Positions 1 through 64,000 of a DNA stretch of 64,000 nt are shown piece by piece. Source of the DNA: an uncultured Caulobacterales bacterium (GTDB taxonomy: Bacteria; Pseudomonadota; Alphaproteobacteria; Caulobacterales; Caulobacteraceae). The DNA lies in NCBI GenBank assembly GCA_903858185.1, contig CAIOHT010000012.1, positions 163,873 through 227,872 of the forward strand, read 5' to 3'. The translations under genes were made by a program, and so were the position numbers. Under the pieces are notes generated by a model. It did no database searches and had not been told where the DNA came from. It was given only the letters and a program-made list of their open reading frames with translations. Every line of letters begins with the position of its first letter. Positions within the stretch are counted from its first letter, which is position 1.

Positions 1-1118
1 TGGCCGGGCGCCAGTCCGCCCAGCTCCGCCGCCGCGATGTGGGCCAGGCTGGCGCCACGCCAGCGGGTCGCGGTCAGCAGCTCATGCGCAGACGCCATGG
101 CCTTCAGTCGGCCGGCGAACGCCGCCAGGAAGCCCTCGGTCGAGGTCGTGCGGCGGGCCGATTGCGCCGCGAGCGACTGGACGGCCGCCAGCACGTTCTT
201 CACGCGGTGGTCGAGCTCGGCCAGGAGGGTCTCGCGGCGCTCTTCCTCCGCCTTGCGCTCGGTGATGTCCCGGACGACGCCGACAATTCGCCGGGGCGCC
301 TCGCTGCCGTCGGGCACTACCACCCCCGATCCCTGAACCCAGCGCTCGCGGCCGTCGTCAGGCCGGATGATCCGGTATTCGGCGCTGTAGCGCCCTGCGC
401 CGCGCAGGCCCTGTTCGACGGTCTTCTTCAGGCCGGCGACGTCGTCGGGATGCACGAGCCGGAACGCGAGGTCGCCACCCACGCCCCTGGCCGTGCCGGA
501 CCCGGCTCCGGTGATCGCGCGCATGCGCTCGCTGATCACCATCCGGTCGCGGGCGGTGTCCCACTCGAACTCGCCAAGGCCCGCGGCATCCAGCGCCAGC
601 TCGACCCGGCTGTGGTCGAGCCGCGCGCGGCGTTCGGCGTCAATCGTCTCGGCGTCATGCGCCAGCATCTCGCTGGCGAGCGCGGCCAGATCCTCAAGCG
701 CCAGCCGCTCGGCCTCGGTATGGGCCGCATGGGGTTCGGGGTCGCCGACCGACAGGACGCCGATCACCTCGCCGCCCGGCGCCAGCAGCGGCGCGCCGGC
801 GTAAAAGCGGACATCGACCCCGTCGAAGCTTCGCAGATGCGCGGCGAACAGCGGGTCCGCCTGGATATCGTCGCTGACAAGCGTCCGCGGATTGCGCACC
901 ATGAAGTCGGCGATGCTGCCGGCGCGCGGGTACGGACCGCCCGGCACGCCGATGCGCGCCTTGTGCCAGAGGCGGTCCTCGTCGACGAGCACGACGGCGG
1001 CTCGGGGCGCGCGCAGGATCATGGCGGCCATCCGGGCGATCCGGTCGAAACGGCGGTCCGGCCCGCTGTCGAGCGCGTGCAGTGACCGCAACGCCCTCAG
1101 CCGCGCGGCTTCGTTCAT
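1..1118 (-). CDS. GAF-PAS-HWE sensor histidine kinase, 3' end outside the window
   Basis: The reading frame is open from an ATG at 1118 to the left edge, about 372 codons, so the C-terminal ATPase domain is off the window. Translation shows an N-terminal GAF-like region (about residues 10-150, with a segment reading AAVVLVDEDRLWHK), a PAS fold with its PAC end (about 165-285, ending IVGVVRDITERKAEEE), then the phosphoacceptor segment ELDHRVKNVLAAVQ with the histidine near residue 304. That motif is typical of HWE/HisKA_2 kinases, which in alphaproteobacteria often feed the PhyR stress pathway. No membrane segment is visible, so it is probably cytosolic. A near-consensus EcfG promoter reads toward it (GGAAC-N16-GGTT on the minus strand, 1253-1229). 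Its partner is not shown by the sequence; proximity to phyR is suggestive only. Confidence 0.85.
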   Translation of the reverse strand, partial: MNEAARLRALRSLHALDSGPDRRFDRIARMAAMILRAPRAAVVLVDEDRLWHKARIGVPGGPYPRAGSIADFMVRNPRTLVSDDIQADPLFAAHLRSFDGVDVRFYAGAPLLAPGGEVIGVLSVGDPEPHAAHTEAERLALEDLAALASEMLAHDAETIDAERRARLDHSRVELALDAAGLGEFEWDTARDRMVISERMRAITGAGSGTARGVGGDLAFRLVHPDDVAGLKKTVEQGLRGAGRYSAEYRIIRPDDGRERWVQGSGVVVPDGSEAPRRIVGVVRDITERKAEEERRETLLAELDHRVKNVLAAVQSLAAQSARRTTSTEGFLAAFAGRLKAMASAHELLTATRWRGASLAHIAAAELGGLAPG

Positions 1119-1226
1119 CGCGGGGGCCTGAAGCGCAGCATCGTCCACAGACTCACCATAGCGGGCAACCCGCGCGCACGCGACAGGCGAGAATTCGTGG
1201 CGCCGGGGGCCTTGTATGGCTAGGAT

Positions 1227-1251
1227 GGAACCCGATCTAACGCGTTGCGTT
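1227..1251 (+). promoter_or_regulatory. EcfG-type promoter (GGAAC-N16-CGTT) for the DUF883 operon
   Basis: GGAAC at 1227-1231 and CGTT at 1248-1251 with a 16-base spacer exactly match the alphaproteobacterial EcfG/SigT consensus. The expected transcription start is near 1258, about 60 bases before the DUF883 start codon. On the opposite strand the same stretch offers GGAAC (1253-1249) and GGTT (1232-1229), one base off consensus, facing the HWE kinase gene. Confidence 0.85.
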
Positions 1252-1316
1252 CCCGGTCAGTCCCCCCGCTTGGAGGGCGGCCGGCTCCGGCGCGCCCACG
1301 ATCACGGAGTTTCCCC

Positions 1317-1664
1317 ATGTCCACCAACGCCTCAACCCCGACCACCCGTGAAGCCGACCAGGTCAAGTCTGACCTGAAGAGCGCCGCCAAACACGCCGAG
1401 CGAAGCTTCATCGAGGCCGCCGACCAGGCGCGCGACCGTCTGACCGAAGCGGCCCACCGCACCGAAGCGGCCGTCCGCGAAGGGATGGAGACGCTACGCG
1501 CCCAGAGCCGCGCCTACACCGACACGGCGACGGCCCAGTTTGATGACGCCCAGCGCTATGTCGTCGAGAAGGTCAAGGAACGTCCCGTGACCGCCACACT
1601 CGCCGGGATCGGCGTGGGTGTGTTGATCGGCCTGCTCCTCTCCAGCCGGGGCGATCGCCGCTGA
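1317..1664 (+). CDS. DUF883 / ElaB-YqjD family membrane-anchored stress protein
   Basis: This 115-residue protein has a long, charged, Ala/Glu-rich helical region (about residues 10-85) followed by KERPVTATLAGIGVGVLIGLLL and a short basic tail. The pattern is the one seen in ElaB/YqjD proteins, small C-tail-anchored inner-membrane proteins; E. coli YqjD binds ribosomes in stationary phase. The ATG at 1317 is chosen over upstream in-frame starts because it follows ACGGAG at a proper distance and because upstream codons look non-coding. It is first in a probable operon with the next membrane protein (TGATG overlap) and sodB. An exact EcfG promoter lies 66 bases upstream, so it is probably induced by general stress. 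Confidence 0.85.
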   Translation: MSTNASTPTTREADQVKSDLKSAAKHAERSFIEAADQARDRLTEAAHRTEAAVREGMETLRAQSRAYTDTATAQFDDAQRYVVEKVKERPVTATLAGIGVGVLIGLLLSSRGDRR

Positions 1665-2059
1665 TGATGGAACGGACGCTGATGGCTGTCGCGGCTGCCG
1701 CCGCTATCGCCGCCGCCGCAGCCGCCGGCGTCTTTTCGGCCTTCTTCGCCCTCTTCGCCTTCATCCAGCCTTACGTCGGTACGCCCGGCGCGGCCGCGAT
1801 CATCGCCGGTTGCTCGGCGCTGGTCGTGGCGGCAGCCGGGTTCGCCGCCGCCCGCAAGGCCGAAGGGGATCGCAAGCCCGGCCCGGCGCCGGTCGCTGAC
1901 GCCTCCCTGATCGACACGATCATGACGGTGGTCCGGGACCGGCCGCTGCTCTCGGCAGGCGCCGCCGTCGCGGCCGGGGTCTACGCCCTGCGCAATCCGC
2001 AGCTAGCCGCCGCCGTGATCCGCGCCTTCATGGACAAGCCGCCGCACGGCCGGAACTGA
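1664..2059 (+). CDS. small two-helix membrane protein, YqjE/holin-like
   Basis: This 131-residue protein starts with two hydrophobic segments (about residues 5-33 and 41-62, separated by a short loop). A soluble stretch with KAEGDRKPGP follows, then a weaker hydrophobic segment near 95-110 and a tail ending DKPPHGRN. Its ATG overlaps the DUF883 stop codon (TGATG), showing translational coupling. In enterobacteria yqjD is followed by yqjE, a holin-superfamily membrane protein, so an equivalent role is plausible from context and topology. I do not recognise a specific family by sequence. The EcfG promoter at 1227 should drive it together with its neighbours. Confidence 0.75.
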   Translation: MMERTLMAVAAAAAIAAAAAAGVFSAFFALFAFIQPYVGTPGAAAIIAGCSALVVAAAGFAAARKAEGDRKPGPAPVADASLIDTIMTVVRDRPLLSAGAAVAAGVYALRNPQLAAAVIRAFMDKPPHGRN

Positions 2060-2107
2060 CACCGTCGCGGCGCGCTTCTCTCCGGACCCTGTCTTCCGGA
2101 GCGCGCC

Positions 2108-2776
2108 ATGTTCATTCTCCCCGAGCTGCCCTATCGGCCTGACGCCCTGGCCCCGGTGATCTCCGCCGAAACCCTGCGGTTTCACCACGGCAAGCATCAC
2201 AAGACCTACGTCGAGACGCTGAACGGGCTGCTCGAAGCGACCGGCGAGTCTCCGGACAGTCTCGAGCAGGTCGTCCGCGACGCCGCCCGAGACGTCGCCC
2301 GGGTCAAGCGCTTCAACAATGCCGCCCAGGCCTGGAACCACGGCTTCTTCTGGGACGCCATGTCGCCTCGAGGCGGGGCGCCGACCGGGGCGCTGGCCGC
2401 GGCTATCGAGGCCGGTTTCGGCGGGCTCTCTGACCTGAAGGCGACCTTCGTCAGGACCGGCGTTGAGCATTTCGGGTCAGGCTGGGTCTGGTTGCTGGCC
2501 GAGGGTAGCGAGATCAGGGTTGTGGCGACCCATGACGCCGATGGGCCGTTGACGCTGGACGGCGCCGTACCGCTGACCGTCTGCGACCTCTGGGAACATG
2601 CCTACTATCTCGACCATCAGAACGACCGGAAGGGGTTCCTCGAAGCCTGGTTCGACGGCCTGCTGAACTGGGAACTGGCCAGCGAACAGTATGCCGTCGC
2701 GCAGGGCCATGGCGCGGCCTGGGCCTATCCGGCGCCGGTGTCCGCCGAAGGAACGGCGCGCGACGCGAGGCGTTGA
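2108..2776 (+). CDS. sodB: superoxide dismutase [Fe]
   Basis: The 222-residue product converts superoxide to hydrogen peroxide and oxygen. It has the N-terminal helical hairpin with the first metal ligand (FHHGKHHKTYVETLN), the second in AAQAWNHGFFW, and the third and fourth in DLWEHAYYLDHQ. The AAQ.WNH form (Gln in the N-domain) is typical of iron rather than manganese enzymes. There is no signal peptide, so it is cytosolic. It is longer than the usual 190-200 residues because of a C-terminal tail rich in Ala and Arg. It sits 48 bases after the membrane-protein gene with no promoter I can see between, so it is probably co-transcribed from the EcfG promoter at 1227. The last codons contain another EcfG promoter that serves the downstream DUF1328 gene. 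Confidence 0.95.
   Translation: MFILPELPYRPDALAPVISAETLRFHHGKHHKTYVETLNGLLEATGESPDSLEQVVRDAARDVARVKRFNNAAQAWNHGFFWDAMSPRGGAPTGALAAAIEAGFGGLSDLKATFVRTGVEHFGSGWVWLLAEGSEIRVVATHDADGPLTLDGAVPLTVCDLWEHAYYLDHQNDRKGFLEAWFDGLLNWELASEQYAVAQGHGAAWAYPAPVSAEGTARDARR
2750..2774 (+). promoter_or_regulatory. EcfG-type promoter inside the 3' end of sodB
   Basis: GGAAC at 2750-2754 and CGTT at 2771-2774 are separated by 16 bases, an exact match. The promoter lies in the last nine codons of sodB and points to the DUF1328 gene, whose ATG is 54 bases downstream. Confidence 0.75.
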
Positions 2777-2827
2777 GCGTTCCAAGGGCTGTTCAGGACT
2801 GCCTGATCCAGACGGGAGACAAGCACT

Positions 2828-2998
2828 ATGCTCAGATGGGCGCTTACATTTCTGGTCGTCGCACTTATCGCGGGGTTCCTCGGCTTCGGGGGTCTCGCAG
2901 GCACGGCGGTCGATATCGCCAGGATCCTGTTCTTCATCTTCCTGGTGCTGTTCCTGGTTTCCACCGTGATGCACCTGGTCAGGGGCCGCGCGCCATAG
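2828..2998 (+). CDS. DUF1328 small membrane protein (YtjA family)
   Basis: This 56-residue protein consists almost entirely of two membrane helices: [16 protein letters not shown] with a GFGGLAGTA turn, then [17 protein letters not shown] and a short basic end, HLVRGRAP. This is the DUF1328/YtjA pattern (typically 50-60 residues, inner membrane). These genes are common members of general stress regulons. An AGACGGGAGACA Shine-Dalgarno region precedes the ATG. The promoter at 2750 and the terminator at 3025 would make it a monocistronic EcfG-dependent unit. Confidence 0.9.
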
Positions 2999-3024
2999 GG
3001 CGCCGGCTTCAGGCATGACGTCAG

Positions 3025-3054
3025 GCGGCGGGGGCTCATCCCCCCGCCGCTTTT
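3025..3054 (+). terminator. intrinsic terminator after the DUF1328 gene
   Basis: A perfect 10-bp stem (GCGGCGGGGG at 3025-3034, CCCCCGCCGC at 3041-3050) with a 6-base loop is followed by TTTT. It also separates this unit from the convergent phosphoesterase gene that ends at 3063. Confidence 0.85.
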
Positions 3055-3062
3055 CGTTGGAA

Positions 3063-3857
3063 TCAGGCCCTGGCGGGCCGCCGGTCGATCGACCAGGTGC
3101 GCCAGGTCTCGAAGTGCGAGCCTGTCCAGGCCAGGGCAGTCACCCTGATGATGGCCTCGTCGACCTCGATGCAGTTGAAGCCGATCGGGGCGTCGCGCTC
3201 GCGGATCGACAGCGTACTCGCGCCCACCGCCCAGGTGTGTCCGTCGCCGCCCGGATAGGGCAGGACGAACGGCGCGTGCACGTGGCCTGTCAGCACCAGA
3301 TCCACACCGCCCTGCGACAGGGCGACGGCGGCCTCGTGCCCGCCATGGACCTGGCCGCTCATCGGCCCGCCGATCATCTCGACCAGCGGGTGGTGGCAGG
3401 CCACGACCTTCAGGGCGCCGGCGGGTTCGTTTGCAAGGGCGCTGACCGCGCTGCTGACCTGCCGCGCCGATATGGCCCCTTTGGACCAGTTGGTCCGCAG
3501 TTGCACCCCGCGGGCGGTGTTGATGGAGGCCACGGCCAGTCCTGCCCGCCGGAGCGGCGTGGACGGCAGGGGCCCGAAATGCCGTTCGTAGCGCTTCCAC
3601 GGCGCGAACAGCCGCTTCATCAGACTGAAGTAGGGCGTGTCGTGATTGCCTGGCACGACCAGCGAATCGACGGCGAGGCTATGGATCCAGCGCCGCGCTG
3701 CGAGAAACTCGGTCTCGGATCCGTCCCGGGTGACGTCGCCTGTAATGATCGCCAGGTCGGGACGGGTCCGGGCGATCCAGGCCGCCGTCGCGCCGACCGC
3801 GTCCCTGTGCTCGCCGCCGAAATGAATGTCGGACAGATGGACCAGGCGAAGGGTCAC
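3063..3857 (-). CDS. calcineurin-like metallophosphoesterase
   Basis: The 264-residue protein carries every metal-binding motif of the calcineurin-like superfamily in order: LSDIHFGG (near residue 8), ITGDVTRDG (38), VPGNHD (68), ACHHP (153) and LTGHVHAP (190). It should be an active two-metal phosphoesterase, but the substrate (nucleotide, phospholipid or protein) cannot be told. There is no signal peptide. The start is a GTG that overlaps the stop of the upstream lipid-kinase-like gene (GTGA), so the two are translationally coupled. A kinase and a phosphatase encoded together suggest a shared lipid or small-molecule phosphate pathway; this is inference. The pair is under the EcfG promoter at 4806-4781. 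Confidence 0.9.
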   Translation of the reverse strand: MTLRLVHLSDIHFGGEHRDAVGATAAWIARTRPDLAIITGDVTRDGSETEFLAARRWIHSLAVDSLVVPGNHDTPYFSLMKRLFAPWKRYERHFGPLPSTPLRRAGLAVASINTARGVQLRTNWSKGAISARQVSSAVSALANEPAGALKVVACHHPLVEMIGGPMSGQVHGGHEAAVALSQGGVDLVLTGHVHAPFVLPYPGGDGHTWAVGASTLSIRERDAPIGFNCIEVDEAIIRVTALAWTGSHFETWRTWSIDRRPARA

Positions 3858-4723
3858 GCGACCGTCCCCGGTTCACGCGGGACGAGCGCGCGGAAGGCCA
3901 CCGGCTTGAACCGGAAGCTGACGATCCGCCCCAGCCGTGTGGGCTCGCCGTCCAGCACGGCGGGGATGCGTCCGGTGGCCCAGGCGGCGCCGGCGCGGAT
4001 GCGGGTGACCTCCACCGTCTGGTCGGAGCGCCAGTCCCCGAGCGCGGCGCGGAAGCCCAGCCGGAAGATCTCCAGCGCCCCCCCGGGGTCGATGGCGGCG
4101 GCCTCGAGATAGCCCTCGTCGTCGTCCATGGCGCTTGAGACCAGCGGGCACATCAGCGCCAGCGCCTCGGCCTTGGCGCGCGGCCGACCCTCCAGCCTGA
4201 AGCGCAACCGGCTCGAAAAGGCGCGCCGCAGCGCCGCCCGCGCTCGTATCAGAGCCCCGCTCAGGTCGCCGCGGCGGGCTGCTTCCCGCGCCTCGGCCCA
4301 AAGCGCCGGAGACCCCAGGATGGCCGCAACATAGAAGGCCCTGCCGGCGATCACGCCGCCGGACACCGGCTTGACGACGCCGTCCTCCATAATGTCCGCG
4401 AGGGCGGTTTTCCAGTCCCGACCGCCATAGAGGGCGTTTGGCAGCATGTTCATCGTCCCGCCGGGCAGCGGCGCGACCAGCGGTCCTCCGGGGCCGCACA
4501 GTTCCGCCGCGGCGCGCGCGGTCCCGTCGCCGGCGACGGTGACCAGGAGGTCGGGGCCTGTGTCGAGCGCGGCCTGCAGGCAGGCCACCAGCCCGGCCTC
4601 GCCCGGGACCGTGACCTGGCCATGCAGCCCCGCCGCGGCAAGGATGCGTTCGGCTTCCGCCACGGAGTCCGGGCCCGCACTGCCCGAGGCGGGGTTCACC
4701 ACAATGGCGATCCGCTTGAACAC
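3854..4723 (-). CDS. diacylglycerol kinase family (DagK/YegS-like) lipid kinase
   Basis: The 289-residue protein starts FKRIAIVVNPASGS and contains the nucleotide-binding VAGDGTARAAAE and the following PLPGGTMNMLPNALYG, hallmark motifs of the DAGK catalytic domain. The C-terminal half is the usual beta-rich lipid-binding domain with RIPAVLDGEPT. Enzymes of this family phosphorylate diacylglycerol, sphingoid or ceramide-like lipids; the substrate here is not deducible. A GTG at 4723 is chosen as start because CGGGAGG sits directly upstream at correct spacing, and upstream codons lack the conserved domain. It is first in a two-gene operon with the phosphoesterase. An exact EcfG promoter lies 58 bases upstream, making lipid phosphorylation a probable stress output. 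Confidence 0.88.
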   Translation of the reverse strand: MFKRIAIVVNPASGSAGPDSVAEAERILAAAGLHGQVTVPGEAGLVACLQAALDTGPDLLVTVAGDGTARAAAELCGPGGPLVAPLPGGTMNMLPNALYGGRDWKTALADIMEDGVVKPVSGGVIAGRAFYVAAILGSPALWAEAREAARRGDLSGALIRARAALRRAFSSRLRFRLEGRPRAKAEALALMCPLVSSAMDDDEGYLEAAAIDPGGALEIFRLGFRAALGDWRSDQTVEVTRIRAGAAWATGRIPAVLDGEPTRLGRIVSFRFKPVAFRALVPREPGTVA

Positions 4724-4780
4724 GGCCGCCTCCCGACTGGCTTTCACGTTGATTGGTCTCCCTCGTCCCGTCCGCAGCCT

Positions 4781-4806
4781 AACGGTCAGGGCGCCCTGCA
4801 TGTTCC
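4781..4806 (-). promoter_or_regulatory. EcfG-type promoter for the lipid kinase-phosphoesterase operon
   Basis: On the minus strand GGAAC (4806-4802), a 17-base spacer and CGTT (4784-4781) match the consensus. It is almost back to back with the plus-strand promoter at 4813. Confidence 0.85.
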
Positions 4807-4812
4807 GTTCAT

Positions 4813-4837
4813 GGAACCCGAAGCGAGCCCGAACGTT
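4813..4837 (+). promoter_or_regulatory. EcfG-type promoter for the lipoprotein pair
   Basis: GGAAC (4813-4817), a 16-base spacer and CGTT (4834-4837) match the consensus exactly. The first lipoprotein ATG is 25 bases after the -10 element, so the leader should be short. Confidence 0.85.
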
Positions 4838-4861
4838 GGCAAATCGCACGAGGAGCAGCCG

Positions 4862-5107
4862 ATGCACAGGACTCTTGTCGCGCTGGCGGGCGGCGGCCTC
4901 ATCACGGCGGCCTGCGCCTCCACCGGACAAGCCGGGCACGGCGTCATCCCCGTCGCTGCCGACGCACCCGCAGACTGTCGCCTGGCGGATAAATGGGTCG
5001 CTGGGCCGCTGCTGACCGGGCTCCAGTTTCCCGATAGTCTAATCGACCGGTACTCCTGTTTCGATCCGGCGTTCGACGAGGTCGTCGACCGCCCCTTTTT
5101 GGTCTGA
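4862..5107 (+). CDS. small putative lipoprotein of unknown function
   Basis: The 81-residue product begins MHRTLVALAGGGLITAAC, a lipoprotein signal with a lipobox-like TAAC near residue 18. The mature part contains two further cysteines (ADCRLADKW and RYSCFDPAF), which could form a disulfide in the periplasm. It ends DEVVDRPFLV. I do not recognise a family. GAGGAGC precedes the ATG at a good distance. It lies 25 bases after an exact EcfG promoter and 10 bases before the OmpA-like lipoprotein gene, so the two are probably co-transcribed as a stress-induced envelope unit. Confidence 0.75.
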   Translation: MHRTLVALAGGGLITAACASTGQAGHGVIPVAADAPADCRLADKWVAGPLLTGLQFPDSLIDRYSCFDPAFDEVVDRPFLV

Positions 5108-5117
5108 GGGTTGGGTA

Positions 5118-5558
5118 ATGAACAGAACTTCGAAACTGGCCGTGCTGGGCGCGGCCGCAATGATGCTCAGCGGCTGTGGGACCCTGAGCGGGCTTGGGCG
5201 GGTCAAGACGCCCAATGTCTGCCAGGATCTGACGGTGTCGATCTATTTCGAGCGGGATTCCGCTGCGATCACCCGCGAGGCGCAGGCGGTGCTGAAGGGC
5301 GCTGGCGACATGACGAGGGGCTGCACCCTCGGCCAGGTCGACGTGACGGGTCTGGCGGACTCGGTCGGCGATCCGGCAGCCAATCTGGTCCTGTCGCGGA
5401 AGCGGGCGGAGACGGTTCGCAAGGCGGTTGCCCGTCTCGGCTTCTCAACGGTGAACTTTGAAGTCGATGCGGTGGGCGAAAAGGGCGCGGTAACGGCCTC
5501 GGGCGCGGACCGGCCCCTGCGTCGACGGACCGACGTCACGTTCCGCCTGTCTCGCTAG
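5118..5558 (+). CDS. OmpA-like peptidoglycan-binding lipoprotein
   Basis: The 146-residue protein has a lipoprotein signal (LAVLGAAAMMLSGC, cysteine near residue 20), then a compact OmpA/MotB-type domain from about residue 38 to the end: VSIYFERDSAAIT, VDVTGLADSVGDPAANLVLSRKRAETVRKAV and RRRTDVTFRL. Such domains bind diaminopimelate in peptidoglycan, so it should tether the outer membrane to the wall. The usual G.(T/A)D..G segment reads GLADSVGDP, and the Arg of the SRKRAETVR helix is present. It is second in the EcfG-driven pair that begins at 4862. Confidence 0.88.
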   Translation: MNRTSKLAVLGAAAMMLSGCGTLSGLGRVKTPNVCQDLTVSIYFERDSAAITREAQAVLKGAGDMTRGCTLGQVDVTGLADSVGDPAANLVLSRKRAETVRKAVARLGFSTVNFEVDAVGEKGAVTASGADRPLRRRTDVTFRLSR

Positions 5559-5561
5559 ACC

Positions 5562-5684
5562 GACAAAAAACAGGGGGCGGACGCGGGGTCCGCCCCCTGA
5601 AGGTTCGCATCGGGACGGGGTGCGGAGGCGACAGGCTGGCTTTCACCAGCCTCAAGTCGGGGGGGGCGTCGCCGCCTCCGCAAT
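5562..5684 (-). ncRNA. candidate EcfG-dependent small RNA with C8 loop (GsrN-like)
   Basis: No convincing protein is encoded between 5559 and 5786, but the minus strand has a full sRNA architecture. An exact EcfG promoter ends at 5690. The predicted transcript starts near 5684. A 5' stem (TGCGGAGGCG, 5682-5673, pairing with CGCCTCCGCA, 5630-5621) encloses eight consecutive C residues (5666-5659) and a perfect inner hairpin (AGGCTGG and CCAGCCT around TGAAAG, 5653-5634). After a short linker a strong terminator hairpin (5599-5571) is followed by TTTTTT. The predicted length is about 120 nt. Caulobacter GsrN is a SigT-controlled sRNA of similar size that uses a C-rich exposed loop on targets such as katG. 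The architecture matches, but homology is not demonstrated here. Confidence 0.7.
5564..5599 (-). terminator. intrinsic terminator of the candidate sRNA
   Basis: CAGGGGGCGGA (plus strand 5571-5581) and TCCGCCCCCTG (5589-5599) form an 11-bp stem with a 7-base loop. The minus strand continues as a run of T residues (complement of 5570-5565). The poly-T side shows the terminator works for minus-strand transcripts, although the hairpin may also stop the OmpA-like transcript. Confidence 0.85.
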
Positions 5685-5689
5685 TCAAT

Positions 5690-5715
5690 AACGTGGCGAC
5701 CCGCCATTCCGTTCC
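5690..5715 (-). promoter_or_regulatory. EcfG-type promoter driving the candidate sRNA
   Basis: On the minus strand GGAAC (5715-5711), a 17-base spacer and CGTT (5693-5690) match the EcfG consensus. It lies beyond the 3' end of phyR and faces no protein-coding gene, which is the main reason to look for an RNA product. Confidence 0.85.
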
Positions 5716-5786
5716 GGCCGTTCCGGAAAAAATCCGATACGCCGACGCCCCTGGTCTCCCGGGCCATCGGCGAAATCTGTCGTGGA

Positions 5787-6578
5787 TCAGGCCGCCCTGG
5801 CGGTGCGGCCCGGATGGAAGAACAGGGCCTGGCCGATCGCCGCCTTCACCGTTTCCGGCTGGAAGGGCCTGGTGATCAGGAAGGTCGGCTCCGGCCGCTC
5901 ACCTGTGAGCAGCCGTTCCGGGAAGGCGGTGATGAAGATCACCGGGACGTCGTAATGACCCAGGATGTCCTTGACCGCGTCGATGCCTGACGAACCATCG
6001 GCCAGCTGGATGTCCGCAAGCACCAGACCCGGCGCCTTGCGGGCGACGACCTCGACCGCTTCGGTGCGGGTCGCGGCAATGTCGACCACGGTGTGACCGA
6101 GCTCGCGCACCAGCGCCTCGATATCGGCGGCAATGACCGGCTCATCCTCGATGATCAGGACATCGGTCGCCAGCTCGGCGTCGATTTCCGTCTGGGCCTG
6201 GGAGATCAGCCGTTCGACGTCCGGAAAGTCGGTGTCGAGGACCTGCGCCGTTTCGCTGGGCGTGAACCCTTCGAGCGCGGTCAGAAGGAAGGCCTGGCGC
6301 GAGCGCGGGGCGATGCGCATCAGTCGCTGGCTGGCGTCCTGACCGTCGCCCGGCGTGCGGTCTTCCAGCTTCGCGCCGGAGGTGCACCAGATGGCGTGGA
6401 ACACATGATAGAGCGCGACGCGCGGCGAGAGCCGGCTGTCGAGCTGCTTTTCGCCGGCCGCCAGAGCTTCAAGCGCAACCCGTACATACTGGTCGCCGGT
6501 CGACTGGCTCCCCGTAAGCGCCCGTGCGTATCGACGCATGTAGGGCAGGTGCGGCGCCAGACGAGCAAGAAGACTCAT
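5787..6578 (-). CDS. phyR: general stress response regulator PhyR (anti-anti-sigma factor)
   Basis: The 263-residue protein has the diagnostic PhyR layout: an N-terminal sigma-factor-like domain (residues 1-135, no DNA-binding role expected) and a C-terminal receiver (about 138-258). The receiver shows IIEDEP (acidic pocket, residues 144-145), VLADIQLADG (phospho-Asp 189) and FITAFPE (Thr 217). The usual conserved Lys before Pro is an Arg here (LITRPF, residue 237). When phosphorylated, PhyR binds NepR and frees EcfG. It is divergent from nepR-ecfG with 229 bases between the start codons, and both sides carry exact EcfG promoters, giving autoactivation. Length and arrangement match Caulobacter PhyR. 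Confidence 0.97.
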   Translation of the reverse strand: MSLLARLAPHLPYMRRYARALTGSQSTGDQYVRVALEALAAGEKQLDSRLSPRVALYHVFHAIWCTSGAKLEDRTPGDGQDASQRLMRIAPRSRQAFLLTALEGFTPSETAQVLDTDFPDVERLISQAQTEIDAELATDVLIIEDEPVIAADIEALVRELGHTVVDIAATRTEAVEVVARKAPGLVLADIQLADGSSGIDAVKDILGHYDVPVIFITAFPERLLTGERPEPTFLITRPFQPETVKAAIGQALFFHPGRTARAA

Positions 6579-6660
6579 AACCCCTCCCGATTTCAGGTCT
6601 CAAGGTGGAAGCGCGCGCCAGCACCCGCAAGGACGGTGACGCGTCTCCCTCGGGATCGCC

Positions 6661-6685
6661 AACGCGTCGGAACGGCAGTGGTTCC
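6661..6685 (-). promoter_or_regulatory. EcfG-type promoter for phyR
   Basis: On the minus strand GGAAC (6685-6681), a 16-base spacer and CGTT (6664-6661) match the consensus. The -10 lies 83 bases before the phyR start. The -35 box is embedded in a palindrome, GTTCCCGGAAC (6681-6691). Confidence 0.9.
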
Positions 6686-6726
6686 CGGAACAGGTTGCCT
6701 GGGGCGCAATATAGAACAATGTTCCG

Positions 6727-6751
6727 GGAACCAGGTGCGGGATCGGGCGTT
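6727..6751 (+). promoter_or_regulatory. EcfG-type promoter for nepR-ecfG-phyK
   Basis: GGAAC (6727-6731), a 16-base spacer and CGTT (6748-6751) match the consensus. The -10 lies 56 bases before the nepR ATG. As with the phyR promoter, the -35 sits in a palindromic stretch, GTTCCGGGAAC (6721-6731). Confidence 0.9.
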
Positions 6752-6807
6752 CAACGGCCCGAGTCACAGTTCCAGAGAGGGGGCGGGCATGTCGCCGCGC
6801 CGATATC

Positions 6808-6993
6808 ATGATCGATCAAAGTCCCATGGATGAACGTCGGAAGGGAACGGCCCCGCTCGACGAGGCGAGGCTGCGGCAACGGGCGATCGGCGTAAAACTG
6901 CGCCAGATGTTCGATGACGTGGTCAACGAGCCCGTGCCCGACGAGTTTCTCGAAATCCTGCGCAAGGCTGATGGCAAGAACGGTGAGGGCTAG
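6808..6993 (+). CDS. nepR: anti-sigma factor NepR
   Basis: The 61-residue cytosolic protein contains the NepR core IGVKLRQMFDDVVNEPVPDEF (about residues 27-47), which wraps around EcfG domains or, after PhyR phosphorylation, around PhyR. A disordered charged N-terminus (DQSPMDERRKG) is typical. It lies immediately upstream of ecfG, with the stop codon adjacent to the ecfG start, so stoichiometry is probably set by coupled translation. It is transcribed from the EcfG promoter at 6727, a built-in negative feedback loop. Confidence 0.96.
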   Translation: MIDQSPMDERRKGTAPLDEARLRQRAIGVKLRQMFDDVVNEPVPDEFLEILRKADGKNGEG

Positions 6994-7605
6994 ATGGGCC
7001 CCTCACCGGACGTCGCGCAGACCCTCCTGGAAGGAACGGCCCGCGACCAGGTGTTCCAGCGCGAGCTAGTCGCCCTCATTCCGCATCTGCGCGCCTTCGC
7101 CAGAACCCTGACCGGCGATGCGACCCAGGCCGACGACCTGGCGCAGGACGCCATGATCAAGGCGTGGGACGCCCGGGCCAGCTTCCAGCTCGGCACCAAC
7201 ATGAAGGCCTGGACCTTCATGATCCTGCGCAACCAGTTCTATTCCGACAAACGCCGGTCGTGGCGCTCGACCCAACTCGACCAGGAAGCCGCCGAGCGCA
7301 CGCTGGTGGCCGTTGACGACCCCGGGGCCCCCCTCGCCCTCGACGAGTTGCGGCTGGCCATGAGCATGCTGCCCTCCGAGCAGCGCGAAGCGCTGATCCT
7401 GGTGGGCGCAGGCGGCTTTGCCTACGAAGAGGCTGCGGACATCTGTGGCTGCGCCGTCGGCACCGTGAAGAGCCGTGTCAGTCGGGCCCGCAAGGCCCTC
7501 CAGGGCATCCTCGAAACCGGAGCCTACGATCGTGACGGCCGTGGGGCCGGCGATGCGATGCGCTCGATCCTCGCCGATGCGGAGCGGTTGAGCGCCGTCC
7601 GGTGA
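6994..7605 (+). CDS. ecfG: ECF sigma factor EcfG (SigT)
   Basis: The 203-residue protein has sigma region 2 (about residues 25-95; DDLAQDAMIKAWDARASF and AWTFMILRNQFYSDKRRS) and sigma region 4 (about 120-175; LPSEQREALILVGAGGFAYEEAA with the helix-turn-helix VGTVKSRVSRARKAL). Its position directly after nepR and before a PhyK-like kinase, divergent from phyR, is the canonical EcfG/SigT locus of Caulobacterales. It should direct polymerase to the GGAAC-N16/17-CGTT promoters scattered through the surrounding 8 kb. The stop overlaps the start of the kinase gene (GTGA). The tail beyond region 4 (about 30 residues) is a little long but not unusual. Confidence 0.96.
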   Translation: MGPSPDVAQTLLEGTARDQVFQRELVALIPHLRAFARTLTGDATQADDLAQDAMIKAWDARASFQLGTNMKAWTFMILRNQFYSDKRRSWRSTQLDQEAAERTLVAVDDPGAPLALDELRLAMSMLPSEQREALILVGAGGFAYEEAADICGCAVGTVKSRVSRARKALQGILETGAYDRDGRGAGDAMRSILADAERLSAVR

Positions 7606-9308
7606 GATTGTTCGACCGGTTGCGGTGGGGGGCCGCGACCACGATCCGGGTCAGGCTGGGCGTCGCCATGGCGCTCGCCCTTGTACCGGTGCTCCTCCTG
7701 GGCGCCGGTCAGTCGGTGCTCGCCTATCAGCGGGAATCCGCTGACCGGCAGGCTGTCCTGCAATCAGCCGCCGAGCGCAGTGCGGCGACGGCCCGCGCCA
7801 GGATGGAGGCCGCCGGTGTCCTGCTCGAGACTCTCGGCCCCGGCGCCATCGGCATGGACTGCTCGCGCCGACTGGCCGACATCCAGAAGCGGCTTCCGGG
7901 CTATGCCAACCTGATCCGCTTTGACGGCATCGGGCGCGTGGCCTGTTCGGCCCAGAGCGTTCCTGCCGACGCCACGCGCCGTGACCGGGACTGGTTCCGC
8001 CGCCTGCGGGCCGGCGAGGCGATGGTCGTGACCCTGACGCCGGGCGCACGATACGCGGCCGAGCCCAGCCTGTTCACGGCGACCGGATCGCGGGACCGGG
8101 TGTCCGGCTTCGGCGTGCTGGCGGCGGTCATTCCCCTGTCCAGCCTGCAGCCGACGCCGGAGGAGAGAACCCTGCCGGCGGGCGCGCAGGTCGCCGTCGT
8201 CGACCGCGGGGGCCGGATCCTGTCGATTACCGATCGCCAGGCCTTCCCCCCGGCGATGAAATCCTGGGTCGACCGCGTCGCCGTCAGGGGCTCCTACCTG
8301 GGTTATGGCCCGGACGGGCGCGGCGTGCGCCGGGTCTACTCGGCCGCGCCGCTGGTCGGTGACAGTCTGTTCGTCGTGCTCTCGGCGCCGTCGGCGGACC
8401 TGTTCTCGAGCGACTGGCTGGATCCGCTGTCCGGCATCGTCTTCCCGCTGGCCGCCTTCATCGTCGCCCTGATGGCGGTCTTCTTCGCGGCGGAGCGGGT
8501 GGTCGGGCGCTGGATCGTCTATCTGCAGCGGATCGCGGCGATCTACGCCCGCGGCCGGTTTTCCGTCCGGCCGCTGCAGGCCGAGCGGGTGCCGCCGGAA
8601 ATCCGCGAGCTGGCGGAGACGCTCGATCATATGGCCGCGACGATCGTCGCGCGCGACGCGGCCCTGCACGAAAACCTGGACCAGAAGGACGCGCTGATGC
8701 GCGAGATCCACCACCGTGTGAAGAACAACCTGCAGGTCATCAGCTCGCTGCTGAGCATGCAGGAGCGCGCGTTGGCAGACCCGGCGGCGCGGGCCGCGAT
8801 GAGCGACACGCGCCAGCGGATCACGGCCCTGGCGCTGATCTACAGGGCCCTCTACCAGGGGCTCGACATCAAGCACGTCGATCTCAAGCCGTTCCTGGAA
8901 GACCTGATCGGCCAGCTGCTGGCGGCGGACGTCGGCGTCGGTTACATCCGCACCGAGGTGCGGGCCGACAGGCTGGCGATCGATCCTGACAAGCTTGCGC
9001 CGCTCGCGCTGTTCGCGGTCGAAGCGGTGACAAACGCACAGAAGCACGCGCTGCAGAACGGCGGCGGGACCCTGACCGTCGATTTCACCCTGCGCGACGG
9101 CCAGGCCGAACTGGCGATCGCGGACGATGGCGGCGGCGGCGCGGCGGCGCCCGTCGAGGCGGCAAGGACCGCCGGTGTCGGCCGCACCCTGATGAACGCC
9201 TTCGCCCGCCAGTTGCGCGGCAGGACGACCCTGGAGCCGAACACGATCGGCGGCCTCACGGCCCGCCTGGTGTTTCCGATGCCCGAAGCGCCCGGCGCAG
9301 GAACCTGA
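7602..9308 (+). CDS. phyK: PhyK-like sensor histidine kinase
   Basis: The 568-residue protein has a first membrane helix (about residues 17-38), a roughly 240-residue periplasmic sensor, a second helix (about 280-303), a HAMP-like linker, a HisKA_2 dimerisation domain with EIHHRVKNNLQVISSLL (phospho-His near 371) and a HATPase domain with AVEAVTNAQKHAL and ADDGGGG. HisKA_2/HWE kinases next to phyR-nepR-ecfG are the direct activators of PhyR; in C. crescentus phyK occupies the same place. The GTG start overlaps the ecfG stop, so it belongs to the nepR operon. The sensed signal cannot be read from the sequence. The last codons contain a promoter for the downstream entericidin gene. Confidence 0.9.
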   Translation: MRLFDRLRWGAATTIRVRLGVAMALALVPVLLLGAGQSVLAYQRESADRQAVLQSAAERSAATARARMEAAGVLLETLGPGAIGMDCSRRLADIQKRLPGYANLIRFDGIGRVACSAQSVPADATRRDRDWFRRLRAGEAMVVTLTPGARYAAEPSLFTATGSRDRVSGFGVLAAVIPLSSLQPTPEERTLPAGAQVAVVDRGGRILSITDRQAFPPAMKSWVDRVAVRGSYLGYGPDGRGVRRVYSAAPLVGDSLFVVLSAPSADLFSSDWLDPLSGIVFPLAAFIVALMAVFFAAERVVGRWIVYLQRIAAIYARGRFSVRPLQAERVPPEIRELAETLDHMAATIVARDAALHENLDQKDALMREIHHRVKNNLQVISSLLSMQERALADPAARAAMSDTRQRITALALIYRALYQGLDIKHVDLKPFLEDLIGQLLAADVGVGYIRTEVRADRLAIDPDKLAPLALFAVEAVTNAQKHALQNGGGTLTVDFTLRDGQAELAIADDGGGGAAAPVEAARTAGVGRTLMNAFARQLRGRTTLEPNTIGGLTARLVFPMPEAPGAGT

Positions 9309-9324
9309 AGGCGCACAAGGCGTT
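9300..9324 (+). promoter_or_regulatory. EcfG-type promoter overlapping the phyK stop codon
   Basis: GGAAC (9300-9304), a 16-base spacer and CGTT (9321-9324) match exactly. The -35 lies in the last codons of the kinase gene. The entericidin ATG is 53 bases after the -10. Confidence 0.8.
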
Positions 9325-9376
9325 GTTTCTTCGTGCAACAACCGCCCCGGTCACCGGGGCCCGAGGAGACTGCGCC

Positions 9377-9511
9377 ATGCGTAAGTTCGTTATTCTGGCC
9401 GTTGCGGCTGTCAGCCTGCTCGCCGCCGCCTGCAACACCATCGAAGGCGCGGGCAAGGACGTTAAGGCCGCCGGCGAAGCGGTCGAGGAAACCGCCAAGG
9501 ACGCGAAGTAG
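9377..9511 (+). CDS. entericidin-like small lipoprotein
   Basis: The 44-residue peptide has a short lipoprotein signal (KFVILAVAAVSLLAAAC) and a mature region of about 25 residues, NTIEGAGKDVKAAGEAVEE, which matches the EcnA/EcnB entericidin pattern: a small amphipathic membrane lipopeptide. Such genes are commonly EcfG-controlled in alphaproteobacteria. GAGGAGAC precedes the ATG. It forms its own unit with the promoter at 9300 and the bidirectional terminator at 9534. Confidence 0.9.
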   Translation: MRKFVILAVAAVSLLAAACNTIEGAGKDVKAAGEAVEETAKDAK

Positions 9512-9533
9512 GCGTCTTCGCGACCCGGACAAA

Positions 9534-9569
9534 GGAAGGGCCCTCGACCTCATGGTCGGAGGCCCTTCC
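9534..9569. terminator. bidirectional hairpin between entericidin and P450 genes
   Basis: A perfect 9-bp stem, GGAAGGGCC (9534-9542) and GGCCCTTCC (9561-9569), lies exactly between two convergent genes and ends two bases before the P450 stop codon. The minus-strand side is followed by TTT. Confidence 0.7.
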
Positions 9570-9571
9570 GT

Positions 9572-10861
9572 TCAGGTCATCCGATACCGGATCGGCAGGG
9601 ACTTGGGTCCGCTGACAAAGCTGGCCAGACTGCGCCGGGGCTGTCCGTTGAACTCCAGCGATTCCAGCCGCGGCAGCAGCTCCTCGAACAGGATCCGCAT
9701 TTCCATCTTGGCCAGGTGCTGGCCGAGGCACAGGTGCGCGCCATAGCCGAACGCCAGATGCTTGTTGGGCGTCCGGTCGACCCGGAAGGCGTCGGGATCG
9801 TCGAACACGGCCTCGTCGCGGTTGCCCGACGGATAGGCCAGCCACAGCCAGTCACCCTTGGCGATCTTGCGGCCGCCGATTTCGGTATCCGCCGTGGCCG
9901 AGCGCATGAAGTGCTTTACCGGCGTGGTCCACCGGATTGCTTCGTCGACCAGACCCGGAATCAGCGAAGGGTCGGCCTTCACCCGGGCGAGTTCCTCCGG
10001 GTACTGACACAGGCCCCAGATCGCGCCCGCCGTCGAGGATGAGGTCGTGTCATGACCCGCCGTGGCGACGATCACGTAGTAGCTCATCGCCTCGAAATCG
10101 TTGATCGGTTCGCCGTCAACCTTGCCGTTGGCGATCACACTGGCGACGTCGTCGCGCGGATGGGCCTTGCGGTCGTCGGTGATCGTCTTGAAATACATGA
10201 AGAAGTCGGCGATCACGCCCTGCAGCGCGGCGAGCGCTTCGGGCCCCTGCATGGTCTCCGCCGAGCTCTTGTTGCGGTTCAGCTCCGGATCCTGTGCGCC
10301 GAAAAGCTCCTGCGTCAGCTTCAGCATGCGCGGCTCGTCCTCGGCCGGTACGCCGAGGATCTCCATGATCACCCGCAGGGGATAGTAGAGGGCGATCTCA
10401 TTGACGAAGTCGCATTCGCCGCCGAGCGAGGCCATATGATCCACATGCTGTCGCGCGATCGTCCGGATGCGGTCCTCCAGCTTGCGGATGTTCTGCGGCA
10501 GGAACCACGACTGGGTCATGATCCGGTACTTGGGGTGGTCCGGTGCGTCCATCTGGACCAGGGTGCGCACCAGATGCGGGCTGCCGCCGGTCATGGCCCG
10601 GACCATCTTGTCGCCTTCGATGGTCGTGAAGGTCGTCGGCATGTCGCCGGAGTGGAACAGGTCGTTCTGCCGGCTGATCTCGAGGATGTCGGCGTGCCGC
10701 GTCACCAGCCAGAAGGGGTAGACGCCCTCAAGCTCCGCCTTGCCCAGGGGATTGTTGGCGCGCAGCCAGCGGAACGCCTCATGGACGCTGTCGTCGGCAT
10801 AGGCCGCCGGGTTGATGGCCTGAAAGGCGATCTCGTCGGGAATGCGCTCGGCGCCGCTCAT
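9572..10861 (-). CDS. cytochrome P450 (copy A)
   Basis: The 429-residue soluble P450 shows the I-helix oxygen-activation motif ATAGHDTTSSS, the K-helix EAIRW and the heme-binding FGYGAHLCLGQHL with the thiolate ligand Cys near residue 378. There is no membrane anchor, so it is a bacterial class enzyme needing a ferredoxin or similar donor. The ATG at 10861 is preceded by AAGGAAA at proper spacing. It is clearly paralogous to the P450 at 62583, sharing FRWLRAN near the N-terminus, TGGSPHLVR, QELFG.DPELNR and the C-terminus PIRYRMT. No reductase or ferredoxin gene is adjacent. The substrate is unknown; steroid, terpene or fatty-acid hydroxylation are family possibilities. Confidence 0.93.
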   Translation of the reverse strand: MSGAERIPDEIAFQAINPAAYADDSVHEAFRWLRANNPLGKAELEGVYPFWLVTRHADILEISRQNDLFHSGDMPTTFTTIEGDKMVRAMTGGSPHLVRTLVQMDAPDHPKYRIMTQSWFLPQNIRKLEDRIRTIARQHVDHMASLGGECDFVNEIALYYPLRVIMEILGVPAEDEPRMLKLTQELFGAQDPELNRNKSSAETMQGPEALAALQGVIADFFMYFKTITDDRKAHPRDDVASVIANGKVDGEPINDFEAMSYYVIVATAGHDTTSSSTAGAIWGLCQYPEELARVKADPSLIPGLVDEAIRWTTPVKHFMRSATADTEIGGRKIAKGDWLWLAYPSGNRDEAVFDDPDAFRVDRTPNKHLAFGYGAHLCLGQHLAKMEMRILFEELLPRLESLEFNGQPRRSLASFVSGPKSLPIRYRMT

Positions 10862-11004
10862 GGTTGTTTCCTTTTTGCCCCGCGGGGAGCATGCCGCCGT
10901 GACGTGACGGAAGCAAAGGGGGCGCGAAGCCGCGATGGCGATGCAGCGTCCGGCCCATGCGACCTCGCGGGGCATCGCGCAGGCCAGCACGGTCTCGGTG
11001 GCCT

Positions 11005-11832
11005 TCAGGCGGCGACGCGGAACGCGGGGTTGCGGGCGTAGAGGCCGTCGCGGCCGCTGATCGGGCGATAGGCGTCCGTCAGGCCAAGCGGGCTTTCGCC
11101 CTGACCCAGCACCAGGAAGCCGTCGGCGGGCAGGGCGCCGGCGAGGCCTTCGAGCACCTTCGGTCGCACCGACTCGTCCATCGCCGACAGAACATTGCGG
11201 CAGAAGATCACGTCGAACCGGCCGACCGTCGACAGGTCGCCGGCCAGATTCAGGCGCCGCCAACGGACCCGCCCGCGGATACGCGGCGACAGCCGCCAGC
11301 TGTCCTCGACCTTCTCGAAATAGTCGACCAACATCCGGATCGGCAGGCCGCGCTGGACCTCGAACTGGTTGTAGATCCCGGCCTGGGCCTTTTCGAGATA
11401 GCGTTCGGAAAGGTCCGAGCCATAGATCTCGACCCGGGCGCCGGGCTCCAGCCCGACGCCGGCCTCGGCGATCATGGCCAGGCTGTAGGCCTCCTGGCCC
11501 GTCGAGCAGCCGGCGCTCCAGATGCGGATGGGTTCAGGACCACGCATCCGCGTCAGGGTCGGCAGGATCTCGTCGCGAAACAGGTTGAACGGCGTCCGGT
11601 CGCGGAAGAAGGCGGTTTCGCTGGCCGTCATCGCTTCGACCAGCGCCCAGATCAGCGGCTCCTCGCGGCGCGCGCGCAGACCGGCGATCAGTTCGCTGAC
11701 CGAGCCGTAGGACTCGCGCCGGGCCAGGGGCCCCAGGCGACTTTCGATCAGATAGGTCTTGGCCGGATCGATGTTCAGGCCCGCCCGCTGGCGGCAGACG
11801 GCCACGATCAGCTTGATGTCGTCCGGGGTCAT
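11005..11832 (-). CDS. cheR: chemotaxis protein methyltransferase CheR
   Basis: The 275-residue protein has the CheR N-terminal helical domain (about residues 5-60) and a SAM-dependent methyltransferase domain: IWSAGCSTGQEAYSLAM for SAM binding, EIYGSDLSERYLEKA and DVIFCRNVL. It would methylate glutamates of chemoreceptors. The ATG at 11832 overlaps the stop of the upstream CheY-like gene (ATGA), so the two are one operon. No cheA, cheB or receptor gene is in the window, so it may act with a chemotaxis array encoded elsewhere. Confidence 0.92.
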   Translation of the reverse strand: MTPDDIKLIVAVCRQRAGLNIDPAKTYLIESRLGPLARRESYGSVSELIAGLRARREEPLIWALVEAMTASETAFFRDRTPFNLFRDEILPTLTRMRGPEPIRIWSAGCSTGQEAYSLAMIAEAGVGLEPGARVEIYGSDLSERYLEKAQAGIYNQFEVQRGLPIRMLVDYFEKVEDSWRLSPRIRGRVRWRRLNLAGDLSTVGRFDVIFCRNVLSAMDESVRPKVLEGLAGALPADGFLVLGQGESPLGLTDAYRPISGRDGLYARNPAFRVAA

Positions 11833-12215
11833 ATCGCGACGGTCTCCCGGGCGGAGATGTCGGCCTCGGCGAACTTGGCCTGGATGATGTCGCCGTCGAA
11901 CGGCTTCATGATGTACTCGCAGGCGCCGGCGGCAAGGGCCTCGCGGATGCGCGCCGGTTCGCTCTCGACGGTGCAGAAGACCACCTTGGGCGCGCCGCCG
12001 CCGGGCTCGGTCCGCAGCTGGCGCAGGAAGTCCAGGCCGTTCATCACCGGCATGTTCCAGTCGAGCAGGATCACGTCGGGCATCGCCGCCCGGCACCAGG
12101 CAAGCGCCTCCAGCCCGTCGGACGCCTCGGCGACCTCGAACCCCAGATCCTCGAGGATCCTGCGGGCGACCTTGCGGATCACCCGGCTATCATCAACCAG
12201 CAGACAGGTTTTCAA
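11829..12215 (-). CDS. CheY-like single-domain response regulator
   Basis: The 128-residue stand-alone receiver domain has CLLVDDSRVIRKVARRIL (acidic pocket), VILLDWNMPVMNG (phospho-Asp near residue 52), VVFCTVES (Thr) and YIMKPFDG (conserved Lys), so all catalytic residues are present. There is no output domain, so it is a diffusible regulator in the CheY/DivK style. It is translationally coupled to cheR downstream (ATGA), which favours a chemotaxis or motility role. The 138 bases between it and the creatininase gene contain one TTAAC element but no full CtrA site. Confidence 0.9.
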   Translation of the reverse strand: MKTCLLVDDSRVIRKVARRILEDLGFEVAEASDGLEALAWCRAAMPDVILLDWNMPVMNGLDFLRQLRTEPGGGAPKVVFCTVESEPARIREALAAGACEYIMKPFDGDIIQAKFAEADISARETVAI

Positions 12216-12353
12216 GGCGCGAGCGCTCCTTCCCCGTCCGATGTTTTGGGGCCGTGTCGGTTAACGGCTGGTGTGAGGACGCAGAAAACGCACGCGATGA
12301 CGTCCACGAAGCTGTGCAGAAGCCCGAGCGCGTCGTTCCGGACGCCGCGAGGG

Positions 12354-13103
12354 CTAGGGCGCGACCTCCGCCCCGAATGCCGCCACATCCTCGATCAGCG
12401 CCTTCGCCGCAAGGGCCACCAGCTCTCCGCCCTTTTCCGGCGTCGCGAGCGCCGGATCGGAGCCCATGCGGCCGTCAGCGTAGCGGGCGCGGAAATCGAG
12501 GGCCTCGCGGATCGGGCCGGTGGGGGCGATCTGCGGGGCGTAGCTCGCGGTCTTGATCGCGTCCGGATAGGCCCACTGTGTCACGGCGATCTCCGAGGGC
12601 GTGGCGTGGCTGCCGTGGCCGACCGGGAACTGGCGATTGGCGAGGCCGTTGACGCCCGACAGGTCCCACCAGTTCTTCAGCTTGCAGGCAAAGCCGCGTG
12701 GCTTTCCGGCGAAGCTGGCCTCGGCGTAGAGCTCGCTGAACGCCGCCTCGATGGTGTGGACGTTGCCGCCGTGGCCATTGAGGAAATAGATTTTCGTGAA
12801 GCCGTGCCCCGCCAGCGACCGGCACCAGTCACCGATCGCCGCCATGAAGGTCGAGGGCCGCAGGCTGATCGTGCCGGGGAAGCCGAGGTGATGCTGCGCC
12901 ATGCCTATGTTGAAGGTCGGGGCGATCAAGAGGTCGTCGCGACCCTTCTGCGCCTCGATGGCGATGATCTCCGGGCACATCCAGTCAGTGCCGAGCAGGC
13001 CGGTCGGGCCATGCTGTTCGTTCGAGCCGATCGGCACGACAACCGTCCTGGACCGTTGAAGGAAGGCCTCGATCTCGGGCCAGGTGGATTTGGCGAGCAA
13101 CAT
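12354..13103 (-). CDS. creatininase family protein (metal-dependent amidohydrolase)
   Basis: The 249-residue protein has the family motif [15 protein letters not shown] with the metal ligands Glu, His and Asp, [11 protein letters not shown] with further ligands, and GSHATPSE. Family members include creatinine amidohydrolase, formamide hydrolases of flavin/riboflavin pathways and the mycofactocin peptidase; the true substrate is unknown. The ATG at 13103 is preferred to an upstream in-frame start because GGGAG sits just before it and the preceding residues (Cys/Arg-rich) look untranslated. It is divergent from acs with an 83-base gap. Confidence 0.88.
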
Positions 13104-13186
13104 GGTCAGACTCCCGCAGCGGCATCCTTGCGCCGCCGACCTCCATCCGCATACTCGCGCGCAACAAGAAGACAAGGGAGACGAGC

Positions 13187-15127
<1,941 letters not shown>

Positions 15128-15151
15128 TGCGGCCCTAGGAGCGGACACGCC

Positions 15152-15733
15152 ATGCGCCGGATGCTCCCCGCCCTGCTGCTGCTTCTGGCCGCCGGCCCGG
15201 CCCGGGCCGACTGGACACTGGACGACGCGGCCCTGCGCCAGCTCTCCCGAGGCGCGGTGCATGCCGAGGTGCATCCGGACGGCGGCGGCGTGTCGGGCGT
15301 GGTGTTCGGCGCCGTCGAGATCGACGCGCCGCCGGCCGTCGTCTGGCGGACCATCACCGACTGCGGCCGCGCCGGACGGATGGCGCCCAGCGTCAAGTCG
15401 TGCCGCATCACCACAAGCGATCCGGAGGGGCGCTGGGACGTGCGCGAGATGACCGTCCGCAGCGGGATCATGCCGGCCTTCCGCACCGAGTTTCGCTCCG
15501 ACTTCACGCCGTTGCGGTCGATCCGCTTCCGCTGCACGGCGGGAGACATCCGCACCTGCAGGGGCGAGTGGCGGCTCGAGCCGCTGGCCGGCGGCCGAAC
15601 CCGGGTGCTCTACGAGAACCGCGCCAGCTCGCCCTTCCCGGCGCCCGCAATCGTCGCCCGGGCCGCCATGCGCCTGGACCTCGCCGACGCCCTGCGCGCC
15701 CTGCGCCGGGAAGCGGAGTCGAGAGTCCCCTAG
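15152..15733 (+). CDS. exported SRPBCC (START-like) lipid-binding domain protein
   Basis: The 193-residue protein has a signal peptide (LPALLLLLAAGPARAD, cleavage after about residue 19) and a START/Bet v1-like fold: VEIDAPPAVVWRTITDC at the start of the domain and GRTRVLYENRASSPFPAPAIVARAAMR near the end, a pattern of polyketide cyclase/SRPBCC proteins. Two or three cysteines (TDCGR, SCRIT, RCTAG, TCRGE) could be oxidised in the periplasm. It would bind a hydrophobic ligand, but the ligand is unknown. Its 3' end overlaps by four bases the stop of the convergent hydrolase gene. Confidence 0.8.
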   Translation: MRRMLPALLLLLAAGPARADWTLDDAALRQLSRGAVHAEVHPDGGGVSGVVFGAVEIDAPPAVVWRTITDCGRAGRMAPSVKSCRITTSDPEGRWDVREMTVRSGIMPAFRTEFRSDFTPLRSIRFRCTAGDIRTCRGEWRLEPLAGGRTRVLYENRASSPFPAPAIVARAAMRLDLADALRALRREAESRVP

Positions 15734-16764
15734 CGCGCTGTTGAAGCGCTGGAGGGCGCCGCACCGAGTCGGCTGTTGAAGAAGGCCACGACCTGCCGGT
15801 TGAACGTCTGGTGGAAGGCCCTGCGGTCAAAGCCCTTCGGATCAGCGCAGAGCATCGGCGGCAGGAGCAGTCCGGCAAGCCCGCAGGGCGACAGGAACGA
15901 AAGATGCGCCGCGCCCGGGACCCGACGATAGTCTGGCGGCGTCGGCAGCAGATCGCGAACGCGGTCGGCGTTGGTCGCTGCCGGCGCCGTCACGTCCTGG
16001 TCCCCGATCCACAGCTGGACGGGCGCGGACACCGCCGCCAGGCCCAGGTGGTCGAAGGCGAAGCCGAAGCCGGGTGCCGCGACTACCGCGGCCTTTACGC
16101 GAGGGTCATGGGCCCACCCCTGCGCCGCCGGGCCGGGCTTGATCAGCTTGCAGACCAGTTCCGGTGTCTTTGCACAGTGGGTCGGCACGCGACCCATGTC
16201 CGGCCTCCCGCCGACGACGACCAGCCCTGTCGTCCCCCCGGCCGAGAAGCCGAACAGGCCCAGCCGGCCGGAATCCAGCCGGGACCGGCCCGACCATTCC
16301 CGCAGCAGGAAGTCGTTGACCCGGATGACCTGCCGCGCCCGTCCCTCGATCCATCGGGGCGTTCCCACGTCCGTGTCGTCGCGAAAGTTGTCTCCGGCAT
16401 GCTGGGGCAACGCCACCAGATAGCCGGCCTCTGCCAGGGCGAGCGCGGTGTCGAGATGGCTCAGGGAGGAGCCGCCCGTGCCGTGCGACATGACGACGAC
16501 CGGCAAGTGTTCGCCGGCGAAAACCCCGCCCCTGGCCAGCCGGATCGCACCGGCGCCGGCCAGCATCAGCTGCGGCCTGCTCGAGGTCGGATAGATCAGG
16601 ACCACCGGGATCGGCGGATGGTTCGCGTCTGTGACCATCTCCTGCCGGATGCCCAGTGGCCGGGCGGGCGTTACGGCGGTGGCGAACACCACGCCGGCCA
16701 GGGTCAGGGCGGCAAGCACCGCGAGGCCGGTCAGAAGGCCGGCGATCCTGAGCGCGATCTTCAT
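15730..16764 (-). CDS. exported alpha/beta hydrolase
   Basis: The 344-residue protein begins with a membrane or signal segment (LRIAGLLTGLAVLAALTLAGVVFATA). It then carries an alpha/beta-hydrolase fold: PVVVMSHGTGGS (oxyanion region), the nucleophile elbow LFGFSAGGTTGL (GxSxG) and a late His in GAAHLSFLSP. The pattern resembles platelet-activating-factor acetylhydrolase/dienelactone-hydrolase-like enzymes with broad ester substrates. Its ATG overlaps the stop of the upstream tetR gene (ATGA), so it is the target gene of that regulator. A periplasmic location is inferred from the N-terminus. Confidence 0.85.
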   Translation of the reverse strand: MKIALRIAGLLTGLAVLAALTLAGVVFATAVTPARPLGIRQEMVTDANHPPIPVVLIYPTSSRPQLMLAGAGAIRLARGGVFAGEHLPVVVMSHGTGGSSLSHLDTALALAEAGYLVALPQHAGDNFRDDTDVGTPRWIEGRARQVIRVNDFLLREWSGRSRLDSGRLGLFGFSAGGTTGLVVVGGRPDMGRVPTHCAKTPELVCKLIKPGPAAQGWAHDPRVKAAVVAAPGFGFAFDHLGLAAVSAPVQLWIGDQDVTAPAATNADRVRDLLPTPPDYRRVPGAAHLSFLSPCGLAGLLLPPMLCADPKGFDRRAFHQTFNRQVVAFFNSRLGAAPSSASTAR

Positions 16765-17348
16765 GGAGTGACTCCCCCGTTGTCGGGCGCAAAGGCCCGC
16801 AGGCCATTGGCGATGGCCATCTGATAGATCAGGCGGAACTGGCCCGGGCTGCTGAAGCGCCCGGCGCGGTCCATGGACACCAGGCCCTGCGCCAGGGCCG
16901 ACAGGGTCAGGGCGATATCGAGCGACGGCGCGTCCCGCAGACGACCGTGGGCCCGGGCGTCGTTGATTCGGGCGGTGATCCGGCTGATCACCCGCGACGA
17001 GCCACCCGCGAAATCATCCGGAAACTGCTTCGCCTGGCTGGCCCGCGACAGGAAGGCGGCGTCGAAGCGATGGGGGTCCTCGACAGCGAAGTCCAGAAAG
17101 GCGGCCAGAACCTGTTCCAGCCAGGCCAGCGGATCGACCTCGTCGACCGCGACCACCCGGGCCTCCCAGGCGTCAAAGCCGTCCAGCATCAGGGCGTCGA
17201 TCAGGGAGTCCTTGGTCGGGAAGTGACGATAGATGGCCATGGTCGACAGACCGGCGTCTTTCGCCACGGTCCGCATCGACAGGCCGTCGAGGCCGTCCCG
17301 CTCGAAGGTGGTTCTGGCTGCCTGAAAGATGCGATCACGCGTCGTCAT
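16761..17348 (-). CDS. TetR family transcriptional regulator
   Basis: The 195-residue protein has a TetR N-terminal helix-turn-helix (about residues 1-48: TRDRIFQAARTTFERDGLDG, SMRTVAKDAGLSTMAIYRHFPTKDSLI). A ligand domain with a TetR_C-like pattern (DPLAWLEQVLAAFLDFA) follows. The ATG at 17348 is chosen because homology starts there. An in-frame start 36 bases upstream also exists. There is no convincing Shine-Dalgarno before 17348, so the message may be leaderless or use the upstream start. It is cotranscribed with the hydrolase. A perfect inverted repeat overlaps the start codon and is almost certainly its own operator, giving autorepression. Confidence 0.92.
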   Translation of the reverse strand: MTTRDRIFQAARTTFERDGLDGLSMRTVAKDAGLSTMAIYRHFPTKDSLIDALMLDGFDAWEARVVAVDEVDPLAWLEQVLAAFLDFAVEDPHRFDAAFLSRASQAKQFPDDFAGGSSRVISRITARINDARAHGRLRDAPSLDIALTLSALAQGLVSMDRAGRFSSPGQFRLIYQMAIANGLRAFAPDNGGVTP

Positions 17349-17386
17349 GTGTACACCATACACACTTCTGCGTACGGTGTACACAT
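17347..17386. promoter_or_regulatory. TetR operator: perfect inverted repeat
   Basis: ATGTGTACACC (17347-17357) and GGTGTACACAT (17376-17386) are exact reverse complements, 18 bases apart. Each arm contains the palindromic core TGTACA. The left arm covers the tetR start codon, which favours autoregulation of the tetR-hydrolase operon. Confidence 0.8.
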
Positions 17387-17453
17387 CGGCTTGCGGAACG
17401 GCCCTCAGACCTCCTCGCCCGGCCCCTGCAGGCGGTGAGGGAGCCTCCTCGCC

Positions 17454-18161
17454 CTAGCGTGTGACCGTCTGGCGGTAGGGAATGTAGAGCGCCAGTTCCA
17501 GCGGCGCGGACTGGTACCAGGTCACCGGCAGGGTCAGGCCCTCGACCACCACGCTGTAGCCGTCCCCGAACGCCCTTGCCGTCCTGTTGGCGTCCGCCGC
17601 GACCAGACTGATGATGTCGCTGCGATATTGCCCCGGGCCGATCAGCGTCAGGTCCCAGCCCCCGCTCATCAGCACCTCGGTGCGGCCGGTCTTCGGCGTC
17701 TTCTTCACGAAGGCCTCGATGCGGCCGGTGACCGAGTCGTAGGTGTCGGTCGGCAGTACACGCGTCTTCAGCGTCAGGGTCGCGGTGCTGGTATCGACCT
17801 TGGCGGCCGCGCGGATGATGCCGTCGAGATCGGCGGCGTCGAACTTGCGCACGACGTCGTCGGTCTCGACCGCCAGTTCGATGCCGGCGGCGGCCGCGCC
17901 CTTTACCAGCGCCTGCAGCGTGGCCTTCAGTTCCGCCTTGCGCTGGACGGGGTCGCGCGTGTCGCACGTGACCTCGATACGGGTCAGGATGTTGTCGGCC
18001 CGCTTCTTCAGCACGATGGCCGGCGTTTCGGTCGGCTCGTAGTCCTGCATCCGTGAGCCGGTGACGACGATCTCCGAGACATCGCTGTCCTGGGCGACCG
18101 CGATCGGGCCGGCGACGAGCACCAGACTTGCGGCCAGGACGGCCAGGCGCGTGGCTTTCAT
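17454..18161 (-). CDS. exported protein of unknown function with a TonB-plug-like N-terminus
   Basis: The 235-residue product has a signal peptide ending near IAVAQ (residue 24). It continues SEIVVTGSRM, a motif seen at the mature N-terminus of TonB-dependent receptors, but no barrel follows. The rest is a mix of helical and beta segments (AELKATLQALVKGAAAAGIELAVE, TATLTLKTRVLPTD, GRIEAFVKKTPKTGRTEV, PLELALYIPYRQTV) that vaguely resembles SIMPL/periplasmic oligomer domains. I do not recognise the family. It is a single gene divergent from the M16 protease gene (134-base gap). Confidence 0.7.
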   Translation of the reverse strand: MKATRLAVLAASLVLVAGPIAVAQDSDVSEIVVTGSRMQDYEPTETPAIVLKKRADNILTRIEVTCDTRDPVQRKAELKATLQALVKGAAAAGIELAVETDDVVRKFDAADLDGIIRAAAKVDTSTATLTLKTRVLPTDTYDSVTGRIEAFVKKTPKTGRTEVLMSGGWDLTLIGPGQYRSDIISLVAADANRTARAFGDGYSVVVEGLTLPVTWYQSAPLELALYIPYRQTVTR

Positions 18162-18295
18162 GGAAACCTCCCGTTGATTTGCATCGAGCCTGAACTCGGG
18201 CCGGCCCTCCGTCCAGCCGCCACATGACAGGACCGTAAGGTTTCGCCGCCGCCGCCCGGTGCTAGGGTCCGCGCACAGTTCATCCGGAGTTCTCC

Positions 18296-21151
18296 ATGCG
18301 CCGTCCGGCCAAGGCCCTTCTGCTCGCTCTCGCCCTGTCGTCCTCGGCCCTCGCGCCTCTGGCCTGGGCCCAGACCGCCCCCGCCCCGGCCGTCGCCTCC
18401 GCCCCGGCGGAGGTGCCGCCGATCGGTTTCAAGAGCCGCGTCCTCGCCAACGGGATGAAGGTCTTCTACTCGGCCGACCGCACGACCCCGAACGTCACGG
18501 TCCAGGTCTGGTACGGCGTCGGCGCCAAGGACGATCCGGCCGGCCGCTCGGGCTTCGCCCACCTGTTCGAACACCTGATGTTCAAGGCCACCCGCGACCT
18601 GCCGGCGGAGTCCTTCGACCGGATGACCGACGACGTCGGCGGCTTCAACAACGCCTCCACCTGGTCGGACTTCACCAACTATTACGAGGTCGTGCCGGCC
18701 AGCCACCTGGAGCGGATCCTGTGGGCCGAGTCCCAGCGCATCGGCTCGCTCGTCGTCGACGAGGCCACCTTCAAGTCCGAACGGGACGTGGTGAAGGAGG
18801 AGCTGCGCCTGCGGGTGCTGTCCGACCCCTACGGCCGGTTCTTCCGGATCGTCATTCCGGACGCCAGCTACACGACCCATCCCTACAAGCGCCCCGGCAT
18901 CGGCTCGATCGAGGACCTTGACGCCGCAACCGTCGACGACGTGCTGGCCTTCCACGCCACCTACTACCGGCCGGACAACGCCGCCCTGATCGTGGTCGGC
19001 AACTTCGATGAGGCCGAGCTGAACGGCTGGATCGACAAGTATCTCGCGCCGCTGAAGACGCCCAAGGCGCCGCTGCCGCGCGTGACCGTTCGCGAGCCGG
19101 CCCGCACGGCGGCCCGCACCGTCACGGCCTACGCGCCGAACGTGCCGCTGCCGGCGGTTGCCATCTCCTGGCAGGGGCCGGCGGCCTCTGATCCGGACGC
19201 CGCAGCCCTGGTCGTGCTCGACGCCATCCTGTCGGGCGGCAAATCCTCGCGGCTCTACAACAGCCTGGTCTATGACCAGCAGCTGGCCCAGGCCGCCTTC
19301 TCCAGCGCCAGCCTGAACGCCCAGCCGGGCCAGTTCTACGTCGGCGCCATCATGGCCGGCGGCAAGACGATCGAGGAGGGCCAGGCGGCCCTGATGGCCG
19401 AGGTGCGCCGTCTGCGCGACGCCCCGCCGACCGAGGCCGAACTGGCCGAGGCCCGGACCGAGATGATCGCCAGCGCCGTGCGCGACCGCGAAACCATCGA
19501 CGGCCGCGCCTTCTCGCTCGGCTACGCCCTGATCATGGAAGGCGACGCGGCCAAGGCCAACACCGGCATCGCCGAACTCCAGGCCGTCACCGCCGCCGAT
19601 GTCCAGCGCGTGGCGCGCAAATACCTCGCTGACGACCGCCTTGTGGTCATCCGCTACCTCGACGAAGGCCAGCGCCCCGCCGGCGAGGTCGCCCCCGCGC
19701 CCGCCCGGGTCAAGCCGGTCAAGTCGCCGAAGTTCAAGGGCCAGGTGTTCACCCTTGCGCCGGAAGGCGAACGCGTGGCCCCGCCGCCGCTGGGGGCGCC
19801 CGTCGCTCCGGTCCTGCCGGTCGCCTCGGAGAAGACCCTCGCCAATGGCCTGCGCGTGATCGTCGCGCGCAGCAGCGACCTGCCGCTCGTCACCGCCGAA
19901 CTGACCGTCCGCTCCGGCGCAGCGGTTGATCCGGCCGACCGGGCCGGGGCCTCGGCCATGATGGCCGAGTTGCTGACCGAGGGCACGACGACTCGCAGCT
20001 CCGTGGACATCTCGAGCCAGACCGAGGCCCTCGGCGCGGACCTGTCGGCCGGCTCGGGCTGGGAGTCCTCGTCGGTGACGCTCAACGTCATGCCGCAGAA
20101 CCTGAAGACCGCCATGGGCATCATGGCCGACGTGACGCTGAACCCGGCCTTCGCCCAGACCGAGCTGGACCGCGTGCGCGACCAGTCCCTCGACGGCTTC
20201 TCGGTGTCGTTGAAGCGGCCCGGCACGGTCGCCGGCTTCATCACCCCGACCATCATCTACAGCGGCTCGTCCTACGGCCACGTGGCCGGCGGCACGCCCG
20301 GCTCGCTGCCGAAGCTGACCCGCGCCGACCTGCTGGCGATCCACAACACCTGGTGGCGGCCGGACAATGCGGTGCTGGTCATCGTCGGTGACCTGACCCC
20401 GGAACAGGGCTTCGCCCTGGCGGAATCAGCCTTCGGCGGCTGGACCCGTCCGACCGCGCCGCTGCCGGCCCTGCCGACCGCCGACGCCAACACCCCGGTG
20501 CGCAACGTGATCATCGACATGCCGGGCGCCGGCCAGGCGGCCGTCACCCTCGCCCGTCGCGGCATCGCCCGCAGCGACCCGCGCTACTATGCCGGCGTGG
20601 TGGCCAACGCCATGCTCGGCAGTGGCCTGTCCTCGCGCCTGAACCAGGAGATCCGGGTCAAGCGCGGCCTCGCCTACGGCGCCGGCTCCAGCCTGTCGGC
20701 GCGGCGGATCGTCGGCGGCTTCACCGCCTCGACCCAGACCAAGAATGAGTCGGCCGCCCAGGTCGTCGGCCTGATCCGTCAGGAACTGGCCGGCATGGCC
20801 ACGATCCCGGCGACCCCGGCCGAGCTGACGGCCCGCAAATCGGCGCTGGTCGGCGACTTCGGCCGTGACATCGGCACCACCGACGGCCTGGCCGGCATGC
20901 TCGGCGGACTGGCGGTCTACAACATCGACCTGGGCGAGATGAACCTGTTCACCGGCAAGGTCGAGGCCGTCACCGCCGCGGACGTCTCGGCCTTCTCCGC
21001 CGACGTTCTCGACCCGGCGAAGGCCAGCGTGGTCATCGCCGGCGACGCCAGCAAGTTCGGGCCGGATATCAAGACTGCCGTCCCGAACGCCACGGTCATC
21101 CCGATCGGCGACCTCGACCTCGACAGCCCGACGCTGAAGAAGGGGCCGTAG
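18296..21151 (+). CDS. M16 family zinc metalloprotease, duplicated (pitrilysin/processing-peptidase type)
   Basis: The 951-residue exported protein has a signal peptide (ALSSSALAPLAWAQ, cleavage near 26). Two M16 units follow: an active N-terminal half with the inverse zinc motif HLFEH (residues 89-93) and a downstream glutamate in VVKEELR, and a C-terminal half that starts near 500 (LANGLRVIVARSSDLPLV). The second half has no HxxEH and so is a structural, non-catalytic partner, as in other tandem M16 proteins. Two characteristic PDNA segments (YYRPDNAALIVVG, WWRPDNAVLVIVG) mark each half. It likely degrades peptides in the periplasm. The start follows GGAG at a usual distance. Confidence 0.93.
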   Translation: MRRPAKALLLALALSSSALAPLAWAQTAPAPAVASAPAEVPPIGFKSRVLANGMKVFYSADRTTPNVTVQVWYGVGAKDDPAGRSGFAHLFEHLMFKATRDLPAESFDRMTDDVGGFNNASTWSDFTNYYEVVPASHLERILWAESQRIGSLVVDEATFKSERDVVKEELRLRVLSDPYGRFFRIVIPDASYTTHPYKRPGIGSIEDLDAATVDDVLAFHATYYRPDNAALIVVGNFDEAELNGWIDKYLAPLKTPKAPLPRVTVREPARTAARTVTAYAPNVPLPAVAISWQGPAASDPDAAALVVLDAILSGGKSSRLYNSLVYDQQLAQAAFSSASLNAQPGQFYVGAIMAGGKTIEEGQAALMAEVRRLRDAPPTEAELAEARTEMIASAVRDRETIDGRAFSLGYALIMEGDAAKANTGIAELQAVTAADVQRVARKYLADDRLVVIRYLDEGQRPAGEVAPAPARVKPVKSPKFKGQVFTLAPEGERVAPPPLGAPVAPVLPVASEKTLANGLRVIVARSSDLPLVTAELTVRSGAAVDPADRAGASAMMAELLTEGTTTRSSVDISSQTEALGADLSAGSGWESSSVTLNVMPQNLKTAMGIMADVTLNPAFAQTELDRVRDQSLDGFSVSLKRPGTVAGFITPTIIYSGSSYGHVAGGTPGSLPKLTRADLLAIHNTWWRPDNAVLVIVGDLTPEQGFALAESAFGGWTRPTAPLPALPTADANTPVRNVIIDMPGAGQAAVTLARRGIARSDPRYYAGVVANAMLGSGLSSRLNQEIRVKRGLAYGAGSSLSARRIVGGFTASTQTKNESAAQVVGLIRQELAGMATIPATPAELTARKSALVGDFGRDIGTTDGLAGMLGGLAVYNIDLGEMNLFTGKVEAVTAADVSAFSADVLDPAKASVVIAGDASKFGPDIKTAVPNATVIPIGDLDLDSPTLKKGP

Positions 21152-21161
21152 CACCAAATCC

Positions 21162-21264
21162 GCTCATCCCGGCGAAGGCCGGGACCCAGATCACAAGATG
21201 CGGTGTCTCGGTTACATCCTGACCACCGAACCTGAATCTGGGCCCCGGCCTTCGCCGGCGTGAG
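21162..21264. repeat. long imperfect palindrome (intergenic repeat)
   Basis: Arms 21169-21191 and 21236-21258 are reverse complements with one mismatch (core GGCGAAGGCCGGG). The flanks GCTCAT/GTGAGC extend the symmetry. The pattern is of the CCGGCGAAGGCCGGGA type common between alphaproteobacterial genes. It could form a long hairpin and act as terminator for the M16 gene. Confidence 0.7.
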
Positions 21265-21311
21265 CGGGATTGAGGTTGCGCCAGCCTCCGTTTCACGCTG
21301 TTACCGCCCCC

Positions 21312-22490
21312 ATGACCGCGCAGATCGACCCGTTCCACGCCATCGCCATCAGCCGGCTGGCGCACCAGCTCAAGGCCGAGGGACGCTCGATCATCCATAT
21401 GGAGTTCGGCCAGCCTTCGACGGGCGCGCCGGCGGCGGCGATCGCGGCGGCCCACCATGTGCTCGACACCGACGGCATGGGCTACTGGGAGAGCCCGGCC
21501 CTGCGCGCACGGATCGTGCAGCACTATCGCGAGACCTACGGTGTCGCCGTCGAGGAAAACCGGATCATCCTGACCTGCGGCGCCTCGCCGGCGCTGGTTC
21601 TGGCCCTGCTGTCGGCCTTTTCGCCGGGCGAGCGGGTGGCCCTGGCCCGGCCCGGCTACGTCGCCTACCGCAACACGCTCAAGGCCCTGCGGATGGAGCC
21701 GGTGGAGATCGCCTGTGGCGCCGACAGCGGCTTCCAGCTGACGGCGGCGCACCTGGCGGCGCTCGACCCGGCGCCCGCCGGCGTGATCATCGCCAGCCCG
21801 GCCAACCCGACCGGCACGATCATTCCCGCCGCTGAACTGCAGGCCATTGCCGAGGTTTGCCGTGCACGGAACATCCGCATTGTCTCGGACGAGATCTATC
21901 ACGGCCTGAGCTACGTCGAGCCCTGCCACTCGATCCTCGAGTTTGAGCCGACCGCCCTGGTGGTCAACAGCTTCAGCAAATACTTCAGCATGGTCGCCTG
22001 GCGGCTGGGCTGGCTGCTGGCCCCGGCGGACCTGATCGCCAGCGCCCGCGCCTATGTCGGCAACCTGTTCCTCACCGCGCCGTCGCTGAGCCAGCACGCG
22101 GGCCTGGCCGCCATGGATGCGACCGCCGAGCTCGACGGCCATGTCGAGGTCTATCGTCGCAACCGCGCTCTGCTTCTGGAGGCCCTGCCGTCACTGGGTC
22201 TGGCCGATATCGCCCCGCCGGACGGCGCCTTCTACATCTACGCCAGCGTCGCCCATCTGACCGACGACAGCCTGGCCTTCTGCATGGACCTGCTGCGCGA
22301 CACCGGCGTCGCCATCGCCTCGGGCGTCGACTTCGACCCCGTCGAGGGCCGGCGCTTCATCCGGATCAGCTTCGCGGTGTCTACGCCGGAAGTGGAGGAA
22401 GCCCTGACCCGGCTGCGCCCCTGGTTCGCGGCGCGCGGCCAGGGGACATGTACCGAAAGTACGTGTCCCCCAAACCAGCAGCTCGATTAG
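21312..22490 (+). CDS. class I/II PLP-dependent aminotransferase
   Basis: The 392-residue fold-type I enzyme has YWESPALR near the start, the substrate/PLP motif ASPANPTGTI, VSDEIYHGLSY (Asp-Tyr pair) and the PLP Schiff-base lysine in NSFSKYFSMVAWRLGW. The C-terminal RFIRISFAV contains the substrate-carboxylate Arg. It resembles aspartate/alanine-type aminotransferases, but the amino donor is unknown. The ATG at 21312 starts the conserved region. The last 16 or so residues, from about 377 (GQGTCTESTCPPNQQLD), are translated from a REP element that begins at 22442 and supplies the stop codon, so the natural C-terminus has been replaced or extended. Confidence 0.9.
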   Translation: MTAQIDPFHAIAISRLAHQLKAEGRSIIHMEFGQPSTGAPAAAIAAAHHVLDTDGMGYWESPALRARIVQHYRETYGVAVEENRIILTCGASPALVLALLSAFSPGERVALARPGYVAYRNTLKALRMEPVEIACGADSGFQLTAAHLAALDPAPAGVIIASPANPTGTIIPAAELQAIAEVCRARNIRIVSDEIYHGLSYVEPCHSILEFEPTALVVNSFSKYFSMVAWRLGWLLAPADLIASARAYVGNLFLTAPSLSQHAGLAAMDATAELDGHVEVYRRNRALLLEALPSLGLADIAPPDGAFYIYASVAHLTDDSLAFCMDLLRDTGVAIASGVDFDPVEGRRFIRISFAVSTPEVEEALTRLRPWFAARGQGTCTESTCPPNQQLD

Positions 22491-22518
22491 GGGACACGTA
22501 CCTTCGGTACATGTCCCC
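22442..22518. repeat. REP-type inverted pair (RAYT-associated style)
   Basis: Two 29-base units (22442-22470 and 22490-22518) are reverse complements of each other with one mismatch, and each is itself nearly palindromic. They read GGGGACATGTACC and GGGGACACGTACC at their left ends. This GGGGACATGTACC family is typical of REP elements mobilised by REP-associated tyrosine transposases; no such transposase is in the window. The first unit is inside the aminotransferase coding sequence. Confidence 0.85.
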
Positions 22519-22524
22519 GCGCCC

Positions 22525-23049
22525 TCAGCTCTTCAGCTTCAGCGCGCCGAGGAAGTAGCGCTTGCCGAGCGGCACGCCGTTGGCGCGCAGTACGTCGTAG
22601 GCGGTCGAGGCGTGGAAGTAGAAGTTGGGCAGCGAGAACGACAGCAGGAAGCCCTCGGCGGTGAACGGCATCTTCGTCGGGCCGAACTCGAAGGTCACGT
22701 CCTTGCCGGCGAGGGCGTTGACCTCGTCAGGCGTCAGGGCCCGCAGCGCCGCCTGGGTGTCGGCGATGATCTTGATCAGGCCTTCGTAGGTTTCCGGCAT
22801 GGCCGGGCCGCCGACCGCCTTGAACAGGCCGACCTTCACCGCCTCGATGGCGCCGATGGAGTGGTGGGCGATCGAGGTGACCTGGAACGCCAGCGGCAGC
22901 ATGTCGCCGGTCAGCCGCTTGCCGACCAGATCGTCCGGGTTCGCACCCTCGTCGGTGCAGTGCTTCAGCCCCCGGTCGAGGAAGCCCGCGGCGGCGTCGA
23001 CGGTCTGGAGAAACTGGCCGACGGTGATGTCATAGAGCGAGATGGTCAT
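22525..23049 (-). CDS. DUF1993 family protein
   Basis: The 174-residue cytosolic protein begins MTISLYDITVGQFLQTVDAAAGFLDRGLKHC and contains RLTGDMLPLAFQVTSIAHHS and PNFYFHASTAYDVLRANGVPLGKRYFLG. This pattern matches DUF1993, a DinB-like helical family of unknown function. His residues in SIAHHS and FYFHAST could be metal ligands by analogy with DinB, but this is inference. It starts after GGGGAGGC. It appears monocistronic. Confidence 0.85.
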   Translation of the reverse strand: MTISLYDITVGQFLQTVDAAAGFLDRGLKHCTDEGANPDDLVGKRLTGDMLPLAFQVTSIAHHSIGAIEAVKVGLFKAVGGPAMPETYEGLIKIIADTQAALRALTPDEVNALAGKDVTFEFGPTKMPFTAEGFLLSFSLPNFYFHASTAYDVLRANGVPLGKRYFLGALKLKS

Positions 23050-23125
23050 GGCGGTCGCGCCTCCCCGGTGCGTTGTTTTCGGAAACTGTGGGGACAGTGC
23101 CTGATCCCGCTACGCACGCGCAACC

Positions 23126-23286
23126 TTCCTCTCCCGCGAGGGAGAGGGGGGGCAGCCGGAGGCTGGTGGAGAGGGAAGCGGAGGTGTGAGCCGGGACGTC
23201 CGGACCGACAGCGCCACACTGTCGACCACCGCGCCTCCCTCTCCACCAGGCTCCGCTTGGTCCCCCTCCCCCAATTGGGGGAGGAA
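23126..23286. repeat. palindromic intergenic repeat, family 1 copy A
   Basis: The element begins TTCCTCTCCCGCGAGGGAGAGG and ends with a mirror segment, CCCCCAATTGGGGGAGGAA. Between them lie GGCTGGTGGAGAGG and CCTCTCCACCAGGCTCC-type arms that pair with each other. It shares layout and sequence with 28173-28319. The 300-base gap 23050-23350 holds only this repeat; I see no gene in it. Confidence 0.65.
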
Positions 23287-23350
23287 AGCCTTGAATCTCA
23301 TGCCAGCCAGCGTGCCGGACGGGTCAGCTTGGTCAAGGGCGGATCATCCC

Positions 23351-24661
23351 CTAACCCGCCCGCTCACTCCAGTCGTCCAGGTCCTCTTCCGCCCCCAGCA
23401 GCGCCAGGCCCGTCGCGATCGAGACCAGCTCGGCCCCGCTCTCCAGCTTGCCCGCCCCGAACCGGCGCTCGAAGATGCCGCGCACCGCCGGCACGAAGCT
23501 AGACCCGCCGGTGAGGAACACCCGGTCGACGCCGGCCTCGGTCAGCCCGGCCCGCGAGAGTGCCTGATCCACCGCGCCCTCGATGGCCGTCAGTTCGGGC
23601 TGGATCCAGCGGTCGAAGCTGGCGCGTTTGACCGGCCCCTCGATCTCCACCGACCCGCCCTTGAAGCTGAACACGGCCTCCTCGGACGACGACAGCGCCT
23701 CCTTCAACCGCGAGACCGACTGGTAGAGACGATAGCCGTGGTTATCGTCGAGCACCTCGACCAACCGCTCCAGCTTCTCCGGCTCGACCGCGTCGCGCAC
23801 CAGCCGGCGGATGTCGCGCATATCCTTGGAGGCCCGCAGCAGGGCCAGCTGCTCCCACCGCGCGAAAGCGGTGAAGTAGCGGTTGGGCAGCGGGAGGACG
23901 TTGTCGAACGCCTTGTACAGGCTGCCCTTGCCCAGCTTCGGCGACACCAGATGGTCGATGATCCGGTAGTCGAAGGCGTCGCCCGCCACGCCCACCCCGG
24001 CGTTGGACAGGGCCTGCGACTTCACCCGCCCGTCCTGCCGCGTGAACCTGACCAGCGAGAAGTCGCTGGTGCCGCCCCCGAAGTCTGCCACCAGCACGGT
24101 GGCGTCGCCCTCCAGCCGCCGAGCGAAGAAGAAGGCCGCCGCGACCGGCTCATAGACATAGCGGATATCCTCGAACCCCAGCCGCCGGAACGCGGTCTCG
24201 TAGCGCGTCAGTGCCAGCGCCGGGTCGGGCCGCAGTCCGGCGAAGGCCACGGGCCGCCCGACGATCACCCGTTTCGGCAGGTCGGCGAGATCGGCCCCGC
24301 CATGCTCGCGCACCCTCAGCAGGAAGGCGCTCAGCAGGTCCTCGAAGGTGAACCGGCGGCGCAGGATGGTCGTGTCGGTGAACAGGGTCGAGGCGGCGTA
24401 GCTCTTGAACGACTGGATGAACCGCGTCTCCAGCGGCTCCTCGACATAGGCGTCGATGGCCCAGGGCCCGGCCTCGACCACCCGGCCGGCGGGATCGTCG
24501 GCGGGCGCATGGAAGCTCAGCGCCGAGCGGAAGGCGTTGAACCGCTGGCCGTCATGGCTGAACCCGGCGAGGGCCGCCTGGCCGTCGCCCTGGTCAAAGG
24601 CGAGCACGGTGTTGGTCGTGCCGAAATCGACACCGATCGCGGCGTCGGAAACGCGCGTCAT
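23351..24661 (-). CDS. Hsp70-like protein (YegD type)
   Basis: The 436-residue protein has actin/Hsp70 ATPase motifs: phosphate 1 IGVDFGTTNTVLAFD (residues 8-22), phosphate 2 VLVADFGGGTSDFSLVRF and adenosine VFLTGGSSFVPAVRGIFE. It lacks the roughly 200-residue substrate-binding domain of DnaK, so its length and motifs match the YegD subfamily. It is likely an ATP-dependent chaperone-like protein without a known client. It is read toward 23351 and is separated from the malic enzyme gene by 109 bases. Confidence 0.9.
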   Translation of the reverse strand: MTRVSDAAIGVDFGTTNTVLAFDQGDGQAALAGFSHDGQRFNAFRSALSFHAPADDPAGRVVEAGPWAIDAYVEEPLETRFIQSFKSYAASTLFTDTTILRRRFTFEDLLSAFLLRVREHGGADLADLPKRVIVGRPVAFAGLRPDPALALTRYETAFRRLGFEDIRYVYEPVAAAFFFARRLEGDATVLVADFGGGTSDFSLVRFTRQDGRVKSQALSNAGVGVAGDAFDYRIIDHLVSPKLGKGSLYKAFDNVLPLPNRYFTAFARWEQLALLRASKDMRDIRRLVRDAVEPEKLERLVEVLDDNHGYRLYQSVSRLKEALSSSEEAVFSFKGGSVEIEGPVKRASFDRWIQPELTAIEGAVDQALSRAGLTEAGVDRVFLTGGSSFVPAVRGIFERRFGAGKLESGAELVSIATGLALLGAEEDLDDWSERAG

Positions 24662-24770
24662 GGGGAAATCCCTTCGCAGTATGGATGGCGGCGGACGCCA
24701 TCCCTGCGCAAGGGCGGCGTCAGGCCGGTGAGATACTCGTCACGGCGCTGATCCTCATGAAGCCATGGCC

Positions 24771-27062
24771 CTACTCCACCACCGGCTCGAGCGGCTGGTC
24801 GTAGGCCGCCATGAGCGCCATGTTCAGGATCTTGGACACCGAGGCCGACAGCGGCGCGATCTGCACCGACCGGTTCATGCCCAGCAGGATCGGACCCATG
24901 ACCGTCGCCCCGCCCAGGCTCTGGACCAGCTTGGTCGAGATCGAGGCCGAGTGGATCGCCGGCATGATCAGGATGTTGGCCGGGCCGGTCAGGCGCATGA
25001 ACGGGAAGTTGCCGCGGGACTCCGGCTCGAGCGCCAGCTCGGGCGGCATCTCGCCCTCGTACTCGAAGTCGATGTCGTCCCGCTCGTCGAGCATGGCCAC
25101 AGCCTCACGGACCTTCTCTGACCGCAGGCCCATGGGGTTGCCGAAGGTCGAGTAGCTGAGGAAGGCCACCCGCGGGGTGAAGCCCAGTCGCCGTACGGCG
25201 CCGGCCGCCTCGCAGGCGATCTCGACCAGCTCGTCCGCCTCGGGCATCTCGGTGACGTTGGTGTCGGCGATGAACACCGTGTGGCCCTTGGCCAGCACAA
25301 TGGACATGCCCATGACCCGCCCGCCGGGCGCCGGATCGATGACCCGCAGCACCTCTTCCAGCACCTGGTCATAGCTGCGCGTCACGCCGGTGATCATCGC
25401 GTCGGCGTCGCCCAGCGCCACCATCGAGGCGGCGAAGCTGTTGCGGTCCTGGTTGATCAGCCGCTGCACGTCGCGCTTGAGGTAACCCTCGCGCTGAAGC
25501 CGCTGGTACAGGTGCTCGACGTAGTCGGGATTGCGGTCCGACATACGGGCGTTGACGATCTGCAGCTTGACCTCGTCCGGGTTCAGACCGGCCAGCCGCA
25601 TGTTCTCCTCCACCAGCTCCTCGCGACCGCAGAGGATCGCCTGGCCATAGCCCTGGGCCTGGAAGGCGTAGGCGGCGCGGATCACGCTGGGCTCCTCGCC
25701 CTCGGCGAAGACGATGCGCTTCTTTGGGCCGTTCATCACGGCGCCGGAGATCTTCTGCAGGAAGGCGGCCGTCGGATCGAGCCGCTGCGCCAGCGAAGCG
25801 CGGTAGGCGTCCATGTCGGCAATCGGCCTGCGGGCCACGCCGGTGTCCATCGCCGCCTGGGCGACGAACGGCGGGATGTACCAGATCAGCCGCGGATCGA
25901 AGGCCGAGGGGATGATGTACTGCGGGCCGAATTTCAGCTGCCGGCCGTGATAGGCGGCGGCGACCTCGTCGGGCACGTCTTCCCGCGCCAGCATCGCCAG
26001 GGCGTTGGCGCAGGCGATCTTCATCTCGTGATTGACCCGCCGGGCCCGCACGTCCAGCGCGCCGCGGAAGATGTAGGGGAAGCCCAGGACGTTGTTGACC
26101 TGGTTGGGATAGTCGCTGCGGCCGGTGCCCATGATGGCGTCGCCGCGCACGGCGTGCACCTCTTCGGGCGTGATCTCCGGGTCCGGATTGGCCATGGCGA
26201 AGATCACCGGATTGGGCGCCATGCTGGCGATCATCTCTTTGGTGAAAGCCCCCGCAGCCGACAGACCCAGCAGCACGTCCGCCCCCTCGACCGCCTCGGC
26301 CAGGGTGCGCTTGTCGGTGTCGACTGCGTGGGCGCTCTTCCACTGGTTCATGCCGTCGGTGCGGCCCTGATAGAGCACGCCCTTGGAGTCACAGGCGATG
26401 ACGTTCTCTGGCCGAACGCCCATCGCCTTGATCAGCTCCATCGAGGCGATGCCGGCGGCGCCGGGGCCGTTCAGCACGACCTTCACGTCCTCCAGCTTCT
26501 TGCCGGTGATGAAACAGGCGTTGATCAGGCCGGCGGCGCAGATGATCGCCGTGCCGTGCTGGTCATCGTGGAACACCGGGATGTCCAGCAGCTCCTGGCA
26601 GCGCTGCTCGATGATGAAACACTCGGGGCTCTTGATGTCCTCGAGATTGATGCCGCCGAAGGTCGCGCCGATGGTCTTGACCACGGTGATGATCTCGTCG
26701 GGATCCTCGGTGTCCAGCTCGATGTCGATGGCGTCGACGTCGGCGAAGCGCTTGAACAGCACCGCCTTGCCTTCCATCACCGGCTTGGACGCCAGGGCGC
26801 CGAGGTTGCCGAGGCCGAGGATCGCCGTGCCGTTGGAGATCACCCCGACGAGGTTGCCCTTGGAGGTGTAGTCGTAGGCCAGGTCCGGGTTCTCGGCGAT
26901 CGCCAGCACCGGCACGGCCACGCCCGGCGAGTAGGCCAGGCTCAGGTCCCGTTGCGTCGCCATCGGCTTGGTCGCCGCGATGGCGATCTTTCCGGGCGTC
27001 GGAAACTGGTGGAAGGCCAGCGCTTCCTCGTCGGTGAAGGTCTTCTTTTCGGAATCGCTCAT
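24771..27062 (-). CDS. maeB: NADP-dependent malic enzyme with C-terminal phosphotransacetylase-like domain
   Basis: The 763-residue enzyme is the long, fused MaeB form. An N-terminal malic domain (about residues 15-160) has LAYSPGVAVPVLAI and YDYTSKGNLVGV, with the general-acid Tyr and base Lys regions. The NAD(P)-binding domain (about 165-400) contains LNGPGAAGIASMELI. A PTA-like domain (about 430-755) has VFAEGEEPSVIRAAY and HTVFIADTNVT. It decarboxylates malate to pyruvate with NADPH; the PTA-like part is regulatory (acetyl-CoA sensing), not an active transacetylase, in characterised homologues. It is a single gene. Confidence 0.96.
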   Translation of the reverse strand: MSDSEKKTFTDEEALAFHQFPTPGKIAIAATKPMATQRDLSLAYSPGVAVPVLAIAENPDLAYDYTSKGNLVGVISNGTAILGLGNLGALASKPVMEGKAVLFKRFADVDAIDIELDTEDPDEIITVVKTIGATFGGINLEDIKSPECFIIEQRCQELLDIPVFHDDQHGTAIICAAGLINACFITGKKLEDVKVVLNGPGAAGIASMELIKAMGVRPENVIACDSKGVLYQGRTDGMNQWKSAHAVDTDKRTLAEAVEGADVLLGLSAAGAFTKEMIASMAPNPVIFAMANPDPEITPEEVHAVRGDAIMGTGRSDYPNQVNNVLGFPYIFRGALDVRARRVNHEMKIACANALAMLAREDVPDEVAAAYHGRQLKFGPQYIIPSAFDPRLIWYIPPFVAQAAMDTGVARRPIADMDAYRASLAQRLDPTAAFLQKISGAVMNGPKKRIVFAEGEEPSVIRAAYAFQAQGYGQAILCGREELVEENMRLAGLNPDEVKLQIVNARMSDRNPDYVEHLYQRLQREGYLKRDVQRLINQDRNSFAASMVALGDADAMITGVTRSYDQVLEEVLRVIDPAPGGRVMGMSIVLAKGHTVFIADTNVTEMPEADELVEIACEAAGAVRRLGFTPRVAFLSYSTFGNPMGLRSEKVREAVAMLDERDDIDFEYEGEMPPELALEPESRGNFPFMRLTGPANILIMPAIHSASISTKLVQSLGGATVMGPILLGMNRSVQIAPLSASVSKILNMALMAAYDQPLEPVVE

Positions 27063-27172
27063 GGCGGAGAGGGACGTCCCTGGAACGCTGGTGGCGCGTC
27101 GGTGTGTTGAGAGGCGCGCAACCTAACGGGCGGGAGGGTGCGGGACAACCTGTCGCGGCCCCACAATCAAAT

Positions 27173-27295
27173 CCGTCATCCTCGCCCTTGTGGCGAGGAC
27201 CCATGCGCGGCGGCCTTTCCGGAGAGGACTGTGTGCTTTGGTCCTCGGGACAAGCCCGAGGATGACGGGGGTTTGTTGCGGCGAGGATGACGGAT
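27173..27295. repeat. intergenic palindromic repeat cluster
   Basis: Three related pieces are visible: CGTCATCCTCGCCCTTGTGGCGAGGACCCA (27175-27204), its mirror ending GCCCGAGGATGACGG (27240-27268) and a third partial copy GCGAGGATGACGGA (27281-27294). GTCATCC...GGATGAC pairing can form long hairpins. It fills most of the maeB-dapB intergenic space. Confidence 0.65.
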
Positions 27296-27321
27296 GGGTG
27301 TGCAGGCGCTAATCCTTCTCC

Positions 27322-28104
27322 ATGACCCACACCGCCCCCGCCCCCGTGAAGATCGCCGTCGCCGGCGCGCTCGGCCGGATGGGCCGGGCGGTGATCGCGC
27401 TCTGCGAGGGCCGCGAGGACGTCGCTGTGGTCGCGCGCTACGAACGCCCCGGCATCGAGGGCGAGGGGCTGGTCAGCATCGACCAGGCCATCGCCGCCGC
27501 CGACGTGGTCATCGACTTCACCACGCCCGAGGCCTCCGTCGCCCTGGCCGAAAAGGCCGCCGGGCGCGGCGCGGTCGGCCTGGTCATCGGCACGACGGGC
27601 TTATCGCAGGACCAGACCCGCCGCATCGACGAGGCCGCCGGCCGCATCGCCATCGTCCGGTCGGGCAGCTTCTCGCTGGGCATCAACCTCCTGCTCGGCC
27701 TCGTCGAACAGGCGGCCCGAGCCTTCGACGCCAGCGACTTCGACATCGAGGTCTTCGAGGCCCACCACAAACGCAAGGTCGACGCCCCGTCCGGCACCGC
27801 CCTGATGCTGGGCGAGGCCGCCGCGCGCGGTCGCGGCGTCGCCCTGAACGACGTGATCCAGCCCGCGCGGCACGGCCTGACCGGCGCGCGGCCCGAGGGC
27901 CAGATCGGCTTCTCCGTCCTGCGCGGCGGCGGCATCATCGGCGAGCACAGCGTGACCTTCGCCGGTGAGGAGGAGATCCTGACCATCAGCCACTCGTCGC
28001 GGGACCGGTCGCTGTTCGCGCGCGGGGCCGTGACGGCGGCGCGATGGGTCGCGGGCCGGGGGGCCGGTGCGTTTGACATGCAGGATGTGCTTGGGTTGCG
28101 ATAG
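27322..28104 (+). CDS. dapB: 4-hydroxy-tetrahydrodipicolinate reductase
   Basis: The 260-residue enzyme works in the diaminopimelate/lysine pathway. It has the NAD(P) motif AVAGALGRMGRAV (about residues 12-24), VIGTTGLS and the substrate motif EAHHKRKVDAPSGTALM that contains the catalytic His and Lys pair, followed by GEHSVTFAG. Length and motifs are standard. It is placed alone between two repeat clusters with no other dap gene in the window. Confidence 0.97.
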   Translation: MTHTAPAPVKIAVAGALGRMGRAVIALCEGREDVAVVARYERPGIEGEGLVSIDQAIAAADVVIDFTTPEASVALAEKAAGRGAVGLVIGTTGLSQDQTRRIDEAAGRIAIVRSGSFSLGINLLLGLVEQAARAFDASDFDIEVFEAHHKRKVDAPSGTALMLGEAAARGRGVALNDVIQPARHGLTGARPEGQIGFSVLRGGGIIGEHSVTFAGEEEILTISHSSRDRSLFARGAVTAARWVAGRGAGAFDMQDVLGLR

Positions 28105-28172
28105 CGCCCCCCACCACGCCCTTCATCTCCTGACCCGACCAGCACGCTGGCCTGCATTGGACAAAGGGATTT

Positions 28173-28319
28173 TTCCTCTCCCGGAGGGAGAGGTGGCCTG
28201 GCGGAGCCAGGTCGGAGAGGGATGAGCGATAGCTGAAGGTGCGGCGCGGTATCGTCCACCACCGGCGGCTCCCGCTCCACCATGCTCCGCATGGTCCCCC
28301 TCTCCCTCCGGGAGAGGAA
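28173..28319. repeat. palindromic intergenic repeat, family 1 copy B
   Basis: The ends 28173-28193 and 28299-28319 are perfect 21-base reverse complements (TTCCTCTCCCGGAGG at the left). The inner arms (GGTGGCCTGGCGGAGCCAGG and ACCATGCTCCGCATGGT) have their own symmetry. It sits between the convergent dapB and cysQ-like genes and can serve as a bidirectional terminator. It is related to 23126-23286. Confidence 0.75.
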
Positions 28320-28324
28320 AGTGG

Positions 28325-29095
28325 CTACCCGCCGCGCGCCACGAACCACTCGTTCAGGAACCGCTTGTCGGCCTTGCCGTACAGAAACTCCGCGCCCTGA
28401 TACCCGCTCACGCTCCCGCCGGCGGCCTCCAAAACCGCCTGGGCCGCGCAGATGTCCCACTCGGACGTCGGGCCGTGGCGCGGATAGATGTCGGCCACGC
28501 CCTCGGCGATGCGGCAGAGCTTGACCGAGCTGTCCATCGCCAGGGTGCGGTGGAAGCCGTACTCGACGGTCAGCTTGGCCAGCGTCTCTTCCTTCATCGT
28601 GTGGCTGATCAGGGCCACCGCCTCGCCGGTCGGCCAGGGCCGCACCCGCACCGGCGAGGCCGGGCCGCCCTCGGCGCGCTTCATCGTCCCGCCCGCCGTG
28701 GTGAACCAGGTCTCGTTCGAGGCCGGGGCGCAGACCGCGCCCGCGACGGGACGCCGGCCCGCGACCAGGCCGATGTTGACGGTGAAGCTCGGATCGCCGC
28801 GCATGAAGGCCTTGGTCCCGTCGACCGGGTCGACGAGGAAGAACCGGTCGCCGATGGCGTCGGGGGTGCCGAACTCCGCGGCGGCTTCCTCGGCGACGAT
28901 GGCGATGTCGGGGAAGTGTTCCTTCAGCCGGGCGACGATCAGCTTCTCGCCCTCCTGGTCGGCGATCGTCACCGGGCTCATGTCGGCCTTGCTGGTGTGG
29001 GCCACGGTCCCGCCGTGCGACCAGTAGGGCAGCACCAGCCGCCCGGCCTCCTCGACGATGTCCGCCAGGATCAGGCCAATATCAGCGTCGCTCAT
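28325..29095 (-). CDS. cysQ: inositol-phosphatase family enzyme, CysQ-like 3'(2'),5'-bisphosphate nucleotidase
   Basis: The 256-residue enzyme has lithium-sensitive phosphatase motifs: IVAEEAAAEFG (metal-binding Glu), FLVDPVDGTKAFMRGDPSFTVNIGL (DPVDGT metal site plus KAF, characteristic of CysQ over inositol monophosphatase) and SEWDICAAQAVLEAAGG (second Asp). It most likely converts adenosine 3',5'-bisphosphate to AMP, supporting sulfate assimilation. Histidinol-phosphate or inositol phosphatase activity is a possible alternative. The start overlaps the stop of the DUF3553 gene (ATGA). Confidence 0.88.
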   Translation of the reverse strand: MSDADIGLILADIVEEAGRLVLPYWSHGGTVAHTSKADMSPVTIADQEGEKLIVARLKEHFPDIAIVAEEAAAEFGTPDAIGDRFFLVDPVDGTKAFMRGDPSFTVNIGLVAGRRPVAGAVCAPASNETWFTTAGGTMKRAEGGPASPVRVRPWPTGEAVALISHTMKEETLAKLTVEYGFHRTLAMDSSVKLCRIAEGVADIYPRHGPTSEWDICAAQAVLEAAGGSVSGYQGAEFLYGKADKRFLNEWFVARGG

Positions 29096-29280
29096 CGGCG
29101 GGCTCCAGGGTCGTCGGCCACGAAGACCAGGCGCACGACCGACCCGTCGATCGCCTGTTTGCCGGCATGTTCGAAATTCACGGTGACCCGCCGCCCGGTC
29201 ACCGACTGCACCTGTCCCAGACCCCAGTCCTCGCGGTCCGGATGGCGCACCAGGGCGCCGGGTTCGATGAACGGATCCAT
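29092..29280 (-). CDS. DUF3553 small SH3-like protein
   Basis: The 62-residue protein reads PGALVRHPDREDWGLGQVQS, then VTVNFEHAGKQAID, the beta-barrel pattern of DUF3553. That domain is also found at the C-terminus of UvrD/Rep-like helicases and resembles CarD/Tudor folds. Nucleic-acid or polymerase contact is only an inference. The ATG at 29280 is chosen because it immediately precedes the conserved region; a TTG start 36 bases upstream is possible. It is translationally coupled to the cysQ-like gene (ATGA) and divergent from chpT. Confidence 0.85.
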   Translation of the reverse strand: MDPFIEPGALVRHPDREDWGLGQVQSVTGRRVTVNFEHAGKQAIDGSVVRLVFVADDPGARR

Positions 29281-29345
29281 GGGCGCTTCGTTAGGGGCCG
29301 GAAGGACGTTTGCCAACGCTTCAAATCAGGTCAATTTCGCTGGCC

Positions 29346-30026
29346 ATGACAGACCCCGATCCCATCGAAGCCGCCCCGCCCGTCGTGGAGGAGACCCTGC
29401 CGGACGCCGCCGAGCTGGCGGCCCAGATCTCCGCGCGCCTCTGTCACGACTTCATCAGCCCGGCCAGCGCCATCGTCTCGGGCCTGGACCTGCTGGAGGA
29501 CCCGACAGCCCAGGACATGCGCGAGGACGCCATGGACCTGATCGGCCAGAGCGCCCGCAAGCTGGCCGACCTGCTGCAGTTCAGCCGGGTGGCCTTCGGC
29601 GCCTCGTCGACGGCCGAGACCTTCGATCCGCGCGAGCTGGAGTCGCTGGCCAAGGGCGTCTTCGCCCATGTGCGGCCGGAGCTGGACTGGAAGGTCGAGC
29701 CGGCGACGGTCAACAAGGCCGCCGCCCGCATTCTGATGAACCTCTGCCAGATCGGCGCGGGCGCCCTGCCGATGGGCGGGACGGCCGTGGTCCGCGTGGT
29801 CGAGGCCGACGGCCGGGCGGCGATCACGCTGGACGCGACCGGCCCCCGCGCGCGGCTGAAACCCGAAGTCCTGCGCGGCCTGAAGGGCGAGGGCCGCGGC
29901 GACGCGGTCGGCGGCGCCTGGGTCCAGGCCTACTACCTCTCCCTGATCGTCAAATCCGCCGGCGGCCAGCTGGCTGCGGAAGTCGGCGAGGACCGCGTGA
30001 CCCTGGCGGCCTGGGCGCCGGTCTAG
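29346..30026 (+). CDS. chpT: histidine phosphotransferase ChpT
   Basis: The 226-residue protein has the ChpT helical hairpin ISARLCHDFISPASAIVSG with the phosphorylated His near residue 34, a helix LIGQSARKLADLLQFSR and a degenerate ATPase-like domain (about 95-226) that lacks ATP-binding boxes. In Caulobacterales it passes phosphate from the hybrid kinase CckA to CtrA and CpdR, controlling the cell cycle. The N-terminal 20 residues are Glu/Pro-rich and variable. It is essential in C. crescentus and supports the taxonomic assignment. It is divergent from the DUF3553 gene with a 65-base gap. Confidence 0.93.
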   Translation: MTDPDPIEAAPPVVEETLPDAAELAAQISARLCHDFISPASAIVSGLDLLEDPTAQDMREDAMDLIGQSARKLADLLQFSRVAFGASSTAETFDPRELESLAKGVFAHVRPELDWKVEPATVNKAAARILMNLCQIGAGALPMGGTAVVRVVEADGRAAITLDATGPRARLKPEVLRGLKGEGRGDAVGGAWVQAYYLSLIVKSAGGQLAAEVGEDRVTLAAWAPV

Positions 30027-30055
30027 CGACGCCAGCGCGGGCCGACGGCGTCCGT

Positions 30056-30415
30056 TCAGGCCGTCAGGACGACGCCGTCCTGTACCGCGACATCCCATCG
30101 CGCCAGCCGCTGCCCCGCGCACGGCCCGCTCGTGCAGAGGCCGTCGTCGATGCGGAACAGAGCCCCGTGGCCTGTGCACAGGATCAGGTCGTTCTCGCGC
30201 GTCACATGGCGGCCGGTCGGGCCGCCGAGCGGCTGGCCGGTGTGCGGGCAGCTGTCAACGTAGCCGCTCAGCGCCTCGCCCCGCCGCACCACGAAGCCGA
30301 GGAACAGCTTGTCCCCGACCTGGAAGTGGAAACCGCGCGAGCCGGGATCGGAGATCTCCTCCAGACGGCAAAGCACCGTCCCGGCCGGCGGCCGGGCGGG
30401 GTTCAGTCCTTCCAC
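30056..30415 (-). CDS. Rieske [2Fe-2S] domain protein
   Basis: The 119-residue small protein consists of a single Rieske domain: SCPHTGQPLG for the first Cys-His pair and LILCTGHGALF for the second (C-x2-H form), then LARWDVAVQDGVVL. There is no TM helix. It could be a stand-alone ferredoxin-like electron carrier, for example for a ring hydroxylase, but no oxygenase partner is adjacent. The start is a GTG and overlaps the end of the YciI-like gene by 13 bases, so it is in the operon with it, and possibly with gpsA and tsaD. Confidence 0.88.
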   Translation of the reverse strand: MEGLNPARPPAGTVLCRLEEISDPGSRGFHFQVGDKLFLGFVVRRGEALSGYVDSCPHTGQPLGGPTGRHVTRENDLILCTGHGALFRIDDGLCTSGPCAGQRLARWDVAVQDGVVLTA

Positions 30416-30693
30416 GGCAGGGTGACCCGCCAGGGTTCGACGCTGGAGGTCTCGTAGAGGCCGGCCTTGGTATAGGGATCGTCGGCGTGAAACGCCTGCG
30501 CGGCCGCCAGATCGGGCGCCTCGATGATGATCAGCGAGCCGGCCATGCCCTCGTCAGCCGTCAGGAACGGCCCGCCGAGCTTGATCTTCAGCGGCTGCGC
30601 GCCGGCCCAGGCCAGGTGCGCCTCACGGGTGGCGGCGCGGATCGCCGGCCCGTCGGGCAGCTTGTCTTTCCACTGGATGACGAAGAGCGGCAC
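30403..30693 (-). CDS. YciI family protein
   Basis: The 96-residue protein has the YciI/YCII dimeric ferredoxin-like fold pattern: LFVIQWKDKLPDGPAIRAATREAHLAW, GSLIIIEAPDLAAAQAFHADDPYTKAGLYE and a final VTLPWKD. The conserved His and Asp (REAHLAW, ADDPY) are putative active-site residues. Function is unknown for most members. It is 9 bases after gpsA and overlaps the Rieske gene, indicating a tsaD-gpsA-yciI-Rieske operon order common in Caulobacterales (from context). Confidence 0.88.
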   Translation of the reverse strand: MPLFVIQWKDKLPDGPAIRAATREAHLAWAGAQPLKIKLGGPFLTADEGMAGSLIIIEAPDLAAAQAFHADDPYTKAGLYETSSVEPWRVTLPWKD

Positions 30694-30702
30694 GGGGATC
30701 TC

Positions 30703-31704
30703 CTAGCGTTCGGTTCTGATCGGGCGCGAGAGCAGGCCGAGGATGGCTTCATCCACCCCGACCTCGCCTGCGAGAATGGCGGCGACGGCCTCGCTGATGG
30801 GGGTTTCGACGCCCAGTTTTCGGGCCAGGGCGCGGACGGCGGGGGCGGATGCGACGCCCTCGGCCACAGTCAGCTTGCCGGCCAGCGCCTGCTCCAGCGA
30901 CTGGCCGGCGCCCAGGGCCAGGCCGACGCTCATGTTGCGCGATTGCGGGCTCGAACAGGTCAGCACCAGGTCGCCCAGGCCGCAGAGGCCCGCCACCGTC
31001 TCGGCCTTGCCGCCCAGGGCCTCGGCCATGCGGGTCATCTCGGCAAAGCCGCGGGTGATCAGGGCGGCGTGGGCGCTACGGCCCAGGCCCTTGCCCTCGA
31101 CGATGCCGCAGGCGATCGCCAGCACATTCTTGATCGCCCCGCCCGCCTCGGCGCCGATCATGTCGTTCGACAGATAGGGTCGGAACGTGGGGGTCGCGAT
31201 GGCCTCGGCCAGCGCCCGGCCGAGGTCCTCGTCGGGACAGGCCAGGGTCACCGCCGTCGGCAGGCCGCGCGCCACCTCGCCGGCGAAGCTGGGGCCGGAC
31301 AGGACGGCGGCCGCGGCGTGCGGGATGGTTTCCGCCAGCACCTCGGTCATCAGCCGCAGGGTGCCCTGCTCGACGCCCTTGGCGCAAAGCAGGATCGGCA
31401 GGTTGTCGCGCACATGCGGGCAGAGGGCGTCGAGGGTGGACCGCAGATGCTGGGCCGGTGCGACGGCCAGGATGATGTCGCAGGCCGACAGGTCGCCGAG
31501 GTCGGTCGTGACGTCGATCGCGTCATCGAGCTTGACGCCCGGCAGGAAGACGGCGTTCTCGCGATTGGCGCGGATGCCCTCGACCACCTCGGCTTCGCGC
31601 GCCTGCAGCACCACCGTCATGCCCGCACGGGCGCAGACCTGGGCCAGGGCCGTGCCCCAGGCCCCGCCGCCGATCACGCCGGCGTAGTTGAAAGCTTCGC
31701 TCAT
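30703..31704 (-). CDS. gpsA: glycerol-3-phosphate dehydrogenase [NAD(P)+]
   Basis: The 333-residue enzyme makes sn-glycerol-3-phosphate for phospholipids. It has the NAD motif [14 protein letters not shown] (about residues 9-22), [18 protein letters not shown] (catalytic Lys region), [11 protein letters not shown] and [20 protein letters not shown]. Length is standard. The ATG overlaps the tsaD stop (ATGA), giving translational coupling. Confidence 0.97.
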
Positions 31705-32789
31705 GCCTTGGCGCCCTTGCGTCCGGGAACATGGGTAGGATTGGCGCTCGCCGCGGCGGCGTCCAGCGGCCAGCGCGGCCGGGCCGGCGCGTCCATGCCG
31801 TCGACGAGCCCCAGGGCCAGCCGCTCGGCGCCGGCCAGGGCGATCATCGCGGCGTTGTCGGTGCAGTATCTCAGCGGCGGGGCGTGGAACGAGAAACCAT
31901 GCGCGGCGCAGGCCTGCTCCAGCCGGGTCCGCACCGCCATATTGGCCGCCACGCCACCGGCGACGACGAACCGCAGGCCCTCGCCGTCATGGGCTTCGGC
32001 ATAGGCGGTCATGGCCCGCTGGGTCCGTTCGGCCAGCTGGCGGGCGATGGCGAACTGGACGCTGGCGGCCAGGTCGCGCCGGTCGGCCTCTGCTGTCAGA
32101 CCCTCGGCGGCCCGGGCGGCGGCGGTCTTCAGGCCCGAGAAGGAGAAGTCGAAGCCTTCGCGGCCCAGCAGGGCGCGGGGCAGGGGGAAGCGCTCGGGGT
32201 TTCCGCCCTCGGCCAGCCGCTCCAGCGCCGGCCCGCCCGGGTAGCCGAGCCCCATGCTCTTGGCGATCTTGTCGAACGCCTCGCCGGCGGCGTCGTCGAT
32301 GGTCGAGCCCAGCCGGCGACAGGCGCCGACCCCGGCCACCTCCAGCAGCTGGCAATGGCCGCCGCTGACCAGCAGCAGCAGGAAGGGGTAGGGAATGTCG
32401 TCGGCCAGCCGGGCGCTGAGGGCGTGGCCCTCGAGGTGGTTGACCGCGATCAGCGGCAGGTCTCGCGCCAGCGCCGCCGCCTTGCCGAACGACAGCCCGA
32501 CCATCACCCCGCCGACGAGACCGGGCCCTGCCGTGGCGGCGACGCCGGACAGGTCGCTCCAGCCGAGTCCCGCCTCGGTCAGCGACCGCGCGACGATGCC
32601 GTCGATGGACTCCACATGAGCCCGTGCGGCGATCTCCGGCACGACCCCGCCGTAGGGCGCGTGTTCGGCGATCTGGCTGGCGATGATCGAGGACAGCACG
32701 GTGATGCGCCCGTCCGCGTCCCGCCGCACCACAGAGGCGGCAGTTTCATCGCAGCTGGTCTCGATCCCGAGGACGGTGAGCGTGGTCAT
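31701..32789 (-). CDS. tsaD: tRNA N6-threonylcarbamoyladenosine modification protein TsaD
   Basis: The 362-residue protein has the ASKHA motif [15 protein letters not shown] at the N-terminus, the metal-binding [24 protein letters not shown] and the late [11 protein letters not shown]. It performs the threonylcarbamoyl transfer to A37 of ANN-decoding tRNAs and is essential in most bacteria. The C-terminal tail ([18 protein letters not shown]) is longer than usual. It starts a probable tsaD-gpsA-yciI-Rieske operon and is divergent from hemC (72-base gap). Confidence 0.97.
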
Positions 32790-32861
32790 CTACATTGCGG
32801 CCCGGACGACCCTCGTATAGCAGCGGGGCGTCTTGTTCCCGCCCGAGGTAGCCCCCCCGCC

Positions 32862-33812
32862 GTGTCGTCGCAACCGCCCATCCGGATCGGAACCCGCGGG
32901 TCCAAGCTGGCCCTCGCCCAGAGCGGCATGATGCGCGACCGCATCGCCGCCGCGATCGGCGCCGGCGATCGCGCCGAAGAGGCCGCCCCGCTGGTGGTCA
33001 TCACCACCACCGGCGACCGCATCCAGGACCGCCGCCTTCTGGAGATCGGCGGCAAGGCGCTGTTCACCAAGGAGATCGAGGAAGCCCTGCTCGACGGCCG
33101 GATCGACGCGGCGATCCACTCGATGAAGGACGTCCCTGCCGAGAACCCGCCGGGTCTGGTGATCGCCGCCATTCCCGAGCGCGAAGACCCGCGCGACGCC
33201 TTCGTCTCGACCCACTACGCCTCGCTGGCCGAGCTGCCACAAGGCGCGAAGCTCGGCACCGCCAGCCTGCGCCGCCAGGCCCAGGCGCTGCACCTGCGGC
33301 CCGATCTCGAGATCTTCATGCTGCGGGGCAATGTCGATAGCCGCCTGGCAAAGCTTGCAGCCGGGGATGCCGACGCGATTCTGCTGGCAGCCTCGGGCCT
33401 GAACCGTCTGGGGCTCGGCCATGTGCCGCGCGGGTTCCTCGACCCTGTCGCCGCGCCGCCAGCGCCGGGCCAGGGCGCGCTGGCGATCCAGACCCGGGCG
33501 GGCGATGCTCACGCGCCCTGGGTCGCCGCCATGCGCTGTGAAGCGACGACGATCGCCGTTGCGGCGGAGCGCGGCGCGCTGGTGGCCCTTGAAGGGTCCT
33601 GCCGCACCGCTGTCGGGGCTCACGCCCGGCTTGAGGGCCGGCGCCTCAGCCTGATCGTCGAGGCCCTGACGCCCGACGGCGCCCGCCGCTACCGCCGCGA
33701 GGACACTGTCGATCTGGGCGACGATGCGGAGGCTGACGCGCGCGACCTGGGCCTGCGCCTCGGCGAGGCGATCCGGATCGAGGGCGGCGCGGATATCCTG
33801 CTCAAGGATTGA
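32862..33812 (+). CDS. hemC: hydroxymethylbilane synthase (porphobilinogen deaminase)
   Basis: The 316-residue heme-biosynthesis enzyme has IRIGTRGSKLALAQS near the start, AIHSMKDVP (with the catalytic-Asp region), LRGNVDSRLAKL and the dipyrromethane-cofactor Cys in LEGSCRTAVGAHA. The start is a GTG with GAGGTAG upstream. Earlier in-frame codons run antisense through tsaD and are not part of the gene. It is followed by hemD in the same orientation. Confidence 0.96.
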   Translation: MSSQPPIRIGTRGSKLALAQSGMMRDRIAAAIGAGDRAEEAAPLVVITTTGDRIQDRRLLEIGGKALFTKEIEEALLDGRIDAAIHSMKDVPAENPPGLVIAAIPEREDPRDAFVSTHYASLAELPQGAKLGTASLRRQAQALHLRPDLEIFMLRGNVDSRLAKLAAGDADAILLAASGLNRLGLGHVPRGFLDPVAAPPAPGQGALAIQTRAGDAHAPWVAAMRCEATTIAVAAERGALVALEGSCRTAVGAHARLEGRRLSLIVEALTPDGARRYRREDTVDLGDDAEADARDLGLRLGEAIRIEGGADILLKD

Positions 33813-33844
33813 TCCCGGACCTGCCGGGCGTCAGGGTGCTGCCC

Positions 33845-34597
33845 ATGGCTTCGCCCCCGCTCACTGTCTGGATCACCCGCGCCGAGCCCGGCGCCGGAGC
33901 GACCGCCGAGCGGGTGCTGGCTCTGGGACATGTTCCGATCGTCGCGCCCTTGCTGCGGATCGAGGCGCTCGCGGATGTCCAGGTCGACCTGACCGGGGTG
34001 GCCGCGCTCGCCTTCACCAGCGCCAACGGCGTCCGCGCCTTCGCCGAGGCCTGCCCGCGTCGCGATTTGCGGGTCTTCTCGGTCGGCGCCGGCACCACGG
34101 CGGCGGCGAAGGCGGCCGGGTTCAGGGCGATTCTGTCGGCCGAGGGCGACGTCAACGCGCTTGCCGGCCGAATCGCCGCGCGGAAGAGCGAGCTGCGGGG
34201 GGCTGTCCTGCATGCGGGCGCGGCCGAGCCGGCCGGTGATCTCGTCGGCGCCCTGGTCGCCGAGGGTCTGGAGGCGAGAGGGCTGGCGCTCTACGATTCG
34301 GTCGTCACCTCGCCCCCGGAGGATCTGCTGGCGCGCCTCGAAACCCTTGATGTGGTGCTGCTTCATTCCCCTAGGGCAGCACGGGCCCTGGCCCGGCTGC
34401 TTCGAGGCCGGGACCTGCCGAAACTGCGCCTGCTGTGCCTTTCGGCGGCCGTGGCGAAGCCGGTCGCGCGCACGAAAGTGCGAGAAGTTGTTCGCGCCCC
34501 GTTTCCCATCGAAGCGGCGCTGCTTAATCTGATAGGAAGAGGGGGTTCGACCGGGATCTCCCCCACGACCGCAACGAGGCGTTTGAAGAGCCGATGA
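33845..34597 (+). CDS. hemD: uroporphyrinogen-III synthase
   Basis: The 250-residue product has the HemD bilobal pattern: VWITRAEPGAGATAERVLALGH, ALAFTSANGVRAF, VLHAGAAEPAGDLVGAL and VVLLHSPRAARALARLL, with LRLLCLSAAVAKPV near the end. HemD proteins are weakly conserved, and these segments plus position after hemC support the call. The ATG at 33845 begins the conserved region; a TTG at 33809 overlapping the hemC stop is possible. It overlaps the next gene by four bases (ATGA). Confidence 0.92.
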   Translation: MASPPLTVWITRAEPGAGATAERVLALGHVPIVAPLLRIEALADVQVDLTGVAALAFTSANGVRAFAEACPRRDLRVFSVGAGTTAAAKAAGFRAILSAEGDVNALAGRIAARKSELRGAVLHAGAAEPAGDLVGALVAEGLEARGLALYDSVVTSPPEDLLARLETLDVVLLHSPRAARALARLLRGRDLPKLRLLCLSAAVAKPVARTKVREVVRAPFPIEAALLNLIGRGGSTGISPTTATRRLKSR

Positions 34598-35469
34598 CCG
34601 CCGCGCCCGACCCCGCAGAGATCACGCCGCCGATTGATCCGGCAGTTTACGGCCGTCCGCGCCGCTTCGGAGTCGGCGCCTGGGCGGTGATCGCCCTGTG
34701 CGTGCTCTGTGTGGTGGCCGGCGCCGCCGTGACGAAGTTCGCCCCGCGTATCTGGGGCGACGATGCGCCGCCCCTGGCGCCGCCCGCAGCACCGTCGGCG
34801 GCCGAGTCCTTCGATCTGCCCGCCCCCGCGACAGCGCCTGTGCCCGGCGCGGCGCCTGCGGCGGACGTGGCGGCCTCCTCTGCCGAGATCGCCGCCCTCC
34901 AGTCTCGCGTCCTGGCGCTGGAGACCAGCCAGGCGCGCACCGTCAACGCTGCGGCGGCCGCCCTGGCCGCGGCCTCGCTGGCCGAGGCGACGCAAGGGTC
35001 GGGCTCGTTCGAGACCGAACTGGCCGCGCTCGAGCGCGTGCTGCCGCTGTCGGGCGAGGTTCGCGCGCTGCGCCCCTATGCCGAGAACGGCGTCACCAGT
35101 CGCGCCGCCCTGGCGGCTGACTTTGACGCCTCCGCCGCGCGGGCCGCCGTGGCGGCGCGGGACCCGGGTGAACGGGCCGGCTTCCTCGCGCGGATCGGCC
35201 ACGCGCTGACGGCCATTGTCACCATCCGCCGCGTCGGCGCCGGCGGTGAGGGACCCGACGCGGTTCTTGCCCGGGCCGGCGACGCGGTGGCTGAAGGCGA
35301 CCTCGAGGGTGCGCTGAAGAGTCTCCGCGACCTGCCGCCCAAGGCCGCAGAGGCCATGGCGCCCTGGCGCACCCGCGCCCTGCAGCGCATCGCGGTCGAC
35401 CGCCAGGTGGCGACGATTCGCGCCATGGCCCTGTCCGACCTGATGGCCGTTTCGCGGGCGCAGCCATGA
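34594..35469 (+). CDS. mitofilin/Mic60-like inner membrane protein
   Basis: The 291-residue protein has a short cytosolic N-terminus, one membrane helix (about residues 28-50, WAVIALCVLCVVAGAAVTKF), a Pro/Ala-rich linker, a predicted coiled coil (about 90-135, SAEIAALQSRVLALETS) and a C-terminal mitofilin-signature-like part (EGDLEGALKSLRDLPPKAAEAMAPW). Alphaproteobacterial Mic60 homologues are encoded between hemD and hemY and shape the inner membrane. Position and topology fit that group. It overlaps hemD upstream and hemY downstream by four bases each. Confidence 0.85.
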   Translation: MTAAPDPAEITPPIDPAVYGRPRRFGVGAWAVIALCVLCVVAGAAVTKFAPRIWGDDAPPLAPPAAPSAAESFDLPAPATAPVPGAAPAADVAASSAEIAALQSRVLALETSQARTVNAAAAALAAASLAEATQGSGSFETELAALERVLPLSGEVRALRPYAENGVTSRAALAADFDASAARAAVAARDPGERAGFLARIGHALTAIVTIRRVGAGGEGPDAVLARAGDAVAEGDLEGALKSLRDLPPKAAEAMAPWRTRALQRIAVDRQVATIRAMALSDLMAVSRAQP

Positions 35470-36992
35470 TCCGCACCTCAGTTGTCCTGTTCCTTGTCGC
35501 GGCCGTGGCGGTCGCCGCTGTCGCCCTGGCCGGCGACGCGGGCGTGGCCAGCCTCATCTGGCGCGGCTGGCGGGTCGATATGACGGCCGCCGCCGCGGCG
35601 CTTCTGGTGCTGTTCGTTTCCTTGCTGGCGACGATTTTCTGGAGCTTCCTGAAGTGGCTGCTGGAGGCGCCGCAGCGCGCCGCCAGGGCAACGGCGGACA
35701 GCCGGCGCAAACAGGGCGGCGAAGCCCTGGCGCGTGGCTTCCTCGCCGCCGCTGCCGGGGATGGCTCCGAGGCCCGTCGCCTGGCCCAGAAGGCCGCCGA
35801 ACTGGCCGACGAGGCTCCGGCGCTGGTCCGGGTGCTGGCCGCCCAGGCCGCCGAGGCCGCCGGCGACCTGCCGGCCGCCAAGGCCGCATACTCGGCGATG
35901 CTCGGTTTCCCGGACATGCGCCTGGCCGGCCTCAAGGGCCTGATGCAGACCGCGCTGGCCGAGGGCGACAACGCCGCCGCCCTGCGGCACGCGCAAAGCG
36001 CCTATGGTCTCGCCAAGACCGCCCGCTGGGCCTGGCGGGCGCTGGTCGATTCGCGGCTCGAGGCCGGCGACTGGGCCGCGGCGCTCGACCTCGTCCAGGG
36101 GGCGCAGGAGCGCAAGGTCGTCTCGCCGCTGGTGGCCGACCGCACCCGCGCCGCCCTGTTGGCCGCGTCCGCGGCCAGTCTTGAAAACCATTCAAGCGAA
36201 CGGATGCGCGGCCAGGCGCTGGAGTTCGCCCTGCAGTCGGTCAAGCTGAAGCCGGACTTCGCGCCCGGCGTGGTCATGGCCGCCCGCCTACTGGCCGCTG
36301 ATGGCAAGGCCAGCCGCGCATCCGGCCTTCTGGAAGGGGCCTGGAAGAGCGTGCCGCACCCGGCCCTGTGGCTGGCCTACCGCGACCTGCGCACGGACGA
36401 GACGCCACGCGAGCGGGCCAAACGGCTCGGCGCGCTGGCCGCCCTCAATCCCAAGGCGCGCGAAAGCCGTGTCCTCGCCGTCGAACAGGCCCTGATCGGC
36501 GGTGAGGTGGGCGCTGCCCGCGAAGCCGCCCGCAGCCTGGCCGACGAGCCGGTGACCCAGCGTCTCGCCGGCCTGCAGGCCCGCGCCGCCAACGCCGCCG
36601 GCGCCGTGGACGAGGCCCGCGCCTGGATTGCGCGCGGCGCCGCCGCGCCTCAGGAGCCCGACTGGTCCGACCTCGACCCCGAGGGGCGCGCCTTTGACTA
36701 TCGGCCCGAGGACTGGACCCGCCTGGTCGCTGTCTATGGCGAGACCGGCGAGCTGATCCACCCTCGCCTGGAACGCCGCGAGCGAACGATCAACGACCTG
36801 CCAAACCTGCCGGTTTCCTATGTGGAATCGACGCCTTTCCTGGCCGCCGCGGAGGCCGGGGCGGCGGTCATGCCGATCCCTGACGACCCCGGCGTACCCG
36901 ACTATGCGCGGCCGCCACAGGACGATCCGCCACCGACTTCGCCGCCTCCGCGTCGGCGCCGCTTGGCAAGCCCGACTCGCGCCGCTAAATAG
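35466..36992 (+). CDS. hemY: HemY-like inner membrane TPR protein
   Basis: The 508-residue protein has two N-terminal membrane helices (about residues 2-22 and 38-62) separated by GDAGVASLIWRGWRVDM, the HemY_N signature. A long helical TPR region follows (for example AARAVADEAPALVRVLAAQAA-like units, RTRAALLAASAAS). The C-terminus is Pro-rich (PRRRRLASPTRAAK). Here HemY means the YciM-like TPR protein co-encoded with hemC/hemD, not protoporphyrinogen oxidase. It is last in the operon. Confidence 0.9.
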   Translation: MIRTSVVLFLVAAVAVAAVALAGDAGVASLIWRGWRVDMTAAAAALLVLFVSLLATIFWSFLKWLLEAPQRAARATADSRRKQGGEALARGFLAAAAGDGSEARRLAQKAAELADEAPALVRVLAAQAAEAAGDLPAAKAAYSAMLGFPDMRLAGLKGLMQTALAEGDNAAALRHAQSAYGLAKTARWAWRALVDSRLEAGDWAAALDLVQGAQERKVVSPLVADRTRAALLAASAASLENHSSERMRGQALEFALQSVKLKPDFAPGVVMAARLLAADGKASRASGLLEGAWKSVPHPALWLAYRDLRTDETPRERAKRLGALAALNPKARESRVLAVEQALIGGEVGAAREAARSLADEPVTQRLAGLQARAANAAGAVDEARAWIARGAAAPQEPDWSDLDPEGRAFDYRPEDWTRLVAVYGETGELIHPRLERRERTINDLPNLPVSYVESTPFLAAAEAGAAVMPIPDDPGVPDYARPPQDDPPPTSPPPRRRRLASPTRAAK

Positions 36993-37024
36993 GCGCTCCT
37001 TCCGGGGCCCCACGCCCCACAAGG

Positions 37025-37100
37025 GCCGCTTTAGCTCAGCTGGTAGAGCACATCATTCGTAATGATGGGGTCAGGTGTTCGAGTCACCTAAGCGGCACCA
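37025..37100 (+). tRNA. tRNA-Thr (anticodon CGT)
   Basis: The 76-base cloverleaf has acceptor stem GCCGCTT/AAGCGGC, D-arm GCTCAGCTGGTAGAGC, anticodon stem CATCA/TGATG with loop TTCGTAA (CGT, reading ACG), T-arm AGGTG-TTCGAGT-CACCT and an encoded CCA end (37098-37100). Its 3' half is the attachment site of the following island and is duplicated at 45100-45145. Confidence 0.96.
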
Positions 37101-37101
37101 C
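37056..37101 (+). repeat. attL: 46-bp direct repeat in the 3' half of tRNA-Thr
   Basis: Bases 37056-37101 (from TTCGTAATGATGGGG to GGCACCAC) are identical to 45100-45145. The repeat runs from the anticodon loop to the end of the tRNA, a typical tyrosine-integrase site at a tRNA gene. Confidence 0.88.
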
Positions 37102-37535
37102 CACTTCCAACAGGATATCGACGGGCGAGCGGCCGAAAGGCCGTAACGGTGGGCCGGCGCGTGGGTCCCGGCTGGGTGTGGCTTCCAGAAGGGGCGGACG
37201 GCCGACGCTCAGCAAAGCCTGTCGTACCTCATATCGGACGTTCGGAAGGTCGGTTCCCGGAACCGGATGCCAACGTCCGTTTGTTGGCGCTGATCCAACG
37301 GGAAGAAACGACCCGAAGCGGGCGTGAGCAAGGCTACAAACAGACGATCAACCCAAAGGCTCCTCGTCAACCGAGTCGCCATCTGCAACGCGTTCAATCT
37401 GCAGGCCCACCTACTCTCCCGACCAACTCTCGGGGTACTGCGCGCCCGGGCATACAGGGCGTGGGAAGTTGCGACTGTCGCCGCCTGATCCAGGGGCAAG
37501 GGCGCGCGGTCGCCAACCTCCCCTGCGCCCCCGGC
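37102..37535. other. non-coding stretch at the left end of the island
   Basis: I see no gene here that I can support. Open frames exist but are short and compositionally unconvincing. The position next to attL is where an integrase gene would be expected, and none is recognisable. Confidence 0.5.
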
Positions 37536-38306
37536 TCAATCCATGGACGCGCGAAGGGCGGTGAAAGGCTGCTGCGACACCTGGACTGTGCCGGTCCTCG
37601 GCCTGTTCAGGTCCAGGACCATCATGTGAGCAAGGGTCAGCAGTACCAGCAAGAGTCCGGTCTGTGTTCGATGAGGACGCAGACTGGCTCCAAGGACCGT
37701 ACCCAGCATGAACATCAGCAGGACGGCATAGGCTAGGAGTAGCCAAAGGACGGAGTCCGGTATGTGAGCAAGACGCGCCGCTTGACGGGCCGAGGCAAGA
37801 TCAAAGCTCTGGTTCAGGGAATCCATCACGCCACGCGTCAGCAGTGGCGGATTTCCACTACGCAGTGCAGCGCCCGTCGCTGACCATAGCTCACGCCGCA
37901 GGGACTCGGCATGGTCCTCCGACGGACTGTCTGTGGCGGCTTCAGACCATAGGATGCGGGTGTCGACATACCGCAGCAAGACATCGCGCATCCGGGCCCG
38001 CTCCGGCGCGTCGAGAAGCTGCACCCGAAGCCACGTCGTCCCGAGGGCATTCGCCTCCTGCACCACGAGGTCACGCCTGACTTCATAACGGCTCATGGCG
38101 GTGGAGAAAGAAAAGCCAAGCAGAAGCGACAACAGCGCAAGTCCTGCCGGGAGCAGATACGAAGCTGCCGGCATTGGGTCGATCCCGGGATCGAGCTTCT
38201 TTTGAAGGCGCTTCTGCCACTCGTAGCCCAGGCCTACCGCTGACGTCAGTGCGGCAAGCAACAGCAGCCCGATCAACCATATGGGCGCCGTGACAAACCA
38301 GGACAT
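37536..38306 (-). CDS. DUF4239 (bestrophin-like) membrane protein
   Basis: The 256-residue protein has an N-terminal pair of membrane helices (about residues 5-27, WFVTAPIWLIGLLLLAALTSAVG; 47-66, LLPAGLALLSLLLGFSFSTA) followed by MSRYEVRRDLVVQEANALGTTWLR, a soluble region, and two more helices near 190-235 (SVLWLLLAYAVLLMFMLG, TGLLLVLLTLAHMMVLDLNRP). This arrangement and the ASRYEARR-like motif match the DUF4239 family, sometimes called bestrophin-like. The ATG at 38306 is chosen for its GCGGGG Shine-Dalgarno; an upstream in-frame start at 38363 is possible. Its role is unknown. It lies inside the tRNA-Thr island, opposite in strand to the other cargo genes. Confidence 0.85.
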   Translation of the reverse strand: MSWFVTAPIWLIGLLLLAALTSAVGLGYEWQKRLQKKLDPGIDPMPAASYLLPAGLALLSLLLGFSFSTAMSRYEVRRDLVVQEANALGTTWLRVQLLDAPERARMRDVLLRYVDTRILWSEAATDSPSEDHAESLRRELWSATGAALRSGNPPLLTRGVMDSLNQSFDLASARQAARLAHIPDSVLWLLLAYAVLLMFMLGTVLGASLRPHRTQTGLLLVLLTLAHMMVLDLNRPRTGTVQVSQQPFTALRASMD

Positions 38307-38715
38307 CCCGCCGACCCCGCCGTAGCTATTGGCAACCGGCAAGGATCGCCGGGTCGCCCACAATATTCAAGCGGAGCAAGCCGCTCCGCTACAAGCAATC
38401 CCTGTTCCGGCGCACTCGCCGCGCGCCAGAATAACAACGCCCCGGATAGAAGGTGCGAGGCGCTGTGAAGGTGTCTGACCGGCGAGGAGCAAGACATCCG
38501 CTAACCGCAGACACAGCCCTCCCGCGAAGACACCAACCAAGTAACTAGCCGCAGCACGGGTAAAACAAGCGAAACATAGAAAATCGCTACGTACCCATAG
38601 CCCCAAAATGAGCCCTCATGAGCTTTCATCAAGCACGATTTACCCATGCAAGAACATGGGCCTTCGATACCCTGACTGAAGCTATATCTCGAAAACTGCC
38701 AAGAGGGAGATCCCC
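38307..38715. other. A/T-richer intergenic stretch in the island
   Basis: No gene is supported. Composition is visibly lower in G+C than surrounding DNA. It probably holds the divergent promoters of the DUF4239 gene and the glycine-rich protein gene, but no recognisable -35/-10 pair was found. Confidence 0.45.
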
Positions 38716-39597
38716 ATGAGCCCAGTCGTAAGATGTTGCTTGTATTCTGCTTCTGCCGCAGCTGTTCTGGCCGTCATGGTGGTGGGCATGGGTGGCGATC
38801 CGGTGAGAGCCGAGTCCCCGGCGAGGCCGCCCGCTGGCAAGCCCGCCCCATCCGCAAGCACGCCCTCAGCGCCGGCCGGCGCGTCCGCATCCCGCCCCCC
38901 GGCGAAGGGAGGGAGCGGCGGCAGCGGCTTCAACCCCGGGACAAGCGGCGGCAGTGGGTCCAACGCCGGTGGCGGCGGCTACAACCCCGGCGCGACTGGT
39001 GGCGGCTATAACCCCGGGGGCAGCGGTGGCAGTGGGCCCAATCCCGGGGGCGGCGGCTACAATCCGGGCGCGGGTGGCGGCGGCGGCTACAATCCCGGCG
39101 GCGGTGGCGGTGGCTACAATCCGGGAGGCGGCGGCGGGAGCGGCTATAACCCGGGCGGCGGCAGTCGTCCCGACTACGGTCAGGGCGGTGGTTACAACCC
39201 TGGCTCTGACTGGAACGGCCAGACCGGCAGCGGTTGGAACCCAGGCAACTACTATAGCTCTTCTGTCATCAAGGGTTGGGTCAGGCTAGGCTCGGCGACG
39301 GCCGGCAAGAGTCCGGACAGAGACACGATTCAAGCGTTTGGTCGCTATAGTTATTCTCGTATCAAGCTCTGCGTTCGCTTCGCGGATGTCGCGTTCTACA
39401 ATGCGAAAGTCCAGTTCGAGCATGGCGGGAGCCAGGACATAAACGTTCAGTCTCGCGTCCGTCGGGGCCAATGCACGCGGGAATACTATCTTCGCGGCGG
39501 CAGGAAGCTCGACATTCGGTACGTTTATCTGTTCTTCCGACAGGCGGACAACATCGCCAACTGGAGAACCGCCCAGGTCGACTTGTACGCCCGCTAG
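38716..39597 (+). CDS. exported glycine-rich repeat protein with C-terminal DUF2541-like domain
   Basis: The 293-residue protein has a signal sequence (SASAAAVLAVMVVGMGGDPVRAE), then a Pro/Ala/Ser linker. A low-complexity region (about residues 65-178) is built of about ten GGGGYNPG-type units with GSGG spacers. A compact C-terminal domain (about 183-293) reads IKGWVRLGSATAGKSPDRDTI, LCVRFADVAFYNAKVQF and YYLRGGRKLDIRYVYLFFR, which resembles the beta-sandwich of DUF2541-like exported proteins. It contains few Cys. AGAGGGAGA precedes the ATG. The repeats may act as a flexible or self-associating extracellular segment; this is inference. It lies inside the tRNA-Thr island. Confidence 0.78.
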   Translation: MSPVVRCCLYSASAAAVLAVMVVGMGGDPVRAESPARPPAGKPAPSASTPSAPAGASASRPPAKGGSGGSGFNPGTSGGSGSNAGGGGYNPGATGGGYNPGGSGGSGPNPGGGGYNPGAGGGGGYNPGGGGGGYNPGGGGGSGYNPGGGSRPDYGQGGGYNPGSDWNGQTGSGWNPGNYYSSSVIKGWVRLGSATAGKSPDRDTIQAFGRYSYSRIKLCVRFADVAFYNAKVQFEHGGSQDINVQSRVRRGQCTREYYLRGGRKLDIRYVYLFFRQADNIANWRTAQVDLYAR

Positions 39598-39789
39598 AAC
39601 ATCGCGCGGCGGCGCCAGGGAACTGACCGGCAGCCGCTTGTGGGGGCGTGCAGCCGGTCAGGTCTACCTGCGTCAGGCGAGGGCAATGCATTCTCAGCCC
39701 CGACTTGCCCTGGCGTGTAGCGCGTCGCGTGCGGGACGGCGACGGATTTAGAGGGCAGCGGTACTCGGGAAGATCAGGAGATCCATACA

Positions 39790-41529
39790 ATGTGCAACGC
39801 CTGTGACGAAAGGTTCATGGGCCTGATGCGAACCATCCAGGGGCGTCGCGACATCTTGCGAGGCTTCGGCGGTGCGTTTCTGGCGACGGCCGTTCCCACG
39901 GTCGGAGGCACTGTCGCGCATTCATCGGAACGCCGGCAGGCTGATACGATCATTCTCGCCGGGCGGATCTACACCATGGATCCACGCGATACGGTAGTAG
40001 ACGCCGTTGCGATACGTGACGGGCGCATTCTGAGATCGGGAAAGCGGTCGGACATTTTGGGTCTGAAGGGGCGCGGTACGCGGATCGTCGAGCTGGGCGA
40101 CTACACAGTGCTTCCGGGCTTCGTCGATCCCCACATGCATTCCAATTTCGCCGGCCTTCGGCCGTGGCTTGACGTGGGGCCGTTCAGCACGCCGATGATG
40201 GACGACGCCCGGACGAAAATCCGAGACGCCAGCGCCAGGGCCGGGCCCGGAGCCTGGGTCCAGGCCAAGATGCTTGACCCCTCGATCATGCCAGGCCGCC
40301 CTTTCTCGCGCGAGGATCTCGACCAACTATCTCCGAACGTTCCTGTCTTCATCCTCGAGTCCAACGGTCACAACGCCTACGCCAATTCGCGCGCGATCGA
40401 GCTGGCAGGGCTGACCAAGGATACACCAGATCCGCCGCAGGGACGGTTCGAACGGGGACCAGACGGCAGTTTGACCGGTCGCCTGGAAGAGCCGCCGGCG
40501 TTTCAGCCCTTCATTCAGGTCATGACGGCTCCAAGCGCGTCCGAACTGGTCGAATATCTCCGTGCTGACCTCGACGACGCCGCAGCAAAGGGCTGCACTG
40601 CGTTACATGACTGCGGTATCGGCGGCCTGTTCGCCGAGGCGGACATTTCTCTTATCGAAGCCGCCCTGCGGGACAACCCTCCCGTGCGCTATGCGGGCAT
40701 GCTGGTTTCGACCCACTACGAAAAATGGAAGCAGATGGGCCTACGCCCCGGCCTGCATTCGCCAAACTTCTCGTTCAGCGGGATCAAGGCATGGTCCGAC
40801 GGGTCAAACCAGGGCCTCACCGGCTATCAGCGCACGCCCTACCTGAACTCCAGCAATCGGGGCGCATTGAACTATTCCCCGGAAGAGATTGAGGCGCTGG
40901 TTCGAACGCTGCATGCCGACGGATGGCCAATCGGCATTCATGCGAACGGTGACGCCGCCATTGATGTGGTCCTGGACGCCTTCGAACGGGGGACCGGCGG
41001 AGAAGGTGGCCACAAGCACCGCCACCGCATCGAGCATTGCAGCATTCTGCATGATGACCAGATCCGGCGGATGAAGGCGCTCGGCATCTCGCCCTCATTC
41101 CTTATCGGCCACGTCCACTACTGGGGGCGAGCATTCCGAGACCGGCTTATGGGTCCCGAGCGGGCAAACAGGCTGGATCCGTGCAGGTCAGCGCTTGCGG
41201 GCGGTCTACGGATCTCCCTTCACTCCGACTACAACGTGACCCCCATCGATCCCTTGCGTTGTATCGAGAATGCCGTCCTGCGGGACATGAACGAAGGCGG
41301 CGGCATCTTGAATCCCGCCGAGTGCATTTCACCTCTGGAGGCCATTCGCGCAGTCACCATCGACGCCGCCTGGCAATGCCATCTGGATGACACCTGCGGG
41401 AGTCTGGAGGTCGGCAAGTCTGCTGACCTGGTTGTTCTGGAGCGGGATCCTACAACGGTCTCGCCGGACACCTTGAGATCCATCCGTGTCCATTCCACGT
41501 GGCTGGGTGGACAAGAGCTTACCCGATGA
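39790..41529 (+). CDS. exported amidohydrolase family protein (YtcJ/amidohydrolase_3 type)
   Basis: The 579-residue metal hydrolase has an N-terminus MCNACDERFMG followed by a twin-arginine signal, GRRDILRGFGGAFLATAVP. The catalytic TIM-barrel motifs are VDPHMHSN (HxH), GIKAWSDGSNQG, IGIHANGDAA, RHRIEHCSI and SLHSDYNVT (final Asp), and the C-terminal beta-domain ends with SADLVVLERDP. The family hydrolyses amides or cyclic compounds; the substrate is unknown. A CAGGAGA site precedes the ATG. It is the first gene of a three-gene operon, and its stop overlaps the esterase start (ATGA). The Tat signal places it in the periplasm. Confidence 0.88.
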   Translation: MCNACDERFMGLMRTIQGRRDILRGFGGAFLATAVPTVGGTVAHSSERRQADTIILAGRIYTMDPRDTVVDAVAIRDGRILRSGKRSDILGLKGRGTRIVELGDYTVLPGFVDPHMHSNFAGLRPWLDVGPFSTPMMDDARTKIRDASARAGPGAWVQAKMLDPSIMPGRPFSREDLDQLSPNVPVFILESNGHNAYANSRAIELAGLTKDTPDPPQGRFERGPDGSLTGRLEEPPAFQPFIQVMTAPSASELVEYLRADLDDAAAKGCTALHDCGIGGLFAEADISLIEAALRDNPPVRYAGMLVSTHYEKWKQMGLRPGLHSPNFSFSGIKAWSDGSNQGLTGYQRTPYLNSSNRGALNYSPEEIEALVRTLHADGWPIGIHANGDAAIDVVLDAFERGTGGEGGHKHRHRIEHCSILHDDQIRRMKALGISPSFLIGHVHYWGRAFRDRLMGPERANRLDPCRSALAGGLRISLHSDYNVTPIDPLRCIENAVLRDMNEGGGILNPAECISPLEAIRAVTIDAAWQCHLDDTCGSLEVGKSADLVVLERDPTTVSPDTLRSIRVHSTWLGGQELTR

Positions 41530-43136
41530 CGATTGGGTCGGCGCGACTCGGAAATCTGCTGCCAATTGTCCTGCTCGCCTTTGCCTCCCAGTCGCTGGCG
41601 GCAGGGGCCGCGTGCGCCGCGCCGACCGTGCGAACCGTCAGCGGCGAGGTTGTCGGCTCGGAGGAGTCAGGAGTTTCGGCGTTCAAGGGCATACCGTTCG
41701 CCGCGCCACCGGTCGGAAAACTTCGATGGCGGAGTCCCCAGGCGCCGGAGACCTGGAGCAGAAGGGACTCCACGGCGTTTGGACCGGCCTGTATCCAGCC
41801 TCCGTCAAGGGCCCAGGATGAGGCGCTCGGCCCGACAGGACCGCAGTCCGAAGATTGTCTGACCCTGAATGTCTGGACTCCATCTCCTACCGCCGACGCG
41901 CGCCGGCCTGTGCTGGTCTGGATTCACGGCGGCGGGTTCGTCTCCGGCGCCGGCAGTCTGGCCGCCTACAACGGCTTGGCTCTGGCTCGGAAGGGTGCGG
42001 TCGTCGTCACGATAAACTATCGGTTGGGGAACCTCGGGTTCTTCGCCCACCCCGCCCTGGATCGGGAAAGCTCGACAAGCCCGGCTAACTTCGGCCTTCT
42101 TGATCAGATTGCGGCGCTTCGGTGGGTACAGGCCAACATCAATGCCTTCGGGGGCGATCGGCGCAATGTCACCATCGTCGGTGAGTCCGCCGGCGCGCAG
42201 AGCGTTCTGGCCCTGTTTGCTTCTCCATTGGCCCGGGACCTCTTTCACAGAGGCATCGCCCAGAGCCCCTACGGGATACCAAGCCACAGCCCTGCAGAGG
42301 CCCGGACGATCGGGATCGGGATCGGTAAGGCACTCGGTGTCGGGGGGGAAGAGGCTTCGATCGCATCTCTTCGCAGCATACCCGCAGAAGCTATTGCCCG
42401 CATGAGCGGTCGCGGCCAGACCCTTGCTCCGAGCCTCGTCTACGGTGACCTTGTTCTGCCGGCTCCTATCCTTGAAAGATTTGAACGAGGCCAGTCGGCA
42501 GCCGTTCCACTGATCATCGGCAACAACAGCAATGAGGCGTCCGTAGCCGAACTCTTCGGGATCGATCCCCGGCTTTTGCTCCGCAATCTGGGTTTGGCGC
42601 GGATCGGCGTTCGCCTTCTGTTTCCAGAGGCAGGTGACGAGGCAGATCTGGCGCGGCTGGCCGTTCGTGATGCCGTCTTCGCGGCCTTCGTGAAGCGCAT
42701 CGCAGACCTGCATTCAGAGCGGGCCACTGCCTGGAGGTATCACTTCAGTTACCTTCCGGAACGTCGGCAGGGCATTGAGCCCGGGGTTCCTCATGGAGGC
42801 GAGATCGCCTTCGTGCTTGGCACGCTTGCTAGCACACCGGACTACCAGGATATCCACACGCCCAGAGATGACCGAATTGCGGACCAGATGGCGGCCTACT
42901 GGCTGGCCTTCGCGATGACCGGGCGACCCGAACCCGCCGATGAGCCGGAATGGCCACCATCATCGCCGCGGCAAAGCGTGACAATGGAGTTCGCCGACAG
43001 CCCCCGCGCACACCTCCGCTTCCACGATCGCCGCCTCAATATCCTGATCGGTGTGATCGGAGTTCTGGGGGACATGCTCGATATGCGGCGCGAGAAGGCG
43101 GACCGTACCGACATGGGAGGTGTTGATGCCGCCTAG
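41526..43136 (+). CDS. exported type B carboxylesterase
   Basis: The 536-residue protein has a signal peptide (LLPIVLLAFASQSLAAGAACA), the family motif EDCLTLNVWTP, the nucleophile GESAGAQS, the oxyanion VWIHGGGFVSGAG and the late His in VPHGGEIAFV, so the Ser-Glu-His machinery appears intact. It probably hydrolyses carboxylic esters in the periplasm. The ATG at 41526 overlaps the amidohydrolase stop codon (ATGA), so the two are co-translated. The OprB porin gene follows 29 bases downstream, suggesting uptake of the ester or its products. Confidence 0.9.
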   Translation: MTIGSARLGNLLPIVLLAFASQSLAAGAACAAPTVRTVSGEVVGSEESGVSAFKGIPFAAPPVGKLRWRSPQAPETWSRRDSTAFGPACIQPPSRAQDEALGPTGPQSEDCLTLNVWTPSPTADARRPVLVWIHGGGFVSGAGSLAAYNGLALARKGAVVVTINYRLGNLGFFAHPALDRESSTSPANFGLLDQIAALRWVQANINAFGGDRRNVTIVGESAGAQSVLALFASPLARDLFHRGIAQSPYGIPSHSPAEARTIGIGIGKALGVGGEEASIASLRSIPAEAIARMSGRGQTLAPSLVYGDLVLPAPILERFERGQSAAVPLIIGNNSNEASVAELFGIDPRLLLRNLGLARIGVRLLFPEAGDEADLARLAVRDAVFAAFVKRIADLHSERATAWRYHFSYLPERRQGIEPGVPHGGEIAFVLGTLASTPDYQDIHTPRDDRIADQMAAYWLAFAMTGRPEPADEPEWPPSSPRQSVTMEFADSPRAHLRFHDRRLNILIGVIGVLGDMLDMRREKADRTDMGGVDAA

Positions 43137-43164
43137 TTCAGCGCCCCCTCGAAAGACAAACCCC

Positions 43165-44394
43165 ATGTTCCTAAAGCATCCCGGCTGGACTGCCGGCTTC
43201 TTCGGCCTGCTGGTTGGCTTTATGCCGATCAAGGCCACCGCCGAGCCTCAAGGCGGACTGAAGGCCGAACTCGCGGACGCTGGCCTCGACGTCGGCCTGA
43301 CGGCTACCAGCTTCCTGCAGGGTGTTGTGTCGGGAGACGGAGACAGGGACTGGGAGACTGGCGGAAAGGTCGATGCAACGCTTCGTATCGACGCGGCAGC
43401 CTTCGGGCTCTGGGAGGGTCTGACCGTCTCGGTCCATCAAGAGTGGGTCTATGGCGATGATGTTAACGCCAAGGGCGACGGGTCGCTCCTGCCGGTGAAC
43501 GTTGTCATGGGGTTCCCGCGACTGGGCGGCAGCGATTCGGAAACCTCGTTGGTGATCAACCAGTCCGTCGGTGATCGCCTGTCGATCAGCTTCGGCAAGT
43601 TCAACATGCTTGACGCGGCCGCACGCACGCCGATTGCAGGCGGCGGCGGACTCACGACCTTTTCACACGTTGGGCTGGCTGCTCCGATCAGCGGCGTCAC
43701 ACCGCCCTATCTTCTGGGCATCATGGCGACGCTTCGAACAGAGGCGGTTACGGCCACTGCCATGATCTATGATCCTCGAAACGCACAGGATGCCGGGGTG
43801 CTGAGACAGCCGTTCGCGGACGGTGTCACGGTCAGTCTGTCGGCCACCTTCCCGGTATCGCTGGGCGGCAATGGGGGCTTCCAGGGTATCAGGGCGGTCT
43901 ACAGCACGCAGCAGGGCCTGAATCTGAACGACATTCCGCAATTGGCTCTCCCACCTGAAGCCGAGGCCGTAGTCGGCGAGAGATCGCCCTACTGGTACCT
44001 GGCCTACTCCTTCCAGCAGACGCTGTTCCGGCAAGCGCAGGATCCGGCGCGCGGCTGGGGGATCTTCGGCCAGGTGGCGATCTCGGACGGAAATCCCAAT
44101 ACGATCGAAAGCAGCATTCTGGCCGGGATCGGTGGCGACAGCCCGATCGCACAGCGTCCGCTGGACCGCTGGGGAGTTGGTTACTTCCGCTACAACCTGA
44201 GCTCCGCGCTGCTGGATGGCCTGGCAGCCCTCGGCAAACCGGACCTGCGCCGCGAGCAGGGCGTCGAGGCCTTTTACAATATGGCCCTTTCGCAGAACCT
44301 CAGGTTGACCGCCAGTCTGAGCTACGTTTCACCCGGAGAGGCGGCGCGCGAAGATGCGGTGTTTGCTGGGTGGAGACTGCAAGCAGCCTTCTGA
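43165..44394 (+). CDS. OprB-family carbohydrate-selective porin
   Basis: The 409-residue protein has a signal peptide (GFFGLLVGFMPIKATAE). An outer-membrane barrel pattern with alternating hydrophobic strands follows, and the C-terminus ends in Phe (AGWRLQAAF), as needed for BAM recognition. Segments such as RGWGIFGQVAISDGNPN, DRWGVGYFRYNLS and QGVEAFYNMALSQNLRLT are those of the OprB family. It may import the substrate of the two hydrolases upstream. It is third in the operon. Confidence 0.85.
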   Translation: MFLKHPGWTAGFFGLLVGFMPIKATAEPQGGLKAELADAGLDVGLTATSFLQGVVSGDGDRDWETGGKVDATLRIDAAAFGLWEGLTVSVHQEWVYGDDVNAKGDGSLLPVNVVMGFPRLGGSDSETSLVINQSVGDRLSISFGKFNMLDAAARTPIAGGGGLTTFSHVGLAAPISGVTPPYLLGIMATLRTEAVTATAMIYDPRNAQDAGVLRQPFADGVTVSLSATFPVSLGGNGGFQGIRAVYSTQQGLNLNDIPQLALPPEAEAVVGERSPYWYLAYSFQQTLFRQAQDPARGWGIFGQVAISDGNPNTIESSILAGIGGDSPIAQRPLDRWGVGYFRYNLSSALLDGLAALGKPDLRREQGVEAFYNMALSQNLRLTASLSYVSPGEAAREDAVFAGWRLQAAF

Positions 44395-44500
44395 AACTGG
44401 CCTTGCGGTCCCGTCGGTGCATGCAGCTCCGCCGACCGGGCCCGTGACGGCGTCAGGATCGCATAGGCAGACGCTGGACGCGGCGTTAGGAGCCGGTGAC

Positions 44501-44672
44501 CTAAAATAGCGCCTTCGCCGCAGCCCTGAACGCCTCGGCTGCGGCGCTCGTTCCGTCGACCGCGGTCAGCGGCGCGCAGTCGTGTCCGGCCTGGCGGTGG
44601 GCGATCTCGATCGGGATTTCGGCCAGCAGGGGCACGCCGAGCGTCTCAGCCTCGGCCCGCGCCCCGCCGGTG
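44501..44672 (-). pseudogene. 3' fragment of an Mrp/ApbC-type P-loop ATPase gene
   Basis: Minus-strand translation from about 44672 reads GGARAEAETLGVPLLAEIPIEIAHRQAGHDCAPL and ends VDGTSAAAEAFRAAAKALF. This matches the last 50-60 residues of Mrp/ApbC Fe-S carriers (typically GHGGA...LGVPFLGEIPLD...). The upstream part of the gene, including the P-loop, is absent, and sequence before the GGA homology has no Mrp similarity. It is therefore a broken remnant, located near attR of the island. Confidence 0.7.
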
Positions 44673-45099
44673 CTGTCAGGCGAACGCGAACCCGTCTCCA
44701 ATTGGGGCTTGGTGGTGAGAGCAGAGGCTGCGTTGAAGCCCATTTCCTACAAGCGTCACCGGTTTCCGGTCCGAAAGCGGACTTTGATGCCACTGGCACC
44801 AAGCAGGCCGTCTGAGCGTCTGCACAGGACCGGAAGTGCGCCTGGGGCTCTGGCTCAAGAAATGACGCTTCGCCGGCAGCGCTTGATCAGGCTTCAGGGA
44901 ACGTTCCTGAACGGTGACCTGCAGGTATAGCGCAGGTCACATTTTCTGCGTTTCCCACGCGAAAGTGCTCAACCTAGGAAACAGCCGATCCCGCCGTATC
45001 GGCCTGTCTGGGAAGGGGCTGGGTCTGGTCCCCAGTAGGCATCCTGTTTTCCCCTAAACCTTTATAATTGTGCGTCATTCCGTTCGACCGAGACAGGAT
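44673..45099. other. non-coding right end of the island
   Basis: No gene is supported. The last 170 bases before attR are relatively A/T-rich (for example CCCCTAAACCTTTATAATTG), as often seen near attachment-site arms. Confidence 0.45.
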
Positions 45100-45145
45100 T
45101 TCGTAATGATGGGGTCAGGTGTTCGAGTCACCTAAGCGGCACCAC
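45100..45145 (+). repeat. attR: 46-bp direct repeat of the tRNA-Thr 3' end
   Basis: This is identical to 37056-37101. It lacks the 5' half of the tRNA (acceptor 5' strand and D-arm), so it is not a tRNA gene but the right junction of the island. Confidence 0.88.
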
Positions 45146-45242
45146 TTCCTTTCCGGACAAGGCCTTGCGCCGGCAGTCGCTGGCGGCGGGCTGCTCCCCC
45201 TCGTCGTACGAAGATCCTGGGCCGCCGGTCCCGACATGGAAT

Positions 45243-45270
45243 CGCCCGGGGACCTTTCGGCTCCCGGGCG
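45243..45270. terminator. possible hairpin terminator downstream of the glycine-zipper gene
   Basis: CGCCCGGG (45243-45250) and CCCGGGCG (45263-45270) form an 8-bp stem. There is no U-tract on either side. It lies 18 bases beyond the end of the minus-strand gene. Confidence 0.35.
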
Positions 45271-45288
45271 TTCCAGTGTTGCGAGGCC

Positions 45289-46344
45289 CTAGTTGGACGG
45301 CGTGCCGTCGCGGCGGTCTTCACGGCGTTCCTGGCGCAGGTCCTGGTTGACGCTCATTGCCAGCCTGTCGAGGCGATCCATGATGTAGGTCTGGTTCGTC
45401 GTCGTCAGGCGTCCCGTGCGGCGACGTATGCGCGTGTCCTCCTTGCGGATGGCCGCCAGCGCGCCCAGGGCGCGATTTGCGGTCGCACGGTCCAGCGCGC
45501 CGCGGCTCAGACTGCTGCGGATGCGGCTGTCGAGGAAGGCTTCCCGCTGGCGGGTGCCCGCGCGGGCTCCGGCCCACAGGTTCGTCTGGCCCGGACGGTC
45601 GATCGAGACCGGCAGGGTGTTGCCGATCCAGCGGCCACGGGCGTCATAGTAGCCATTCGCCACGCCCGGGCGCCAGCGGCCGTCCGTGTCGTAGTAGCCG
45701 GTCTGGGCGCTGGAGACCCACACGCCTTCGCCATTGCGATAGCCGGTTGTCTGGCCGCTGACCCAGCGACCGCTGGCGTCATAGCCGCCGCGCGCCGGGC
45801 CGGCGTTCCAGCGACCGTTGCTGTCGTAGTAGCCGCTGGCTACGCCGCCGTTCCACTGGCCGTCGGTGTCGTAGTAGCCGTTGGCCGAGGCGGGAACCCA
45901 GCGTCCGCCGCTGTCGCGGTAGCCGCTGGAAGAGGCGTCCATGCCGGCCTGCACCCAGCGGCCGTCCTGGCCGTAGTAGCCTTGCGGCGCGCCCTGGACC
46001 CAGCGGTCGTCGCGGTCGTAGTAGCCGGCCGCCTGCGAGGCCGGGGTGTTGCTGGCGTGCCAGGCGCCGGTCCGGTCATAGTAGCCGTAGGCGTTGCTGC
46101 AGTCGGCGCCGCCCTTGGCGATCTGGTTGCCGATCACCGCGCCGGCGACGCCGCCGATGATCGTGCCACCGGTCTTGCCGCCGCCCTTCGACACGGCGTT
46201 GCCGGCCAGGGCGCCGACGACGGCGCCGACGACCGTGCCGGCCGCGCGACGGTCTTCCTGCTGACGGCAGGACTCCTGGGCGGAGGCGAACGAGGGAATG
46301 AGAGCCGCGACGGCGATGCCGGCGACCCAGACGGATCTGCGCAT
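45289..46344 (-). CDS. exported glycine-zipper protein with YYD-x-x-GRW repeats
   Basis: The 351-residue protein has a signal peptide (VWVAGIAVAALIPSFASAQ). A glycine-zipper region follows (about residues 35-80, GTVVGAVVGALAGNAV, GGTIIGGVAGAVIGNQIAKGG), as in 17-kDa surface antigens/SlyB. Then come ten units of about 18 residues with the pattern GYYDxxGRWxxG (about 86-245), and a charged helical C-terminus (RIRSSLSRGALDRATANRALGALAAIRKE). The zipper suggests membrane association and the repeats a repetitive beta surface. The function is unknown. The repeats match no family I can name. It is a single gene just outside the tRNA-Thr island. Confidence 0.85.
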   Translation of the reverse strand: MRRSVWVAGIAVAALIPSFASAQESCRQQEDRRAAGTVVGAVVGALAGNAVSKGGGKTGGTIIGGVAGAVIGNQIAKGGADCSNAYGYYDRTGAWHASNTPASQAAGYYDRDDRWVQGAPQGYYGQDGRWVQAGMDASSSGYRDSGGRWVPASANGYYDTDGQWNGGVASGYYDSNGRWNAGPARGGYDASGRWVSGQTTGYRNGEGVWVSSAQTGYYDTDGRWRPGVANGYYDARGRWIGNTLPVSIDRPGQTNLWAGARAGTRQREAFLDSRIRSSLSRGALDRATANRALGALAAIRKEDTRIRRRTGRLTTTNQTYIMDRLDRLAMSVNQDLRQERREDRRDGTPSN

Positions 46345-46483
46345 GGGATATCTCCTGGGTCAGCCAGTCGGCAGCCCTTGGAGTATCAAAGCATTGAGCG
46401 AGCCTTCGTTGCAGGAATCCCGAAATAAAGCTGCCCGGCCTGTGAAACGCGCGGCGCAACAACCGCAAGTTATTCGGCCCTCA

Positions 46484-47533
46484 TCAGCCGGTATGGGCTG
46501 AATGACTCTCGAGCCTTACGCGCGTTCCTGGCGCCTCGTCCGATATGATGACAACCGCCCCCAGCTGCTTTGCAAGGGAGTCCACGATAACTGTACCAAG
46601 TCCGCCCCTGGTTGTGGTTTTCGCCTTGTCGCGCCCGTTGCCGTTGTCCGACACGGTGAGTGACCAGCCCGGCGATCCGGCGCCATAGACGACCTCGACC
46701 TTCCCCGCCCGATTGTCGGGAAAGGCGTGCTTCAGGGCATTGATGACCAGCTCGGTGACAATCAGGCCGAGGCTGACGGCTTCATGCGAACTGACCGTCA
46801 CCATGTCGGCCCGGACCGCGATGGCGAGGGGGCGCGACTCGGCGATCATCGAGGTCGCGAGGCTGGCGCAGAGCTTGGTCAGATAAGGGCCGATCTCCAC
46901 GCTGCCGAGGCTGCTCTGAAGCAGGTTCTGCACGGCCGCCACTGACATCACCCGGTCATGGGCGTCGCGCAGATGCAGTCGGGTCTCCTCGGAGGTGACC
47001 GTCCGCGCCTTGAGCAGCAGTACGCTGGCGATGATCTGCAGGCTGTTGGCAACCCGGTGCTGCATTTCCTGCAGCAGGATGCCGCGCTCGTTGAGCAGCC
47101 GGTCCTTCTCCAGCAAGAGATCGACGTTCAGCTGCTCGATCCGGCGCGCGTTGGTGACGTCGTTGATGCTCAACAGGATGCGCGCGTTGTGGATGTCGTC
47201 GTAGACGATGGTCTGCACGTTGACGATCAGCCGGCGCGGCTCGACCCCCGGCCGCACCAGATCGGTCTCGTAGTCGCCCAGGGCCGGGCCGCCCAGCAGG
47301 GCGTTTTCGAGCAGCAGGCGCAGCTGGGGAATATCCCACTCACCCTCGCCGATCTCCTTGAGCGAACGGCCGAGCACGGCTCCGCGCGCGTGACCAAAAG
47401 CGGTCTTGAACGACGGCGTCACCGACACGACCCGCAGGTCGCCGTTGAACAGCAGCAGCGGCAGATGCGACGTGTTGAGCAGTGCGCTCGCCAGGCTCGG
47501 CGCGGCCTCTGGCGGTTTGGTAATGTCGGTCAC
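46484..47533 (-). CDS. PAS-containing HisKA_2-type sensor kinase
   Basis: The 349-residue cytosolic protein has an N-terminal PAS domain (about residues 15-130, FNGDLRVVSVTPSFKTAFG, ARILLSINDVTNARRIEQL), a dimerisation helix with the phosphoacceptor QEMQHRVANSLQIIASVLLLKA (HRVxNSLQ pattern; the common Lys is Ala here) and an ATPase domain with VTELVINALKHAFP, SDNGNGRDK and RGGLGTVIVDSLAKQL. This is the HisKA_2/HWE group that includes general stress kinases. The start is a GTG. A perfect 10-bp hairpin lies 22 bases upstream in the leader. Its partner is unknown; EcfG signalling is possible. Confidence 0.87.
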   Translation of the reverse strand: MTDITKPPEAAPSLASALLNTSHLPLLLFNGDLRVVSVTPSFKTAFGHARGAVLGRSLKEIGEGEWDIPQLRLLLENALLGGPALGDYETDLVRPGVEPRRLIVNVQTIVYDDIHNARILLSINDVTNARRIEQLNVDLLLEKDRLLNERGILLQEMQHRVANSLQIIASVLLLKARTVTSEETRLHLRDAHDRVMSVAAVQNLLQSSLGSVEIGPYLTKLCASLATSMIAESRPLAIAVRADMVTVSSHEAVSLGLIVTELVINALKHAFPDNRAGKVEVVYGAGSPGWSLTVSDNGNGRDKAKTTTRGGLGTVIVDSLAKQLGAVVIISDEAPGTRVRLESHSAHTG

Positions 47534-47691
47534 ATTGGGTGTCCTCGACGACCGCGGGCTTTCGAAGCGAAAGCCCGAACGGCATCGATGGGAGGCAGGT
47601 GCGTGGAAGGTCGGAGCGGGCGCGCCCGCATGCCGTTACGACGGCACCCTATCCTGAATGCGTCGGGCGCGCTTGATATAGATCAGAGGGC

Positions 47692-48345
47692 TCAGTGCGC
47701 CCCGGCCAGCACCACGCCCAGCAGCACCGCGACATATTGCACCGCCGCGGCCGCCACCACATGGCCATGCCAGACCGCGCGGCGGAACTTGAACCGCTTC
47801 ATCAGATAGAAGATCACCCCGGTCGAATAGAGCAGCCCGCCGATCGCCAGCAGCATCAGGGCGACCCAGGACACGCCGTCGATCATCGGCTTGAGCGCCA
47901 CCAGAACGGCCCAGCCGAGCGCCAGGTAGAGCGCCACCCAGAAGCCCTTGCCCAGGCCCGGCAGGAACAGCTTCCCGGCCACGCCCAGCAGCGCCAGGGT
48001 CCAGACGGCCGTGGTCATGCCGATCGCCCAGGCCCCGGTCAGGCTCTGGGTCGTGAAGGGGGTATAGCTGCCGGCGATCATCAGGAAGATGCCCGCATGG
48101 TCGAACCGGCGCAGCAGGGGCCGCCAGGGCGCCTTGCCGAAGTTGTAGGCCAGCGAGCAACCCAGCATGATCGCCATGCCCACGGCATAGATCACCACCG
48201 AGGCGGTCAGGCCGCCGCCCTTGCCCACCGACAGCCCCAGCAGGATGCCGCCGCCGAACAGGGCGAAGGCGAGGCCGACGATGTGCACGACCAGGTCCGC
48301 GCACTTCGCGCCGGCCGTCGGGTAGTGGGTCTGGGTCTGATCCAT
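47692..48345 (-). CDS. hemolysin III family (YqfA/TrhA) membrane protein
   Basis: The 217-residue protein has seven predicted membrane helices. It carries the family signatures HIVGLAFALFGGGILLG, GCSLAYNFGKAPWRPLLRRFDHAGIFLMIAGSYTPF with conserved Asp/His residues, and late HGHVVAAAAVQYVAV. The conserved Asp and His residues form the metal site of PAQR/CREST-superfamily proteins. Bacterial members act in membrane homeostasis rather than hemolysis. It appears monocistronic. Confidence 0.92.
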   Translation of the reverse strand: MDQTQTHYPTAGAKCADLVVHIVGLAFALFGGGILLGLSVGKGGGLTASVVIYAVGMAIMLGCSLAYNFGKAPWRPLLRRFDHAGIFLMIAGSYTPFTTQSLTGAWAIGMTTAVWTLALLGVAGKLFLPGLGKGFWVALYLALGWAVLVALKPMIDGVSWVALMLLAIGGLLYSTGVIFYLMKRFKFRRAVWHGHVVAAAAVQYVAVLLGVVLAGAH

Positions 48346-48413
48346 GGGCAGGCACCCTACGCGGCGACTGTGACAGCCGAAAGGACGCTGCGAGCACAGA
48401 TGGCGAGCGATTG

Positions 48414-49142
48414 TTACAGCCTGAAGGCCGCCAGCCGTTCGTAGTGAGGCCTGGCGGCGTCGGCGATGCGGCGCAGCTCGTCGCTCAGGTCCTCGCGACC
48501 GGCCTCGGGCCGCGGCGGACCAAAGCCCGTCGAGGCCTCGACCGCATCATACCAGGCCGGCGCCCAGACGCCGTCGCTGTCGCGCCGCCCGGCCGGCCAG
48601 GCCAGCATGGCGTCGTCGAAGGCGATGCCGAGCGCGAAGCACAGCCGGCCCAGCGTCCCACGCGGATCGGCCAGCACGTCGCGGCCCTCGATCACCGGCG
48701 GCGGCGCGCCCAGCCGGTCAGCCTCGCGCTCGAACAGATCGCGCTGCTGCACGAAACCGATATCGTCCAGCGTCACCTGCTCGCGCTTGACGGTGTAGCT
48801 GGCCAGCACCGCCTCGGGCGCGCGGATCAGGAAGGCGCTGCGGCAGGCGCCCGCCCAGTCCATGCCGAAGTCCGGCAACATGTGGTGGGTCATGTGCTTC
48901 TGGTACCAGACCGTTGCGCCACCGGGTGCCGGACCCGCCATGGCCTTGGCCACCGTGCGCCAGTCGGTCGGCTGACTGGCCAGGACCTCGTCCCGCATCG
49001 GATGGTCGAGCCCCGTCTCCGCCAGATAGGCGGCGTAGAAGGGCTCGTCGCTGACGGCGGCGTCAGGCCGGTTCTCGAACGCCCGCATCATCGCCGTCGA
49101 GATGTTGCGCGGGCCTGACCACATGGCGATGCGCACGGTCAT
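48414..49142 (-). CDS. sulfotransferase-like protein
   Basis: The 242-residue protein begins IAMWSGPRNISTAMMRAFENR, similar to the PAPS 5'-phosphosulfate loop of sulfotransferases (SxPRxxxTxM variants). It contains ACRSAFLIRAPEAVLASY, matching the 3'-phosphate-binding region. Substrate and activity cannot be told. The ATG overlaps the stop of the upstream class IV aminotransferase gene (ATGA), so the two are translated together. This pairing implies a shared pathway, but I cannot say which. Confidence 0.8.
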   Translation of the reverse strand: MTVRIAMWSGPRNISTAMMRAFENRPDAAVSDEPFYAAYLAETGLDHPMRDEVLASQPTDWRTVAKAMAGPAPGGATVWYQKHMTHHMLPDFGMDWAGACRSAFLIRAPEAVLASYTVKREQVTLDDIGFVQQRDLFEREADRLGAPPPVIEGRDVLADPRGTLGRLCFALGIAFDDAMLAWPAGRRDSDGVWAPAWYDAVEASTGFGPPRPEAGREDLSDELRRIADAARPHYERLAAFRL

Positions 49143-50050
49143 CGCGCCGCCTCCGCGTCCTTCAGCCCTTCGTAGAGCGCTCGCAGGATCGTCGTGCGAT
49201 AGCCGGGCAGGGCCTGGGGCAGGGGGCGTCCGTCGATCTCGCGCACCGGTGTCAGCCCGCCGAAGGTGCCGGTGACAAAGGCCTCGTCCGCCTCGCGAAC
49301 GTCCTCCACCGGAAAGTTCCCCAGCCGAAGCGGAATGCCGTTCGCCTCGCAAAGCCTGATCACATTGGCCCGGGTTACGCCGTTGAAGCAGAACGCGCCG
49401 GTCGAGGTGCGGACCTCGCCGTCCCTGACCCAGAAGAGATTGGTCGCGTTGCAACTGGAGACGTAGCCGTCGGGATCGAGCATCAGCGCCTCGTCGGCGC
49501 CGGCCCGGATGGCCTCCTGCAGGGCGATGATCAGGTTCAGGCGGCTATGGCTGTTGAGCCGCATGTCGAACATGTGCGCCGGGGTGCAGCGGATGCCGAC
49601 TGTGGCCAGCGACAGCCCGCGCGTGACGATGGCCGGGCTGGGGACCTTCCATTCGGCCAGGATCACCACCGTCGGCTTGCCCAGGGCATTGCGGGGGTCC
49701 TGGTTGGCGCCGGTCTTCTCGCCGCGCGTGACCATCAGGCGCAGATGTACGCCGTCCTCCATCCGGTTGAAGGCCAGCAGGTCGTTCAGCGCTTCGGTGA
49801 CCTGCTGACGGCTCATGCCGATGTCCAGGCCGATCGCGTCGGCGCCCTGGAACAGCCGGTCCAGATGCGCGTCCAGGAACATCAGCCGGCCCCTGTGAAG
49901 CCGCAGGCCCTCCCAGACGCCGTCGCCGACGACGAAGCCGGCGTCGAACACCGAGACCTTCGCGTTCCTGCGGGTGACCATCTCGCCGTTAAGCCAGATG
50001 CGCGCGGTGGCGTTGCGCGGGTCGGCGGCGAAGTCCTGGCTTCCGGCCAT
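49139..50050 (-). CDS. class IV aminotransferase-like protein lacking an obvious PLP lysine
   Basis: The 303-residue fold-type IV protein (BCAT/D-amino-acid/ADC-lyase family) has IWLNGEMVTRRNAKVSVFDAGFVVGDGVWEGLR and the cofactor-phosphate part DEALMLDPDGYVSSCNATNLFWV. Around the position where PabC has LKHLN (PLP-Lys) it reads MRLNSHSRLNLI. No lysine is present within about 30 residues, so the classical Schiff-base residue seems to be missing. It may be inactive, noncanonical or use another residue. It is coupled to the sulfotransferase-like gene. Confidence 0.85.
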   Translation of the reverse strand: MAGSQDFAADPRNATARIWLNGEMVTRRNAKVSVFDAGFVVGDGVWEGLRLHRGRLMFLDAHLDRLFQGADAIGLDIGMSRQQVTEALNDLLAFNRMEDGVHLRLMVTRGEKTGANQDPRNALGKPTVVILAEWKVPSPAIVTRGLSLATVGIRCTPAHMFDMRLNSHSRLNLIIALQEAIRAGADEALMLDPDGYVSSCNATNLFWVRDGEVRTSTGAFCFNGVTRANVIRLCEANGIPLRLGNFPVEDVREADEAFVTGTFGGLTPVREIDGRPLPQALPGYRTTILRALYEGLKDAEAAR

Positions 50051-50052
50051 GA

Positions 50053-50337
50053 TCAGGCTCCCGGTGGTGGACCAAAGGCGGCGGCGAGGCCGGCTGGGTC
50101 CAGCCCCTCGACCTCCACCGATTTCAGCCGGCCGGTCTGGCCGGCGGCAATACGGACGCTCGACTTGCTGAGGCCGAGGGTCTTTGCCAGCAGCACCGTC
50201 AGGGCGGCGTTGGCCTCCCCCTCCACCGGCGGGGCGGAGACACGCGCCTTCAGGTAGGGGCGGCCGTCAGGGCCGCTGGCCCAGCCGTCGATGGCGTCCC
50301 GGCCGCCACGCGGCGTCAGGCGGACCGCCAGACGCAC
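50053..50337 (-). CDS. DUF167/YggU family protein
   Basis: The 94-residue protein has LAVRLTPRGGRDAIDGW at the N-terminus and the conserved VSAPPVEGEANAALTVLLAKTLGLSKSSVRIAAGQTGRLKSVEVEG, which defines the YggU family (unknown function). The start is a GTG. It lies 4 bases after the yggT-type gene and 2 bases before the aminotransferase gene, in the usual alphaproteobacterial order yggT-yggU. Confidence 0.92.
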   Translation of the reverse strand: MRLAVRLTPRGGRDAIDGWASGPDGRPYLKARVSAPPVEGEANAALTVLLAKTLGLSKSSVRIAAGQTGRLKSVEVEGLDPAGLAAAFGPPPGA

Positions 50338-50341
50338 CCGC

Positions 50342-50659
50342 CTAGCTGCCGACGAGCCCGAGCAGGGCCGACTGCAGGGCCGGCGACAGGTAGTTGCGAA
50401 TGCCCTGAAGGATCAGGAAAAGCACGATGAAGCTCAGGTCGACCCCGCCCAGCGGCGGCACGAAGCGGCGGATCGGCGTCAGCAGCGGCTCGGTCACCCG
50501 TTCCAGCGTGTAGTAGATCTGCCGGACAGCGTTGTTGCGCAGGTTGACCACGTCAAAGGCCACCAGCCAGGACAGGATCGCCGCGATCACCAGGGCGAGG
50601 ACCAGCAGTCCCAGCAGGCTGTTGATGATGAAGAAGACGAAGCCAATGATGGCGGCCAT
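50342..50659 (-). CDS. YggT family membrane protein
   Basis: The 105-residue protein has two membrane segments (about residues 5-35, IGFVFFIINSLLGLLVLALVIAAILSWLVAF; 72-92, GGVDLSFIVLFLILQGIRNYL) around a soluble loop with RQIYYTLERVTEPLLTPIRRFVPP, typical of YggT (cell-shape/osmotic functions reported in some species). The ATG at 50659 starts the conserved part; longer in-frame extensions look non-coding. Confidence 0.92.
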   Translation of the reverse strand: MAAIIGFVFFIINSLLGLLVLALVIAAILSWLVAFDVVNLRNNAVRQIYYTLERVTEPLLTPIRRFVPPLGGVDLSFIVLFLILQGIRNYLSPALQSALLGLVGS

Positions 50660-50801
50660 GGAGCGGGTTCCGGTGTTCGTGAACCCCGCTTCTATCCGGG
50701 CGCCGGAATCGCGGCAAGGCGTAGCCGCCGCCATCCACGCCGCCAGCCTTGACAGGCAAGGCGACCCGGCCATATGTGCGCCGCTTCCCTCTTCCTGGGA
50801 G

Positions 50802-50877
50802 GGGGCCGTAGCTCAGATGGTAGAGCGCCTCGTTCGCAATGAGGAGGTCAGGGGTTCGATTCCCCTCGGCTCCACCA
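50802..50877 (+). tRNA. tRNA-Ala (anticodon CGC)
   Basis: The 76-base cloverleaf has acceptor GGGGCCG/CGGCTCC, D-arm GCTCAGATGGTAGAGC, anticodon loop TTCGCAA (CGC, reading GCG), T-arm AGGGG-TTCGATT-CCCCT and an encoded CCA. Confidence 0.96.
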
Positions 50878-51017
50878 GGAACCCTTCCGACATCGGACAG
50901 GACCGCCGGCGCGTTCGCCGGACCTGACGAGCGGTGCGTCTTCCTTGATTTCGATCACGGGCGCCTGGCCGGGAAAGGCGCAGGCTTGAGCCGTCATCAG
51001 GCTTGAGGATTGAGGTC

Positions 51018-51437
51018 ATGAAGGGTTTTGTCGCGGACATCGAGGATCTGACGGAGGACAACCGGGACTTCCGGCGCGTGCTCTACACGGGCAAGCACCT
51101 GCAGCTGGTGCTGATGTCGCTGAAGCCGGGCGAGGACATCGGCGAAGAGGTCCACCCCGACCACGACCAGTTCTTCCGGGTCGAAAAGGGCAAGGGCGAG
51201 GTCTGGATCGATGGCGTGTGCACAAGGATCAAGAGCGACCACGCCGTGGTCGTTCCGGCTGGCGCCCGGCACAATGTGGTCAACACCGGTGAGAAGTCGC
51301 TGAAGCTCTACACGATCTATGGGCCAGCCGATCACAAGGATGGAACCGTGCGCGCCACAAAGGCGGAGGCCGAGGCCAGCGAGGAGCATTTCGACGGCGT
51401 CACGACCGAACAGCCCGCACCCGGCGCGGACGGCTAG
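51018..51437 (+). CDS. cupin domain protein
   Basis: The 139-residue protein has a single cupin: VLMSLKPGEDIGEEVHPDHDQFFRVEKGKGEVWIDG gives motif 1 (His residues and Glu-Gln-type metal ligands, HPDHDQFFRVE), and VVPAGARHNVVNTG gives motif 2 with its His. The fold binds metal, but the role (isomerase, sensor or dioxygenase) is open. GAGG precedes the ATG at 51018. It appears monocistronic. Confidence 0.88.
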   Translation: MKGFVADIEDLTEDNRDFRRVLYTGKHLQLVLMSLKPGEDIGEEVHPDHDQFFRVEKGKGEVWIDGVCTRIKSDHAVVVPAGARHNVVNTGEKSLKLYTIYGPADHKDGTVRATKAEAEASEEHFDGVTTEQPAPGADG

Positions 51438-51523
51438 ACCGCCAAGGGCATCAGCTTGAGCAGCAGCAACGCGGCGATGGCCGTCAGGGGGACGGCGAGC
51501 GTCCAGTACAGCGTCTGTTTCAT
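51434..51523 (-). CDS. possible very small single-helix membrane peptide
   Basis: A 29-residue reading frame, MKQTLYWTLAVPLTAIAALL followed by LLKLMPLAV, has one membrane helix and a basic start. Its stop overlaps the cupin stop on the other strand. A longer start at 51535 is possible. Evidence is composition and an AGCAGG site only a few bases before the ATG, so this is tentative. The rest of 51438-51756 holds nothing I can identify. Confidence 0.3.
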   Translation of the reverse strand: MKQTLYWTLAVPLTAIAALLLLKLMPLAV

Positions 51524-51756
51524 CATCCTGCTCTTCATCAACCCGAAGAGCGAACGTGGTGAGGAGGGCGGGGTTCCGCCCAGCTCACCGTCTTTCGCGG
51601 ATACCCGGCGACGTGGCGGCGGTGTTCCAGCCATTTCACCCCGGAACGACGGCACGGGAAGGTCCGGCGTCCGGGATTGGGCCGGGTCCGGCGCGACGCT
51701 TGGCGCGGGGCGCGATGCAGGAAACACTCGTCGCCGAATCCGCGCCGGAGCCCGCC

Positions 51757-52602
51757 ATGACCCAGACCGCCATTCTCTACGAACAGCCCGCGCCGCACGT
51801 CGCGCGCATCGTGCTGAACCGGCCCGAGGCCCGCAACGCCCAGGACACCCGGCTGCTCTACGCCCTGAATGACGCCTTCGACCGGGCGGCGCAGGATCCG
51901 AACGTGCGGGTGATCATTCTCGCCGCGACAGGGCCGCACTTCTCGTCCGGGCACGACCTGCGCGAGTCTGCCGCCGACGCCGACATGAGCCAGTACCCGA
52001 CGGTCGGGACCTGGTGCGGCTTCGAATGCGCTGGGGCCGAGGGCCGCATGGCGCGGGAGAAGGAGATCTACATCGGCTTCAGCGAGCGGTGGCGGAACAT
52101 CCCCAAGCCGACCATTGCCCAGGTGCAGGGCAAGTGTATCGCCGGCGGACTGATGCTTGTGTGGCCCTGTGACCTGGTGGTGGCCGCCGAGGATGCCGCC
52201 TTCATGGACAACACCGTGTCGATGGGCGTCGGCGGCGCGGAGTTTTTCGCCCACCCCTGGGAGCTCGGGGTCCGCAAGGCCAAGGAGATGCTGTTCACGG
52301 CGGACTGGCTCACGGCGCAGGAAGCGCAACGGCTGGGCATGGTCAACCATGTGGTTCCGCCCGACCGGCTGGCCGACTTCACCCTGGCCCTGGCCGAGCG
52401 GATCGCGCTGAAGCCGCTGTTCGCCCTGAAGCTGGCCAAGGAGGCGGTCAATGCGGCGCAGGACGCCCAGGGCCGGCTCCCGGCGATGCAGACCGCCTTC
52501 GCCCTGCACCAGCTGGCGCACAGCCACAACATGCTGGTGCACGGCCTGCCGATTGATCCGTCCGGGATGTCGCCGGCGGTAGCGGGGAAGGGCAGGGGGT
52601 AG
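51757..52602 (+). CDS. enoyl-CoA hydratase/isomerase family protein
   Basis: The 281-residue crotonase-fold protein has LNRPEARNAQ, the oxyanion-hole part GPHFSSGHDLRES, KPTIAQVQGKCIAGGLMLVWPCDLVVAAEDAAF (second oxyanion Gly) and GGAEFFAHPWELGVRKAKEMLFTADWLTAQEAQRLGMVNHVV. The catalytic Glu of classical hydratases is not obvious at GGAEFF, so isomerase or hydrolase activity is possible. The ATG at 51757 is taken because GGAG precedes it and homology begins there; an upstream ATG at 51715 is possible. Confidence 0.88.
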   Translation: MTQTAILYEQPAPHVARIVLNRPEARNAQDTRLLYALNDAFDRAAQDPNVRVIILAATGPHFSSGHDLRESAADADMSQYPTVGTWCGFECAGAEGRMAREKEIYIGFSERWRNIPKPTIAQVQGKCIAGGLMLVWPCDLVVAAEDAAFMDNTVSMGVGGAEFFAHPWELGVRKAKEMLFTADWLTAQEAQRLGMVNHVVPPDRLADFTLALAERIALKPLFALKLAKEAVNAAQDAQGRLPAMQTAFALHQLAHSHNMLVHGLPIDPSGMSPAVAGKGRG

Positions 52603-52616
52603 GGGAAGGTCGCCTG

Positions 52617-55490
52617 CTAGTGTGCCTCGTCCCAGTTGCTCGCCGCGCGCGCTTCGACGACCAGCGGCACCGACAGCTCCACGGCCGGCAGAGCGGCCTT
52701 TTCCATCACCGCTTTCGCCACCCGGATGGTCGCGTCGGTTTCGGCGACGGACGCCTCGAAGACCAGTTCGTCGTGCACCTGCAGCAGCATGCGCGATGAC
52801 AGTCCCGCGTCCCGCAACGCCGCCGGCATCCGCGCCATGGCCCGGCGGATGATGTCCGCCGCCGCGCCCTGCAGCGGCGCGTTGATCGCCGCGCGCTCGG
52901 CGAACTGGCGCATGCCCACGGCCTTGCCGCGGATGTCCGGGATGTTGATCCGGCGGCCGAAGATCGTGGTCACGCTGGCCTTCTCGCGCACCTCGGCCCG
53001 CATCCGGTCCATGTATTCGCGGATGCCGGGGAAGCGCTCGAAGTAGGTCTTGATGTAGGCCCCGGCCTCCGACTGGTCGATGCCAAGCTGGCCTGCCAGG
53101 CCGAAGGCGCTGATACCGTAGACGATGCCGAAGTTGATTGCCTTGGCCCGGCGGCGCACGTCGGCCGGCATGCCCTCGATCGGGGTGTTGAACATCTCCG
53201 AGGCGGTCATGGCGTGGATGTCCAGGCCCTCCTTGAAGGCCCGCTTCAGCTGGGGGATGTCGCCGACATGGGCCAGCAGCCGCAGCTCGATCTGGCTGTA
53301 GTCGGCGCTGATCAGCACATGGCCCGGCTCGGCGATGAAGGCCTTGCGGATCTTGCGGCCTTCCTCGGTGCGGATCGGGATGTTCTGCAGGTTGGGATCG
53401 GTGGAGGCCAGGCGCCCGGTATTGGCCGCCGCCAGGCTGTAGGAGGTGTGCACCCGGCCGGTCTTCGTGTTGATCGCGGCGATCAGATTGTCGGTATAGG
53501 TGCCCTTCAGCTTGGCCAGCTGGCGCCAGTCCAGCAGGGTGCGCGGCAGGTCATGGCTGCCGGCGAGCCGTTCGAGCACGTCAACGTCGGTGGCCCACTG
53601 GCCGGTGGCGGTCTTCTTGCCGCCCTCCAGGCCGAGTTCGCCGAACAGGATGTCGCCGATCTGCTTGGGGCTGCCGAGATTGAACGGCCGGCCGGCCAGC
53701 TCGTGCGCCTTCGCCTCGAGGTCGACCATCCGCATGGAGAACTCGTGGCTGAGGCTGCGCAGCAGGTCGGGGTCGACCTTGATGCCCGCGTTCTCCATCT
53801 GCGCCACGACCGGCGGCAGGGGGCGTTCGGTGGTCTCGTACACGGTCAGCAGGCCCTCGCGCGCCAGCCGCGGCCGCAGGATCCGCCACAGCCGCAGGGT
53901 CACGTCCGCGTCCTCGGCGGCGTAGGCGGTGGCCGGCTCCAGGGCGACGTGCCTGAAGCTGATCTCGCTCTTGCCCGTGCCGCAGACCTGTTTGAACGGA
54001 ATCGGCTTGTGGCCGAGCCACAGCTCGCTGAGCTCGTCCATGCCGTGACCGTGCAGCCCGGCCTCGAGCGAGGCGCTGATCAGCATGGTGTCGTCGATCG
54101 GGGCTACGTCGATGCCGTAACGGGTCAGGACGCCGATGTCGTACTTGGCATTCTGCGCCACCTTGAGCACCGACGGGTCCTCAAGCAGCGGCTTGAGGGC
54201 GGCCAGCGCCTGGTCGAGCGGGATCTGGGTCAGGTCCGCGCCGCTCTCGCCGCCGAACAGGCCCTCGTCCTTCTCGCTGTGGCCCAGCGGGATGTAGCAG
54301 GCCTCCCCTGGTGCGACAGCCAGCGACACGCCGCACAGGCCGGCCACCGCCGAGCCGAGGGCGTCGGTCTCGGTGTCGAAGGCGACGACGCCGATCTCGG
54401 TCGCGCGCCTGACCCAGGCCTCCAGTGTCGGCAGGTCGCGGACGCAGGTGTACTTCGTGGTGTCGATCTGGACCGGCTCGACCGGCGCGGCCGCTTCGCG
54501 TTCTCCCGCGCTGTAGCCGACTGCGGGGGCCGGCCTCGGCGCGCCCATCTTCGGCATCGGTGCGGCGGGCATGCCGTTGCCGGCCGCCGCATCACCGACC
54601 CGCCGGGCCAGGCTGCGGAACTCCATCAGTTCGAGGAAGGCGGACAGCACGACCGGGTCCGGGTCACGGACAACCAGGTCCTCCAGCGGTTCGGGCAGCG
54701 GTGTGTTGAGGTCAAGCTGGACCAGCTGGCGGGACAGGCGGATCTGGTCGGCGAAATTGATCAGCGTCTCGCGGCGCTTCTCCTGCTTGATCTCGCCGGC
54801 CCGGGCCAGCAGGGTTTCGAGGTCGCCGTACTCGTTGATCAGCAGGGCTGCGGTCTTGACCCCGATGCCCGGCGCGCCCGGCACATTGTCAACGCTGTCG
54901 CCGCACAGGGCCTGGACCTCGACCACCTTGTCCGGCGTGACACCGAACTTGTCGAACACCTGCTCGGCGCCGATCAGCACGTTCTTCATCGTATCGAGCA
55001 TCGACACCCGGTCGTTGATCAACTGCATCAGGTCCTTGTCGGACGAGATGATCACCACCTCGCCGCCGGCGGCGCTGATCTTGTCGGCATAGGCGGCGAT
55101 GATGTCGTCGGCCTCGTAGCCGGGCAGCTGCAGGCTGGGTACGCCAAACGCCCGCGTCGCCTCGCGCACCAGCGGGAACTGGGGGACCAGATCTTCGGGC
55201 GCCGGCGGGCGGTGGGCCTTGTAGAGCGGGTAGAGATCGTTGCGGAAGGTCTTCTCGGACTGGTCGAACACCACCGCCAGATGGGTCGGCCCGTCCTCCT
55301 TCATGTCCCGCAGCAGCTTGAACAGCATGTTGCAGAAGCCCTGAACCGCCCCGACCGGCAGGCCGTCCGACTTGCGCGTCAGTGGCGGCAGGGCGTGATA
55401 GGCGCGAAAGATGTAGCCCGAGCCGTCGACGAGATAGAGCCGCACGGGGGCATTGGTCTGGGCGGGCGAAGAGTCGGCGGCATCGGTCAT
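52617..55490 (-). CDS. polA: DNA polymerase I
   Basis: The 957-residue protein has all three domains. A 5'-3' exonuclease (about residues 12-300) shows LYLVDGSGYIFRAYHALPP and SSDKDLMQLIND. A 3'-5' exonuclease (about 340-530) shows VVAFDTETDALGS, QNAKYDIGVL and YAAEDADVTLRLW, so the proofreading residues appear intact. The polymerase domain shows motif A ADYSQIELRLLAH, motif B RRRAKAINFGIVYG and motif C LLQVHDELVFE. A longer linker (PMPKMGAPRPAPAVG) lies between the first two domains. It repairs DNA and removes RNA primers. Single gene. Confidence 0.98.
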   Translation of the reverse strand: MTDAADSSPAQTNAPVRLYLVDGSGYIFRAYHALPPLTRKSDGLPVGAVQGFCNMLFKLLRDMKEDGPTHLAVVFDQSEKTFRNDLYPLYKAHRPPAPEDLVPQFPLVREATRAFGVPSLQLPGYEADDIIAAYADKISAAGGEVVIISSDKDLMQLINDRVSMLDTMKNVLIGAEQVFDKFGVTPDKVVEVQALCGDSVDNVPGAPGIGVKTAALLINEYGDLETLLARAGEIKQEKRRETLINFADQIRLSRQLVQLDLNTPLPEPLEDLVVRDPDPVVLSAFLELMEFRSLARRVGDAAAGNGMPAAPMPKMGAPRPAPAVGYSAGEREAAAPVEPVQIDTTKYTCVRDLPTLEAWVRRATEIGVVAFDTETDALGSAVAGLCGVSLAVAPGEACYIPLGHSEKDEGLFGGESGADLTQIPLDQALAALKPLLEDPSVLKVAQNAKYDIGVLTRYGIDVAPIDDTMLISASLEAGLHGHGMDELSELWLGHKPIPFKQVCGTGKSEISFRHVALEPATAYAAEDADVTLRLWRILRPRLAREGLLTVYETTERPLPPVVAQMENAGIKVDPDLLRSLSHEFSMRMVDLEAKAHELAGRPFNLGSPKQIGDILFGELGLEGGKKTATGQWATDVDVLERLAGSHDLPRTLLDWRQLAKLKGTYTDNLIAAINTKTGRVHTSYSLAAANTGRLASTDPNLQNIPIRTEEGRKIRKAFIAEPGHVLISADYSQIELRLLAHVGDIPQLKRAFKEGLDIHAMTASEMFNTPIEGMPADVRRRAKAINFGIVYGISAFGLAGQLGIDQSEAGAYIKTYFERFPGIREYMDRMRAEVREKASVTTIFGRRINIPDIRGKAVGMRQFAERAAINAPLQGAAADIIRRAMARMPAALRDAGLSSRMLLQVHDELVFEASVAETDATIRVAKAVMEKAALPAVELSVPLVVEARAASNWDEAH

Positions 55491-55564
55491 GGGCAGAGGA
55501 TAGTCGGCGCCGGCGCGGTGGTCATCCGCGGAAAAGCGATCCTCCCGGCATCACCTGACCGGGA

Positions 55565-56500
55565 TCACCGGGGCGGGCGACCGAAGTCCGGGCGGATGAC
55601 CTGGCCGCCAGCGGGGGCGTCGCTCTGATCAGCCGCGACCACGCCCCGCGACAGCGAGCGGTGAAACGGGATGGTCAGCAGCCAGTCGCCGCCGGCCGCC
55701 AGTTGGGACGGCCCGAAGTCGCGCGACAACAGCGCCAGGACATCGGCCGGGATCGATCCCTCCGGCGCCAGGGGATCCTGGCCGAGCAGCTCGCGGTAGC
55801 GCCTGTCATCGGCCTGGCGGTCTCCTGACAGATCGCCGATGCGGTCCAGCACGATCGGCGCCGCCGTCACCCCGGGGAGCGACCCGTTGCCGCCGCCCAG
55901 CGAGATGCCGTCCAGCCGCTGAACCTTGCCCGGGGGAACGCTGCTGAACAGGGCGTAGACCAGGGCGCCGTTGGTGTCGTCCGTGGCGATGCAGAACAGC
56001 TGGCCGCGCACCGGCATCAGCCAGCCTTCGTAGACCGTCTCCCTTACCCCCATGCGGAATTCGAGCAGCCCGTTGGGATGCGCCCGGACCATGCCCTGGT
56101 CGTGCATGAAGCGGCCCGGCGCCGCCTCGGCCGGACGCGTGGTGCGGAAGAAGCACTCCAGGTCCGCCGCGCGGTCGGCGGTGGACGCCCGGACCGCGCC
56201 CATCAGGGGCAGGGGAATGCCGTCGATCGCCTCGGTCGTCGTCACCGGTATCGCCACGCCGAACAGGCGGGCGAAGTCACCGCTCTCCCGGTCCCAGTCG
56301 AGCATCGTGAAGCCGGGCGTTCTGACCGCCACGTAGCGGGTCAGCGCCGCGAGATTGTGGGCCGACGGACTGACCGCGCCGGCCACCCAGCGACCCACCA
56401 GCGACTTGTCGACCGAGAGGTCAGCCGCGAGTTGGGCGCGACTCATCGAGAAGGCCTTCAGGACGAGATCGAGTTTTGCGCCGAAATGGCTTCCGGTCAT
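55565..56500 (-). CDS. XRE-like helix-turn-helix protein with unknown C-terminal domain
   Basis: The 311-residue protein starts with an HTH region (about residues 5-60: KLDLVLKAFSMSRAQLAADLSVDKSLVGRWVAGAVSPSAHNL), with the recognition helix VDKSLVGRWV. The rest (about 75-311) contains FFRTTRPAEAAPGRFMHDQGMV and GWLMPVRGQLFCIATDDTNGAL, a possible sensor domain I do not recognise. It is probably a transcription regulator; the target is unknown. It is between polA and small exported genes. Confidence 0.78.
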   Translation of the reverse strand: MTGSHFGAKLDLVLKAFSMSRAQLAADLSVDKSLVGRWVAGAVSPSAHNLAALTRYVAVRTPGFTMLDWDRESGDFARLFGVAIPVTTTEAIDGIPLPLMGAVRASTADRAADLECFFRTTRPAEAAPGRFMHDQGMVRAHPNGLLEFRMGVRETVYEGWLMPVRGQLFCIATDDTNGALVYALFSSVPPGKVQRLDGISLGGGNGSLPGVTAAPIVLDRIGDLSGDRQADDRRYRELLGQDPLAPEGSIPADVLALLSRDFGPSQLAAGGDWLLTIPFHRSLSRGVVAADQSDAPAGGQVIRPDFGRPPR

Positions 56501-56680
56501 GGCGGCAGCCTAACCCGCGTTCGTCCCGGTTCGCCAGTCGCTTGCATCGAAATGCAACTTCATGACCCCGTCGGCGACGTCCGCCGCCGTCCGCTGCATC
56601 TCACCGCAGCGCCGCCGCGGCCTCATTAGCCCCCCACAGAGAGGCGGCGCCAGGCCGCTCGAACGCAGGGAAGAACGACC

Positions 56681-56935
56681 ATGATTATCACCGCAATCGC
56701 CGGGGCGCTGATCCTGGCCTCGACGCCGCCGAAGCCAGCGCCGCCGCCCCCGCCTCCGCCCTCAAGCGGCCCCGGACACATCAAGACGTTCGACGGCAGG
56801 TCCGACGCCGTCCTGGCGAAGCCCGCGACGCCCCCCACCCCGTCCGGCGGGCTGGCGCCAGCGCCCAGGCCGCCCGCGCCGCTTCTGCTGCCGGCGATCC
56901 AGAAGGCTCGCGAATCCGCAACCCGTTCCAAGTGA
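56681..56935 (+). CDS. small proline-rich exported protein
   Basis: The 84-residue product has a hydrophobic start (MIITAIAGALILAS), then a run of eight prolines, PAPPPPPPPSSGP, followed by IKTFDGRSDAVLAKP and a second Pro-rich stretch. GGGAAGA precedes the ATG. No known family. It is 51 bases before the Hcp-like gene and is likely cotranscribed with it. Confidence 0.6.
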   Translation: MIITAIAGALILASTPPKPAPPPPPPPSSGPGHIKTFDGRSDAVLAKPATPPTPSGGLAPAPRPPAPLLLPAIQKARESATRSK

Positions 56936-56985
56936 CACCCGCGTTTCAAACATCGACGGCGAGTCCGTCAACAGGAGATACCCCC

Positions 56986-57405
56986 ATGAAAGTTTCCAGA
57001 ACCAGCCTGGTGGTGGCCGTCACGGCCCTCGCCCTCGCCATCGCCGCCCCGGCCATGGCCGCCAGCTACATCAAGTTTGACGGCGTCGACGGCGAAGTGG
57101 CGACGGGCGGACGACAGATCGAGCTCAGCAGCGTGAACTGGGGGTCTCCCCTCCGAACCGAAGGCTGCAGCGGCCAGTCGGGCGCAGGCCGACTGATGAT
57201 TTCCGGCGCCGGCCTCCGCGGCGTCACGCCGGGGGCGCGCATTCAGCGGGCAGAGATGCATATCCGGAAGGCGGGCGAGCGCCCCTCGATGACCTACAAG
57301 CTGGAGAACGTCATCGTCACCTCGGCGACCGGAGGTTCGGCGCCGTCCGAGTCGATGTCGCTCAACTTCACCAGGATCAGCTGGTCGAAGGAAGGCTGCC
57401 GCTAG
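56986..57405 (+). CDS. exported Hcp-like protein (T6SS tube-protein fold)
   Basis: The 139-residue protein has a Sec signal peptide (LVVAVTALALAIAAPAMAAS, cleavage near 25). It then shows YIKFDGVDGEVATGGRQIELSSVNWG, RAEMHIRKAGERPSMTYKLENVIVTSAT and SESMSLNFTRISW, the pattern of Hcp (DUF796) proteins, which form the type VI tube. True Hcp has no Sec signal and is encoded in a T6SS cluster, and no T6SS gene is in the window. Two cysteines (EGCSG, EGCR) suggest an oxidised periplasmic form. ACAGGAG precedes the ATG. Confidence 0.8.
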   Translation: MKVSRTSLVVAVTALALAIAAPAMAASYIKFDGVDGEVATGGRQIELSSVNWGSPLRTEGCSGQSGAGRLMISGAGLRGVTPGARIQRAEMHIRKAGERPSMTYKLENVIVTSATGGSAPSESMSLNFTRISWSKEGCR

Positions 57406-57468
57406 CCGGCGTTCCGCGCCTGCGGATGTCTGGGGTCGCTCTCCCCCGAGGGCGGCCCCTTTCGCGTC

Positions 57469-58872
57469 TCAGTCCGCCAGCCGCTCCAGCACCTCGGCCG
57501 CGAAGACCGACAGGGTGTCGTCGCGGGCGCCCATGATGATGATGCGGTCGCCGGGTTTTGCGAGCGCGACCAGCCGGTCGCCGCAGGCGGGCCGATCGAC
57601 CAGGGCCTGGGCGGTTCGTCCACCGGCGCGGATGTCGGCGGCGATGTCCTCGCTGGTCACCTCGCGGATCGTCGTGCCGCCGAAATAGACCGGCTCCGGC
57701 ATCAGCAGCACGTCGTCTTCCGAGAGGCCCTCCATGAAGCCGCGCACGAACTCCTTGCGCATCAGCCGCAGCGGACCGAAGCCGTGCGGCTGGAACATCA
57801 CCAGCAGCCGGCCGGGAAAGGCGTGCAGGGTGTCGAGGGTCGCGGCTATCTTGTCCGGGTTGTGGGCGAAGTCGTCGATGACGGTGATCCCGCCTTTCGA
57901 CCCGACCACCTCCAGCCGCCGTTTGACGCCCTCATAGCCCTCGATGGCCGTCACGGCGTCCGCCAGCGGAACGTCCAGCGCCCGCACAGCGCCCAGCGCC
58001 GCCAGGGCGTTGGCGACATTGTGCCGGCCGGGGACCCTCAGCCGCACGGCGACGGTGGCGTCGCTCGCCTGCTCGCGCAGCCGGAAGCTGATTGAATCCG
58101 GCGCGGGCGCGATATCGTCCGCATACAGATCGGCAGACGGATCCTCGAAGCTCCAGCTGATCTGGCGTTCGGCGGGCAGCTCGGCAGCCAGGCGGGCGGT
58201 CTCGTCGTTGTCGAGGTTCAACACGACCGTGCGCGCCTTCAGGGCGTAGTCGCGGAACAGCACCCGCAGCTCGTCCATCGTCTTGTGGTCTTCGCTGATG
58301 TTGTTGATCACCGCGACCTGCGGCCAGTAGCGGGCGATCGAGCCGTCGCTCTCGTCGACCTCGCTGACGAACAGCCCGCCCTGTCCGACCAGGGCGCTGG
58401 CGAAGGGGGTGTCGTCGGTGACGAAGTTCTTCATCACCGCGCCGTTCATCACCGTGGGGTCGCGGCCCGTGCGGTGCAGGATCCAGCCGATCATGGCGGT
58501 GGTCGTCGACTTGCCGCTGGTGCCGGCCACGCCCACCGACTGAGGCGCGCCGTTGAACAGGTCGGCGAGCAGTTCGGCGCGGGACAGCAGGGTCGCGCCT
58601 ACCCGCCGGGCGGCGACCACATCGGGCACCGTATCCTCGACGGCGGCCGTGGCGACAATGATCTGCTCGGGCCGCGTGACCCCGCTGCCGTCCTGCGCAA
58701 ACAGGGTGATTCCCCGGGCGCGCAGGAACTCGAACTTGGGCGCCGTGCGGCCCTGGTCGAGCGCGCGGTCGGAGCCTTCGACGCTCGCGCCGGTCGCCTG
58801 GACGATCAGGGCCAGGGGCAGCATGCCGCTGCCGCCAATCCCGCAGAAGAAGTAGGGTCTGTCCTGAATCAT
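57469..58872 (-). CDS. mpl: Mur ligase family, Mpl-like (UDP-MurNAc:tripeptide ligase)
   Basis: The 467-residue Mur ligase has [17 protein letters not shown] at the N-terminus, the ATP loop [32 protein letters not shown] and [15 protein letters not shown] with DNA-like ADP contact, and a C-terminal [20 protein letters not shown]. The sequence is MurC-related, but the IDDFAHNP form and an isolated location (not in the dcw cluster) favour Mpl, which recycles the murein tripeptide. It is divergent from an LD-carboxypeptidase gene (59-base gap), supporting a recycling role. Confidence 0.85.
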
Positions 58873-58931
58873 CCCCGGGAAATATACGGTCGGGGGCAGG
58901 GTGACAAACCGCCCGACAGGTCCGCGAGCAG

Positions 58932-59768
58932 ATGGTCAAACCGGTCAGGATCGGCGTCGTCGCCCCCGCCTCGCGCATCGACCCCGCCGTGCCGGCCGAA
59001 GTCGAGGCCCTGGTCGCCCGGCTGTACCCCGACGGCCGGGTCCAGCTCGTGTTTGATCCGCAGTGTCTCCTGACCGACAACCACTTCGCCGGCGACGACG
59101 CGGCGCGGGCCGGGGGCTTTCTGCGGGTGGCCAATGACCCGACCTTGGACGCCCTGTGGATCGCCCGCGGCGGCTATGGCTCCAACCGTATCGCCGGGAC
59201 CGTGCTGGCCGGCCTGACCGACGCCGCACGGGACAAGATCTATCTCGGCTACAGCGATCTCGGCTTCATTCTGGCCGGCCTCCACAGGCAGGGGATCGGT
59301 CGGCCCGTGCACGGTCCCGCGGCCCATGACATCCGCCGGGCCGGCGGCGAGGCGGCCGTGGCGCGCGCTCTGGCCTGGATCGTCGATGGCGACCGCACTG
59401 CGCTCGAGCCGGGTCTGGAGCCCGGCCAGAAGGCAGCGGCCTTCAATATCACCGTGCTGAGCCAGCTGCTGGGGACGGACCTTCAGCCGGACCTGACCGG
59501 CCACGTGCTGCTGCTCGAGGACGTCGGCGAATACATGTACCGGCTCGACCGGTCGCTGTTCCACATCACCAGCAACCCCGGCATCCGCAATGTCGCGGGC
59601 ATCCGGCTGGGCCGCTGCAGCGATATCCCCGAGAACGACCCGGATTTCGGCATGACCGCCGAGGAGGTCTGCCGCCACTGGTGTGAACGTTCGGGCATTC
59701 CGTATCTCGGCCGGGCCGACATCGGCCATGACGCGGACAACAAGCTCGTGCCGTTCGGCCTCATCTGA
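58932..59768 (+). CDS. ldcA: LD-carboxypeptidase (peptidase S66)
   Basis: The 278-residue cytosolic serine peptidase has [25 protein letters not shown], the nucleophile in [10 protein letters not shown] (YSD), the Glu in [16 protein letters not shown] and the His in [17 protein letters not shown], matching the Ser-Glu-His triad of S66. It removes the terminal D-Ala from recycled murein tetrapeptide, supplying the tripeptide that Mpl ligates, which fits the divergent mpl-like gene. It overlaps the convergent ICL/PEP mutase gene by eight bases. Confidence 0.92.
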
Positions 59769-60561
59769 ACAGGTCGTTGTAGTTTCCGCCGATGGTGTCG
59801 GCCGCCGCCAGGGCGTCCGAGTCGCCGGTCGCCAGGAAATCCGCCGTCGCCGCGTTCAGCGCCGCCAGGGCCGCGCGGGCGAGGCCCGTGGCCGAGCTGA
59901 TCCGCCGCGCCCCGAGCGCCTGCAGGTCCGGCCCCTTCGGCAGACCCGCCCTGGCCATCACGTTCAGCGGCAGGCCGCAGTCCCCCGCGATGGCGCTGAT
60001 CTCGGCCGGAACCGAAACGCCGGCCGCGAACAGTCCGTCCGCGCCGGCCGAGCGATAGAGCGCCGCCCTTCGCAGCACCTCTGCGACGGCTGTTTCGCCC
60101 TCGGCCAACTGGCGCAGATAGATGTCGGTGCGGGCGTTGATGAACAGGTCGACCCCGGCGCTGTCGGCCGCCTTGCGTACGGCCACGATCTTGGCGGCCA
60201 GCAGGTCCGGATCGCCGCCGCCGTCCTCGATGTTGATGCCCACCGCACCCGCGTCGATCACCTTGCGGACGTTTTCCCCGACCGTCGCGGGATCCTCAGC
60301 ATAGCCGCCTTCGAAGTCGCAGGTCAGCGGGATGGAGATCGCCCGCGTGATCTCCCGCACCGTCGCGACCAGGAACTCGACCGGCAGGTGGTGGCCATCG
60401 GCGTAGCCATGGCTCCAGCAGACGGCCGCGCTGGTGGTCGCCACGGCCCTTGCGCCGAGGGTCTCGATGACCCGCGCGCTGCCGGCATCCCAGGCGTTGG
60501 GCAGGATGAGAAGGTCGGGCCCGTCATGCAGACGGCGGAAGGTCTGGGCGTGATCGGTCAT
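59761..60561 (-). CDS. isocitrate lyase/PEP mutase family protein
   Basis: The 266-residue TIM-barrel protein has LLILPNAWDAGSARVIE, VATTSAAVCWSHGYADG, the Asp/Glu metal site in SIPLTCDFEGGYAEDP, GINIEDGG and FINARTDIYL. This is the 2-methylisocitrate lyase/carboxyphosphonoenolpyruvate phosphonomutase group, but the classic KKCGH loop of isocitrate lyases is absent, so C-P or C-C lyase activity on an unknown 2-oxo acid is more likely. It appears to be a single gene. Confidence 0.87.
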   Translation of the reverse strand: MTDHAQTFRRLHDGPDLLILPNAWDAGSARVIETLGARAVATTSAAVCWSHGYADGHHLPVEFLVATVREITRAISIPLTCDFEGGYAEDPATVGENVRKVIDAGAVGINIEDGGGDPDLLAAKIVAVRKAADSAGVDLFINARTDIYLRQLAEGETAVAEVLRRAALYRSAGADGLFAAGVSVPAEISAIAGDCGLPLNVMARAGLPKGPDLQALGARRISSATGLARAALAALNAATADFLATGDSDALAAADTIGGNYNDLFR

Positions 60562-60621
60562 GACGCCAGACTAGAACCGCTCTTTCGGGCCGTCAGCCCT
60601 GCGGATGGCCGGAAACGGACC

Positions 60622-60909
60622 TCAATGGCCGCCCGCGCCCTCATAGACGCCCGGCGCCAGCCGCTCGTCCTCGTCGCCGGCCGCGGTCGCCGCGACGAAG
60701 CGACGGTCGCAGTAGGGGCAGTCGACGAAGCCCGCGCCGCCCATCTCCAGCCAGACGCGGGGGTGGCCCAGCGCCCCGCCGACGCCGTCGCAGGCGATTC
60801 GGTGCGAGCGCACGACCACGGTTTCGGGCGGCGGGAAGGCGGCGGCCTCCGGCGGCGTGGCCGTCGGGGTCGTCCCCTTGCCGGATTTTGCAGTGACCTT
60901 GCGCGCCAT
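60622..60909 (-). CDS. zinc-finger CHCC domain protein
   Basis: The 95-residue protein has a Lys/Thr-rich N-terminus and the zf-CHCC motif IACDGVGGALGHPRVWLEM with FVDCPYCDRRFV, so the ligands C-H-C-C are all present. The domain is related to mitochondrial NDUFS6, a complex I assembly/zinc subunit. A role with complex I is an inference from homology. It is divergent from the ABC ATPase gene. Confidence 0.9.
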   Translation of the reverse strand: MARKVTAKSGKGTTPTATPPEAAAFPPPETVVVRSHRIACDGVGGALGHPRVWLEMGGAGFVDCPYCDRRFVAATAAGDEDERLAPGVYEGAGGH

Positions 60910-61018
60910 TCTGGATCGTTCCCGAAGAAAGCCGCCCTTGGCTAGGCGGCCTGTGGGGCATACCTATGCGAGGCCCCGCCGGGGCGTCAATTGACCGCAA
61001 GCCCGCCAGAAAGCCCGA

Positions 61019-61981
61019 ATGGACCTGCCCGACTTCGCCATTGAGGCCACCGGTCTCGTGAAGACCTACGCCGCGACCAGGACCACGCCCGAAAAGACGG
61101 CGCTGAACGGCATCGATCTGAAGATCCCGCGCGGCTCGATCTTCGGCCTGCTGGGTCCCAACGGCGCCGGCAAGTCGACCTTCATCAACATCCTCGCCGG
61201 CCTGACCCGCAAGACCAGCGGCACGGTGAAAATCTGGGACCGTGACATAGACCAGCGCCCGCGCGACGCCCGGGCGGCGATCGGCGTGGTGCCCCAGGAA
61301 CTGGCCGCCGACGTCTTCTTCACCCCCCGCGAATCGCTGGAGACCCAGGCCGGCATGTACGGCGTGCCGAAGAAGGAACGGCGCACCGACGAGCTGCTGG
61401 CAGCGCTCGGCCTCACCGACAAGGCCGACGCCTATGTCCGCCAGCTGTCCGGCGGCATGAAGCGCCGCCTGATGGTGGCCAAGGCCATGGTGCACAATCC
61501 GCCGGTGCTGATCCTCGACGAGCCGACCGCCGGCGTCGACGTCGAGCTGCGCCGCCAGCTGTGGAACTACGTCGTGGGCCTGAACCGGCTGGGCGTGACC
61601 ATCGTCCTGACCACCCACTATCTCGAGGAAGCGCAGGAGCTCTGCGACCAGATCGCCATCGTCAATCGCGGCGAGGTGGTTGCCTGCGAGCCGACCGCGA
61701 CCCTGCTGCAGCGGCTGAACACCCGGAACGTGATCGTCACGCCGGAGGAGCCGGTCGCCACCGCTCCGGACCTGACCGGCTTTGAGGCGAAGCTGCGCAG
61801 CGGCGGCTCCTTTTCGGTCACCTACAGGACCGGCCAGTCCAGCGTCGAACAGGTGCTCGCCGCTGTCCGCGCCAGCGGCCTGCACATCAAGGACATCGCC
61901 ACCGAGGACCCCGACCTCGAGGACGTCTTCCTCGCCCTCACCTACGGCGCCGCCGACGGCAAGGACCCGACGAAGGACTGA
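61019..61981 (+). CDS. ABC transporter ATP-binding protein, no permease nearby
   Basis: The 320-residue ATPase has Walker A LLGPNGAGKSTFI (about residues 47-59), Q-loop VVPQELA, signature QLSGGMKRRL, Walker B VLILDEPTAGVD and H-loop LTTHYLEEA, then a roughly 80-residue C-terminal extension (ending TKD). The CcmA/NodI/DrrA-like drug or lipid exporter group fits best. The downstream 229 bases hold only a palindrome, so the permease gene is not adjacent. Confidence 0.9.
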   Translation: MDLPDFAIEATGLVKTYAATRTTPEKTALNGIDLKIPRGSIFGLLGPNGAGKSTFINILAGLTRKTSGTVKIWDRDIDQRPRDARAAIGVVPQELAADVFFTPRESLETQAGMYGVPKKERRTDELLAALGLTDKADAYVRQLSGGMKRRLMVAKAMVHNPPVLILDEPTAGVDVELRRQLWNYVVGLNRLGVTIVLTTHYLEEAQELCDQIAIVNRGEVVACEPTATLLQRLNTRNVIVTPEEPVATAPDLTGFEAKLRSGGSFSVTYRTGQSSVEQVLAAVRASGLHIKDIATEDPDLEDVFLALTYGAADGKDPTKD

Positions 61982-62033
61982 GGGGCTGGGCGGGCCACCG
62001 CGCCCTTCCTCTCTGCGTCTCCGGATGCTGATA

Positions 62034-62179
62034 CGCCCTGAAGGCCTTGATGGAATGGTCCGCTCCGGACGGCGACCTTGGTCAAGGACCGCTTCGCGGC
62101 CGCGCAGCGGCGGGCCCTGCGGGCCCGTCCTTGACGAAGGTCCCGCCGGAGCAAGAATGCTCATCAAGACATCAGGACG
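62034..62179. repeat. large imperfect palindrome
   Basis: Left and right halves pair over most of 146 bases: CGCCCTGA...CTTGATG with CATCAAG...TCAGGACG at the ends, GCTCCGG with CCGGAGC in the middle, and GGTCAAGGAC with GTCCTTGAC around a GC-rich loop (about 62089-62127). It looks like a repeat or small non-autonomous element rather than a gene. Confidence 0.65.
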
Positions 62180-62210
62180 TTCCCTGCCAGGCCAGGACGC
62201 CGGGCGTCTT

Positions 62211-62399
62211 TCAGAACTCCAACTCGACCATGTCGAAGTCGGCCTTGGCCGTCCCGCACAGCGGACAGATCCAGCTGTCAGGGATATCGGACCATCGCGT
62301 CCCGGCGGCCAGGCCCTCGCCGACATCGCCTTCGGCCTCGTCGTAGAGGTAGCCGCACGTCCGGCACTGCCAGACCTTGTAGGGCGGGGCGTCGGCCAT
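62211..62399 (-). CDS. rubredoxin
   Basis: The 62-residue protein has two CxxC knuckles, QCRTCGYLYDEAEGD and WICPLCGTAKADF, which bind one iron, with the usual TRWSDIPDSW between. Rubredoxins are one-electron carriers for alkane hydroxylases, P450-type systems or oxidative-stress enzymes. It is divergent from the P450 gene at 62583 (183-base gap), so it is a reasonable but unproven electron donor for it. GAAGGACGACC precedes the ATG. Confidence 0.96.
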   Translation of the reverse strand: MADAPPYKVWQCRTCGYLYDEAEGDVGEGLAAGTRWSDIPDSWICPLCGTAKADFDMVELEF

Positions 62400-62582
62400 C
62401 GGTCGTCCTTCGGTGAGGGGTCCTGCGCGGATGATCCCAGCCTGATTGACGCCCAATCGCCCTGAACTGATCCACGTCAATTCAACCGCCGAATTGTTGG
62501 TCCGTAGTGCGCCCGAGGCAACAACATTTCTCGCAGTCGCCGGGACGGGCGGCGCGGGACCGGAGAGGAAGACCCCGCGCCC

Positions 62583-63851
62583 ATGATCCCCCAGGACATC
62601 GCCAACACCATCGTCGACCCCAGGGCCTATGCCGACGGAACGCGCATCGACGACGCCTTCCGCTGGCTGCGGGCGAACGCGCCGTTGGCGAAGGCGCAGC
62701 CTGAGGGGTTCGACCCCTTCTGGGTGGTCACCCGCTTCGCCGACATCCAGGAGATCGAGAAGCAGAATGACCTGTTCCACAACGGCGACCTGGCCACCGT
62801 CGTGACGCCGATCGAGGTCGACAAGCGGGTCCGCGAGATGACCGGCGGCTCGCCGCATCTGGTCCGCTCGCTGGTCCAGATGGATAACCCCGACCACATG
62901 AACTACCGGCGCCTGACCCAGGCCTGGTTCCTGCCGCAGAACATCCGCGGCCTCGAGGCGCGTATCCGCGAAATCGCGCGCGGCTTCGTCGACCGGATGG
63001 CCGCCATGGGCGACCGCTGCGACTTCGCCCGCGACGTCGCCTTCCTCTATCCGCTGCATGTGATCATGGAGGTCCTCGGCGTGCCGGAGATCGACGAGCC
63101 CCGCATGCTGAAACTGACCCAGGAGCTGTTCGGCAGCGCCGACCCGGAGCTGAACCGCGGCGGCGCGGTGACCGATGTCGACACCGGCCTGGCCAACCTC
63201 CAGGCCACGGTCATGGACTTCATGACCTACTTCAACGCCATGACCGAGGACCGTCGGGCCAATCCGCGCAACGATCTCGCCAGCGTCATCGCCAACGGCC
63301 AGATCGAGGGCAAGCCGCTCGGCCACCTGGAGGCGATGAGCTACTACATCATCGCCGCCACGGCCGGCCACGACACCACCTCCAACACGACCTCGGGCGC
63401 CATGTGGGCCCTGGCCCAGAACCCTGACCAGTTCGCGAAGGTGAAGGCGGACCTGTCCCTGATCCCCGGGCTGGTCGAGGAGTCGATCCGCTGGGAGACG
63501 CCGGTGAAGCACTTCATGCGCAGCGCCACGGCCGACGCCGAGGTCGCCGGCCAGAAGATCGCCAGGGGCGACTGGATCATGCTCAGCTATCCGTCCGGCA
63601 ACCGCGACGAGTCGGTGTTCACCGATCCGTTCAGCTTCGACATCCAGCGCACGCCCAACAAGCACGTCGCCTTCGGCTACGGCGCGCACGTCTGTCTCGG
63701 CCAGCATCTGGGCCGGATGGAGATGCGCGTCCTGTGGGAAGAGCTGCTGCCGCGCCTCGAGAGCGTCGAACTGGACGGGACGCCGCGGAGGATGGAGGCC
63801 AGCTTCGTCTGCGGCCCCAAGTCGGTGCCGATCCGCTACCGGATGACCTGA
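62583..63851 (+). CDS. cytochrome P450 (copy B)
   Basis: The 422-residue soluble P450 has the I-helix AATAGHDTTSNTTSG, K-helix EESIRWE, and heme loop FGYGAHVCLGQHLG with Cys near residue 371. It is a close paralogue of the P450 at 9572 (same TGGSPHLVR, QELFG.ADPELNR and C-terminal PIRYRMT). GAGAGGAAGACC is near its ATG. The neighbouring divergent rubredoxin gene could supply electrons. Substrate unknown. Confidence 0.94.
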   Translation: MIPQDIANTIVDPRAYADGTRIDDAFRWLRANAPLAKAQPEGFDPFWVVTRFADIQEIEKQNDLFHNGDLATVVTPIEVDKRVREMTGGSPHLVRSLVQMDNPDHMNYRRLTQAWFLPQNIRGLEARIREIARGFVDRMAAMGDRCDFARDVAFLYPLHVIMEVLGVPEIDEPRMLKLTQELFGSADPELNRGGAVTDVDTGLANLQATVMDFMTYFNAMTEDRRANPRNDLASVIANGQIEGKPLGHLEAMSYYIIAATAGHDTTSNTTSGAMWALAQNPDQFAKVKADLSLIPGLVEESIRWETPVKHFMRSATADAEVAGQKIARGDWIMLSYPSGNRDESVFTDPFSFDIQRTPNKHVAFGYGAHVCLGQHLGRMEMRVLWEELLPRLESVELDGTPRRMEASFVCGPKSVPIRYRMT

Positions 63852-63923
63852 GGGCCCGCGTGCGGAGGGCGGGGTAGCGCACAGCGAATCTTTCCGCTAT
63901 TCACCCGCCTCCGCCAGCGATCC

Positions 63924-64000
63924 GCACCCGTAGCTCAGCTGGATAGAGCGTTGCCCTCCGAAGGCAAAGGTCACACGTTCGAATCGTGTCGGGTGCGCCA
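63924..64000 (+). tRNA. tRNA-Arg (anticodon CCG)
   Basis: The 77-base cloverleaf has acceptor GCACCCG/CGGGTGC, D-arm GCTCAGCTGGATAGAGC, anticodon stem TTGCC/GGCAA with loop CTCCGAA (CCG, reading CGG), T-arm ACACG-TTCGAAT-CGTGT and an encoded CCA as the last three bases of the window. Confidence 0.96.

Follow-up and report, generated by a model that had tools for sequence, protein, structure and literature searches.

Which product is made from an exact EcfG-type promoter that has no conserved protein gene downstream is the question raised by a locus next to phyR in the genome of an uncultured Caulobacterales bacterium; the window, i.e., the whole stretch of DNA that was analysed, has a length of 64,000 nucleotides. 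A preliminary description had proposed an unannotated small RNA similar to Caulobacter GsrN. The promoter on the minus strand is as it had been described, with GGAAC (5715-5711) and CGTT (5693-5690) separated by a spacer of 17 nt. In the window the motif GGAAC-N16/17-CGTT is present at 12 exact sites in comparison to 0.64 expected, a number reached by none of 100 shuffles, and therefore the EcfG-type motif is a real signal in this DNA; its sites are directed at gsrN, phyR and nepR-ecfG.

A folding energy of -65.1 kcal/mol and a z-score of -5.16 were obtained for the 117 nt from 5682 down to 5566, and none of 200 shuffles is as good. The predicted structure begins with a 5' stem around the C8 loop; an internal hairpin and a linker follow, and a terminator with T6 closes it. 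As previously proposed, the eight cytosines (5666-5659) are enclosed by the 5' stem, in a loop of 18 nt (5670-5653, minus strand) that is predicted to be unpaired, and the terminator stem ends in T6 at 5570-5565. The internal hairpin, GGCUGGU-GAAA-GCCAGCC, had been called a perfect 7-bp hairpin, which is correct if G-U is counted, whereas strictly it contains 6 Watson-Crick pairs and one U-G. The covariance search that had been suggested gave a full-length match to the Rfam family RF01529 (CC3552), at 5679-5575 on the minus strand, covering model positions 1-106 of 106 with 82.8 bits (gathering score, 50 bits); it is the single RF01529 match in the genome of the window organism. The look-alike families sX14, Xoo2 and suhB of Rfam each scored under their own gathering score and were discarded. 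With the 5' end placed at 5681 by homology with published GsrN, the region 5681-5565 has the appearance of a genuine small-RNA gene, and its features and those of its neighbours are collected in Table 1.

Table 1. Position of gsrN, its parts, its neighbours and the EcfG-type promoters of the locus in window coordinates.
Feature	Position	Strand	Basis
gsrN, small RNA of about 117 nt	5565..5681	-	GsrN orthologue; match to Rfam RF01529 CC3552
gsrN promoter, EcfG-type GGAAC-N17-CGTT	5690..5715	-	motif and conservation
C8 tract in 5' loop, GACGCCCCCCCCGACUUG	5659..5666	-	putative target-pairing site; fold, C-run conservation
Internal hairpin, GAAA loop	5634..5651	-	fold and two-sided changes
Linker stretch, GUCCCGAUGCG	5606..5616	-	perfect 11-nt complement of own katG leader, -23 to -13; weak
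Intrinsic terminator, GC-rich stem and T6 (5570-5565)	5565..5599	-	fold and two-sided changes
OmpA-like gene, convergent with gsrN	5118..5558	+	PF00691
phyR, directly upstream of gsrN, same strand	5787..6578	-	Pfam PhyR domains; NF006623 over cut-off
EcfG-type promoter toward phyR	6661..6685	-	motif match
EcfG-type promoter toward nepR-ecfG	6727..6751	+	motif match
GGGGGCG in nepR leader, candidate GsrN site	6779..6785	+	complementary to loop CGCCCCC; putative function
nepR, anti-sigma factor	6808..6993	+	PF18557
ecfG, general-stress sigma factor	6994..7605	+	Sigma-70 domains

A pattern scan of genomes retrieved at least 119 loci; two of them, L079 (with the title Methylobacteriaceae) and L147, match the pattern without the C-run form, look like chance and were left out of the alignment and of the promoter counts. 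Among the matches listed, 80 locus titles are chiefly Caulobacter, Phenylobacterium, Brevundimonas and other Caulobacteraceae, and a few are vaguer. The length of the C-run among the 117 loci listed is 6 (7 loci), 7 (54), 8 (51), 9 (2) or 10 (3). This variation bears on the possibility that the region is a small protein gene, since two ORFs that overlap the RNA do exist mechanically, one of 70 aa (5767-5555, minus strand) and one of 50 aa (5688-5536, minus strand). The 70-aa ORF begins upstream of the gsrN promoter, and changes of the C-run by single bases, from 6 to 10 in the 117 loci listed, break any shared frame; for this reason the coding reading, which is exceedingly improbable, was rejected, and the claim that the promoter faces no protein gene is upheld in the sense that no conserved one follows it.

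The predicted fold of the window RNA was mapped on 115 distinct sequences among the matches listed by means of a sequence-based alignment in which kinship is ignored. In these 115 listed sequences, 3187 of 3493 mapped cells pair (91.2%), and in particular 1265 of 1266 in the outer stem, 907 of 920 in the internal hairpin and 885 of 983 in the terminator, whose outermost pairs vary among relatives. The linker element of three pairs, with 130 of 324 cells paired, is left unsupported as a part of the fold. Two-sided changes were found in the same set at 23 of 35 pairs, or at 18 of 35 if each pair type has to be present in at least three sequences; they occur in the stem, the hairpin (6 of 8 pairs, counting the outer A-U) and the terminator (8 of 12 pairs). 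A chance hairpin close to a promoter-like match, from which no RNA is made, is scarcely credible: besides the fold statistics and the two-sided pair changes, on which it was rejected, the Rfam match and the conserved promoter argue against it.

RF01529 matches are present in 208 of 299 genomes of Caulobacteraceae (201 over the cut-off) and in 17 of 22 genera. The conservation of stem and C-tract, on which the preliminary description had made its proposal depend, is thus found both in these 208 genomes and in the nearly invariant outer stem of the matches listed. Caulobacter vibrioides is the only one of 14 control genomes with a match, and in an order-level sample of 299 genomes all the 52 matches come from the window's own family, so that the RNA looks family-confined at this sensitivity; passages of Tien et al. 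2018 (PMC5869019) report that a BLASTn search likewise found GsrN limited to the family. The co-occurrence of the RNA and nepR in 298 genomes, with kinship ignored, gives 206 genomes with both, 2 with the RNA only, 34 with nepR only and 56 with neither. The RNA therefore travels with the stress switch, as 206 of the 208 genomes bearing gsrN also have nepR, while nepR without a gsrN match is seen, at this sensitivity, in 34 of 298 family genomes. Four genomes of group g3 (G151, G155, G159 and G204) have two RF01529 matches each, and in the first three the second match is weak (35-37 bits, under the cut-off); the second copy of this group is possibly a diverged paralogue.

Regarding its control, gsrN is preceded by GGAAC-N15..17-NGTT in 111 of the 113 loci with enough sequence among the matches listed, the exceptions being L074 and L105. 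Based on the motif and its conservation, EcfG is predicted to drive gsrN from 5715-5690. The distance between gsrN and the phyR stop is 105 nt. Of the 75 loci having at least 2.3 kb of upstream sequence among the matches listed, 73 have phyR upstream in the same orientation, with L054 and L109 as exceptions. The identity of ecfG is deduced from its place and the promoters, as none of the best 25 NCBIfam matches of its product is an equivalog above cut-off. A convergent OmpA-like gene lies no more than 400 nt from gsrN in 80 of the 117 loci among the matches listed; this partner was not found in 36 of the 117 listed, of which 16 are titled Brevundimonas and 4 have less than 700 nt of sequence downstream. 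The relocation of gsrN away from the switch, reported for C. crescentus, can be seen in G130, a six-C genome in which about 84 kb of a single contig separate gsrN and nepR; L036, with the title C. vibrioides, still has the OmpA-like partner, and no phyR is present in its 0.9 kb of available upstream sequence.

A divergent pair of EcfG-type promoters is located within 4781-4837: the one at 4781-4806 (minus strand) points at a lipid-kinase-like gene (3854 to about 4723) and the one at 4813-4837 (plus strand) at a small lipoprotein-like ORF (4862-5107) and the OmpA-like gene. Such sites were found upstream of the OmpA-like gene in 64 of 75 and 69 of 75 loci on the two strands, among the matches listed; the opposite strand, intended as a control, is equally rich in them. 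Their presence on both strands suggests that the stress island reaches beyond gsrN. Other exact matches are at 1227-1251, 2750-2774, 9300-9324 and 12626-12650, and the first 13 kb of the window contains 9 of the 12 exact sites.

The relationship with GsrN can be evaluated on the basis of passages of Tien et al. 2018 (PMC5869019), which describe this RNA in Caulobacter, Brevundimonas and Phenylobacterium, typically near ecfG, nepR and phyR. In Caulobacter it is a SigT-driven small RNA numbered to 106, with six tandem cytosines in the 5' loop, processed near C53/T54 and T64 and tolerating a tag at position 37 (PMC5869019). The promoter type, the C-rich loop, the size and the place of the window RNA fit these passages, as had been anticipated, and the RF01529 model has a length of 106, equal to the last nucleotide number of published GsrN. 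In L007, a locus with six cytosines, 1 of 20 start offsets aligns C53, T54 and T64 of the published processing sites; this offset leaves 8 nt from CGTT to the start, the same spacing given by 5681 in the window, and puts position 37 inside the GAAA loop. Chance would be expected to give about 0.3 fits over 20 offsets, which makes this register weak if taken alone. RF01529 is concluded to correspond to GsrN, an equation drawn in this analysis from sequence features; no open-licence paper naming RF01529, or naming CC3552 together with a small RNA, was found. Taken as a whole, the best explanation, and one that can be held with high confidence, is that the RNA at 5681-5565 is the GsrN of the window organism. 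The term "unannotated" and the novelty that it implied do not stand, as the RNA scores well over the Rfam cut-off; they were overstated because GsrN orthologues near general-stress genes had already been reported for the family in passages of PMC5869019.

In Caulobacter the C-loop of GsrN pairs with the katG leader, as demonstrated by exchange mutants in passages of PMC5869019, and the preliminary description had named katG among the mRNAs regulated by Caulobacter GsrN. In the window organism, whose genome contains katG once, only 6 paired bases to the C-loop are kept (GUCGGG, with an unremarkable shuffle fraction of 0.24); the role itself is not safely transferable to this organism, where the published katG site appears to be kept at most partly. 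A different contact could involve the linker, since the own katG leader carries CGCAUCGGGAC opposite 5616-5606 (locus L151); this match is reached by 0 of 100 own shuffles, in one of 58 tests, and is the longest among the 58 genomes tested. Runs at or under the 5% shuffle level were found in 6 of 73 genomes for the loop, and hence katG is no family-wide target by this test, and in 1 of 58 for the linker, a test from which 15 further genomes with an unplaced linker were left out; katG was discarded as a shared target on both results. The 8-nt GTCGGGGG is present in 6 genomes, all belonging to the window's genus group g1, and G130 and G077 have in the katG leader GTCGGGG, the published Caulobacter case.

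Another candidate target is the leader of nepR, in which AGGGGGCGG begins 30 nt ahead of the start codon. GsrN might also pair with this G-run and alter NepR output, thus being a feedback arm as well as an output of the response, a proposal that must be considered tentative. GGGGGCG is found in 44 of 78 related nepR leaders in comparison to 11 of 297 control leaders (2 of 76 for ecfG, 3 of 82 for phyR, 4 of 75 for the OmpA-like gene and 2 of 64 for the kinase). Of the 78 nepR leaders, 39 have AGGGG beginning at -36 within their last 60 nt, 5 have it at -30, as in the window, and 22 lack it. G5 is present in 15 of 15 nepR leaders titled Caulobacter and in 15 of 17 titled Phenylobacterium, but is missing in 10 of 10 titled Brevundimonas, which carry gsrN; moreover, one of 8 family genomes that have nepR and no gsrN match contains GGGGGCG. 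When 2414 window tiles are ranked by pairing with the loop, the window's nepR leader (-70 to +10) falls within the top 0.6%, and the 30-nt tract taken alone within the top 2.4%. The median loop-pairing percentile of nepR leaders is 0.108 (78 loci), the others being 0.182 for phyR, whose leaders thus rank well too, 0.366 for the OmpA-like gene, 0.481 for ecfG and 0.623 for the kinase. In contrast, with dinucleotide shuffles a p of 0.05 or below is obtained by 3% of the 78 nepR leaders versus 16% for ecfG and 16% for phyR, and a first test with a shorter loop, devoid of the leading GACG, gave no excess; the second test used the whole loop, a choice changed after the first result had been seen.

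The published data also point in both directions, since nepR and sigT mRNAs co-purify with GsrN in Caulobacter (PMC5869019, Table 1), but in passages of the same paper the sigma-T reporter is unaffected by gsrN loss or overexpression, with no evidence of SigT/NepR regulation. Furthermore, AGGGGG can also bind the ribosome, and such a role could account for the frequency of GGGGGCG in nepR leaders. Caulobacter-type nepR leaders carry GAGGAC immediately ahead of the start codon, so that the G-run could serve a second role; where a GAGGAC-like site is missing, the G-run may be the ribosome site itself. In many nepR leaders a single-sequence fold gives a hairpin between the G-run and the start codon, and these folds vary. 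In the window AGGGGGCGG also precedes a short ORF (6789-6833), which is out of frame with nepR and overlaps its start; the ATG at 6789 is missing in some relatives. A doubtful proposal is that GGGGGCG, positionally conserved in Caulobacter, Phenylobacterium and the window's clade, could mediate an RNA feedback on NepR missed by sigma-reporter tests.

The mechanism that can be proposed starts from the release of EcfG from NepR under stress, after which EcfG would transcribe gsrN from its conserved motif. The transcript would fold, as fold and covariation support, into a 5' stem holding open the C-rich loop, followed by the linker and the terminator. The C-loop, and possibly the linker, would then pair with G-rich segments close to the start of mRNAs related to stress and so alter their translation or stability, as shown by others for Caulobacter katG (passages of PMC5869019). 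Processing in the linker might generate a stable 5' form, by analogy with Caulobacter, for which an EcfG-dependent transcript, an Hfq effect and processing to a stable 5' form are described in passages of PMC5869019. The locus lends support to the idea that a conserved RNA output stands beside the protein core in the general stress response of the family. The wider interest of the window gsrN lies in the nepR lead; of the two leads, nepR and the katG linker, neither is proven. If the nepR pairing were true, the RNA would serve as feedback in addition to being an output, and the published negative result would be reopened, with a specific site to mutate.

Among known systems, GsrN of Caulobacter crescentus (ccna_R0081), as described in passages of PMC5869019, shares with the window RNA the EcfG/SigT-type promoter, the 5' stem, the exposed C-rich loop and the terminator, together with the numbered length of 106 and the proximity to stress genes reported for most of the family. 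The differences from these passages concern the C-run, which is C8 in the window and six cytosines in C. crescentus, the position of the gene, which adjoins phyR in the window whereas it is reported as distal in C. crescentus, the pairing with katG, which appears to be kept at most in part, and the sequences of linker and terminator. The putative GsrN-like RNAs of Rhizobiaceae, which according to passages of PMC5869019 have an EcfG site, lie near the stress locus and expose a C-rich loop, are likened to the window RNA by description only. In the comparison with RF01529 (CC3552), matched over its full length and over the gathering score, no defining difference from the window RNA was found. The window RNA is not a new RNA and belongs to the described family GsrN, being an ordinary member for Caulobacteraceae.
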